31,974 nucleotides of DNA from a virus. Position numbers and translations under genes: made by a program. A model generated the notes under the pieces. The model saw nothing but the letters and a program-made list of their open reading frames with translations, had not been told where the DNA came from and did no database searches. The stretch lies in IMG/VR virus record IMGVR_UViG_3300042455_000490, positions 1-31,974 of that record, one strand, 5' to 3'. Shown here piece by piece: positions 1 to 31,974 of this stretch (positions are counted from its first letter, which is position 1; the number at the start of each line of letters is the position of its first letter).

Positions 1-236
1 GCATGAACAAGTTCATGTGCTATTGTTCTCAGTACATCAACAAGATTTCGATTATTGATATTGACCGTGGTATGATCAGTGTCCGGCTCGTATTGTCCAA
101 ATGTTTTATTCGTATGACTAAACATGGGATCACTGATAAGTGATAACTTGGGGATTTCTAGTAAGTTTAACTGTTTAGCACAATATTTGACAAAATCAGT
201 TACAATACTCGAACGATCAAAATGTTTTGCTCTCAT
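1..236 (-). CDS. HExxH metallopeptidase-like protein, C-terminus cut by window edge
   Basis: An open frame starts at an ATG at 236 and runs off the left edge after 78 complete codons with no stop. Its last visible residues include HELVH, a zinc-binding HExxH motif preceded by a hydrophobic helix (residues about 65-77), as in small phage metallopeptidase-like proteins; a third zinc ligand would lie outside the window. The N-terminal part matches nothing I recognise. It directly follows the bilin reductase gene, only 9 nt after its stop, so it is probably the next gene of the same transcript. The start has no clear ribosome binding site, but a late-promoter-like octamer ends 6 nt before the ATG. 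Seen: the frame and the HExxH motif. Inferred: peptidase activity; the motif alone in a truncated protein is weak proof. Confidence 0.6.
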   Translation of the reverse strand, partial: MRAKHFDRSSIVTDFVKYCAKQLNLLEIPKLSLISDPMFSHTNKTFGQYEPDTDHTTVNINNRNLVDVLRTIAHELVH

Positions 237-242
237 AGCACA

Positions 243-250
243 TATTTATT
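243..250 (-). promoter_or_regulatory. Late-promoter-like octamer AATAAATA before the metallopeptidase-like gene
   Basis: On the minus strand this reads AATAAATA and ends 6 nt before the ATG at 236. It overlaps the stop codon of the bilin reductase gene. The spacing is much shorter than the 16-26 nt seen for most copies in this window, so it would give a leaderless or nearly leaderless transcript, or be a chance match. Confidence 0.3.
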
Positions 251-926
251 GTATTTCAGGAAACAAACATTCCTGAACAAACACCGCTATATCCTGCTCG
301 TCTAACCCTAAACTAGCCATAACTTTAGGTGTGTGGGGGTTTTGTTTTTGATTCTGTGCATAATAGTTCTGCTGATCTTTTGTGCTTTCCGACATATTGT
401 TAGTTTCACCTACACATTCTGTATAGTGATTTACTAAGATATTAGCAAGACTTGCAATTTGTGCTAATTCTGATTCATCACTAACATTGCCCGCTGCAAT
501 CATATGAGGACTAAAGATACGTTCAGCCCATTCAGGTAACTTACGTGGTTTATTCCAATCGTAGCGACCAACTTCATCGGCAAAATATTCAATCATAGGA
601 TGATCAAAATCACCGGTAGGACTGTAGTCAATAAAACAGCCAGTTATCTTATTTTTACCTGCTATTACATCAAAGCCAAAAATAGGAGCAGGGTTGTGTG
701 TATGTGGAAACACACAGCAGTGCATCATCCATAGACCTTTAGTTGCTCTAGCATCTACTACATCAATGTGAGCACGCCGATAGTTGTTGCTGGTCCACAC
801 ACGATTGATCCAGCCTGGCTGATTAAATCGATCCATCCCGGGTTCAAAAATTTCTGTTCCCGTGGCTTCGAATCTACTTTCCAACAACTGTTGGATCTCT
901 GTTAATGTATGCCAGACCTGACTCAT
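246..926 (-). CDS. pcyX: Ferredoxin-dependent bilin reductase, PcyX-like
   Basis: The 226-aa protein fits the ferredoxin-dependent bilin reductase family (PcyA, PebA, PebB, PebS, PcyX), which reduce biliverdin IXalpha in two-electron steps using ferredoxin. The core around residues 66-103 carries the family pattern, including FGFD and AGKNK. His69 and Asp86 are exactly 17 residues apart, as are the catalytic His88 and Asp105 of Synechocystis PcyA. The position matching PcyA Glu76, which serves D-ring vinyl reduction, is Val57 or Asp58, so a PcyA-type phycocyanobilin product is less likely. Phage PcyX enzymes make phycoerythrobilin from biliverdin and occur beside a heme oxygenase, as here. 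The start ATG overlaps the heme oxygenase stop by ATGA. Family assignment is firm; the PcyX subtype and product are inferred. Confidence 0.85.
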   Translation of the reverse strand: MSQVWHTLTEIQQLLESRFEATGTEIFEPGMDRFNQPGWINRVWTSNNYRRAHIDVVDARATKGLWMMHCCVFPHTHNPAPIFGFDVIAGKNKITGCFIDYSPTGDFDHPMIEYFADEVGRYDWNKPRKLPEWAERIFSPHMIAAGNVSDESELAQIASLANILVNHYTECVGETNNMSESTKDQQNYYAQNQKQNPHTPKVMASLGLDEQDIAVFVQECLFPEIQ

Positions 927-1459
927 TTGTCTAATTCTTCAAATAGATCAATAGCAGAATCAAAGCATAAATTGGCCTCGGCAGCCATGTCGTCCGTGAG
1001 CAATGACCTCACTCGATCGATCAGTTCTTTTTTATTTTCAAATTCATAGTATTTGCAAAGACCTGGGCTAACTTTGGCAATCATGGCTCCACCAAACATA
1101 TCTCCAAAGTGTCTTACATAAAGATGCGGAATCAGTTCAACAGCAGATTTTGTGTCAACGTATTCGATATATGCTTTAGTGCTAGGTTGTAGTCTAACTG
1201 CGTTTCTGTCGAAACTGTATTCTATTTCTAACCAACCTATGTCTTCTACAATTTTTTCTGTTCTTAGAATTTTTAAAAGATCATGATCTTTTAACCATTT
1301 TTCTAACTTTTTTTCTAATGCTTGATAACAGGCCAACTGATTCAGCAGATATTCATAATATCTTTTGGGTTCAAGTTGACCTTTGACTAGTTTGCCGGCA
1401 AACGATTGTCTTTCGGCTCTAGTATGTGCTTCTAATGTTAATTGTCTTAAATTATTCAC
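923..1459 (-). CDS. ho1: Heme oxygenase (biliverdin-forming)
   Basis: This 178-aa protein is a HugZ-unrelated, HO-1-fold heme oxygenase: it opens heme to biliverdin IXalpha, CO and free iron with electrons from ferredoxin or another reductant. The proximal heme ligand is His12 in the EAHTRAE context typical of the family, and the distal-helix glycines are in HFGDMFGG at 117-124. It is somewhat shorter than cyanobacterial HO1 (about 240 aa), as are other phage versions. It starts with GTG, overlapping the clpS stop in GTGA, and its stop overlaps the bilin reductase start, so substrate maker and substrate user are translated together. No signal peptide is visible; it should act in the cytoplasm. 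I am confident of the family; the electron donor is not visible here. Confidence 0.92.
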   Translation of the reverse strand: MNNLRQLTLEAHTRAERQSFAGKLVKGQLEPKRYYEYLLNQLACYQALEKKLEKWLKDHDLLKILRTEKIVEDIGWLEIEYSFDRNAVRLQPSTKAYIEYVDTKSAVELIPHLYVRHFGDMFGGAMIAKVSPGLCKYYEFENKKELIDRVRSLLTDDMAAEANLCFDSAIDLFEELDK

Positions 1460-1758
1460 TCTTCCTCCATACGAATTTGCAATGGAAATCCATTTGAGCG
1501 AGCAAGATTAGTCGACTCAACTGCTTTGATTTCTGCAATTTCGTATGAATAAACACCTGCTACACCACTTCCACTATTATGTATCTGAAGTGTGATGTCA
1601 CCAGAGGTCTCTTCTGAATGACGGAAGATTTCAATCAATATTTGTTTGACAAATTCCATCGGGGTTGAATTGTCGTTTAGAAAAACAACTTTCCAACGTT
1701 TGGGTTCTTCAACACGAATTTTAATTTTTTCGTCTAATTTGATATCAGTATCCGACAT
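1456..1758 (-). CDS. clpS: ClpS adaptor protein for ClpAP/ClpCP protease
   Basis: The 100-aa protein has the whole ClpS core: WKVVFLND (22-29), TPMEFV (32-37), His60, GVAGVYSYEIAEIKA (65-79) and ARSNGFPL (86-93). ClpS delivers N-degron substrates to the ClpA chaperone. The residues that hold the substrate N-terminus in E. coli ClpS (Asn34, Asp35, His66) are kept as Asn28, Asp29 and His60, but the next Asp (Asp36) is Asn30, which could shift binding strength or selectivity. A ribosome binding site (AAGGGAG) and a late-promoter-like motif precede it. Its stop overlaps the heme oxygenase GTG. A phage copy would use the host Clp protease, since none is encoded here. Confidence 0.92.
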   Translation of the reverse strand: MSDTDIKLDEKIKIRVEEPKRWKVVFLNDNSTPMEFVKQILIEIFRHSEETSGDITLQIHNSGSGVAGVYSYEIAEIKAVESTNLARSNGFPLQIRMEEE

Positions 1759-1778
1759 ATCGTTTCTCCCTTGTAAAG

Positions 1779-1786
1779 TATTTAGT
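1779..1786 (-). promoter_or_regulatory. Late-promoter-like octamer ACTAAATA before clpS
   Basis: Minus-strand ACTAAATA ends 20 nt before the clpS ATG, with an AAGGGAG ribosome binding site between. The same arrangement is found at eight other genes in the window. It would drive the clpS-ho1-pcyX group. Confidence 0.6.
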
Positions 1787-1806
1787 GGGGGAGTATTATC
1801 TCCCCC
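1787..1806 (-). terminator. GC-rich hairpin after hsp20, before the clpS promoter
   Basis: A perfect 7-bp stem (GGGGGAG/CTCCCCC) closes a 6-nt loop 8 nt after the hsp20 stop. No T tract follows on the minus strand; instead the clpS promoter-like motif begins at once. It may be a partial terminator or an RNA-stabilising 3' end that separates the dnaK-hsp20 transcript from clpS-ho1-pcyX. Confidence 0.5.
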
Positions 1807-1813
1807 GGGTTGA

Positions 1814-2239
1814 TTATTTAATTAAGATTTGTCGTGGTTTTAGTGCTTCAGGAACTACACGCTCGATTTCAATCACAAGCATGCCGTCCTTGACTTCTGC
1901 CGCTTTGACTTCCATATACTCAGCAAGAGTAAATGTTTGTTCAAAGTCTCTAGCGGCTAACCCACGATGTAGATATTCGAAACGACTATCTGCCTGATTT
2001 AGTCTGCGCCCTGTAACAGTGAGTTGATCTTGATCAACTTCCACTGTGATTTCTTCTTTACTAAAACCGGCTACGGCAATTTCGATGCCATAGTGTGTTT
2101 CATCGTATTTGACAATGTTGTGTGGGGGATAATTGCCATTGGTATTGGCAAAATGTCCGTTAAAATAACGGTCAAATCCCACAAGTGCTCTGTTTAGATT
2201 GGCAAGATGTGCCGTGTCGATAGTTCTAAGTTGGTTCAT
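1814..2239 (-). CDS. hsp20: Small heat shock protein Hsp20 (IbpA-like)
   Basis: The 141-aa protein holds an alpha-crystallin domain at about residues 38-128 (YGIEIAVAGFSKEEITVEV, LTVTGRR, RDFEQTFTLAEYMEV, GMLVIEIER) and a C-terminal ILI (IxI) motif used for oligomer contacts. Such ATP-independent holdases bind unfolding proteins and pass them to DnaK; Hsp20 is one of the commonest host-like genes in marine T4-like phages. It lies between dnaK and clpS, 84 nt after dnaK, with an AAAGGAG ribosome binding site. A hairpin in the dnaK-hsp20 gap may adjust its level. No promoter motif was seen directly upstream, so it is probably read from the dnaK promoter. Confidence 0.93.
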   Translation of the reverse strand: MNQLRTIDTAHLANLNRALVGFDRYFNGHFANTNGNYPPHNIVKYDETHYGIEIAVAGFSKEEITVEVDQDQLTVTGRRLNQADSRFEYLHRGLAARDFEQTFTLAEYMEVKAAEVKDGMLVIEIERVVPEALKPRQILIK

Positions 2240-2268
2240 AATTTTCTCCTTTATTAAGCAAGAACCTT

Positions 2269-2291
2269 ACAGGGCCCGGATGGCGCCCTGT
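2269..2291 (-). terminator. Hairpin between dnaK and hsp20
   Basis: Arms ACAGGGC (2269-2275) and GCCCTGT (2285-2291) form a perfect 7-bp stem with a 9-nt loop between the dnaK stop and the hsp20 ribosome binding site. The downstream minus-strand sequence is not a clean T run, so it is more likely a weak terminator or processing/stability element. Confidence 0.4.
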
Positions 2292-2323
2292 GTTGTATGT
2301 ATAAACTCTCTGTCTGTGTGTAA

Positions 2324-4195
2324 TTATTTGGTTTCTGTAAATTCTGCATCTACTGTGGGCGATGCCTGATCAGTAGCAGATTTACGATTTTTTGCTTCAT
2401 TGAGTGGTGCAGATTTTTCAAACAATTTGGTCAATGATTCTTGAATAGCATCTTTATCTGTTTGAGACGTAGTTGTCTCTACAGATTTAATAGCATCTTC
2501 AATTTCAGTTTTTTGTTCAGGAGTGATCAATGCAGCCACTTCTTCTAAATCTTTACGTACACTGTGCAATTGAGATTCAGCAAGATTTCGTGTTTCGATA
2601 AGTTCACGTTGTTTTTTATCTTCTTCAGCATTTAATTCAGCATCTTTAATCATCTGTTGAATTTCTGCTTCATTTAAGCCAGAATCTGATTTGATAGTAA
2701 TTTTATTTTCTTTACCTGTGCGCTCGTCTTTGGCAGACACATTTAAAATTCCGTTAGCGTCAATATCAAATGTCACATTGATCTGTGGCATGCCGCGTGG
2801 TGCTGCCGCAATACCTTCAAGATTAAATTCACCCAATATTTTATTGTGTGTGCATAATTCTCTTTCACCCTGGAATACTTTGATAGTCACTGCTGGTTGA
2901 TTGTCCTGCGCAGTACTAAACACTTGACTGGCCTTGGTTGGGATAGTAGTATTTTTAGTAATTAACTTGGTCATTACTCCGCCCAACGTTTCGATACCAA
3001 GACTCAATGGAGTGACGTCCAACAACAGCACATCTGTTTTGTCACCACTCAACACTGATCCCTGAATTGCTGCACCTACTGCTACTGCTTCGTCTGGATT
3101 AACATCTTTACGTGGCTGCTTACCGAACAGTTTTTCAACTGCTTCTTGCACTTTAGGCATGCGAGTCTGTCCACCAACAAGGATAACTTCGTCAATATCT
3201 GCGGCAGTAACACCTGCATCTTTCAATGCAATTTTACAAGGTTCCAAACTACGTGAGATCAACTCATCAACCAACTGTTCGAGTTTGGCTCTAGTCAATT
3301 TAACATTCATGTGCTTAGGACCGCTGGTGTCAGCAGTGATGTAAGGTAAGTTGACATCTGTTTGAGCACTACTTGACAATTCAATTTTTGCCTTTTCAGC
3401 AGATTCTTTTAGACGTTGTAATGCCAACATGTCTTTCTTAAGATCGATACCACTGTCTTTCTTAAACTCATCAACCAAATAATCCATGATACGTTGGTCA
3501 AAGTCTTCACCGCCTAAGAATGTGTCGCCGTTAGTACTCAACACTTCGATCTGTTTGTCACCGTCTACATTCGCGATTTCAATGATCGATACATCGAAAG
3601 TGCCGCCACCAAGGTCGTAAACAGCGATTTTACGATCACGGTTATCAGTTTTATCAACGCCATACGCAAGAGCTGCCGCAGTAGGCTCGTTAATAATACG
3701 GAGTACCTCCAAACCGGCAATTTTACCAGCATCTTTAGTTGCCTGCCTTTGGCTGTCATTAAAATATGCGGGAACTGTGATAACTGCTTGAGTAACTTCA
3801 TGTCCTAGATAATCCTCTGCAGTCTTTTTCATTTTGCGAAGAACTTCTGCTGAAATTTGTGGAGGTGCTAATTTTTGATCTTTGGCTTCTACCCATGCAT
3901 CGCCGTTGTCGGCTTTGATAATCTTGTAGGGCATTAGATCAATGTCTTTTTGCACAGCCTGTTCGTCAAACTTACGACCGATTAGTCGCTTGCTGGCGTA
4001 GATTGTGTTTTTTGGATTTGTCACTGCTTGACGTTTTGCAGTAGCACCTACCAAGATCTCATTATCCGTATAGGCTACGATTGAGGGGGTAGTTCTAGCA
4101 CCTTCAGAGTTTTCAATAACTTTACTGATGCCGTTTTCTATAATGGCCACGCAACTGTTAGTGGTGCCAAGGTCAATACCGATGATTTTGCTCAT
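2324..4195 (-). CDS. dnaK: Hsp70 chaperone DnaK
   Basis: A full-length DnaK of 623 aa. The ATPase domain begins with [13 protein letters not shown] (6-18), has [13 protein letters not shown] near residue 192-204 and [12 protein letters not shown] near 340; the substrate-binding domain and lid follow, ending in DAEFTETK, close to the bacterial DxEFEEVK tail. It refolds proteins with DnaJ and GrpE, neither of which is present here, so host cochaperones would be used. It is DnaK rather than HscA by its N-terminus and tail. An AAGGAGAAC ribosome binding site precedes the ATG, and the leader carries a late-promoter-like motif and a hairpin. Full-length dnaK is rare in phages compared with hsp20; no sign of decay is seen. 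Confidence 0.95.
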
Positions 4196-4218
4196 TTATG
4201 TTCTCCTTAATTAAGCGA

Positions 4219-4254
4219 GTTATATACAAACCCCATATGGGCGTGTTGTATAAC
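4219..4254 (-). promoter_or_regulatory. Structured leader of dnaK
   Basis: The 71-nt gap before dnaK can fold: GTTATATACAA (4219-4229) pairs with TTGTATAAC (4246-4254) with a 2-nt bulge, and the loop holds the palindrome CCCATATGGG (4232-4241). The fold lies downstream of the late-promoter-like motif and upstream of the ribosome binding site, so it would be in the 5' UTR. It may also end the tctC transcript. Function is unknown. Confidence 0.4.
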
Positions 4255-4256
4255 TT

Positions 4257-4264
4257 TATTTATA
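4257..4264 (-). promoter_or_regulatory. T4-type late promoter TATAAATA before dnaK
   Basis: The exact T4 late-promoter octamer TATAAATA lies 61 nt before the dnaK ATG, 3 nt past the end of the tctC-like gene. It would drive dnaK and hsp20 late in infection. Confidence 0.6.
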
Positions 4265-4266
4265 TT

Positions 4267-5229
4267 TTAATTGTTCCAACCAACTTCTTTGATGATCGGA
4301 ATCCACTGTTTTCGTAAATCCATCATGCTTGCTTCAAAACCTTTGGGATTTTGCTCCCTAGGCTCTGCAAACATTAAATTATCTCTAATAAATTGCTTGC
4401 CTTCTGGACTGTTAATTGCAGTCCTAAAATTTACAACATACCAGTCTATAATTTCTTTGTTTGTTCCCTTGGGGAATATAATACCCCATGCGGCATACAC
4501 ATTCATGCCCGGAACAAAGTCTTTCATTAAAGGCACATCTCTAAGACCTTCTAAACGATACTCGCTAGTCAGTGCAATGATTTTAACCTTTCCAGATTTT
4601 ACTAACACATTAGCAACTGCAACAGGAATAATACCAAATTCTAAGTGTCCGCCCGCTACATCCTGACCTGCTTGTGCAGGACCTTTATAAGGTATAGTTT
4701 TAATAAGTGATCTGTTGCCTTTAATGTTATACATCATGTATTCGTAGGCAAGTTTGTGGGCACCAGAACCTGCGGCAATACTGATTGGCTTTTGCGGGTT
4801 CTTCATTCGATCCATGAACTCTTTAGGAGTATTAGTAGGACTTTCGTGATGGGCAATAATAGCCAATGGGCTTTTTGCCAATGTTAATCCGTATTCGAAA
4901 TCGTCAAGTTGGTATCTCTTGTTTTCTGGATTGGCAAACTCGGCAGTGACCCAAATACCTTGATGACTGGCAATATAGACGTGATGGCCGTCATTGGGCA
5001 ATTTAACAAAGTGATTCATGCCTATGGTGCCATCACCGCCTGGACGATTTTCCACAATAAAACTAATCTTAGGATTAGCCTTTTCTATAAGACTGCTAAA
5101 TCCTCTAAAACTTAATTCATTACCTGATCCTGGAGCAAACCCGATAACTGTTGTTACTGGTTTGGTTGGCTCCCATGCGTGTGCCGCAACACTCATGAAT
5201 AGCGATATTGCTATTAAAATTTTATTCAT
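4267..5229 (-). CDS. TctC/Bug-family periplasmic solute-binding protein
   Basis: This 320-aa protein starts at ATG 5229, chosen over an in-frame ATG 12 nt upstream because GGAGGAGA lies just before it and the signal peptide then begins cleanly. Residues 1-18 form a signal peptide ending AHA before Trp19. FAPGSGNE (31-38) and ENRPGGDGTIG (60-70) are hallmarks of the Bug/TctC family, which bind carboxylates in the periplasm for tripartite tricarboxylate (TTT) transporters. No TctA or TctB membrane gene is nearby, so it would need a host transporter, or act in sensing. The start overlaps the methyltransferase stop by ATGA and its ribosome site lies inside that gene. It is last in an operon with an early-type promoter. 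The ligand cannot be told. Confidence 0.88.
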   Translation of the reverse strand: MNKILIAISLFMSVAAHAWEPTKPVTTVIGFAPGSGNELSFRGFSSLIEKANPKISFIVENRPGGDGTIGMNHFVKLPNDGHHVYIASHQGIWVTAEFANPENKRYQLDDFEYGLTLAKSPLAIIAHHESPTNTPKEFMDRMKNPQKPISIAAGSGAHKLAYEYMMYNIKGNRSLIKTIPYKGPAQAGQDVAGGHLEFGIIPVAVANVLVKSGKVKIIALTSEYRLEGLRDVPLMKDFVPGMNVYAAWGIIFPKGTNKEIIDWYVVNFRTAINSPEGKQFIRDNLMFAEPREQNPKGFEASMMDLRKQWIPIIKEVGWNN

Positions 5230-5747
5230 TGTCTCCTCCATTCTGAATAAATTCTGTTTCGATCTATGCCTAGATCAATAATCTCAAATCCGTAATCCTT
5301 GGCTAGAGTTTTGTGCCATTGTTCAGACCAAGGAAAGAAATCTATTTGTTTACATTCCTCATTGTCATGATCTTGCTGTCCCGGATTACACCGCCAGTAG
5401 ATTCTTGCTTGAGGTTTTAAACATTTAATTATACACTCTATTTGTCGTCGTATAATTTCAATACCACCAAAGTTAACACTACCAAGACACAGTGCTACAT
5501 CAAACTGTCGATCAGGAATAAATTCTTCAATAGTGACTTTTTGATCGGCTTCGTCGAATGCAGGATCAATGCCTACAATGTTTTTGATCTTGTCTTTGAA
5601 CAAGTTACGTCCGCACCCAACATCTAGTACCCACTCGTCGTCTGTAATTTTATCAGCCAACCCATACCCGGTAGTGTTGTATTTGGGGACACCTTTGTGG
5701 CCCCAGTGATTGGCAAAGTAATAATTTAAATAGTTTTGATCTGTCAT
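5226..5747 (-). CDS. Class I SAM-dependent methyltransferase
   Basis: The protein (173 aa from ATG 5747) has the SAM-binding motif I VLDVGCG at 40-46, the acidic end of the next strand in IVGIDP, and a later FDVALCLGSV strand, in the order of Rossmann-fold class I methyltransferases. The substrate is unknown. Start 5747 forms an ATGA overlap with the upstream gene's stop; an alternative ATG at 5777 would add 10 residues and overlap by 34 nt. It is third in the operon from exonuclease to tctC, and its last codons hold the tctC ribosome binding site. The neighbouring sulfotransferase-like gene suggests work on a small molecule or surface glycan, but this is only a guess. Confidence 0.75.
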   Translation of the reverse strand: MTDQNYLNYYFANHWGHKGVPKYNTTGYGLADKITDDEWVLDVGCGRNLFKDKIKNIVGIDPAFDEADQKVTIEEFIPDRQFDVALCLGSVNFGGIEIIRRQIECIIKCLKPQARIYWRCNPGQQDHDNEECKQIDFFPWSEQWHKTLAKDYGFEIIDLGIDRNRIYSEWRRQ

Positions 5748-6322
5748 TTTAATATCGTAACCTTTATGTCGGGCCATGACCTGTCTACTGAAATTGAATA
5801 ATTAAATTCTTTGTAAATCCATTCGGATGTAAACAAATGCCATGTTAACTTGTTGTCGTTGGCAAATTTCAATATTGCTTGATTTTGCCAAGCAATTTCT
5901 CTTTGCATAATTTTATCATTTTGATATGCGGCATAACTGGGATAGTTGATGTCAAATCCGCCGGCATGTTTCCACCAATCAAAACTGGCCTCATCGGGTC
6001 TATGCACTAACACTATCCAGTCTTTGGGAAACACTAATCTCAATCTATCTAAACTGTAGGCCCAATCATGACTTTTGATCAGTTTAGTCCCGTGTGGCTC
6101 ACTCCACGCTTGATTTAGATATGATTCATCTAGCCGTGCGTCGAACTCCATGAGCCTGCCAAAATATGCTCCCTGATGCCCACTGAATCCATTGTGAACA
6201 TATGTACGACTCGGAGAACGATCGCTGGTATTAAATCCTGGAATTTGTTCTATAGTTTGGGCAATGCCACTCCAACGACTACCAGGTACTCCAGTAAAAA
6301 ATATTTTATTTGGTAAACTCAT
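5744..6322 (-). CDS. Sulfotransferase-like P-loop protein
   Basis: The 192-aa protein begins FFTGVPGSRWSG (8-19), a PAPS-type P-loop resembling the 5'-phosphosulfate loop of sulfotransferases, followed by KSHDWAYSLD and a VLVHRPDEASFDWW segment where sulfotransferases have the 3'-phosphate-binding Arg/Ser motif. Sulfotransferase-like genes recur in marine T4-like phages, where their substrates are unknown. It overlaps both neighbours by ATGA, the exonuclease upstream and the methyltransferase downstream. It could instead be a P-loop kinase-like protein; I see no Walker B of the kinase type. It is shorter than most sulfotransferases (about 250 aa), so some activity motifs may be lost. Confidence 0.6.
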   Translation of the reverse strand: MSLPNKIFFTGVPGSRWSGIAQTIEQIPGFNTSDRSPSRTYVHNGFSGHQGAYFGRLMEFDARLDESYLNQAWSEPHGTKLIKSHDWAYSLDRLRLVFPKDWIVLVHRPDEASFDWWKHAGGFDINYPSYAAYQNDKIMQREIAWQNQAILKFANDNKLTWHLFTSEWIYKEFNYSISVDRSWPDIKVTILK

Positions 6323-6849
6323 CTAAAAAATCTATTTAATTTTCTGTAAATTGTTTGCACACCTATGGCCTGTCGATTTGCATCTTCCAGTGCATTGTGC
6401 AGTCCTTCTTTAGGCATTTCTGGATCGTAGCCTAGATCGAACAGTGTTCTAGTATCTCGGATCTGCCAGAAGTTCCACGGAGGAGTCTTATTTAATTTTC
6501 TATAATAAGTGTCAAGAATATTCAAGTCAAAAATACTTCCATGACTCCAAAATGCATCACAGTTCCATGCAAACTTGTGAAACTTCTCTATGACTTCTTC
6601 AATGGCTACACGATTGTCTTCTGCAAATGCTTCAGTTTGAACATCAGCAGCCTGTTTACCCCACCACTCGATAGTTGCATCGTCTACTACCATGCCCAAT
6701 CGATCGCAACTGTCAACATCTACTCTGTAATAGAGTTTGTCAAAAATTTTGTTGCTTGCTGGGTCAAAAGTTACTGCGCCAATTGTGAGTATCACCGCAT
6801 TGGGTGATGTAGCCAGTGTCTCTAAGTCTACCATTAAATGTCTTGCCAT
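6319..6849 (-). CDS. DEDDh 3'-5' exonuclease (exoribonuclease-like)
   Basis: The 176-aa protein shows the five DEDDh residues: Asp8 and Glu10 in VDLET, Asp108 in HGSIFDLN, His151 and Asp156 in HNALEDANRQA. The fold and length match the phage group of RNase T/Rv2179c-like exonucleases that trim RNA or DNA 3' ends. It lacks polymerase or other domains. It has the best ribosome binding site of the window (AGGAGG) and a consensus sigma-70 promoter 18 nt further up, making it first in an early operon with the sulfotransferase-like, methyltransferase and tctC-like genes. Early expression fits a role in host nucleic-acid turnover, but RNA versus DNA preference cannot be read from sequence. Confidence 0.85.
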   Translation of the reverse strand: MARHLMVDLETLATSPNAVILTIGAVTFDPASNKIFDKLYYRVDVDSCDRLGMVVDDATIEWWGKQAADVQTEAFAEDNRVAIEEVIEKFHKFAWNCDAFWSHGSIFDLNILDTYYRKLNKTPPWNFWQIRDTRTLFDLGYDPEMPKEGLHNALEDANRQAIGVQTIYRKLNRFFR

Positions 6850-6866
6850 TACGCCTCCTATACTAG

Positions 6867-6895
6867 ATTATACACAGTATAGGGCAACGTGTCAA
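6867..6895 (-). promoter_or_regulatory. Consensus sigma-70 promoter of the exonuclease operon
   Basis: Minus strand: -35 TTGACA (6890-6895), 17-nt spacer, -10 TATAAT (6867-6872), both perfect. Transcription would start near 6860, about 11 nt before the exonuclease ATG with only the ribosome binding site between. A host-polymerase early promoter for 6849-4267. The -35 box lies within the last codons of the bS21 gene. Confidence 0.88.
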
Positions 6896-7125
6896 TACAT
6901 TTTTTTAGGTAATTGTTCTTTTTCTACTGCTTTTTGATAGCGAGCCTTGGCTGCTGACTTTTTTCGTTTTCTTTCAGTTGTGGGCTTTTCGTAGAATTCT
7001 TTCTTTTGAAGATCTTTCAATTTGCCACTGTCTTCTATTTTATTTTTAAAACGGCGCAATGCACGATTAACATCCTCGCCTTCTTTTACAACTACTGTAG
7101 TGCCTTTGAGATGATTATTCCTCAT
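6892..7125 (-). CDS. rpsU: Ribosomal protein bS21
   Basis: The 77-aa product is a bS21 homologue: [34 protein letters not shown] and a basic tail match the ribosomal protein that sits near the mRNA 3' exit/anti-Shine-Dalgarno region of the 30S subunit. Start 7125 is preferred over in-frame ATGs at 7146/7143 because a GAGGAAG site precedes it and the family N-terminus begins there. Phage copies of bS21 are known in several marine phages, where they are thought to enter host ribosomes and bias initiation. It overlaps the upstream acidic protein gene by 11 nt. Its end overlaps the -35 box of the next operon. Confidence 0.92.
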
Positions 7126-7522
7126 TTGGTTCTTCCTCGTCATCATCTTCTTCTTCTTGAATCAGAATGTCCAAATTGTAAATTCTATTTTTGCTGATAA
7201 ATTTCCATGGCGTAGTTTCGTCATTGGTTAGATAATGAACATACGGAAATGACAACAGATAACTAACAAAACTTTTTGTGATTGGATCACAATTGTCAAT
7301 GTCAATAATCACAGCATCGCATTGATGCGACACACTCAACATCCAATCTAAGTCCGTTTCGTTTTCGTCAAATATAAAAACGTTTATATCATCTATCAAT
7401 TGTGATAATATCTGTTGAAACTGAATCTTAGTTTCAGTACTGGGTTTGATTAACAAGTAGTTGATATTTTGATTGAACAATTTATCGGGCGGTGTTATTA
7501 GATTGAGTTTTCCTAGATTCAT
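7115..7522 (-). CDS. Unknown acidic protein upstream of bS21
   Basis: I do not recognise this 135-aa protein. It has alternating beta/alpha character with a DAVIIDIDN strand in the middle (like a receiver or Rossmann strand, but without a full motif set) and ends in a very acidic tail (15 or so Glu/Asp in the last 20 residues). ATG 7522 is taken; a TTG at 7537 would add five residues. It overlaps the upstream gene by 41 nt and the bS21 gene by 11 nt, so the three are one transcription unit. The acidic tail could mimic nucleic acid or contact basic proteins such as bS21; this is speculation. A TATAAATA copy lies about 108 nt upstream inside the previous gene. Confidence 0.6.
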
Positions 7523-7850
7523 AAATGTAATATGCAAAGTGTTCTAATTCGTCTTCAGAATATGTAGAAATTCTAGTTTTGTCTATTCTAAAATCTTTCA
7601 TAAACTGTTGAGTTTTCTCGTCGGTAACAATATTTATAATACCGTCAAATTTATCTAAAGAAAACTCACGTGTTATTCTATCTCTGGCCAAAAATATATC
7701 GTGTCGTTTTATGCGGTTCCATAAAGTAGTGTTTTGTTGTTCTGCATTTTGTACATATTCTACTCTTTGGTTTTCTTGACTTGCTGATTCTGCTGTTTGA
7801 TTATGTATTTGGTCTTTTTTTTTGAATCGTCGATTTGTTCTTGTGCCCAC
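7482..7850 (-). CDS. Unknown protein with basic N-terminus
   Basis: A 122-aa frame beginning with GTG at 7850, preceded by GAAGAGG; no later ATG would keep the body of the protein. It overlaps the membrane/coiled-coil gene by 91 nt and the next gene by 41 nt. The N-terminus is Lys/Arg/Gln-rich and low in complexity, and the C-terminal 70 residues look folded and helical ([43 protein letters not shown]). No family is recognised. The long overlap leaves the true start uncertain: translation may begin later at a non-standard codon. A TATAAATA octamer lies inside it. Confidence 0.5.
   Translation of the reverse strand: MGTRTNRRFKKKDQIHNQTAESASQENQRVEYVQNAEQQNTTLWNRIKRHDIFLARDRITREFSLDKFDGIINIVTDEKTQQFMKDFRIDKTRISTYSEDELEHFAYYIYESRKTQSNNTAR
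7631..7638 (-). promoter_or_regulatory. Intragenic TATAAATA, candidate late promoter for the bS21 group
   Basis: An exact T4-type late octamer on the minus strand inside the gene 7482-7850, 108 nt before ATG 7522. It could supply the acidic protein and bS21 late, but an intragenic AT-rich match may be chance. Confidence 0.3.
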
Positions 7851-8902
7851 TTGGCAGCCTCTTCGGCGGCTTCATTGTCTTGTGCTGGTGGAAAGTCTGT
7901 TTCAAGCACAGGTTCCGATTTAGCCACGATGGGCGTGGTATTGGTGAAATGATCAAATGGTTTTAACAAGTAAGGATGTTTGTCAAATACAGTGTCTTTA
8001 ACTTCTGGTTCATTTTTAACAATGCTGGATTTTTCAAACATCCACCCTGCTGGATGCGGATCTACAGATTCTTTTATCTGATCAATTTGTTCATCGGTTA
8101 GCGGGCCGTCGTCTGGCTCATATGCTGGTTTAATTTTTTCTTTTTCTTCTTTCAACCAACCAAAGGTCATTTGAGCGGCTAACAGCATGATAACTGCCAA
8201 CGGATCAAACACAATAACAATAAGGATAATGACCCAAGTGACTGCCTTCTCAAGAAGGTTGGCATCCGTATTGTCGCCATATACAAATGCCGCAATGTAT
8301 TTTATTGGACCAACTTCGGCTTCTACTTTGCGAATCTCGGCGGCAATCGGTGCTCGCTCTTCAGCAAGTATGCTAACTGTTTTCTGTTCGGCGGCAATCT
8401 CGGATTGAAGGCGAGCACGTTCTTTTTGTTGTGCTCGTCGTAGTGCAACTGCTTTGTCAGCACCTTTTTCGTCTTGGCTTCGACCCATAACTTGGTCCAC
8501 AGCCTCATCCATCTGTTTAAGAGCCTTACGGTTGACATCTATATTATCCTTGGCTGTTTTAATTTTTTCATCATAGATAGCAATCTTGCTGGTTACATCG
8601 CCTGACACTAGACTTTGATCACTGTGTGCTTTACTTAAGAATCCAAAGATGCCCATGCTGGTAATAAACATCAGTACCAACACCGCAGTGGTCATGTAGA
8701 TTTTCATCAACGCAGGAGCACGATGCCAATTTTCTTTTAACCAACTTGCACACACTAATTTGGCTACTTCTAAACTGCCACCCATAATATAGATAGGAAT
8801 AGCGGCAGCGGCAAAGATAGCGGCAAGACCGATGACAGAATAATAAATGGCCACTGCTGATATAATCAGGCCAGTGGCCAACAAAAGCACTGCTAATATC
8901 AT
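7760..8902 (-). CDS. Membrane protein with central coiled coil
   Basis: The 380-aa protein has hydrophobic segments at about 1-20, 23-42 and 66-90, a long charged helical region at about 95-205 with heptad-like spacing (KIAIYDEKIKTAKDNI, RARLQSEIAAEQKTVSI, AEIRKVEAEV), another membrane segment at about 220-247, and a hydrophilic acidic C-terminal tail. Such coil-containing membrane proteins recur in uncultured marine myoviruses without a known role. Topology suggests the coil loops out between membrane segments, possibly in the periplasm, and the tail lies on the same side as the N-terminal loop. It ends inside the next gene by 91 nt. It could act in superinfection exclusion or lysis timing; nothing proves that. 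Confidence 0.75.
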   Translation of the reverse strand: MILAVLLLATGLIISAVAIYYSVIGLAAIFAAAAIPIYIMGGSLEVAKLVCASWLKENWHRAPALMKIYMTTAVLVLMFITSMGIFGFLSKAHSDQSLVSGDVTSKIAIYDEKIKTAKDNIDVNRKALKQMDEAVDQVMGRSQDEKGADKAVALRRAQQKERARLQSEIAAEQKTVSILAEERAPIAAEIRKVEAEVGPIKYIAAFVYGDNTDANLLEKAVTWVIILIVIVFDPLAVIMLLAAQMTFGWLKEEKEKIKPAYEPDDGPLTDEQIDQIKESVDPHPAGWMFEKSSIVKNEPEVKDTVFDKHPYLLKPFDHFTNTTPIVAKSEPVLETDFPPAQDNEAAEEAAKWAQEQIDDSKKKTKYIIKQQNQQVKKTKE

Positions 8903-8908
8903 TGTTGA

Positions 8909-9571
8909 TTATGCAGTCTGTGTCAAATTAGCCTCAACTGCTACCGAGACATCGGCAAAAACGTTTGCTGGAGTGTCTGGTTGAGTAATCGTGATGGCTT
9001 CTTGAAATGACGAGTCATTGCCAGTTGGATCCATAGTTCTATAAGTTTTAGTGTACCCGCTAGCACCACCACGAGTAATTCCTCTAGTCACTGCTTCTTG
9101 GATACAGTCTTCTATAGCGGTAGCCAAACTGCCTGCAGATAATGCTTCAAATGTGCTAGTGGTCAGTGTGGTTGAACCGTCACTCAATGTGCCAGCGCCA
9201 ATGATTTTTTGCCAACCGCCTAGCACATATTCTTCTTGTGCATAGCCAACAGTAAAACTTAAACTGGTAGTAATGTCGTCTGACTCGTCTAGTGTGCTAG
9301 GTCCTGATTCTAAACTAGTAATATCTAAAATCATAGGTTGGCTGAATCTGCTCAATTCGTCTATAATCGCTTGCCAACGCATGTTGCCACGTGCTCTACG
9401 ACGGCTGTTGTTCAAACTAGTTGGTAATGTTGTAAATGAGTTAAAATCATCTACTTCAACACCGCCCGATGTGTCTAATGTAGCGGTAGTTGGGTAACCG
9501 CTTGCATCAATAGAGATGCGATAAAAATTTGGGGTTAGTTGATCTTGTGTGTTTTGAAATCCTGATGCCAT
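8909..9571 (-). CDS. Probable virion structural protein
   Basis: A 220-aa protein rich in Ser, Thr, Gly and small residues with beta-type alternation and no signal peptide or membrane segment, as in phage tail or capsid decoration proteins. No named family is recognised. The start has a strong leader: late-promoter-like GACTAAATA ending 21 nt upstream and AGAGGACC ribosome site between, which fits high late expression of a virion component. It is followed 6 nt later by the membrane/coiled-coil gene. Mass spectrometry of virions would settle its role. Confidence 0.6.
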   Translation of the reverse strand: MASGFQNTQDQLTPNFYRISIDASGYPTTATLDTSGGVEVDDFNSFTTLPTSLNNSRRRARGNMRWQAIIDELSRFSQPMILDITSLESGPSTLDESDDITTSLSFTVGYAQEEYVLGGWQKIIGAGTLSDGSTTLTTSTFEALSAGSLATAIEDCIQEAVTRGITRGGASGYTKTYRTMDPTGNDSSFQEAITITQPDTPANVFADVSVAVEANLTQTA

Positions 9572-9592
9572 GTTATGGTCCTCTTTATATAA

Positions 9593-9600
9593 TATTTAGT
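9593..9600 (-). promoter_or_regulatory. Late-promoter-like octamer ACTAAATA
   Basis: Minus-strand ACTAAATA ends 21 nt before the ATG at 9571, abutting the end of the candidate holin gene, and is followed by a good ribosome binding site. Confidence 0.6.
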
Positions 9601-9920
9601 CACTTAAAGATGATCAAAGCCATTAACATTGCCTGTACAAAGAATCCAAAGCCAATGGTAATGATGTTCAACAAATCTTTAGCAATAACTGATCGCACAA
9701 AAAACGTAAACAGACCCAGCCACATTAGGGCAATCATGTCAACCGGTGGTAATTTTTCAGTTAGCCCTGTTAATACTGCAATCAAGGTAGGAATAGTGGC
9801 TAAATGTACCAGTATAACTCCAACCCAGCCCAATGTTTCTGCTGACAAATGCCCAATGTTCTCTGTAACACTGTCGCGCATTTTCTTTAAATTTACCAAT
9901 TCTCTCAAACTAACTTGCAT
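9600..9920 (-). CDS. Small membrane protein, candidate holin
   Basis: The 106-aa protein has a charged N-terminal helix (1-28) and about three membrane segments (roughly 30-52, 58-76, 82-105). It starts 9 nt after the SleB endolysin gene with an AAGGAAAA ribosome site, so both are read from one transcript. Size, three membrane helices and linkage to an endolysin are the usual signs of a class I holin, which opens the inner membrane at lysis. There is no holin family motif I can name. A second candidate (24010-24315) lies elsewhere in the window, so the assignment is tentative. Confidence 0.55.
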   Translation of the reverse strand: MQVSLRELVNLKKMRDSVTENIGHLSAETLGWVGVILVHLATIPTLIAVLTGLTEKLPPVDMIALMWLGLFTFFVRSVIAKDLLNIITIGFGFFVQAMLMALIIFK

Positions 9921-9929
9921 GATTTTTCC

Positions 9930-10460
9930 TTATTTGTAAAATACGTGTCCGCCAATTTGGGCTACTTTTTCTCTATCCCATTTTGGATTTATGTGTGTAG
10001 CATGAAAATACAGAGCATTTTTCAAACTGGGCAGTCTAAAATTTTCCAACAGTACCTGACGTGCTACTAACTCACTTTCTCGAAATACTGCGATGTTTTT
10101 TGGTTTAACACCACTGGCTTGCTGACAGTACCAACTGAATTGGCAAAGTACCTTTTCGTAAACTACGTTCTTTTGATAGACCACTTGGCAGATATCTTTT
10201 GGAAATTTTCCACTTTCTGCACGATTGATAGTGACCTGGGCCACTGCTACTTTACCTTCGAAGGACTCGCCTCCTGCTTCAAAATAGATATTTTTTGCCA
10301 GACATTCTAACTGTTTGTTTCTAACATCTGCTGTGATAACACTAGTTGACATTGTCAACTGCTTTGCTGGATCAAGTTTATACTTGATTGCTTTGTATCC
10401 AATAAATCCTGCTACTGCTAGACCTATCAATACAAGTAAGACTTTTATGAAAATTTTCAT
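9930..10460 (-). CDS. SleB-type cell wall hydrolase (endolysin)
   Basis: The 176-aa protein carries a Hydrolase_2/SleB domain at about residues 48-176: AKNIYFEAGGES with the catalytic Glu61, VAVAQVTINR, FPKDICQVVYQ, FSWYC, LYFHATHINPKW and the C-terminal GGHVFYK. These enzymes cleave peptidoglycan glycan strands. A hydrophobic stretch at 5-22 without a clear cleavage site suggests a signal-anchor, as in SAR-type or inner-membrane-tethered endolysins, so export may be Sec-dependent. AAGGAAAAAC precedes the ATG. The candidate holin follows. No spanin pair was recognised nearby. Confidence 0.88.
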   Translation of the reverse strand: MKIFIKVLLVLIGLAVAGFIGYKAIKYKLDPAKQLTMSTSVITADVRNKQLECLAKNIYFEAGGESFEGKVAVAQVTINRAESGKFPKDICQVVYQKNVVYEKVLCQFSWYCQQASGVKPKNIAVFRESELVARQVLLENFRLPSLKNALYFHATHINPKWDREKVAQIGGHVFYK

Positions 10461-10512
10461 TGTTTTTCCTTTACTTGATTGGGTAAATTAGTTATAACCA
10501 GAAATGAACCAA

Positions 10513-10908
10513 TTATCTGCGCATTTTTGAAATGTCAACAGCCTGCTCATCACTAAACACTGGTACTGCATTGCTTTTATGCATAGTAGCAATACCCTTA
10601 ACTTTGGTTCCTGTATAAACAGGACTAGGCTTCAACAGAGCATTGCCACCAGTATCAACACTTCGAATATGTGAAGTAGTATTGCGGCCTTCTGGAATGG
10701 CAAGACTGTAAGAGTCTGTTAGCGGTGCGGCACTCATGGCTCGCTTACGCTTTTTGTCTTCAATCTCTACAGCCCATTTCTTCTGTAGTTCTTTCCACGA
10801 TTCGTCCAACGCTCTGGCTTTGCGAGCATGTTCTGCAGAAGCAAATTTTTGTTTGCCTTTCTTCTTGCCTGTGGTACTAAGCCAAGGTCCTTCCAAATGC
10901 ATAGTCAT
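10513..10908 (-). CDS. Unknown basic protein with its own early promoter
   Basis: I do not recognise this 131-aa protein. Its N-terminal half is basic and helical (GKKKGKQKFASAEHARKARALDESWKELQKKW broken here into Lys/Arg-rich blocks at about 12-60); the C-terminal half is Ser/Thr/Pro-containing and probably extended, ending SKMRR. An alternative ATG two codons in (10902) is possible. It has a near-consensus sigma-70 promoter, so early expression is expected. The basic character suits nucleic-acid binding, but no motif proves it. Confidence 0.6.
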   Translation of the reverse strand: MTMHLEGPWLSTTGKKKGKQKFASAEHARKARALDESWKELQKKWAVEIEDKKRKRAMSAAPLTDSYSLAIPEGRNTTSHIRSVDTGGNALLKPSPVYTGTKVKGIATMHKSNAVPVFSDEQAVDISKMRR

Positions 10909-10937
10909 AATACGCCAACTGTTGTTAGTATGTGTGT

Positions 10938-10966
10938 ATTATAGCACAAATGGTCGCACCAGTCAA
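10938..10966 (-). promoter_or_regulatory. Sigma-70 promoter before the unknown basic protein
   Basis: Minus strand: -35 TTGACT (10961-10966), 17-nt spacer, -10 TATAAT (10938-10943), 29 nt before the ATG at 10908. One mismatch from full consensus. Confidence 0.82.
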
Positions 10967-10986
10967 CAGTTTTGACTATGTTTAGA

Positions 10987-11316
10987 TTACGATCGATTGG
11001 CTACTAGGGTCAACATGTCTTCGTAATCCATACCGCTGAGTTGATCTCCCAACTCCATTACACAGTCTTCGGCTGTTTCCCAACCCGATATACCCAAAAG
11101 TTCATAAACTTCGCGTTTAGATACTTCTTCTGCCCGCATGTAGCATACCCAAAGTACTGTGACAAATCCCAAAGTGAAAATTGTTTCTTGGTCAACTACG
11201 TAGTGTCTCTCGGCCCAATCAATAGTTTGATTGAGATAATAGTTTAAATCTTCCAGACGATTTTCCATCTGTGCTATCCAATATTGAGTGTCATTCCTAG
11301 TCCAATATTTTGTCAT
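10987..11316 (-). CDS. Unknown small acidic protein in the isc operon
   Basis: A 109-aa, mostly helical, acidic protein rich in Tyr and Trp ([25 protein letters not shown] region at 4-28), with a hydrophobic helix at about 46-60 and two Cys. No family is recognised. Its ATG overlaps the iscA stop (ATGA), making it the last gene of the His-rich/iscU/iscA operon. By position it could be an Fe-S cluster partner or regulator (small acidic IscX/Fdx-like roles come to mind), but it lacks the motifs of IscX and of ferredoxin, so this is not claimed. Confidence 0.6.
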
Positions 11317-11633
11317 ACTCTGAAACTTTCACCACATCCGCAACGATCACGTTCATTTGGATTGCGAAACTCGAAACCTTCATTCAGCCCGTTTCGAACC
11401 CAATCCACTTCCACACCTTGGATATACGCAAGACTTTTTGGATCAACAAATAACTTGCATCCCTGGCTTTCAAAACATTGATCGTCTGTAGTTAGACTAT
11501 CTACATATTCCAACACATAGGCAAGGCCACTGCATCCTGTAGTTTTTACACCTAGTCGGATGCCCACACCTCGTCCACGTTTAGTCAACTGCTGTTTTAT
11601 TTTTTTAGCCGCTGTGTCGGTTACGGTAATCAT
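11313..11633 (-). CDS. iscA: A-type Fe-S carrier IscA
   Basis: The 106-aa protein is an HesB/IscA family member with all three ligand cysteines: Cys34 in [14 protein letters not shown], and Cys98 and Cys100 in the C-terminal [10 protein letters not shown]. The context [17 protein letters not shown] and NEGFEF resembles proteobacterial IscA more than ErpA or SufA. It receives clusters from IscU and passes them to targets, or binds iron. The start lies 29 nt inside iscU; the stop overlaps the next start. No defect is visible, so it should be active. Confidence 0.93.
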
Positions 11634-11991
11634 TTACGGCTGCTTTGATGGCATCTTCAGCCAATATTGAACAATGTATCTTAACTGGCGGTAGGGCTAG
11701 TTCTTCGGCGATTTCGGAGTTTTTAATTGCTCCGGCTTGGTCAAGTGTTTTTCCTTTGACCCATTCCGTAATGAGGCTTGAACTCGCGATAGCCGATCCG
11801 CAGCCATACGTTTTAAATTTTGCATCTGTAATAATACCTGTATCATGATCAACCTTTATCTGTAGTTTCATTACGTCGCCGCAAGCAGGTGCGCCAACCA
11901 TACCAGTACCAACACTAGGATCACTCTTGTCAAAAGATCCGACATTCCTGGGATTTTCATAGTGGTCTACAACCTTATCTGAGTATGCCAT
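11605..11991 (-). CDS. iscU: Fe-S cluster scaffold IscU
   Basis: From ATG 11991 the product is 128 aa, and closely follows proteobacterial IscU. The three ligand cysteines are Cys37 (PACGD, with Asp39), Cys64 (YGCGSA) and Cys107 (KIHCSIL), and the LPPVK motif recognised by the Hsp70 HscA is intact. IscU assembles [2Fe-2S] clusters with sulfur from IscS; no iscS, hscB, hscA or fdx is in the window, so host partners would be used. A TTG four codons upstream is possible but the family N-terminus MAYSDKV fits 11991. The ATG shares one base with the stop of the secreted His-rich gene. Strong similarity to host-type IscU suggests relatively recent capture from an ISC-containing bacterium. Confidence 0.95.
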
Positions 11992-12290
11992 TATTGTGTA
12001 CAAGTCCTTTCACGATAGACTTGTCCATCGGAATTTTGTATTTCTTTCCACTCAGTACAAACTGTTTGACGTTGTATGATTACTGACTGCGGTGGTTGTA
12101 CTATTATAGGAGACTGTTGATTCTCTCTAGCAATTACTGCACCTGCGATTCCGCCAATGACCAACGGTGCTACCCAGTAACCAAAGCCTGGACCCGCATG
12201 ACGATGGCCATGATGACGCCAGTGATGATTATGTTGAGCGAATGCTGTGGCACTGACCGTTAGTAACAGAACAGTTAAAAGTTTTTTCAT
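11991..12290 (-). CDS. Exported His-rich protein with glycine zipper
   Basis: A 99-aa protein with a clear signal peptide (1-18, ending AFA before Gln19). The mature N-terminus has seven His in residues 20-31, a likely metal or heme-binding stretch, then a Gly-rich hydrophobic segment at about 33-55 (VIGGIAGAVIA, a glycine-zipper pattern), a Pro/Gln linker and a C-terminal part with two Cys that may form a disulfide. The family is not recognised beyond resemblance to small YMGG/glycine-zipper envelope proteins. Its stop and the iscU start share one base, so envelope metal binder and cluster scaffold are translated together. Periplasmic iron or heme handling is an attractive but unproven reading. 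Confidence 0.72.
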   Translation of the reverse strand: MKKLLTVLLLTVSATAFAQHNHHWRHHGHRHAGPGFGYWVAPLVIGGIAGAVIARENQQSPIIVQPPQSVIIQRQTVCTEWKEIQNSDGQVYRERTCTQ

Positions 12291-12316
12291 ATTATACCCC
12301 TTGTAAGTATATAACG

Positions 12317-12324
12317 TATTTACC
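12317..12324 (-). promoter_or_regulatory. Late-promoter-like octamer GGTAAATA before the isc operon
   Basis: Minus-strand GGTAAATA ends 26 nt before the ATG at 12290. It departs from the TATAAATA consensus at two positions and is the weakest of the well-spaced copies. Confidence 0.4.
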
Positions 12325-12342
12325 CGGGGATTTGTTGACAGA

Positions 12343-12543
12343 TTACTTGCCCGATGCTTCTTTACGTGCGTTTTTAGTTGCTGTTACATCGTTACGAGTT
12401 TCTTTGCACAACTTAGCCAAGTCTTGGCAAGCCTTGCGAACACGGGTGCCGGCAGCGCCAACTTCCTTGTCATAGAACTTTTCGAAGTCTGACTCCATTG
12501 CTTCTACGATTTTTGTGAACTCTTGATATTTGTTTGCTGACAT
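12343..12543 (-). CDS. Hc1-like histone H1 homologue
   Basis: The 66-aa protein matches the Hc1/bacterial histone H1-like family: an N-terminal helix with FTKIVEAMESDFEKFYDKE, then AGTRVRKACQDLAKLCKETRNDV and a short basic tail. Full Hc1 proteins have long Lys-rich tails; here the tail is only about 15 residues. Such proteins bind DNA and condense the nucleoid in chlamydiae and occur widely in Bacteroidetes; phage copies are known. An AAGGAG site precedes the ATG. Role in packaging or host nucleoid remodelling is inferred. The two Cys in the helix are unusual for the family. Confidence 0.75.
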   Translation of the reverse strand: MSANKYQEFTKIVEAMESDFEKFYDKEVGAAGTRVRKACQDLAKLCKETRNDVTATKNARKEASGK

Positions 12544-12571
12544 AATTGTCTCCTTGTTGTTATATTAGTTA

Positions 12572-12763
12572 TTACCAGTGACGAATTGTGTTTGCAATAA
12601 TGAAGCAACACGTTATCACATGTATGATGACCCAGAAGGTCTTTAAAAACAACGCTATACGTGCTTCTCTTAAAGTAAGTATAGGTGTATCTGGACGGTC
12701 TTCGTCGGTTTGACCCATTAAATGACCTGTGGCTCTCGCCCAAACTTTCTCTAAACTGTTCAT
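12572..12763 (-). CDS. Small single-pass membrane protein conserved in T4-like marine phages
   Basis: A 63-aa protein: hydrophilic N-terminal half (residues 1-32) with LEKVWARATGH and DRPDTPILT, then one hydrophobic helix (36-59) ending in IANTIRHW. I recall this layout and ending from hypothetical proteins of T4-like cyanophages, but give no function. The ATG overlaps the stop of the deoxyribonucleotidase gene in ATGA. It was chosen over an overlapping frame at 12504-12743 because of this coupling and the regular membrane segment. Confidence 0.7.
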   Translation of the reverse strand: MNSLEKVWARATGHLMGQTDEDRPDTPILTLREARIALFLKTFWVIIHVITCCFIIANTIRHW

Positions 12764-13260
12764 GTTAGATCAAGTTGCTTCTCCAACCAAGGCTTACAGT
12801 TGGCCCAAGTTGTAAAGATGTGTGCTACACCGCCAGCGTCTTCCCATTCTTTACAGTTACTGTGTCTATCGTCGATCAAGATGTCACCTGCATTTTTACA
12901 GTGGCGCCATTTGTCGTAACTGAATGGTCCAATAGTAACTGGTACTCCGGGGAAGTGATCATTGGCCCACATAACTTTGTCACTCACAGCCATAGGCATT
13001 GAGTAGTCGTGTGGTAATGCTGTTAGAAAGCGCAAATGATACTGTGGATTTTTTTCAATGTAGGCCTTACACATATCGACCATTTCGTGTGCGCCCTCCA
13101 TCAAAGGCAAGTTACGATAGAATCGCATGTCGTCTTTGACTCGATCCCACTCTTCTTGCGGAATACGTTCGCCGTCTTTGTCCCAACGCTTCTTAAGAAC
13201 TTGTTGTGCATGTGCATGCCAATCTGCAACGACATCGTCCATGTCTAAATAAATGTTCAT
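12760..13260 (-). CDS. 5'(3')-deoxyribonucleotidase (HAD superfamily)
   Basis: The 166-aa protein has HAD motif I in YLDMDDVVADW (4-14), with nucleophile Asp6 and acid/base Asp8, and the later acidic pair in DILIDDRHSNC near 131-141. Length and motifs match the NT5C type of pyrimidine 5'-nucleotidases, which remove phosphate from deoxyribonucleoside monophosphates. In a phage this could adjust dNMP pools during host DNA breakdown and replication. It stands downstream of the ribonucleotide reductase operon and overlaps the next gene by 4 nt. Other HAD phosphatase substrates are possible. Confidence 0.82.
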   Translation of the reverse strand: MNIYLDMDDVVADWHAHAQQVLKKRWDKDGERIPQEEWDRVKDDMRFYRNLPLMEGAHEMVDMCKAYIEKNPQYHLRFLTALPHDYSMPMAVSDKVMWANDHFPGVPVTIGPFSYDKWRHCKNAGDILIDDRHSNCKEWEDAGGVAHIFTTWANCKPWLEKQLDLT

Positions 13261-13273
13261 TTGATGTATCTAA

Positions 13274-13570
13274 TTAATCTGCAAATACAGTCGAAGATCC
13301 TGAAGTTATCGATCCAGCATCAGCCGAATCCCCAACTCGGGCAATAGGTTTACCATTGACAAACACAGTGCCTGATCCTGAATTAACAACAGCAGTATGA
13401 GTAACCGAACAACCCGTGCCAGTCAATCTGTGAACTACTGTAGGATCGCCTTGACGCTCAACACCTAATCCCTCAACAAACACATCACCCGATGGCCCTG
13501 TGAGTGTTGTAGTTCCGTCACATCCATGACCTGTAGAAATTGAATCACCGATTCTTGCTATTGCTGGCAT
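13274..13570 (-). CDS. PAAR-domain tail spike tip protein
   Basis: The 98-aa protein is a PAAR-repeat protein: MPAIARIGDSISTGHGC at the start, GDPTVVH in the middle and GKPIARVGDSADAGSITSGSSTVFAD at the end (given here in parts), with His15, His47 and Cys54 among possible metal ligands. PAAR proteins cap the central spike of contractile tails (gp5.4 in T4) and sharpen it for membrane piercing. It confirms a contractile-tail (myovirus) genome. It sits just after an unknown small gene and before the deoxyribonucleotidase. Confidence 0.92.
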   Translation of the reverse strand: MPAIARIGDSISTGHGCDGTTTLTGPSGDVFVEGLGVERQGDPTVVHRLTGTGCSVTHTAVVNSGSGTVFVNGKPIARVGDSADAGSITSGSSTVFAD

Positions 13571-13574
13571 AATA

Positions 13575-13892
13575 TTATCCTGTTACAATACTGCCCGCTG
13601 ATACAGGTTGTATACCAGTGGTTTGAAATGTATATTGATCTGCTACTTCTTTGGCTGTTTCGCCTTTGGTCATAACCAGTTGTTTGTTGATACCGTAGTT
13701 CTTATCCGGATCGGTAGTCATCATCAACGGTGCAAACGCAGGCCCCTTGGCAGTCATGGCCAACATCAAAGGTCTACCCACCACCAATTCTGACATGTCT
13801 TCACTGACATATTTTCCAATTATTTCTTCACCTGAGGTGATTTTAAGTGATATGATATCACCAACTGCAAATTTTGATTTTTCAAATAACAT
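13575..13892 (-). CDS. Unknown small protein with SH3/LSm-like start
   Basis: A 105-aa protein whose N-terminal 50 residues alternate as short strands (FAVGDIISLKITSGEEIIGKYVSE, then LVVGRPLMLAM), like an Sm/SH3-type barrel; the rest is Met-rich and ends flexible. I have seen comparable proteins beside PAAR genes in marine T4-like phages but know no function. Its ATG shares one base with the glutaredoxin stop (TAATG). The LSm-like reading is only a pattern impression. Confidence 0.65.
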   Translation of the reverse strand: MLFEKSKFAVGDIISLKITSGEEIIGKYVSEDMSELVVGRPLMLAMTAKGPAFAPLMMTTDPDKNYGINKQLVMTKGETAKEVADQYTFQTTGIQPVSAGSIVTG

Positions 13893-14149
13893 TAAATTTC
13901 TCCGTCTCCGTATCCTACTATATTATCACGGTCTAATAATTTTTTAAGATCATTAAATCCCCCAATGACATCGCCATTGATTACAATTTGTGGCAATGTT
14001 CTAGCAGCAGGTATGTGTTCCAACAACTCTTCTTTAGTCCAACCGTCGCCTATTTTACGCTCTTCAAAGGTAATATTTTTTTGTTGCAACAATGACTTGG
14101 CTTGATCACAATACGGGCAATGATATTTGCTCCAAACAACAACTTTCAT
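13892..14149 (-). CDS. grx: Glutaredoxin
   Basis: The 85-aa dithiol glutaredoxin has the active site CPYC (Cys11-Cys14), the cis-proline loop TLPQIVI (Pro53) and GGFNDL (63-68) for glutathione binding. It follows nrdA-nrdB in the same transcript and is the expected hydrogen donor that re-reduces ribonucleotide reductase. It may also carry Fe-S clusters, though CPYC enzymes do so rarely. It begins directly after the stop of a 56-aa gene and ends in a TAATG overlap with the next. Confidence 0.93.
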   Translation of the reverse strand: MKVVVWSKYHCPYCDQAKSLLQQKNITFEERKIGDGWTKEELLEHIPAARTLPQIVINGDVIGGFNDLKKLLDRDNIVGYGDGEI

Positions 14150-14320
14150 TTAATTTCCTCTTTCAATTTCAACTAATGTTCGGGTGTCGCCTGCCAGTTG
14201 TTCAACAACTTGCTGTAGTGCAGATATATTGTCGTTGTCCATAATTGCAGTCATGTCGGCACCGTCGGGCAACAATGTGCTGATTTTAATTATTATAACT
14301 TCTTCATTTAGTTTTGCCAT
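14150..14320 (-). CDS. Unknown 56-aa protein between nrdB and glutaredoxin
   Basis: An ATG at 14320, 8 nt after the nrdB stop, follows an AAGGAAAA ribosome site and opens a 56-aa frame whose TAA is directly followed by the glutaredoxin ATG. The product starts MAKLNEEVIIIKISTLLPDG, then an ADMTAIMDNDNISALQQVVE helix, and is acidic. The strand-helix pattern suggests a real small domain. No family is recognised. Tight packing between nrdB and grx makes it very likely to be translated; a role in reductase function is possible but unsupported. Confidence 0.8.
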   Translation of the reverse strand: MAKLNEEVIIIKISTLLPDGADMTAIMDNDNISALQQVVEQLAGDTRTLVEIERGN

Positions 14321-14328
14321 ATTTTTCC

Positions 14329-15429
14329 TTATAATGCGGGTAATTCTTCGTAGTTTACACTGTCACTCATAATGCCAATAACATAGTTAGTGCTTTCGTT
14401 TTCTTGCAGTGCAGTTTGTTTCTTGCTGGTGTCCACGTGTTTATTGAACCACGGGATTGGTGTAGTCTTGGGCGCGGTGTTCCAGTATTTAATACCAACG
14501 TCTTTCAACGCTGCCACTGCTGTATAATCTACAAAGTCTTTCAGTATGTTGGCATTTAGACCAATCACCGGTCCTTTTTGGAATAGATAGTCTGCCCACG
14601 CTTTTTCTTCTTGTATAACGCCTTTGTACAATTCAATCACCTCTTGTTCGCACTCGCGAGCAGCCACTACAAATCGAGGATCTTCCTTAACCACTTGGTT
14701 GATCAAATAGGCAGTCCACCCTTTGTGTAGCAGTTCGTCTTGCAGAATCAGACTGATGATGTTGCCGTTGCCAATGAAGATCTTGTTCTCAACCATGGCC
14801 AAACTAGTAGCGAACGATACCATGAAGCGGAATGCCTCCAAAGCGTAACTGGCGTGTAGTGCCAACCAAACGGCTTTAACGTGTTCCTTCTCAGTGACTT
14901 CCATGCCAAGTTCTTTGCGGCAGTTGATAGCGTGTAACTTGTCATAGTAGTTGCCCACACTTGATGCCATGTCTACAATTTCTTTGGTATCATGGATGGT
15001 GTTAAACACATCCTTGGGCACATTATAAATGTTACGAATGATATGACTGTAACTCTTGCTGTGAATGTTAGTTTCAAAGAAACCCCAGTTGTACATCAGT
15101 GCTTCAACTTCGGGCAGACTACAAACAGGAGTGAATACCTGTGTTGGTCCACGACCTTGCAAACTATCAAGTGCTGTTTGACGTAACAAGTTGCTGGTAA
15201 AGATATGCTTGACAGCATCGCTGGCATCTTTAAAGTCATTTGCATCTTTACTAAGACTAATTTCTTCTGGTTGCCAGAAGAAGCCACGGGCTGTAGCATC
15301 GAAGTCTGCAATCTTTTTATATTTGACTTCTTCGAAGCGTTGGATAGTAACTGGCCCTGCTGGATCTAGAAACATCTTACGGCTTAGATAGTCTGTCTTT
15401 GTTGTTAAGTTGTATTGTTGTTTTGACAT
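14329..15429 (-). CDS. nrdB: Ribonucleotide reductase class Ia small subunit NrdB
   Basis: The 366-aa product (start 15429, 4 nt after the nrdA stop; an ATG 42 nt upstream lies inside nrdA) is an R2 subunit that makes the tyrosyl radical at a diiron site. Ligands match E. coli R2: Asp88 (LDSLQGR), Glu119, His123, Glu198 (LEAFRF), Glu232 and His235 (QDELLH); the radical Tyr is Tyr127 (HSKSY). One oddity: the usual ExxH of ligands 2 and 3 is ETNIH here, with one extra residue, although the Asp-Glu (31) and Glu-Glu (34) distances equal those of E. coli. It should supply deoxynucleotides with NrdA. Whether the insertion changes the metal or cofactor is unknown. Confidence 0.95.
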   Translation of the reverse strand: MSKQQYNLTTKTDYLSRKMFLDPAGPVTIQRFEEVKYKKIADFDATARGFFWQPEEISLSKDANDFKDASDAVKHIFTSNLLRQTALDSLQGRGPTQVFTPVCSLPEVEALMYNWGFFETNIHSKSYSHIIRNIYNVPKDVFNTIHDTKEIVDMASSVGNYYDKLHAINCRKELGMEVTEKEHVKAVWLALHASYALEAFRFMVSFATSLAMVENKIFIGNGNIISLILQDELLHKGWTAYLINQVVKEDPRFVVAARECEQEVIELYKGVIQEEKAWADYLFQKGPVIGLNANILKDFVDYTAVAALKDVGIKYWNTAPKTTPIPWFNKHVDTSKKQTALQENESTNYVIGIMSDSVNYEELPAL

Positions 15430-15433
15430 AGTT

Positions 15434-17755
15434 TTATAATTTGCATGATTCGCAATCTTCTTCGTCATCAAAGTTGATAGGCTCTAACATAGTAGGAGCA
15501 TCTTCTGCAACAGCCTTGCTACCTGCCTTGTTGATTAGACTGTAGTAGAATGTTTTCAATCCCCATACGTGTGCCTGCATCAAGTTCTTGGCGATCAATG
15601 TAGTTGGCACTTTACGATCTGCCCAGTGTGCAGGATTGTAAAATGTGTTTGTTGAAATACTTTGGTCGACATAGGCGGCAAGAACTGCTGCGGTTTTTAG
15701 GTATCCAACGCAGTCCTTTTGTTCCCACATCATTTGATATTTGTTTTTCAGTTTGGCATATTCAGGAACAACCTGAGTGAATGACCCTGCTTTTGATTCC
15801 TTGGTACTGATCAAACTCATGGGCATTTCAATGCCATTGGTTGAGTTAATAACAACACTGGAACTTTCTACAGGGGCAATGGCCATCAATGTGGCATTAC
15901 GCACACCGTACTGCTTCATATTACCACGTAGTGATTCCCAGTCTAGTTCCGGAGCGAAGTCTACTAATTCATTAACTCCCTTGGCACGTAGTTCCCAGGG
16001 GAATACGCCTTGACCGTATCTAGTTTTGTGACTTTCTGTACATGGGCCACGCTCTTTGGCCAACTCCACTGTGGCTTCTGTTAGATAATAGGCCTGATGT
16101 TCCATCCATGTCTTAACTTCTTGCAGTGCATCTTTGTCGCCATACTTTAGGCCACGCTTGGCATGCCAGTAGGCCAAATTGGTAATACCAATGCCCAACG
16201 GTTGTATCTCGTCATTACTCAATTTACTTTGTATTGACAAGAAGTCTTGATAGTCAAGAATGTTACACAGGCTACGCTGTAGAATCCTGCAGGCTCTACG
16301 CATATCCTCTGGGTTCCGGAACGATCCCCAGTTGATAGATCCCAGTGTACATAACGCTATGCGGCCACTGTCGTCGTCTAATCGTTTGAATGGACGTGTG
16401 GGTAATAGGATCTCACAGCACAAGTTACTCTGATATATCGTATGATATTCAGGATCAAAGGGTCCTTGACTCATTACATTGTCAATGAACACCAAATAGA
16501 TTCGACCGGTGTCTGTGCGTTCTTTCAGTATACCACTCTTGAACACTTCTTCGGCGCTCATCGTTTTCTTACGGAGGCCTTTTTGTTTTTCATATTTTAC
16601 ATATAGTTCTTCAAACAATGCAGTGTCTTTGTAAAATGCTTCATACAAGTCTGGCACTTCATTGGGGTCAAAGAAAGTTATGTCTTCTTTGTTTTTAAAT
16701 CGTCTCCAGAAGAAAGCACTAAGCACAACCCCATAATCCATATGACGGACTCGGGTTTCTTCTGTTCCTTGGTTGTTCTTAAGAACAATAAGATCATCAA
16801 ACTGATGATGCCAAATAGGATAAAATACAGTAGCACTTGCATTACGAATACCTCCCTGCGAACATGATCGCAAATCACCGAACCATTTTTTCAGGAAAGG
16901 TATCATACCTGTGTGCATAATCTCACCACCTCTGATGGGACTACCCAACGGACGTAAGCGTCCTATCTCCAAACCAATGCCCGCTCGCTTGCTGGCATAC
17001 TTGGCCATCATTTCCCCAGAGGCAAAAATAGAGTCCAGATCGTCATCGCTACGAATAAGAACACAGGAACTAAACTGTTTGGTAGGAGTACCAAGGCCAG
17101 CAAGTACAGGAGTAGCAAGAGTAAAAAGACCATCACTGGCGGCGTTGTAATACTCTTTGATATAACGCATACGTGCTGAGTTAGGTTCTTCTTTATGGAA
17201 TACAGTTGCGGCTGCAACCATGTAACGAATTTGTGGAGTTTCATATGTCTGTTTAGTACTACGATTCTTAACCAAGTACTTCTCAATCAACTGCTCAATG
17301 GCAGCATAACTGTACTGTTCATCTTTTTCATGATCCAGCATGTCATTCATCTTGTTCCAGTCTTCTTCACTATACCACTCGAGCAGTTCGCTAGTATACA
17401 GTCCAGTGGCCACATTGGTCTTGACGATAGAATAAAGATCTGGCACTGTGTAACTGCCATAGATATCTTTGCGTAACATGCTAAGGCGTTGTTTGCCCGC
17501 TACATATTGATAGTTAGTATGCCCAACATCTGGATTAGATTCTACATCAATAAGATCCACAATGGCACGTAGTGTTATTTCATCTATTTCTCTAGTAGTG
17601 ATACCGTCGTAGAAATGAGGTTGCGCTTTGATCTCAATCATGCTTTGACTGACATCGGCAATGTTTTTACATACTTTTGCTATCTGAGTTTGCCATTTTT
17701 CAATGGTCAATTGCTCACGTTGACCATTTCTCTTTATTACTGTTATGTTGTTCAT
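15434..17755 (-). CDS. nrdA: Ribonucleotide reductase class Ia large subunit NrdA
   Basis: The 773-aa protein has an N-terminal ATP-cone (about 3-95), Cys231 (SSCVL) and Cys469 as the redox pair, the catalytic Asn444-Cys446-Glu448 set in SNLCCEI, and a Tyr-Tyr pair near residue 740 for radical transfer. It reduces ribonucleotides to deoxyribonucleotides. The C-terminal shuttle pair is CESC (Cys768, Cys771), a CxxC rather than the CxxxxC of E. coli. The ATP-cone suggests dATP-sensitive control is kept. Both an early-type and a late-type promoter precede it. No intron or homing endonuclease interrupts it, unlike in some T4-like phages. Confidence 0.96.
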   Translation of the reverse strand: MNNITVIKRNGQREQLTIEKWQTQIAKVCKNIADVSQSMIEIKAQPHFYDGITTREIDEITLRAIVDLIDVESNPDVGHTNYQYVAGKQRLSMLRKDIYGSYTVPDLYSIVKTNVATGLYTSELLEWYSEEDWNKMNDMLDHEKDEQYSYAAIEQLIEKYLVKNRSTKQTYETPQIRYMVAAATVFHKEEPNSARMRYIKEYYNAASDGLFTLATPVLAGLGTPTKQFSSCVLIRSDDDLDSIFASGEMMAKYASKRAGIGLEIGRLRPLGSPIRGGEIMHTGMIPFLKKWFGDLRSCSQGGIRNASATVFYPIWHHQFDDLIVLKNNQGTEETRVRHMDYGVVLSAFFWRRFKNKEDITFFDPNEVPDLYEAFYKDTALFEELYVKYEKQKGLRKKTMSAEEVFKSGILKERTDTGRIYLVFIDNVMSQGPFDPEYHTIYQSNLCCEILLPTRPFKRLDDDSGRIALCTLGSINWGSFRNPEDMRRACRILQRSLCNILDYQDFLSIQSKLSNDEIQPLGIGITNLAYWHAKRGLKYGDKDALQEVKTWMEHQAYYLTEATVELAKERGPCTESHKTRYGQGVFPWELRAKGVNELVDFAPELDWESLRGNMKQYGVRNATLMAIAPVESSSVVINSTNGIEMPMSLISTKESKAGSFTQVVPEYAKLKNKYQMMWEQKDCVGYLKTAAVLAAYVDQSISTNTFYNPAHWADRKVPTTLIAKNLMQAHVWGLKTFYYSLINKAGSKAVAEDAPTMLEPINFDDEEDCESCKL

Positions 17756-17776
17756 TTGTTTTCTTGATAAGGAAAA

Positions 17777-17784
17777 TATTTATA
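17777..17784 (-). promoter_or_regulatory. T4-type late promoter TATAAATA before nrdA
   Basis: Exact TATAAATA on the minus strand ending 21 nt before the nrdA ATG, the spacing shared by most copies in this window. Confidence 0.65.
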
Positions 17785-17890
17785 CCCCTTGACATTATTA
17801 GTTTAATTAGTTGAGGTTAGAAAATATTGTTCAAAATCAAATGGTTATAAATTTATCAAAATTGATTTATGTACTATACTGTATATGTAT

Positions 17891-17919
17891 ATTTTAATAC
17901 ATTACTATAATTATTGCAA
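17891..17919 (-). promoter_or_regulatory. Sigma-70-like promoter upstream of nrdA
   Basis: Minus strand: -35 TTGCAA (17914-17919), 17-nt spacer, -10 TAAAAT (17891-17896). It lies in the 173-nt AT-rich gap between the tailspike gene and nrdA, and would give a leader of about 125 nt. Weaker than the exonuclease promoter. Together with the late motif it suggests nrdAB is read both early and late. Confidence 0.55.
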
Positions 17920-17928
17920 TTGATCTGA

Positions 17929-19560
17929 TTAAGAAAGTGCCGAATATGTATAGACAAATTTACCATTGTCGCCGACGGTGCTGTTGGTATAACTCACAAC
18001 CACCGTGTCCACGCTGCCACTACCGTCAGAATCCACAATGGCTGCAAAAAACTGTAGATTGGAATCTGCGCCAACAGTGCCTGTGAATTCATATTCGTCT
18101 GTAATCTGCAATCCACCGTTGATCGAATCCACTGCAATGTTCAATGTGCCTTTGCGCATCATTGTTTGAGCAGCGCCATTGCTGATGCTTTGATACATAT
18201 AGTTCACCGCATAGGCAGCACTGGAATAGTAGGGCAATCTGAACAACGGAAATGCAAGAGTTTTTTGTACGATGTCAAGACTTCTAGCAAAATTGTTTGC
18301 AAAGGCCACAGTGCCATTATGGGCAGTAAAATATCTACTGCCGAAATTGCCTTCAGACATAGTCTCTGTTCTATCTGACCAATCTTGCACTGTGGCATTG
18401 CCGCTGGATAAAAATGATATATGGGCTGTAACAGCATTGAGATTGGTAGATCCATCATTGCCAACAAATGTAAATCTATTGCTTTTTGATGTATTACTGT
18501 CCCCGTTGGTAATTAAAAAACCTTCACGATCGATATTGCTAAATTTGCTGTTGCTGATCATGCAAAGCCTTGGGCCTAACAATTGACCGGCACCAAACAG
18601 ATTGCTGTTTTGTCCAAAACTTGTACCTCGATAACAAGTGTCAAATTCGCAGTGATCCCATATGCAGTAATTGATGTCGTAATCACTATAGATTCCATAA
18701 CTAAACCCACTGACCTTGCATTGAGTAAAATACAAACGTTCGCAGGTAACAATGTCACTCACTGCCCTTAACGCAAATCCTACATTGTCAGTATTGCTGC
18801 CATCTAGACTAGACCACATTCCGCTAAATGCTATTTGATGAAACACACTGTCACGTACTGCGTCTAACTGCATCATAGTTTCTGTTGCTACGGTACTGTG
18901 TACACTGAATCCAACCATTGAAATATTCTTAGGTTGATTATTGTAGGTAGTACTGTTCAATGTGCTACGTAATGCCACTGTGGATGTGTCGTTAATAAAA
19001 ATAAAAGCCGGTTGATTATGTGAATGTAAGAATATAGTTTTTCCAATGCCAGCGCCTTTGATATTACAGTTGCTGGGAATATACACTGGAGCAGATAAAA
19101 TATACGTGCCAGCGGGCACATCCAGTGTAACACGGCTGTCTGCGGTGTTGATAGTTGCTGGGTTTAAAAACAATTGATCAATGGCACGTTGTATTGCAAC
19201 AGTGTTGTCAGTGCTGCCGTCGCCCATTGCACCAAAACTCAACGCAGACACGTAGTCGTCTAGTCTTTGATTTATACTGCGTTCGACTGGAAAGTTGGGG
19301 TCGCTGCCTGTCTGTACACTGCTGCCCAAAAAGTTTTTGTACACATACTGTTCGACAAAGTCCAACAGATTGTCATGTTCAGTTAATATCTTGGTATTGC
19401 CCACATAGGGCGCACCTTCTGCCACTGCGCCGTTGCCCACAAACATCTCTTGTGTATCAACAGCCCATGCCATCTCGCCGCTGGCTAACTGTGGTAACCC
19501 TGAACCTTGATTTTTTTGTCCTCTACGGACCTGTATTCTTGAAATTTGAACAACAGCCAT
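17929..19560 (-). CDS. Pectate-lyase-like tailspike/tail fibre
   Basis: The 543-aa protein has an N-terminal head (1-65: RIQVRRGQKNQG, GEMAWAVDTQEMFVGNG) typical of phage tail fibres that attach to the baseplate, then a right-handed beta-helix of the pectate lyase 3 type starting with SALSFGAMGDGSTDNTVAIQRAID near 106-130. Repeated Asn/Ser-rich coils follow to about 430 and a C-terminal beta domain closes it. Such proteins bind, and often cleave, surface polysaccharide and set host range. A GCTAAATA motif ends 20 nt upstream. Catalytic residues cannot be assigned by eye. Confidence 0.82.
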   Translation of the reverse strand: MAVVQISRIQVRRGQKNQGSGLPQLASGEMAWAVDTQEMFVGNGAVAEGAPYVGNTKILTEHDNLLDFVEQYVYKNFLGSSVQTGSDPNFPVERSINQRLDDYVSALSFGAMGDGSTDNTVAIQRAIDQLFLNPATINTADSRVTLDVPAGTYILSAPVYIPSNCNIKGAGIGKTIFLHSHNQPAFIFINDTSTVALRSTLNSTTYNNQPKNISMVGFSVHSTVATETMMQLDAVRDSVFHQIAFSGMWSSLDGSNTDNVGFALRAVSDIVTCERLYFTQCKVSGFSYGIYSDYDINYCIWDHCEFDTCYRGTSFGQNSNLFGAGQLLGPRLCMISNSKFSNIDREGFLITNGDSNTSKSNRFTFVGNDGSTNLNAVTAHISFLSSGNATVQDWSDRTETMSEGNFGSRYFTAHNGTVAFANNFARSLDIVQKTLAFPLFRLPYYSSAAYAVNYMYQSISNGAAQTMMRKGTLNIAVDSINGGLQITDEYEFTGTVGADSNLQFFAAIVDSDGSGSVDTVVVSYTNSTVGDNGKFVYTYSALS

Positions 19561-19580
19561 GAAAATATCCTCTTATGGGA

Positions 19581-19588
19581 TATTTAGC
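19581..19588 (-). promoter_or_regulatory. Late-promoter-like octamer GCTAAATA before the tailspike
   Basis: Minus-strand GCTAAATA ends 20 nt before the tailspike ATG and contains the stop codon of the upstream nuclease gene; an AGAGGA ribosome site lies between. Confidence 0.6.
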
Positions 19589-20303
19589 CGTATTTTGCGT
19601 AGTATTCTTCTACTCGTTTGCACCAACGTTCTGTCCAGTAGTCAAAGTCTTTGGGTTCTAGGATAAACTCCTGATATACAGGTTCTCCCCAGACCATGGG
19701 CGCAATTTCAGGCGGTTTAACGCACATTAGAATAACGCCCTTGCGGATGTTTGTACCGTGTACTTCGTTGTGTGCTAGAGCGTATGCAGTGAGTTGAATA
19801 AAGTAATCGTCAATATATTCTAGTTTCTTGGGCTTGTTAGTCTGTTTGTAATCTAGAATGCTCTGATCGCCGTTGTGTACGCCCACACAGTCAGTAGTAC
19901 CCGCATATAGTTCAGGAAAGAACAAAGGTACTTCATTGCCCCATACTTCGCTAACAGGCCCAAATCCCTGCTTGATAATACAGTCAGCCATTTTGTGACT
20001 CTGTTGACTAAACGGGTTAGAACCGGGAGTAGACAAAAATCCTTGCGTGACATAGTCTTCAAGGTACTTGTGCATCCTAGTACCACGGCTGGCTGCTTCG
20101 GTGGTAATCTGTCGAGCCTTTTCTTCTCCAACTGCCTTGCGCCAATTGGCCAGTGCTTCACGTGCTTCTGCGGGTTTGGTCTTGTCTAGGATTGTGGTAA
20201 CACTGGGCACTTTGTTACCGTCCGGAGTTGCATATAGACGTTTGCCTGTGCTGTCGTCTCTGGATAATGCAGTGTAGTTGTATTTTTCTATTAATAATGA
20301 CAT
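19584..20303 (-). CDS. PD-(D/E)XK exonuclease (Cas4/RecB-like)
   Basis: The 239-aa protein shows the RecB-family nuclease pattern: GTRMHKYLE with His78, Glu124 after a conserved strand, Asp138 in YAGTTDCVG, and Asp151-Tyr-Lys153 in ILDYKQ, with a Gln-containing helix (YFIQLTAYALA) after it. These metal-dependent enzymes digest DNA; the phage members resemble Cas4-like exonucleases, though the four-Cys Fe-S cluster of Cas4 is absent (only three scattered Cys). It has its own sigma-70 promoter, so host-DNA degradation or recombination early in infection is likely. Confidence 0.82.
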   Translation of the reverse strand: MSLLIEKYNYTALSRDDSTGKRLYATPDGNKVPSVTTILDKTKPAEAREALANWRKAVGEEKARQITTEAASRGTRMHKYLEDYVTQGFLSTPGSNPFSQQSHKMADCIIKQGFGPVSEVWGNEVPLFFPELYAGTTDCVGVHNGDQSILDYKQTNKPKKLEYIDDYFIQLTAYALAHNEVHGTNIRKGVILMCVKPPEIAPMVWGEPVYQEFILEPKDFDYWTERWCKRVEEYYAKYG

Positions 20304-20310
20304 AACCTAT

Positions 20311-20339
20311 ATTTTACTATGTCACATTAGTTATGTCAA
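20311..20339 (-). promoter_or_regulatory. Sigma-70 promoter of the PD-(D/E)XK nuclease gene
   Basis: Minus strand: -35 TTGACA (20334-20339), 17-nt spacer, -10 TAAAAT (20311-20316), a few nt before the ATG at 20303, giving a very short or absent leader. Confidence 0.7.
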
Positions 20340-20656
20340 CCTTGTCGGCGAGATGTAGCAGACTTGGCCATTTGTGCTACTTTGCTCTGGCCGCCACTTT
20401 GACCAGTGTCAGTTGAATCTTTTTTGGTTTTTATTTGCACTGTATTGTCATCGTATCTTTTGATATACTGTTTCAATACTTCACCTTGCGGAGAGTCCCA
20501 CAGTCTTTTCAATCCGTCTAATGTCAATCCGGTGAAATCTGTGAAGGTGTTTTCTGCCCAATTATACACAGCCGATTGATCTGCAGCATCGGCCTGTTTC
20601 TGAATGGCTTCCAAAGAACCAATGATATCTAAAATATCATTGGTTTCTTCTTTCAT
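20336..20656 (-). CDS. Unknown small protein downstream of a structural-type gene
   Basis: A 106-aa protein, acidic and helical in its first 70 residues (NDILDIIGSLEAIQKQADAAD, LTLDGLKRLWDSPQGEVL) with a Lys/Ser/Gln-rich flexible end finishing in RRQG. No family is recognised. Its ATG shares one base with the upstream stop (TAATG), so it is translated with the 317-aa protein. The end overlaps the -35 box of the nuclease promoter. Confidence 0.62.
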   Translation of the reverse strand: MKEETNDILDIIGSLEAIQKQADAADQSAVYNWAENTFTDFTGLTLDGLKRLWDSPQGEVLKQYIKRYDDNTVQIKTKKDSTDTGQSGGQSKVAQMAKSATSRRQG

Positions 20657-21609
20657 TACTTTTTTTTTGAGCCTAACATCAATCCCAGTCTACGGCTAAG
20701 ATCAATGCTTTCACGTTGTTCTCTACCTGCTGGTGATTCTTCTGATGAGCCGCCAATTGCTGGAGGTTCTTCAATGCCTGGTTCCATTTCAGGAGTTTCG
20801 GGAGGAGTCATCCCCATGCCTTGAGCATCTTCTTGTCCGGTCAAAATTCCAACAGCACCAGATAATGCTTGACGATTTTTTTCTAATGTAGTGTAAATCT
20901 CAGCCAATGCTGGTTTCACAATGGCTGCATATTTTTCACTGATCTCTGAGCCCATTTCATCTCTTATAGAGTCTAGTAATTCTAACATGTTTTCTGCTTG
21001 CATTGAAGCAGTGTCTTCTAACCAGCCTGTTAATTTGTCAACCATATCTTTACTGGCCATTATCAACTCTGCACGTTCTTCTTCGCCTTCTGTTAAAATG
21101 CGTTGTGCCTCTTTGTTGCCTGACATTTCTGCCATTAGTCTTGCCACTACGTATTGGGCTTGATCTTCATTCAATTCATTACGGATAACCAATTCATCGA
21201 TTAAATCTCTAGCAGTGTCTTGCTGTTGACTCAAACGCCACACAGCAACTTTCAACCATTCATCGCTGACATTTTCCATAGCAGTGAATCGCTTGGCCAT
21301 CTTGTCTGGATCTTTGTGCAATTTTTTACTTTCCATTTGTACGGCTTCTCCTAGTTCGTTACGTTCTTGAATAGCACGATTTATAACATCTAACAAACTG
21401 CGAGTCTTGTGATACGCATTAGACTCCAGCATGGAATCATAACTTTCGTTTGTTTCGATAGTGTTAATAGAAGTTCGTAGTCGATTGCGAGCATCTTCTA
21501 GTTGTTCTAAAGTAAAAGTTTCTAAATTGACCTTATAGCCAAACGTTTTAGCCATGTTTTCATTCAAAACTTTGCTGTTTAATGATTTTCCGAATTCTTT
21601 GACCTGCAT
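20656..21609 (-). CDS. Unknown helical protein, probable virion or assembly component
   Basis: The 317-aa protein is largely helical: FTLEQLEDARNRLRTSINTIETNESYD (31-57, quoted in part) and a long helical body to about 240, then a Pro/Glu/Gly-rich linker (about 250-295) and a basic end SKKK. The LEQLEDARNRLR/IETNESYD part resembles hypothetical proteins of T4-like cyanophages. Low-complexity linkers and helices are common in scaffold and internal head proteins, but no function is established. An AATAAATA late motif ends 23 nt before the ATG. Confidence 0.62.
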   Translation of the reverse strand: MQVKEFGKSLNSKVLNENMAKTFGYKVNLETFTLEQLEDARNRLRTSINTIETNESYDSMLESNAYHKTRSLLDVINRAIQERNELGEAVQMESKKLHKDPDKMAKRFTAMENVSDEWLKVAVWRLSQQQDTARDLIDELVIRNELNEDQAQYVVARLMAEMSGNKEAQRILTEGEEERAELIMASKDMVDKLTGWLEDTASMQAENMLELLDSIRDEMGSEISEKYAAIVKPALAEIYTTLEKNRQALSGAVGILTGQEDAQGMGMTPPETPEMEPGIEEPPAIGGSSEESPAGREQRESIDLSRRLGLMLGSKKK

Positions 21610-21632
21610 GTTCTATCCTACCCAATATGATA

Positions 21633-21640
21633 TATTTATT
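21633..21640 (-). promoter_or_regulatory. Late-promoter-like octamer AATAAATA
   Basis: Minus-strand AATAAATA ends 23 nt before the ATG at 21609 and overlaps the end of the upstream gene. Confidence 0.55.
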
Positions 21641-22064
21641 AAAATGATGTTCTATACATCTGTTGTATTTGTTCTTTTATGTCAGATATTTTTGCATAAC
21701 ATTCTTGCAATCTAAACAAATAGTTATCTTTTTTCACTGTGTCGTTGGTTTTTTTCATCTGATATCTAAAATGTGTGATATCGTTGTGTAACTTAGCGTA
21801 GAGTTGATCCATACTCAAAATCAATTTGAACTCTCGCATTTTGCTTTTTTCATAATTTTTTGCAGCCATCAACGCAGATATTCTTAGATAAAATCTATCG
21901 ACCAAGTCTAAGCCATTGAAGTTAGCATACAGATTCCAATATTCTTGACTGTCTTGTTTGATCACATAGTCATTGTAAGTGATGACATTGTTCACAATCT
22001 TAATAGGCAGTTCTTTCAGTAACTGCTGCTCTATCATATTGTGATGTTTTTTAGATATTTTCAT
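21639..22064 (-). CDS. Unknown basic helical protein
   Basis: A 141-aa, Lys/Tyr-rich, helical protein (YWNLYANFNGLDLVDRFYL, FRYQMKKTNDTVKKDN, LQECYAKISDIKEQIQQMY). No family is recognised. The ATG overlaps the stop of the 410-aa DUF3008-like gene (ATGA), so it belongs to the chain 24003-21639. Coil-like spacing near the end suggests self-association. Confidence 0.62.
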   Translation of the reverse strand: MKISKKHHNMIEQQLLKELPIKIVNNVITYNDYVIKQDSQEYWNLYANFNGLDLVDRFYLRISALMAAKNYEKSKMREFKLILSMDQLYAKLHNDITHFRYQMKKTNDTVKKDNYLFRLQECYAKISDIKEQIQQMYRTSF

Positions 22065-23293
22065 CTTAGGCCTGCAATACTCAACATTGCTATCAATTCT
22101 GGGCTTTCTTTAACTGCTGCAGGATTTTGTTTCTGGAAGGCTGCAAACTTCTTAGGATCAACACCTTTGCGGTCTGCACTAGCATCTACGCTGTTGATAG
22201 AATCTGCTTCTGGACCTTGTGCTGTTAATGTCTTAACACCAATTGGATTTTGTTGAACCCTAGCAGTAGTATTCCCTATGTTTGCTGTCATGTCTGATGA
22301 CCCATCTTTGTTCTGTCTCATACTCAACGGACCTTGATTGTAACTCATATCGCCGTTGGCATGTTGTGTTACACCGTTGAATGAAATGTCTTCACCCTTC
22401 AAGCCAGATAGTTCTTTAATACGATCAAGTTCTTCCATTGGGGCAGTAGCAGGTATCTTCATATTGTTTCCGGCTGTCTTACGATTGGCCATGGCTTGAT
22501 CTAACTGAGGCATCTGTGCCTGCATCTGTTTAATCTGCGCTTGCATTGCTGGTAGTTGCGCCTTGCCGTCGGCAATGGCGTCATCAACACTCTTTCGTTC
22601 TTCTGGGGTGTATGTTGACCACTGTGCTGTATCTGCTTTGGCTTTTTCTAATAGGCCAATCCATTCTGTAAACATCTCAAGCAACTGCGGCATGAAGTTG
22701 GCAAACTCTTTCGCAGTCTTGACCATTGTGGCATCCATGTCAATGGATCCGTCTGGTTCAGTGACTAGCATATTCATTAGTCCGGCACTGTCTTCTGGCG
22801 ACAATCCTGATTTGGCTGCTGATTTCTGTAGCCAGGCTTTGTATGATTCTGCGCTGTCAATAGGAGGATCACCATCGTCTTCTTCGGTACCCATGGCTTC
22901 TGCGCTGACTACCTGTGTTCCAGGCTTTAATGCATCGCCGGCAGCATCTGGTTTCATCTGCACAGTTCCGGGCTTGGCACCTGGCAACAGTGCATCTTTG
23001 GTTGTTTCTATTTCAGTGCCAGTAGGTGTTTTGATTTTGATTTTACCGCTGGCATCAGGTGCGGCTGACACAGTGCCTAACGGATCACCTGTGGCTTCGC
23101 CTACTTTGTTGGGCAAGCCTTTATGTTTGGTCTTGGCAAAATCTTTAGCGTCGGACTTGCTCATGCCGGCTGCTGTTTTGGCCACTGCTGGGCTGGCTGG
23201 CTCTTCGCCTTTCTTGGCTGCATATACCATGCCCATAAACTTTTGTTGTTGTTGGCTCACTGATTTCTCTGTGATTACTTGATTGATTTTCAT
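22061..23293 (-). CDS. DUF3008-like protein with long low-complexity body
   Basis: In this 410-aa protein the N-terminal 65 residues (QQQQKFMGMVYAAKKGEE, AGMSKSDAKDFAKTKHKGLP) match the DUF3008 pattern found in small bacterial and phage proteins of unknown function. The remainder is rich in Ala, Gly, Pro, Asp and Lys, probably disordered, with a helical part near 185-275 containing QAQIKQMQAQMPQLDQAM. A domain of this kind is usually a short stand-alone protein, so the long extension is notable. It overlaps both neighbours by ATGA. Confidence 0.65.
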   Translation of the reverse strand: MKINQVITEKSVSQQQQKFMGMVYAAKKGEEPASPAVAKTAAGMSKSDAKDFAKTKHKGLPNKVGEATGDPLGTVSAAPDASGKIKIKTPTGTEIETTKDALLPGAKPGTVQMKPDAAGDALKPGTQVVSAEAMGTEEDDGDPPIDSAESYKAWLQKSAAKSGLSPEDSAGLMNMLVTEPDGSIDMDATMVKTAKEFANFMPQLLEMFTEWIGLLEKAKADTAQWSTYTPEERKSVDDAIADGKAQLPAMQAQIKQMQAQMPQLDQAMANRKTAGNNMKIPATAPMEELDRIKELSGLKGEDISFNGVTQHANGDMSYNQGPLSMRQNKDGSSDMTANIGNTTARVQQNPIGVKTLTAQGPEADSINSVDASADRKGVDPKKFAAFQKQNPAAVKESPELIAMLSIAGLR

Positions 23294-24003
23294 TTCATGT
23301 TCTCCACAGAGAGTATTTCACTCTGCACGTTGTACTTATGTTCTCTAAGACGATCTATCCAACCATTTGCACGTAGCACTTTAAAGGCTAGATTTTCCAC
23401 ACTGAACTCACCTTCACGGTCTAGTCCAGTTTGGCGTAATTTTTTAATACTGGTTTGCACTGACTCTATATAGTCTAGGTCGTCAGTGTTCAATGCTGAT
23501 GAGATTTTGCCTAGATAGTTATTGACCTTGCGGCGCACATCCTGATCACTAATTCTCACTTTGACCACCTTGGGCTCACTGATCCATCGACTGTTTTTAA
23601 TGCTGTAAATTCCAGCACTGTGATGCGTGTCACGACTGTCTTGTACATAGAGTTCAACATCTATGCCTTTCACAGTGAAATTGTGTAGATAGTTGTATTG
23701 ATTTTTCTTAGCATCAAACAGTTGTTTGTACAGTTTGGCTTGCGCTTGGGGAATGTCTGCAATGATGTGCAGATCAAGATCACTGTTGGGTGTATAGGTA
23801 TAGGCTGCGTTGCTGCCCGATATGGTGATGTCTACAATTTTAAAATCTATGCCAATAAAGGTCACAAAGTCTTTGGCAATTTTCAGTAATGCTAACCTAA
23901 TTAAAGGCTTGAGTTGTTGATTGTTCCACAACAGTGGATTTAACGTGTTGTGAAATACAATGGCTTGATCTACTATGCCTTCTTGAAACTCTTCTAATAT
24001 CAT
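23290..24003 (-). CDS. Nucleotidyltransferase-fold protein
   Basis: The 237-aa protein shows the polymerase-beta nucleotidyltransferase core: helix then ISGSNAAYTYTPNSDLDLHI (61-80) with Gly63-Ser64 and the metal Asp75/Asp77, and a third acidic strand in IDVELYV near 114-120. The family transfers NMP groups to proteins, RNA or small molecules; toxin MNT and antibiotic enzymes are relatives. Its substrate is unknown. It begins the coupled set 24003-21639, 6 nt after a coiled-coil membrane gene. In marine T4-like phages similar genes sit among structural genes. Confidence 0.7.
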   Translation of the reverse strand: MILEEFQEGIVDQAIVFHNTLNPLLWNNQQLKPLIRLALLKIAKDFVTFIGIDFKIVDITISGSNAAYTYTPNSDLDLHIIADIPQAQAKLYKQLFDAKKNQYNYLHNFTVKGIDVELYVQDSRDTHHSAGIYSIKNSRWISEPKVVKVRISDQDVRRKVNNYLGKISSALNTDDLDYIESVQTSIKKLRQTGLDREGEFSVENLAFKVLRANGWIDRLREHKYNVQSEILSVENMK

Positions 24004-24009
24004 TGTTTA

Positions 24010-24315
24010 TCATTTTAAAATGCGTAACACAGTGTCGGCATGAGCAGTCATCCAACTCAACACCACTGCGCCGCCAGCGATAGTGTAAATCCATCGTTGT
24101 TTAAAACTTTCTAATTCTGTAATTTTTTTGGCCAATTGGCTGTGTTGTTCACAACTTGCCCCGTACATGTCATCTAGTTTGGCCATGACACTGTCACGAG
24201 TTTTATCCAAACAGTCGTGCATATCCTTGACATCAACCTTGATCTCGTCTAATTTTTCGTCTAGGTTTGCTACCTTGGTTTCTACTACACCAAGTCGTTC
24301 TACTGTAGTGGCCAT
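24010..24315 (-). CDS. Coiled-coil protein with C-terminal membrane helix (XhlA/holin-like)
   Basis: A 101-aa protein: residues 5-75 form a charged coil (VETKVANLDEKLDEIKVDVKDMHD), then one hydrophobic helix at 76-95 and a short tail. This is the layout of XhlA-type hemolysin/holin-associated proteins. AAAAGGAATC lies before the ATG. It is the second lysis-type candidate in the window after 9600-9920, but is surrounded by structural genes, so a virion or membrane-anchor role is equally open. Two Cys in the coil could crosslink. Confidence 0.55.
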   Translation of the reverse strand: MATTVERLGVVETKVANLDEKLDEIKVDVKDMHDCLDKTRDSVMAKLDDMYGASCEQHSQLAKKITELESFKQRWIYTIAGGAVVLSWMTAHADTVLRILK

Positions 24316-24400
24316 CGTGGCTGATTCCTTTTATGTTAAGTCAAGTTCCCGGCGGGACATGTGCCTAAGTGTTCCGAATGCCTAATGTGCCTGTAATGAG

Positions 24401-24808
24401 TTATTTATCGCTATAACTGAAAATGATATTAGCGTCTGGGCCGCTAGTCATAAACATAGGGCGTTTCAACACAGTGGTTTCATCCAAGTTAGGTATGATG
24501 GGTACTAGATCGAAATCGTGTCGGAGCCAATGTATAGGATCACCACTCTTTTCAAACAGATAGTCAATTTCCATTTGCCACTCAAACTGCCACATCTTTA
24601 CTGTTTTGTTTACAGCAAAACCCTGACTCTTGCCCGTGGCTTCTATCACTGTGGGTTTCACTGTGTAATAGACATTGCCCCTTATGCCCAAAGTCTGCAA
24701 CACAGTGTTAAAATTCTGTTGTTGATCAAACTGCTGTTGACGTCCCGATTCTTGTCTATACTGTCCGGTGGCAGTGATATCTATCAATGTGATCAACTTG
24801 TATTCCAT
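24401..24808 (-). CDS. Unknown protein, probably structural
   Basis: A 135-aa protein of mixed strand/helix character, rich in Gln in the first third (RQESGRQQQFDQQQNFN) and with a strand-rich middle (FEWQMEIDYLFEK). It might belong to the tail or head completion proteins judged by position, but no family is recognised. A strong terminator lies just upstream, and a GTTAAATA motif ends only 6 nt before its ATG with no Shine-Dalgarno sequence, so initiation may be leaderless. Confidence 0.6.
   Translation of the reverse strand: MEYKLITLIDITATGQYRQESGRQQQFDQQQNFNTVLQTLGIRGNVYYTVKPTVIEATGKSQGFAVNKTVKMWQFEWQMEIDYLFEKSGDPIHWLRHDFDLVPIIPNLDETTVLKRPMFMTSGPDANIIFSYSDK
24402..24409 (-). promoter_or_regulatory. 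Late-promoter-like octamer GATAAATA
   Basis: Minus-strand GATAAATA, 86 nt before the ATG at 24315 and overlapping the stop of the 135-aa gene. The leader that would follow holds the repeated sequence AGGCACAT twice and a small TCCCG/CGGGA hairpin near 24347-24357. Confidence 0.4.
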
Positions 24809-24814
24809 GGCAAG

Positions 24815-24822
24815 TATTTAAC
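24815..24822 (-). promoter_or_regulatory. Late-promoter-like octamer GTTAAATA, 6 nt before a start codon
   Basis: Minus-strand GTTAAATA between the upstream terminator and the ATG at 24808. There is no room for a ribosome binding site after a transcription start at the expected position. Confidence 0.4.
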
Positions 24823-24828
24823 AGCCGT

Positions 24829-24855
24829 AAAAAAGCCCCGGAATAAATCCGAGGC
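24829..24855 (-). terminator. Rho-independent terminator
   Basis: Minus strand: GCCTCGGA pairs with TCCGGGGC (8 bp, one G-U) around a 5-nt loop, followed by six T. It lies 28 nt after the stop of the structural-type gene 24883-25407. Confidence 0.88.
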
Positions 24856-24882
24856 CTCTTCCCATCCCTTTGGAAAGTTTGA

Positions 24883-25407
24883 TTAGGTTAGCACTAATCC
24901 TGTTTCAACGCATGTAGAACCTGTAACGGTAAGGTTACCATCTTTACCTGCTGTAGTGCCGGGGTTGCCCAAGGCTTGTAGAACACCTGAAGAGTTGTAA
25001 CTGGTCTTAGCAATGACATGAATGTCATCTTCGATAGCGGCTGGTAATGTTACTGCGGAACCACCTGCTAGACGTGGAACCCATGTTGCACCGTCGGCCT
25101 CTCCTGAACCACCTACATCCAATGCTACGAAGATGAAACCATCTGTGGCTGCACTGTCACCGACACGCATGTGCTCAATTGTTCCGTAGTTCTGTAGAAT
25201 TTGAACTACTTGTTGAACTAGACCTGGTGTATTGTCATCATCACCACCTGAAGCAGTAACAGAGTCACTGCCAAATTCATTGGCTAAACTAACTGCGGTT
25301 GCACTGCCGTCGATGATTGCGATTTTGAAAAAACGCAATTGACGTTGTGCGAAACTGAACGATTTTGCCGCTGTTCCTGCGGCGCTGTTTACTAAAATTG
25401 CTGGCAT
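24883..25407 (-). CDS. Probable major structural protein
   Basis: A 174-aa protein starting at ATG 25407 (AAGGAG 7-8 nt upstream; an in-frame GTG at 25440 is less likely). It is Gly/Ala/Ser/Val-rich with small-residue strands (VNSAAGTAAKSFSFAQ, VTASGGDDDNTPGLVQQVVQIL, IFVALDVGGSGEADGA) and only one Cys near the end. It stands alone with its own late-promoter-like motif, a leader hairpin, a strong ribosome site and a strong terminator, the signature of a highly expressed virion protein. No family name can be given. Confidence 0.62.
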   Translation of the reverse strand: MPAILVNSAAGTAAKSFSFAQRQLRFFKIAIIDGSATAVSLANEFGSDSVTASGGDDDNTPGLVQQVVQILQNYGTIEHMRVGDSAATDGFIFVALDVGGSGEADGATWVPRLAGGSAVTLPAAIEDDIHVIAKTSYNSSGVLQALGNPGTTAGKDGNLTVTGSTCVETGLVLT

Positions 25408-25429
25408 AATATATTCTCCTTGTTGCCTG

Positions 25430-25444
25430 CCCCGGCTCACGGGG
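25430..25444 (-). promoter_or_regulatory. Leader hairpin of the structural-type gene
   Basis: CCCCG/CGGGG arms with a 5-nt loop in the 47-nt leader between the late motif and the ribosome binding site. A 5'-end hairpin of this kind commonly protects abundant phage mRNAs. Confidence 0.45.
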
Positions 25445-25454
25445 ACTGTATTAT

Positions 25455-25462
25455 TATTTAGT
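25455..25462 (-). promoter_or_regulatory. Late-promoter-like octamer ACTAAATA
   Basis: Minus-strand ACTAAATA, 47 nt before the ATG at 25407, in the gap between genes. Confidence 0.55.
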
Positions 25463-25485
25463 CCAAAGTGAAAAAACTACCTTGA

Positions 25486-25740
25486 TCAGGTGTCTTTTGA
25501 CTCGATTATCTTTTTAATTCCGCGGGTGAATTTGGCACTGTCGCCTGTGCGTATCGAGTTGATAAACCGGCGTTCTAGTTCTGCGGCTGTTTCAACATCA
25601 TAGTGTTCACGAATCAATGAAATTAGATTCACTGCACTTTGTATGATATTGGCGCCGCGGCTTTCTACAACCAAATCGGTATTTCTTGATATGCCCAAGT
25701 CGCTGAGTTCTTGCAGTATTGATCTAGTGCTTTTACGCAT
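25486..25740 (-). CDS. Unknown small helical protein
   Basis: An 84-aa protein from ATG 25740. It is helical, with RKSTRSILQELSDLG at the start, a middle AVNLISLIREHYDVETAAELERRF and a basic end. Upstream in-frame ATGs would put hydrophobic non-conserved sequence through the promoter region, so they were refused. GTTAAATA ends 16 nt upstream. It resembles short hypothetical proteins of T4-like marine phages; the function is unknown. It is divergent from the plus-strand island, which begins 48 nt away. Confidence 0.65.
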   Translation of the reverse strand: MRKSTRSILQELSDLGISRNTDLVVESRGANIIQSAVNLISLIREHYDVETAAELERRFINSIRTGDSAKFTRGIKKIIESKDT

Positions 25741-25756
25741 ATAATTCTCTATAATA

Positions 25757-25764
25757 TATTTAAC
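25757..25764 (-). promoter_or_regulatory. Late-promoter-like octamer GTTAAATA
   Basis: Minus-strand GTTAAATA ends 16 nt before the ATG at 25740. Confidence 0.45.
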
Positions 25765-25787
25765 CTTTTCTTTTGACAGAATAAGAT

Positions 25788-25824
25788 TTGATAATTGTTG
25801 CAATGCAGTATATAATACTAAATA
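25788..25824 (+). promoter_or_regulatory. Overlapping sigma-70 and late-type promoter of the plus-strand island
   Basis: Plus strand: -35 TTGATA (25788-25793), 17-nt spacer, -10 TATAAT (25811-25816), directly followed by ACTAAATA (25817-25824). An early-type promoter and a late-type octamer thus abut. The first gene starts at 25890. Confidence 0.75.
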
Positions 25825-25833
25825 CATTAGTAG

Positions 25834-25850
25834 AAACACTAGTAGTGTTT
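25834..25850. promoter_or_regulatory. 17-bp palindrome downstream of the island promoter, candidate operator
   Basis: AAACACTA and TAGTGTTT flank a single G, a perfect inverted repeat located about +11 to +27 from the predicted start. A related half, CCACTAGTA, follows at 25852-25860. Position and symmetry fit a repressor site; as RNA it could only form a tight small hairpin. Confidence 0.5.
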
Positions 25851-25889
25851 ACCACTAGTATCTACATACACTTACACAAGGATTATAGC

Positions 25890-26069
25890 ATGAAATATCT
25901 ATCAGAGCAAATGATTAGAATCATGGAACGTTTAACCGAAATGTTTCCGGGTTCGTCATATCAAAATCGTTTAGATGCTTATCTAAGCACCAAAGGTATT
26001 ACCGATGCCGCACAGTTGGAAAACTACATCCAACAATTTAACTATTCTCACAAGGAAAAAAATATATGA
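25890..26069 (+). CDS. Unknown 59-aa protein, first gene of the plus-strand island
   Basis: ATG 25890 follows CACAAGGATT, a good ribosome site; the longer upstream frame would run through the promoter and is refused. The product has an amphipathic helix (LSEQMIRIMERLTEMF) and then SYQNRLDAYLSTKGITDAAQLENYI, a plausible small helical fold. No family is recognised. Its TGA overlaps the start of the next tiny ORF. Early expression on the opposite strand from virion genes suggests a host-directed role, by analogy only. Confidence 0.72.
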   Translation: MKYLSEQMIRIMERLTEMFPGSSYQNRLDAYLSTKGITDAAQLENYIQQFNYSHKEKNI

Positions 26070-26185
26070 AAACAATCGTCAACTCAATCTGGTTATTTTT
26101 AGAAGCATTTGGGCAGGCTCGTGATGCCGCAAGTCTTGCTCGTCAAGGCCGTATAGAAGAAGCCAAAGCGGTATACGGAAACTAA
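26066..26185 (+). CDS. Unknown 39-aa peptide
   Basis: ATGA-coupled to the 59-aa gene. The peptide (MKTIVNSIWLFLEAFGQARD, then AASLARQGRIEEAKAVYGN) has a hydrophobic helix followed by an amphipathic Ala/Arg/Glu helix, like a single TPR-type helix pair. No family is recognised. Its placement between coupled genes makes translation likely. Confidence 0.62.
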   Translation: MKTIVNSIWLFLEAFGQARDAASLARQGRIEEAKAVYGN

Positions 26186-26186
26186 A

Positions 26187-26264
26187 ATGGAATTAGCAGC
26201 AATTCAAATTATACTATTTGGGGTAATAATTCTTGTGTATATGGTACAGGAGTTTGATAAATGA
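26187..26264 (+). CDS. 25-aa single-helix membrane peptide
   Basis: ATG at 26187, one base after the previous stop; MELAAIQIILFGVIILVYMV forms one membrane helix with a short QEFDK tail. Its TGA overlaps the next ATG. Peptides of this size and type can act on membrane protein complexes. Too small for family search by eye. Confidence 0.55.
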   Translation: MELAAIQIILFGVIILVYMVQEFDK

Positions 26265-26362
26265 CCTACTTAGATATATTGTTAACCCTACTACGCTGGA
26301 AAGATCTAGGATGGGAAGTACATCCTATTAATCTACAAGAAGAGTTTCAGGGCTGGTTCTAG
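26261..26362 (+). CDS. Unknown 33-aa peptide
   Basis: ATGA-coupled to the membrane peptide. The product (MTYLDILLTLLRWKDLGWEV, then HPINLQEEFQGWF) is rich in Trp and Leu with an amphipathic first helix, which suggests membrane-surface or protein binding. No family is recognised. It ends 16 nt before the hydrolase gene. Confidence 0.55.
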   Translation: MTYLDILLTLLRWKDLGWEVHPINLQEEFQGWF

Positions 26363-26365
26363 GCC

Positions 26366-26373
26366 GCTAAATA
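26366..26373 (+). promoter_or_regulatory. Late-promoter-like octamer GCTAAATA, 5 nt before the hydrolase start
   Basis: Plus-strand GCTAAATA between the 33-aa gene and the hydrolase ATG at 26379; no Shine-Dalgarno sequence is present. If used as a promoter the mRNA would start at or beside the AUG. Confidence 0.35.
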
Positions 26374-26378
26374 TTGGC

Positions 26379-26954
26379 ATGAACTTGGTGTACATTCACG
26401 GGGCTAATGCCACCAGCGAGAGCTTTAACTATATTAAGAGTAAACTGGGCACTGGTCTAGACCTTAACTATGATAGTCGAAATGGGTTTGAAAATAACCT
26501 AAAAGATATGCAGGCAACACTACAGGACCATAAGGACCTAGTGTTTATTGCCCATAGTCTAGGTGGCATCTATAGTCTACATTTGGCCAACTCAATGCCC
26601 CTTGCTGTTAAGGGTGCTGTGACCCTAAGCACACCCTATGGTGGCGCTGAAGTAGCGGACTATGCTCAATACTTCTTGCCATTTAGTCGACTGATGCGTG
26701 ACATTGGTCCCAGTTCGTGGGTAATGAAGCAGGCTAAACGTATTAAAATACAGCATCCCTGGACTAATATAGTAACTGTAAAAGGGCAAAGTGCCTTTAT
26801 GCATGAGCCTAATGACGGTGTGGTGACCATTGCCAGTCAAAAGCATCATGAGGATATGGAACTAGTAGAAGTAGAATACAACCACTATGAAGTTGTGCTG
26901 AGTGACGTAGTGGTTGGACTTATCAAGGAACGAGTAAACAAGTTCAAGAAATAA
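26379..26954 (+). CDS. Alpha/beta hydrolase (lipase/esterase-like)
   Basis: The 191-aa protein has the oxyanion strand LVYIHGANATSESF (3-16), the nucleophile elbow AHSLGG with Ser60, Asp146 in EPNDGVVT and His169 in EYNHYEVV, in the right order for a catalytic triad. The fold is like triacylglycerol lipases/PGAP1-like esterases, but the natural ester is unknown. No signal peptide is visible, so it would act in the cytoplasm, possibly on host lipids or acyl groups. It lies in the plus-strand island after four tiny genes. Confidence 0.82.
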   Translation: MNLVYIHGANATSESFNYIKSKLGTGLDLNYDSRNGFENNLKDMQATLQDHKDLVFIAHSLGGIYSLHLANSMPLAVKGAVTLSTPYGGAEVADYAQYFLPFSRLMRDIGPSSWVMKQAKRIKIQHPWTNIVTVKGQSAFMHEPNDGVVTIASQKHHEDMELVEVEYNHYEVVLSDVVVGLIKERVNKFKK

Positions 26955-26955
26955 G

Positions 26956-26984
26956 TTGCTTTTAGATCACAAAGCATATATAAT
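26956..26984 (+). promoter_or_regulatory. Sigma-70 promoter before the 89-aa gene
   Basis: Plus strand: -35 TTGCTT (26956-26961), 17-nt spacer, -10 TATAAT (26979-26984), starting right after the hydrolase stop. Leader of about 50 nt to the ATG at 27042. Confidence 0.72.
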
Positions 26985-27041
26985 AGTACATAGAGAAAAA
27001 GAAGTATCTATGTTAACAGACATTACACACAGGAGATTAAT

Positions 27042-27311
27042 ATGTCACAATTCGAAACACCAAAACTACCAGAAGTTAAATTCAACAAGAACGGATACGA
27101 AATCCGCACAGACATCTTGGACATGGCCAAAGGCTTGGTTAGTGAAGATTTTCACGCTAAGTTCCGTGGTTGGGAACTGACCGCTGCTCGCGATGAAAAG
27201 ACTGGACAATTCCTTACTAAGGTTGAAATGCCAACTTTTCCAGGACTTGACAAGGTTCTTGAAACTGCCGAGAAGATGTACAGTTTTGTAAACAACGGCG
27301 TAAAGAAATAA
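27042..27311 (+). CDS. Small conserved T4-like phage protein
   Basis: The 89-aa protein starts after a strong AGGAGA site. It reads as a compact domain: NGYEIRTDILDMAKGLV helix, FRGWELTAARDEKTGQFLTKVEMP strands, then PGLDKVLETAEKMYSFVNNG helix. I recall similar proteins in T4-like marine phages without function. It has its own sigma-70 promoter and a very strong terminator, so it is probably abundant early. ETGQ-type turn between strands and acidic/basic balance say nothing more. Confidence 0.7.
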   Translation: MSQFETPKLPEVKFNKNGYEIRTDILDMAKGLVSEDFHAKFRGWELTAARDEKTGQFLTKVEMPTFPGLDKVLETAEKMYSFVNNGVKK

Positions 27312-27356
27312 ATTATATACTCGCATAGCGAATACTTAAATTATTATATTATAAAC

Positions 27357-27383
27357 AAAAAGGACCCTTCGGGGTCCTTTTTT
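27357..27383. terminator. Strong bidirectional terminator with TTCG loop
   Basis: GGACCC (27362-27367) and GGGTCC (27372-27377) close a TTCG tetraloop; five A and six T flank the stem, so it works in both directions. It ends the plus-strand gene 27042-27311 and may end minus-strand transcripts coming from the nuclease gene. Confidence 0.95.
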
Positions 27384-27475
27384 AATTAGTGCTCACTTAC
27401 GAGGTCCAATAGCGAGTTGGATGATTCGAGGCAGCAGCCGCCCCACCACGGTAACTAGTACCGGTCCTAAGGGTG
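27384..27475. other. GC-rich non-coding stretch with small hairpins
   Basis: A 92-nt stretch between the terminator and the nuclease stop. It is richer in G+C than its surroundings and holds small stems: TCCAA/TTGGA (27405-27421) and CGGTA/TACCG (27449-27463), with a GGCAGCAGCC stem-like block between. No ORF or tRNA fits. It would form the 3' UTR of the nuclease mRNA on the minus strand. Confidence 0.4.
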
Positions 27476-27916
27476 TTAGTTGCACCAACTCTGTTTAGCA
27501 TCGCCGTAGTATTCACGTGCTAAACCGTTGGTAATTAATCCTTGACGAATGCTCTGCCCATTAACTAAGATGTCTCCCAATATACGGCCGCCGAACTTGT
27601 CCCAACCGTAGATGATAACTTGATGTTTAGGGTGGGATTGAATGGCCTGTGTGGTAAATTTGCTGGCCACTAATGCTCGCTCATTTTCTTGTGGGCACTG
27701 TGCTCGGTGGCCTTTTTCTGGTGTGTCGACTCCGTAGATTCTAACAGCAAGTTCTGGCTTGAGAGGAGCGGGGAGAAAGGGGGCAGCGATTACAATAGTA
27801 TCGCCATCACTCACACGGATAATTTGTGCATCATATGTTGCTGACTTTGCGGGCATCTTGCCTTGTGCAAAGGCCAGTACCGGAACTGACAACAACAATA
27901 ATAAAAACTTCTTCAT
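27476..27916 (-). CDS. Exported thermonuclease-like nuclease (SNase family)
   Basis: The 146-aa protein has a signal peptide (1-17, LAFA before Gln18) and a staphylococcal-nuclease domain: RVSDGDT with Asp39, VRIYGVDTPE with Arg59, Asp64 and Glu67, and GGRILGDI with Arg111, all aligned to the catalytic set (Asp21, Arg35, Asp40, Glu43, Arg87) of the Staphylococcus enzyme. It should cut DNA and RNA in the periplasm or outside the cell with calcium. A perfect TATAAATA late motif ends 21 nt upstream. It might clear host DNA released at lysis or incoming competitor DNA; the role is inferred. Confidence 0.88.
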   Translation of the reverse strand: MKKFLLLLLSVPVLAFAQGKMPAKSATYDAQIIRVSDGDTIVIAAPFLPAPLKPELAVRIYGVDTPEKGHRAQCPQENERALVASKFTTQAIQSHPKHQVIIYGWDKFGGRILGDILVNGQSIRQGLITNGLAREYYGDAKQSWCN

Positions 27917-27937
27917 ACTAACTCCAATAAGTGCTAT

Positions 27938-27945
27938 TATTTATA
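27938..27945 (-). promoter_or_regulatory. T4-type late promoter TATAAATA before the nuclease
   Basis: Exact TATAAATA on the minus strand, ending 21 nt before the ATG at 27916. Confidence 0.65.
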
Positions 27946-27954
27946 CCCAGGTAA

Positions 27955-28584
27955 CTATTTCCAAAGTACTTGACCAAAGTTTTCTGGTATAATATTAAAA
28001 TAATCACACTTATACTTGCTTTGTGGAAACCATGCTAGATGATGCCATTCATCTTTCCTGGCCAACATCTGTTTGGCTGCGTATTCCCAATCAATGTTTA
28101 GAAATTTGTTTTGATATAGTTGTCTATACTCTTCTATTACTGCTGGCTCTGTGTTATCATATTCCCAGTGTAATACTTCAAAGATAGTACCGTCCGGCTG
28201 TATATATTCCACACAAAGATCTAAACCAAATCTTGGACGCTGTTGTAAAACTCTATGTATTCTAGGATCCTGTTGGGCTAGATTCCATAAAAATTCTGCA
28301 GCCTCTCCATCATAGGCTCTTCTGTAAAGAATGAAACTGTGATTTAGAATAACTCCAGATTTTGTAATAGGCTGAGCTAACCAATCTGTTTTTTGTGTAA
28401 GATAGTCTTCTCGATAAAAAACACCATTATTGGCTCTTATTAATTCTATTTCTAACTCAGTCAACCCAAAACCATTAGGGTCAAAGTCAAGCGTAGGGTC
28501 ATCGCTGAGTACATCAATAGAGCAGGGGTTAGAGTAGAAAGCATTTGTTTCTACTCTATCATATTTAACAAATAAATTGTTCAT
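27955..28584 (-). CDS. Unknown 209-aa protein
   Basis: A soluble, acidic, aromatic-rich protein of mixed fold (LTELEIELIRANNGVFY, SFILYRRAYDGEAAEFLWNL, FEVLHWEYDNTEPAVIEEYRQLY) with no signal peptide or membrane segment. I cannot name a family. Its ATG overlaps the stop of a seven-codon ORF with a perfect ribosome site, so its own translation may depend on that ORF. It ends close to the nuclease promoter. Confidence 0.62.
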   Translation of the reverse strand: MNNLFVKYDRVETNAFYSNPCSIDVLSDDPTLDFDPNGFGLTELEIELIRANNGVFYREDYLTQKTDWLAQPITKSGVILNHSFILYRRAYDGEAAEFLWNLAQQDPRIHRVLQQRPRFGLDLCVEYIQPDGTIFEVLHWEYDNTEPAVIEEYRQLYQNKFLNIDWEYAAKQMLARKDEWHHLAWFPQSKYKCDYFNIIPENFGQVLWK

Positions 28585-28604
28585 TTTTTACGACGTTCAA
28601 ACAT
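28581..28604 (-). CDS. Seven-codon leader ORF (MFERRKK)
   Basis: AAAGGAGAAAACCT precedes an ATG that opens MFERRKK and stops at a TGA overlapping the next ATG (ATGA). The following gene has no ribosome site of its own, so this mini-ORF probably delivers ribosomes to it by reinitiation. The peptide is too short to classify; two Arg and two Lys codons in a row may also slow ribosomes. Confidence 0.55.
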   Translation of the reverse strand: MFERRKK

Positions 28605-28630
28605 AGGTTTTCTCCTTTCAATTTACTTAG

Positions 28631-29035
28631 TTATTTTACAATAGGTCCGCCTGTGATCCAGGCTTCGCAGCTACGTGTTCCTGCACATTTGAAATGCAGT
28701 AGATTGCAGTAGCCTAGGTCTGCTGCTTCACGAGTCTTTTCTGCTTCGTATGCTTCTTTGCCCATGCCGTCGTGTATGCACTTGTACATTGCATCTGTGA
28801 TGTTGAATGCCGCACAATTACCACAGGTCATTGTCTTGGCGGTCTTTTCCGTTATGTTCCATTGCTTGGCACTGTCTTTCCAATAGTCGCCTGGCTCATC
28901 AGGATTGGCAGGACCGTAGTGATGTTTGTCTATAGCCGTCTGTCTATTCTTAACATTTACTTCTAGGTCGTGAGTGGCAATAGGACAGCCTTTGTTGGCT
29001 GCTTCTACGATGTTGATATATTTTCTATAGGTCAT
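28631..29035 (-). CDS. Cysteine-rich conserved phage protein, possible metal or Fe-S binder
   Basis: A 134-aa protein with seven Cys: Cys17, then CGNC (71, 74), Cys86, Cys110, Cys117 and Cys123 in LGYCNLLHFKCAGTRSCEAW. The end resembles small proteins in T4-like cyanophages and the spacing is reminiscent of high-potential iron-sulfur or zinc sites. No enzyme motif is visible. AAGGAAG lies before the ATG. It sits downstream of the tail/adhesin genes and may be a virion protein. Cluster binding is inferred only from the Cys pattern. Confidence 0.68.
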   Translation of the reverse strand: MTYRKYINIVEAANKGCPIATHDLEVNVKNRQTAIDKHHYGPANPDEPGDYWKDSAKQWNITEKTAKTMTCGNCAAFNITDAMYKCIHDGMGKEAYEAEKTREAADLGYCNLLHFKCAGTRSCEAWITGGPIVK

Positions 29036-29048
29036 ATACTTCCTTCAG

Positions 29049-30221
29049 TTAGGGGTTAGCCACTAACAGTATCTCGTAGTTCACAGCCGTTTTACCCGAC
29101 CCTGCTTCGATTGTAGTATACACGTCAGTCTTTTCAGATAATACTATTGGGAATGGGAAGTCGTAGATGTATGTGCTGTTGTCCACAATGGCCACGTGTA
29201 AAACCGTGAATGCTTTATTAAAAGCGCGACGCATAAAGTTTACCACAGTGGCTGCTGTTGAACTGGAATCAAATTTAAACAAGTATCCAGTATAACCTGC
29301 GGGCACAGTATACACTCCTGCTTGTGCTCTACCTCTACCTGCTGACATTTTAGAAACTACGGTGCCAGTGCCTGATGTTACATGAACAGTAATATCACCC
29401 GCATTGGTATTTGCACCATTACACATAATACTATGAATACGCAAGAACTGTTTGGTCGATGTTATCACAGTCCTAGAGTCTGATGCGTCAAGTGTTATCA
29501 CTTCTGTTTGATTGGCATAGTTGGCATCTAGTCCGTCGATGAGTATTGGCATACTTCTGTCAGTGGCATTGTTAGTTGAACTCTTTAGATACAGAGTCTG
29601 TGCTGTTACTAGACTGCTCCAGGGATATGCTGTTCCTGCGCTCCATACAGCATCACCTGCTGATGTGGTGGGATTGTATCCTGTAATTTGTTCTACAGTA
29701 TGCCCAGCAATCAATCCCTGTGTTATCTGCATGGTCCACAACTTGCCTTGAGCACTGCCTCCAATAGTAGTCACACTGCCTGTAACTGTTATTGGATTTC
29801 CTGCGTCGTTTTTAATCTCTACTTCAGGAAGTGAGGCGATACTGACTGGTTGTGTTGCCTGCCAGAATGTACCTGTTACTGCCTGCGTAGCGGGAAAGTT
29901 AGATACTGATACACTACCGTCTACTGTTAAACTACCGTTGTTGTCTGTGACTGCTACAGGTTGATTTACGGTAACTGTGCCGCCTACGGGCAAGTAAGCA
30001 GTGGTCAATACACCGCTGGTGCCTACTTCTGTTATGTGCGTGTGAACAGGATCTTCTGGTGTAGAGTTAACTGTAACTGTGCCAGGAATGTTAACATCAC
30101 CGTTGATATTAATGTCGCTACCGATGTCAACACGCAGAACTGGTTTGCCGTCCGCATTATACTCCATGGCCTGATGCAGGTCATTCAGTCTATAATCTTT
30201 ACTGTCGTGTTCGTAAGTCAT
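29049..30221 (-). CDS. Tail/adhesin structural protein with beta repeats
   Basis: The 390-aa protein has an N-terminal segment with LRVDIGSDININGDVNIPGTVTV, then repeated short strands such as VNQPVAVTDNNG, VDGSVSVSNFPATQAVTG and WQATQPVSIASLP (about 75-130), then a C-terminal globular beta domain. Phage tail fibres and baseplate-linked proteins use such Val/Ser/Thr repeats as beta-spiral shafts. It overlaps the stop of the LamG protein gene by one base. The C-terminal half may be the receptor-binding part; no domain name can be given. Confidence 0.72.
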   Translation of the reverse strand: MTYEHDSKDYRLNDLHQAMEYNADGKPVLRVDIGSDININGDVNIPGTVTVNSTPEDPVHTHITEVGTSGVLTTAYLPVGGTVTVNQPVAVTDNNGSLTVDGSVSVSNFPATQAVTGTFWQATQPVSIASLPEVEIKNDAGNPITVTGSVTTIGGSAQGKLWTMQITQGLIAGHTVEQITGYNPTTSAGDAVWSAGTAYPWSSLVTAQTLYLKSSTNNATDRSMPILIDGLDANYANQTEVITLDASDSRTVITSTKQFLRIHSIMCNGANTNAGDITVHVTSGTGTVVSKMSAGRGRAQAGVYTVPAGYTGYLFKFDSSSTAATVVNFMRRAFNKAFTVLHVAIVDNSTYIYDFPFPIVLSEKTDVYTTIEAGSGKTAVNYEILLVANP

Positions 30222-31174
30222 TATAGTCCGTAGTAGGATTTGGTTGTGTTATAGTTGCTCAGTATCTCAGCATCACTCAATGTTCGACTATAAATCTGTA
30301 TGGCTCCCATGCCGCCGTTGAAGTTGGGGTCTGGAGGATTGCCCCAGTTTGATTTGCCAATATAACAATTGGCTCTGACGCCGGCTACAGGGGCTGCTAC
30401 AGTTCCTGTGCCTGTCAGCACTCCATCTATGAATACTTTTCCCACAGTTCCTGTGGGAGTCCATGTGGCACATACATGATGCCATCCTGTGTTGGCCTGT
30501 AGTTCAACTGTAGATTGAACAGTATCTCCACTTGGGCCAACCCACAACGCAGGCATACCATTTGTGCCTAATGTGGAAGACAACAACACATTGTCCGAGC
30601 CTGCGTCACTGCCAAAGTCTATAATACGGTTCCAGTTAGGTACGCTAATAACATAAACCCAACTTTGAATTGTGTATCCAGCACTGGTAAAGTAAACGCC
30701 TGGTGGGCATTGCGCATATTGTGCGTCTGAACCGTCAAATGCCAATGCTCCGCCTAGGGCCTCACCGTAGGCAATGCCGCCGTAGACTGTGGCGTGATTG
30801 TTGTTGCCGCTGAGATCATACCAAGTAGTTTCTCCAGGTGTTCTTGACCAACTGTTTAAATTACGAGCATCTAAATTTAATACCAGTCCTTCTTCAATAA
30901 CAGTAATGATAGTATCTGGATTCCAAGGACGTCTGTCTAGAAGTCCGCCTGTATTGGGGTTATCAACAACAACATCGCCACTATACTGTGTTGGTAACTG
31001 TGCGACATCGTATATGTTGTTAACGCGATAATAAGGTGCTGTGGGATCTATACTACCAGTAATAGTGCCGTCAAGCGCCACAGTCTTGCCCTGCCTCTTG
31101 GCTGTAGCAATAGCCAGTTTAGCTTCTTGCCTTAACTGTTTAGTTCCCAGTGTTGATATTCCGTTTGTGGCCAT
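30221..31174 (-). CDS. LamG/concanavalin-like lectin-domain virion protein
   Basis: A 317-aa protein with an N-terminal part of about 95 residues (GTKQLRQEAKLAIATAKRQGK helix and GDVVVDNPNTGGLLDRRPWNP) followed by a LamG-like jelly roll: GLVLNLDARN, WYDLSGNNNHATVYGG, LAFDGSD, YTIQSWVYV, WHHVCATW, VFIDGVLTGTG, CYIGKSNW and IYSRTLSDAEI. These lectin-type domains in phage tails bind surface sugars. It probably forms adhesin or fibre tip with the next gene, to which it is coupled by TAATG. The stop of the preceding gene shares one base with its start. Confidence 0.85.
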   Translation of the reverse strand: MATNGISTLGTKQLRQEAKLAIATAKRQGKTVALDGTITGSIDPTAPYYRVNNIYDVAQLPTQYSGDVVVDNPNTGGLLDRRPWNPDTIITVIEEGLVLNLDARNLNSWSRTPGETTWYDLSGNNNHATVYGGIAYGEALGGALAFDGSDAQYAQCPPGVYFTSAGYTIQSWVYVISVPNWNRIIDFGSDAGSDNVLLSSTLGTNGMPALWVGPSGDTVQSTVELQANTGWHHVCATWTPTGTVGKVFIDGVLTGTGTVAAPVAGVRANCYIGKSNWGNPPDPNFNGGMGAIQIYSRTLSDAEILSNYNTTKSYYGL

Positions 31175-31503
31175 TATCTAACTCCGTATTGATATGCCGG
31201 ATATATGCTGGGATGTTCGCCACGGATATCGCTTGGATCTTTAGGTCCGTTAACTCCGCCGCCAGCATCTGTGGTCACAGCGGCAATGTCCGCAACAACT
31301 TCGTTAGGCTCATTAGCAAATGTTGCATCTGTACCTTGACTTATCAGGTCTACTATTTGTTTGAAATGATTGATATCATCTGTGGGCTGTGTTTGTATTT
31401 CTACACTTTGAGGCTCTACTATGGACACAGCCTGTGGTGCTTCTGGTTCTACCATTTTATCTATAACATTCAACAAATCTCTAATTATTTCGGCTGCTCG
31501 CAT
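31174..31503 (-). CDS. Unknown small protein before the lectin protein
   Basis: A 109-aa protein with an N-terminal helix (MRAAEIIRDLLNVIDKMV), an acidic disordered middle rich in Pro, Gln and Val, a second helix (INHFKQIVDLIS) and a Gly/Pro end finishing GVR. Similar N-termini occur in hypothetical virion-linked proteins of T4-like phages. CAAGGATTAATC precedes the ATG and an AATAAATA motif lies 18 nt up. The stop shares one base with the lectin-protein start. Confidence 0.65.
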   Translation of the reverse strand: MRAAEIIRDLLNVIDKMVEPEAPQAVSIVEPQSVEIQTQPTDDINHFKQIVDLISQGTDATFANEPNEVVADIAAVTTDAGGGVNGPKDPSDIRGEHPSIYPAYQYGVR

Positions 31504-31521
31504 GATTAATCCTTGATGCTA

Positions 31522-31529
31522 TATTTATT
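31522..31529 (-). promoter_or_regulatory. Late-promoter-like octamer AATAAATA
   Basis: Minus-strand AATAAATA ends 18 nt before the ATG at 31503, overlapping the end of the TPR gene. Confidence 0.55.
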
Positions 31530-31974
31530 GGTTTACTGGCTGAACACTAGTTAGATAAAAATTAATGTTGGCTTTTAATCTGGGATCTGTAGGATTCAGC
31601 AACATAGCATCAGTGCCGTATTCTACTGCTTTTTCGTATAGCCCCAACCGATAAGCACTGATTGCCGCAAGATCGGGAGTCTTAGCACCCCACACTTCGG
31701 GATCTACTGTGTACACCAATTGCTTATCAGTGATTTTCAAAGCAGACACTGCCGCAGCATAACATTCTTCCCACATGCCCAATCGATAGCAACAATCTGC
31801 TAACTCTACCCAGGGTTCACGTGTGTAAGGTGCTTCTGCAGAAGCCAGTCTAAACCATTTCAGTGCTTCGTCCCATCGACCCAGTTCACTGGCAGCACGA
31901 CCCGCGCATCGCATGGCATAGCATCGTTCATTTTCCCAAGTTGCTTCAGGCATGTCTAGATATTTTTTACAAGC
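31525..31974 (-). CDS. TPR protein, C-terminal part of a gene cut by the window edge
   Basis: The frame is open from the right edge (seven codons before the first ATG at 31953 with no stop), so the true start is outside. The 149 visible residues form tetratricopeptide repeats: AGRAASELGRWDEALKWFRLA, ADCCYRLGMWEECYAAAVSAL and SAYRLGLYEKAVEYGTDAM, each with the Trp/Leu/Gly/Tyr/Ala/Phe spacing of TPR helices. In phages such a C-terminus often follows a family 2 glycosyltransferase domain, and KKYLDMPEATW before it fits that; the catalytic part is not visible here. Confidence 0.75.
   Translation of the reverse strand, partial: ACKKYLDMPEATWENERCYAMRCAGRAASELGRWDEALKWFRLASAEAPYTREPWVELADCCYRLGMWEECYAAAVSALKITDKQLVYTVDPEVWGAKTPDLAAISAYRLGLYEKAVEYGTDAMLLNPTDPRLKANINFYLTSVQPVNQ

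Follow-up and report, generated by a model that had tools for sequence, protein, structure and literature searches.

A heme oxygenase and PcyX-type bilin reductase pair at the end of a chaperone gene block in a phage with a probable betaproteobacterial host

Why would a phage make a bilin if its host probably has no phycobilisomes? The question is raised by a virus record of 31,974 bases, linear and fragmentary, which we call the window; near its first base it carries the genes for a heme oxygenase (HO) and a ferredoxin-dependent bilin reductase (FDBR). The explanation we favour, with a probability of roughly two in three, is a working pathway from HO through PcyX to phycoerythrobilin (PEB), encoded by the end genes of a larger block in a betaproteobacterial phage. 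HO would open heme to biliverdin IXalpha, freeing Fe2+ and CO, and PcyX would carry out the four-electron reduction of biliverdin to PEB with electrons from host ferredoxin. The carrier would be a large T4-related phage, and the host most likely a betaproteobacterium without phycobilisomes.

The enzyme pair and its active sites

The features of the window that we refer to are the following.

246..926, minus strand: PcyX-type ferredoxin-dependent bilin reductase, 226 aa; D55, H69, D86
923..1459, minus strand: heme oxygenase, 178 aa, GTG start; H12, HFGDMFGG at 117-124
1456..1758, minus strand: ClpS-type ClpAP adaptor, 100 aa; PF02617, E 5.6e-25
1814..2239, minus strand: HSP20 small heat-shock protein, 141 aa
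2324..4195, minus strand: DnaK chaperone, 623 aa
4267..5241, minus strand: TctC-type periplasmic binding protein; cargo outside the conserved block
11313..11633, minus strand: IscA-type Fe-S biosynthesis protein; bears on the iron hypothesis
11605..12003, minus strand: IscU/NifU-N-type scaffold for iron-sulfur assembly; bears on the iron hypothesis
14329..15471, minus strand: ribonucleotide reductase small chain; iron demand, presumed from its class

The sequence-only reading had placed an HO and a bilin reductase here in overlapping frames, and both are found, with Pfam matches. The HO matches PF01126 (E 6.4e-17), and its top PDB match is 1WE1 (E 1e-9). The His12 and HFGDMFGG noticed earlier are in place, and the GD..GG distal-helix motif is conserved. 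The proximal His is kept in 79/79 HOs of window type and 4/4 from contigs binned into MAGs; in relatives of the Mosig type, named after a phage described below, H12 is present in 66/71, the exceptions being three gaps and two Phe. Judged by profile, His and GD..GG, the window HO is a divergent yet typical member of its family.

The reductase matches Pfam PF05996 (E 1.2e-15) and PHROG 7278 (E 4.9e-24). Its closest solved structure by sequence is PcyX_EBK42635 (PDB 5OWG, E 2.4e-63); PcyA trails at 3.6e-16, and no PebS chains appear among the PDB sequence matches up to E 1. An AlphaFold2 model (pLDDT 91.9) matches 5OWG at 1.2 Å, and the structure match is again better for PcyX (3.1e-15) than for PcyA (2.5e-12). 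Residues H88 and D105 of Synechocystis PcyA align to H69 and D86 of the window, with the spacing of 17 that had been read from the letters. The absence of the PcyA Glu76 also holds: D55 stands in its place, and all six PcyA compared have Glu there. A passage of PMC11480375 names Asp55 as the PcyX-specific catalytic residue. The three residues are D, H and D in 81/81 window-type FDBRs (window counted), in 81/81 Mosig-type FDBRs (Mosig counted) and in 4/4 FDBRs on the MAG-binned contigs, and Asp55 is also found in 4/4 FDBRs of contigs reached through a tail domain (see below). We find related stretches of the window reductase in 272 places in viral contigs; with so many viral relatives and the 5OWG structure match, the presence of both genes is far beyond chance.

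We placed the reductase in a tree of 66 FDBR rows, obtained from 173 by removing near-copies and built without alphaproteobacterial PcyA and without the phage enzyme CB_2. Among these rows PcyA is set apart with support 100/100, on long branches, and the phylogeny suggested by the sequence-only reading gives no grouping of the window enzyme with PcyA. Both reference PcyX fall on the window side of the tree, beyond a branch of 1.35 (100/100). PcyX_EBK42635 is like the window enzyme in sequence, in predicted fold and in its Asp at the D55 place, but is separated by that branch from the window-type enzymes. By sequence and modelled fold the window reductase is nearer PcyX than PcyA, and the label PcyX-like proposed earlier looks apt. 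We consider it improbable that the enzyme is instead a PcyA-like member of a joint group and makes phycocyanobilin (PCB). Such a group does exist, in that one clade unites alphaproteobacterial PcyA with phage PcyX (in a part of PMC10151467), and CB_2, the sole freshwater phage enzyme tested according to sections of PMC11480375, is a PcyA. Against PCB as product, the window has D55 instead of Glu, while CB_2 is said there to lack D55, and 5OWG comes out on top in both the sequence and the fold comparison.

A block of chaperone genes around a known kind of pair

Reductase matches occur in 27 of 50,697 phage records, and in only one of these does the match span at least 80% of the reductase: Mosig EXVC030M (MT647606), a phage grown on Candidatus Pelagibacter ubique, with a PcyX-type reductase beside an HO. 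As in the window, HO precedes PcyX and overlaps it; the two PcyX are 46.7% identical, and Mosig has D55. Wegner et al. 2024 (PMC11480375, in the part considered here) describe marine hemO-pcyX, of likely pelagiphage origin, together with an aquatic-phage hemO-pcyA/X-valaS cassette; they call the co-occurrence of its genes enigmatic. By the same account PcyX had until then been found only in viruses of marine environments, and the peat-bog (freshwater) phage CB_2 has a hemO-pcyA pair whose enzyme makes PCB. The cassette resembles the relatives of the window in HO, FDBR and, for 9/37 relatives, 5-aminolevulinate synthase (AlaS); it differs in that the enzyme tested, from CB_2, is reported as a PcyA lacking Asp55. 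Since Mosig carries the pair and hemO-pcyX of marine phages is published, the HO-PcyX pair and its non-cyanobacterial setting are known in kind and not new.

The surroundings of the pair are another matter. On the minus strand of the window, from base 4195 down to 246, lie DnaK, HSP20, ClpS, HO and the bilin reductase, a block that the sequence-only reading did not list. We compared the loci of 80 of the 272 window-type relatives, 80 of 194 Mosig-type relatives and four MAG-binned contigs. The five-gene order is present in 70/84 window-type or MAG loci (69 + 1), and 7 further loci show HSP20-ClpS-HO-PcyX; near-copies are frequent among the loci, and additional genes interrupt the block in some. 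HO and PcyX overlap by 4 nt (923-926), as do ClpS and HO (1456-1459), the latter overlap recurring in 53/74 window-type loci with starts called mechanically. These overlaps suggest coupled translation. The window ClpS belongs to its family by profile and by the residues of its N-degron pocket: against a sequence that we take to be E. coli ClpS, it agrees at 6/7 marked pocket positions, and it has N30 where most relatives have D. The setting in Mosig differs: the pair is flanked by 2OG-Fe oxygenase genes on one side and neck genes on the other, and no ClpS, HSP20 or DnaK adjoins it; its genome has an HSP20 gene away from the pair. Likewise, ClpS, HSP20 and DnaK occur in 0/81 Mosig-type stretches fetched, of which only 56 have room for ClpS and 30 for DnaK.

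We found no earlier description of this block in the literature searched. The words DnaK, ClpS and chaperon are absent from the main text of PMC11480375, and related large freshwater phages are reported, in a portion of PMC7674155, with HSP20 and without DnaK, ClpS or heme oxygenase. The five-gene block around the pair looks new. We take the four loci on MAG-binned contigs (L164-L167) to be wrongly binned phage contigs, as they keep HSP20-ClpS-HO-PcyX and phage-type neighbours, and we leave their organism labels out of the host evidence.

Several other genes accompany the block. Extra genes separate HO from PcyX in L031, L040, L043, L047, L048, L166 and L167, and in the last two a gene in between is nitrilase-like by eye. 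Upstream of the block, 17/80 window-type loci as well as L166 and L167 encode a protein of about 339 to 374 aa, by eye similar to GMP reductase or IMP dehydrogenase. Downstream of PcyX we see curli-like genes, all named by eye: a CsgF-like gene (159 aa) in 40/80 window-type loci, a CsgG-like gene (312 aa) in 38/80 and, in 36/80, a gene for a repeat protein of about 267 aa that is CsgA/B-like. The PcyX of L003 is identical to that of the window and is followed by the 159- and 312-aa genes, so such genes may lie beyond window base 1. Pelagimyophages and phage Melnitz have CsgGF without CsgA/B, according to a part of PMC9004378.

Heme supply and electron supply can be judged from the larger relatives, whose records may be fragments. 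AlaS is above the curated cut-off in 9/37 of them, near-copies counted, and in these phages heme synthesis and heme breakdown could be driven together. A PF00111 ferredoxin occurs in 0/37 records, which points to host ferredoxin as the electron source; the annotation of Mosig includes a 2Fe-2S ferredoxin. A ferrochelatase in relatives was considered on a match of 33% to the gene labelled 'ferrochelatase' in Mosig, and dropped, because by eye the sequence starts like a 2OG-Fe oxygenase and the label in Mosig may itself be mistaken.

Evidence on the host

The sequence-only reading had argued for a non-cyanobacterial host from the ISC and TctC genes. That basis is weak; the conclusion itself gains from the placement of DnaK and from tmRNA. 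The TctC-type gene (window 4267-5241) is matched in 4/82 loci; it is recent cargo and might tell the host.

We searched 299 Pseudomonadota genomes for DnaK. After thinning, the phage DnaKs number 31 rows, the window and L164 among them, and all group in a single clade (SH-aLRT 100). In this quick tree with SH-aLRT values only, that clade joins one of 14 bacterial DnaKs at SH-aLRT 94. Twelve of these 14 come from genomes with the site of the betaproteobacterial 23S probe BET42a, for which we used what we take to be the probe sequence. Fifty of the 299 genomes were checked for this site, and it is present in 16/19 genomes with the best DnaK matches vs 3/31 others. Three large relatives (L177, L183, L194) have a permuted tmRNA above the Rfam beta_tmRNA threshold, and in L177, which belongs to the 265-kb record G036, 28 tRNA genes adjoin it. 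As a host marker beta_tmRNA itself was set aside: it is above the cut-off in only 1/50 bacterial genomes and thus marks no broad host group in the sample, and the 23S probe site was used instead. Taken as traces of old gene transfers, the DnaK placement and the tmRNA of three relatives point to a host that is probably non-cyanobacterial and betaproteobacterial. This betaproteobacterial assignment looks new.

A cyanophage whose bilin serves a cyanobacterial phycobilisome after all is very hard to reconcile with these data, and we give it hardly any weight. It draws on a tail domain of the larger relatives, described next, which is shared by 195 records that are cyanophages by name and by one single-cell marine virus. 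The window reductase, however, is distant from cyanophage PcyA, the DnaK and tmRNA indicate betaproteobacteria, and Mosig, with the same pair, infects Pelagibacter.

A phycobiliprotein-fold tail repeat and the use of the bilin

A possible acceptor for the bilin is found in the relatives of the window. Weak matches to PF00502, below the cut-off, lie inside giant proteins of 3/38 PcyX-type records; the best of them scores 18.7 bits vs a curated cut-off of 22.2, and 0/38 records are above it. The matching segment is a repeat, and its KCxRDIGY....VTY....GG is spaced like the chromophore site of phycocyanin alpha. Of the 38 matches that phmmer gives against the PDB at E <= 10, phycocyanin chains account for the best 32, and phycobiliproteins for 3 of the remaining 6; the best whole-sequence E is 3.6e-4 and the best single stretch, among the alignments listed, 0.0024. 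The reverse search of 50,697 phages with what is presumably the phycocyanin alpha sequence yields 20 records at E <= 1, all Synechococcus phages, with a best E of 0.02, and the named genes among these matches are tail, fibre, baseplate or structural proteins. The S-PM2 short tail fibre (L334) is among the Synechococcus phage tail proteins with the repeat. HHalign gives 93.7% for the repeat against nine phycobiliproteins, 1.1% for the best of 41 other profiles and 0.1% for reversed phycobiliproteins.

An AlphaFold2 model of one repeat reaches pLDDT 95.7. The best 45 Foldseek matches of this model are phycobiliprotein or phycobilisome chains, except for row 6, labelled 'bacterial fluorescent protein'; the best has E 2.7e-3, prob 1.0 and TM 0.76, with none at E <= 0.001. 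VIA aligns 129 residues to phycoerythrin beta at 2.2 Å with Z 16.3, on a scale where, by the tool's own note, unmatched helical models can reach about 14. The tail repeat is, in its predicted structure, of phycobiliprotein fold. We found no earlier description of a tail domain with this fold in the literature searched, and the finding looks new. It is like phycobiliproteins and bilin biosynthesis-associated globins in fold and in the CxRD motif, but differs from them in being repeated within phage tail proteins and in scoring below the Pfam cut-off; it is known from sequence and model.

The CxRD motif is widespread and incompletely kept. Across 80 contigs with the domain, C is present in 410/470 copies with a letter at that position, R in 410/470 and D in 448/470; all three occur together in 391/520 aligned rows from the 80 contigs, and CxRD in 100/125 thinned copies. 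The 265-kb record G036 keeps the Cys in only 5/13 copies; among the genes on its pieces L169, L170 and L179, several resemble flavin-dependent halogenases and radical-SAM enzymes by eye. The tail proteins that hold the repeats range from about 750 to 4,400 aa. In L239 the carrier is 752 aa long; its N-terminal domain is of the major-tropism-determinant kind, and it matches tail-fibre PHROGs.

How closely does the domain follow the bilin genes? It is present in 10/38 PcyX-type records, namely 6/6 of at least 100 kb (G035 and G036 apparently being near-copies) and 4/32 smaller ones. We see none in the window or in its near relatives G001-G003, and none in T4, HTVC008M, Atu_ph07, PA5oct, AG-345-L05, Mosig (recorded as complete) and P-SSM2, which presumably has pebS. 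It is present in S-PM2, P-SSM4 and P-SSM7, and altogether in 196 records of isolate phages, cyanophages by name save the single-cell marine virus. Starting from the domain, we fetched 80 of 348 contigs and searched 39 for FDBR. Four of the 39 have one, including 3/3 above 200 kb; the whole block is present in three of the four (G341 and G342 apparently being near-copies), and the fourth, G352, has ClpS-HO-PcyX. The other 35, mostly short, show no FDBR; they include 6/7 between 100 and 200 kb. Five contigs of 114 to 199 kb (two apparently near-copies) have no HO, PcyX or psbA, and CxRD is kept about equally well in them. That these FDBR-less contigs are psbA cyanophages was rejected, with psbA in 0/5 in a search run without a parallel positive control.

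What, then, would the PEB be used for? The use to which we tentatively assign the largest share, still short of an even chance, is iron and heme turnover, in which HO would free the iron of host heme for the iron users of the phage while PcyX clears biliverdin and PEB is waste. The window has IscU- and IscA-type genes and a ribonucleotide reductase, Mosig has the pair and no tail domain yet many 2OG-Fe oxygenase genes, and iron supply has been discussed before, according to a passage of PMC11480375. AlaS in 9/37 relatives, which would feed heme synthesis, fits this use poorly, and the invariant D55 suggests that the identity of the product matters, unless catalysis as such requires D55. A doubtful but possible use is as a chromophore bound by the phycobiliprotein-fold repeats of the phage's own tail proteins. 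The fold, the profile match of 93.7% vs at most 1.1% for 41 others and the CxRD in many copies speak for it, as do the domain in all six PcyX-type records of at least 100 kb and the FDBR in all three domain records above 200 kb; moreover, globins that bind bilins and have CxRD can be loaded with no lyase, as stated in part of PMC10151467. On the other side, 35/39 domain contigs have no FDBR, six of them between 100 and 200 kb, and five of those six have no HO or psbA with CxRD kept about as well. The Cys count in G036 is low, and the CpeT lyase is found in 0/38 IMG/VR PcyX-type records by a search that finds it in S-PM2 and P-SSM4. The window itself has no domain, nor do Mosig, with the pair, and P-SSM2. 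Common ancestry could account for much of the co-occurrence of domain and bilin genes.

Similarly doubtful is a stress module, in which DnaK, HSP20 and ClpS would guard and sort proteins, HO and PcyX would remove pro-oxidant heme or biliverdin, and the reduced bilin would act as antioxidant. The five-gene order in 70/84 loci and the 4-nt ClpS/HO overlap in 53/74 agree with such a module, but the Mosig-type phages have the pair without the block, and adjacency alone does not show joint function. A host bilin photoreceptor, named as a possible user when the letters alone were read, found no support, with GAF domains in 0/38 records, and is very improbable; some other use of the bilin is unlikely, though less so. 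Just as speculative as the tail chromophore, and if anything slightly more so, is a fuller scheme in which PEB would load the repeats in receptor-binding tail proteins of large non-cyanobacterial phages and give pigmented, possibly light-responsive virions, with DnaK, HSP20 and ClpS helping to fold these giant proteins, and in which cyanophage tails would use host bilin.

The pair, which in the favoured reading gives a working pathway to PEB in a probably betaproteobacterial phage, is linked here with a chaperone block, in some relatives with AlaS, and in the same phages with tail proteins of phycobiliprotein fold. A known kind of cassette is placed in an operon setting unseen in the literature searched, and the block supplies both a genetic unit and a hint of the host. 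The tail domain is a candidate bilin acceptor. If it binds phage-made bilin, the particles would carry a light-absorbing pigment; if not, tails have taken up the fold of a bilin protein as a building block, which bears on the evolution of both.
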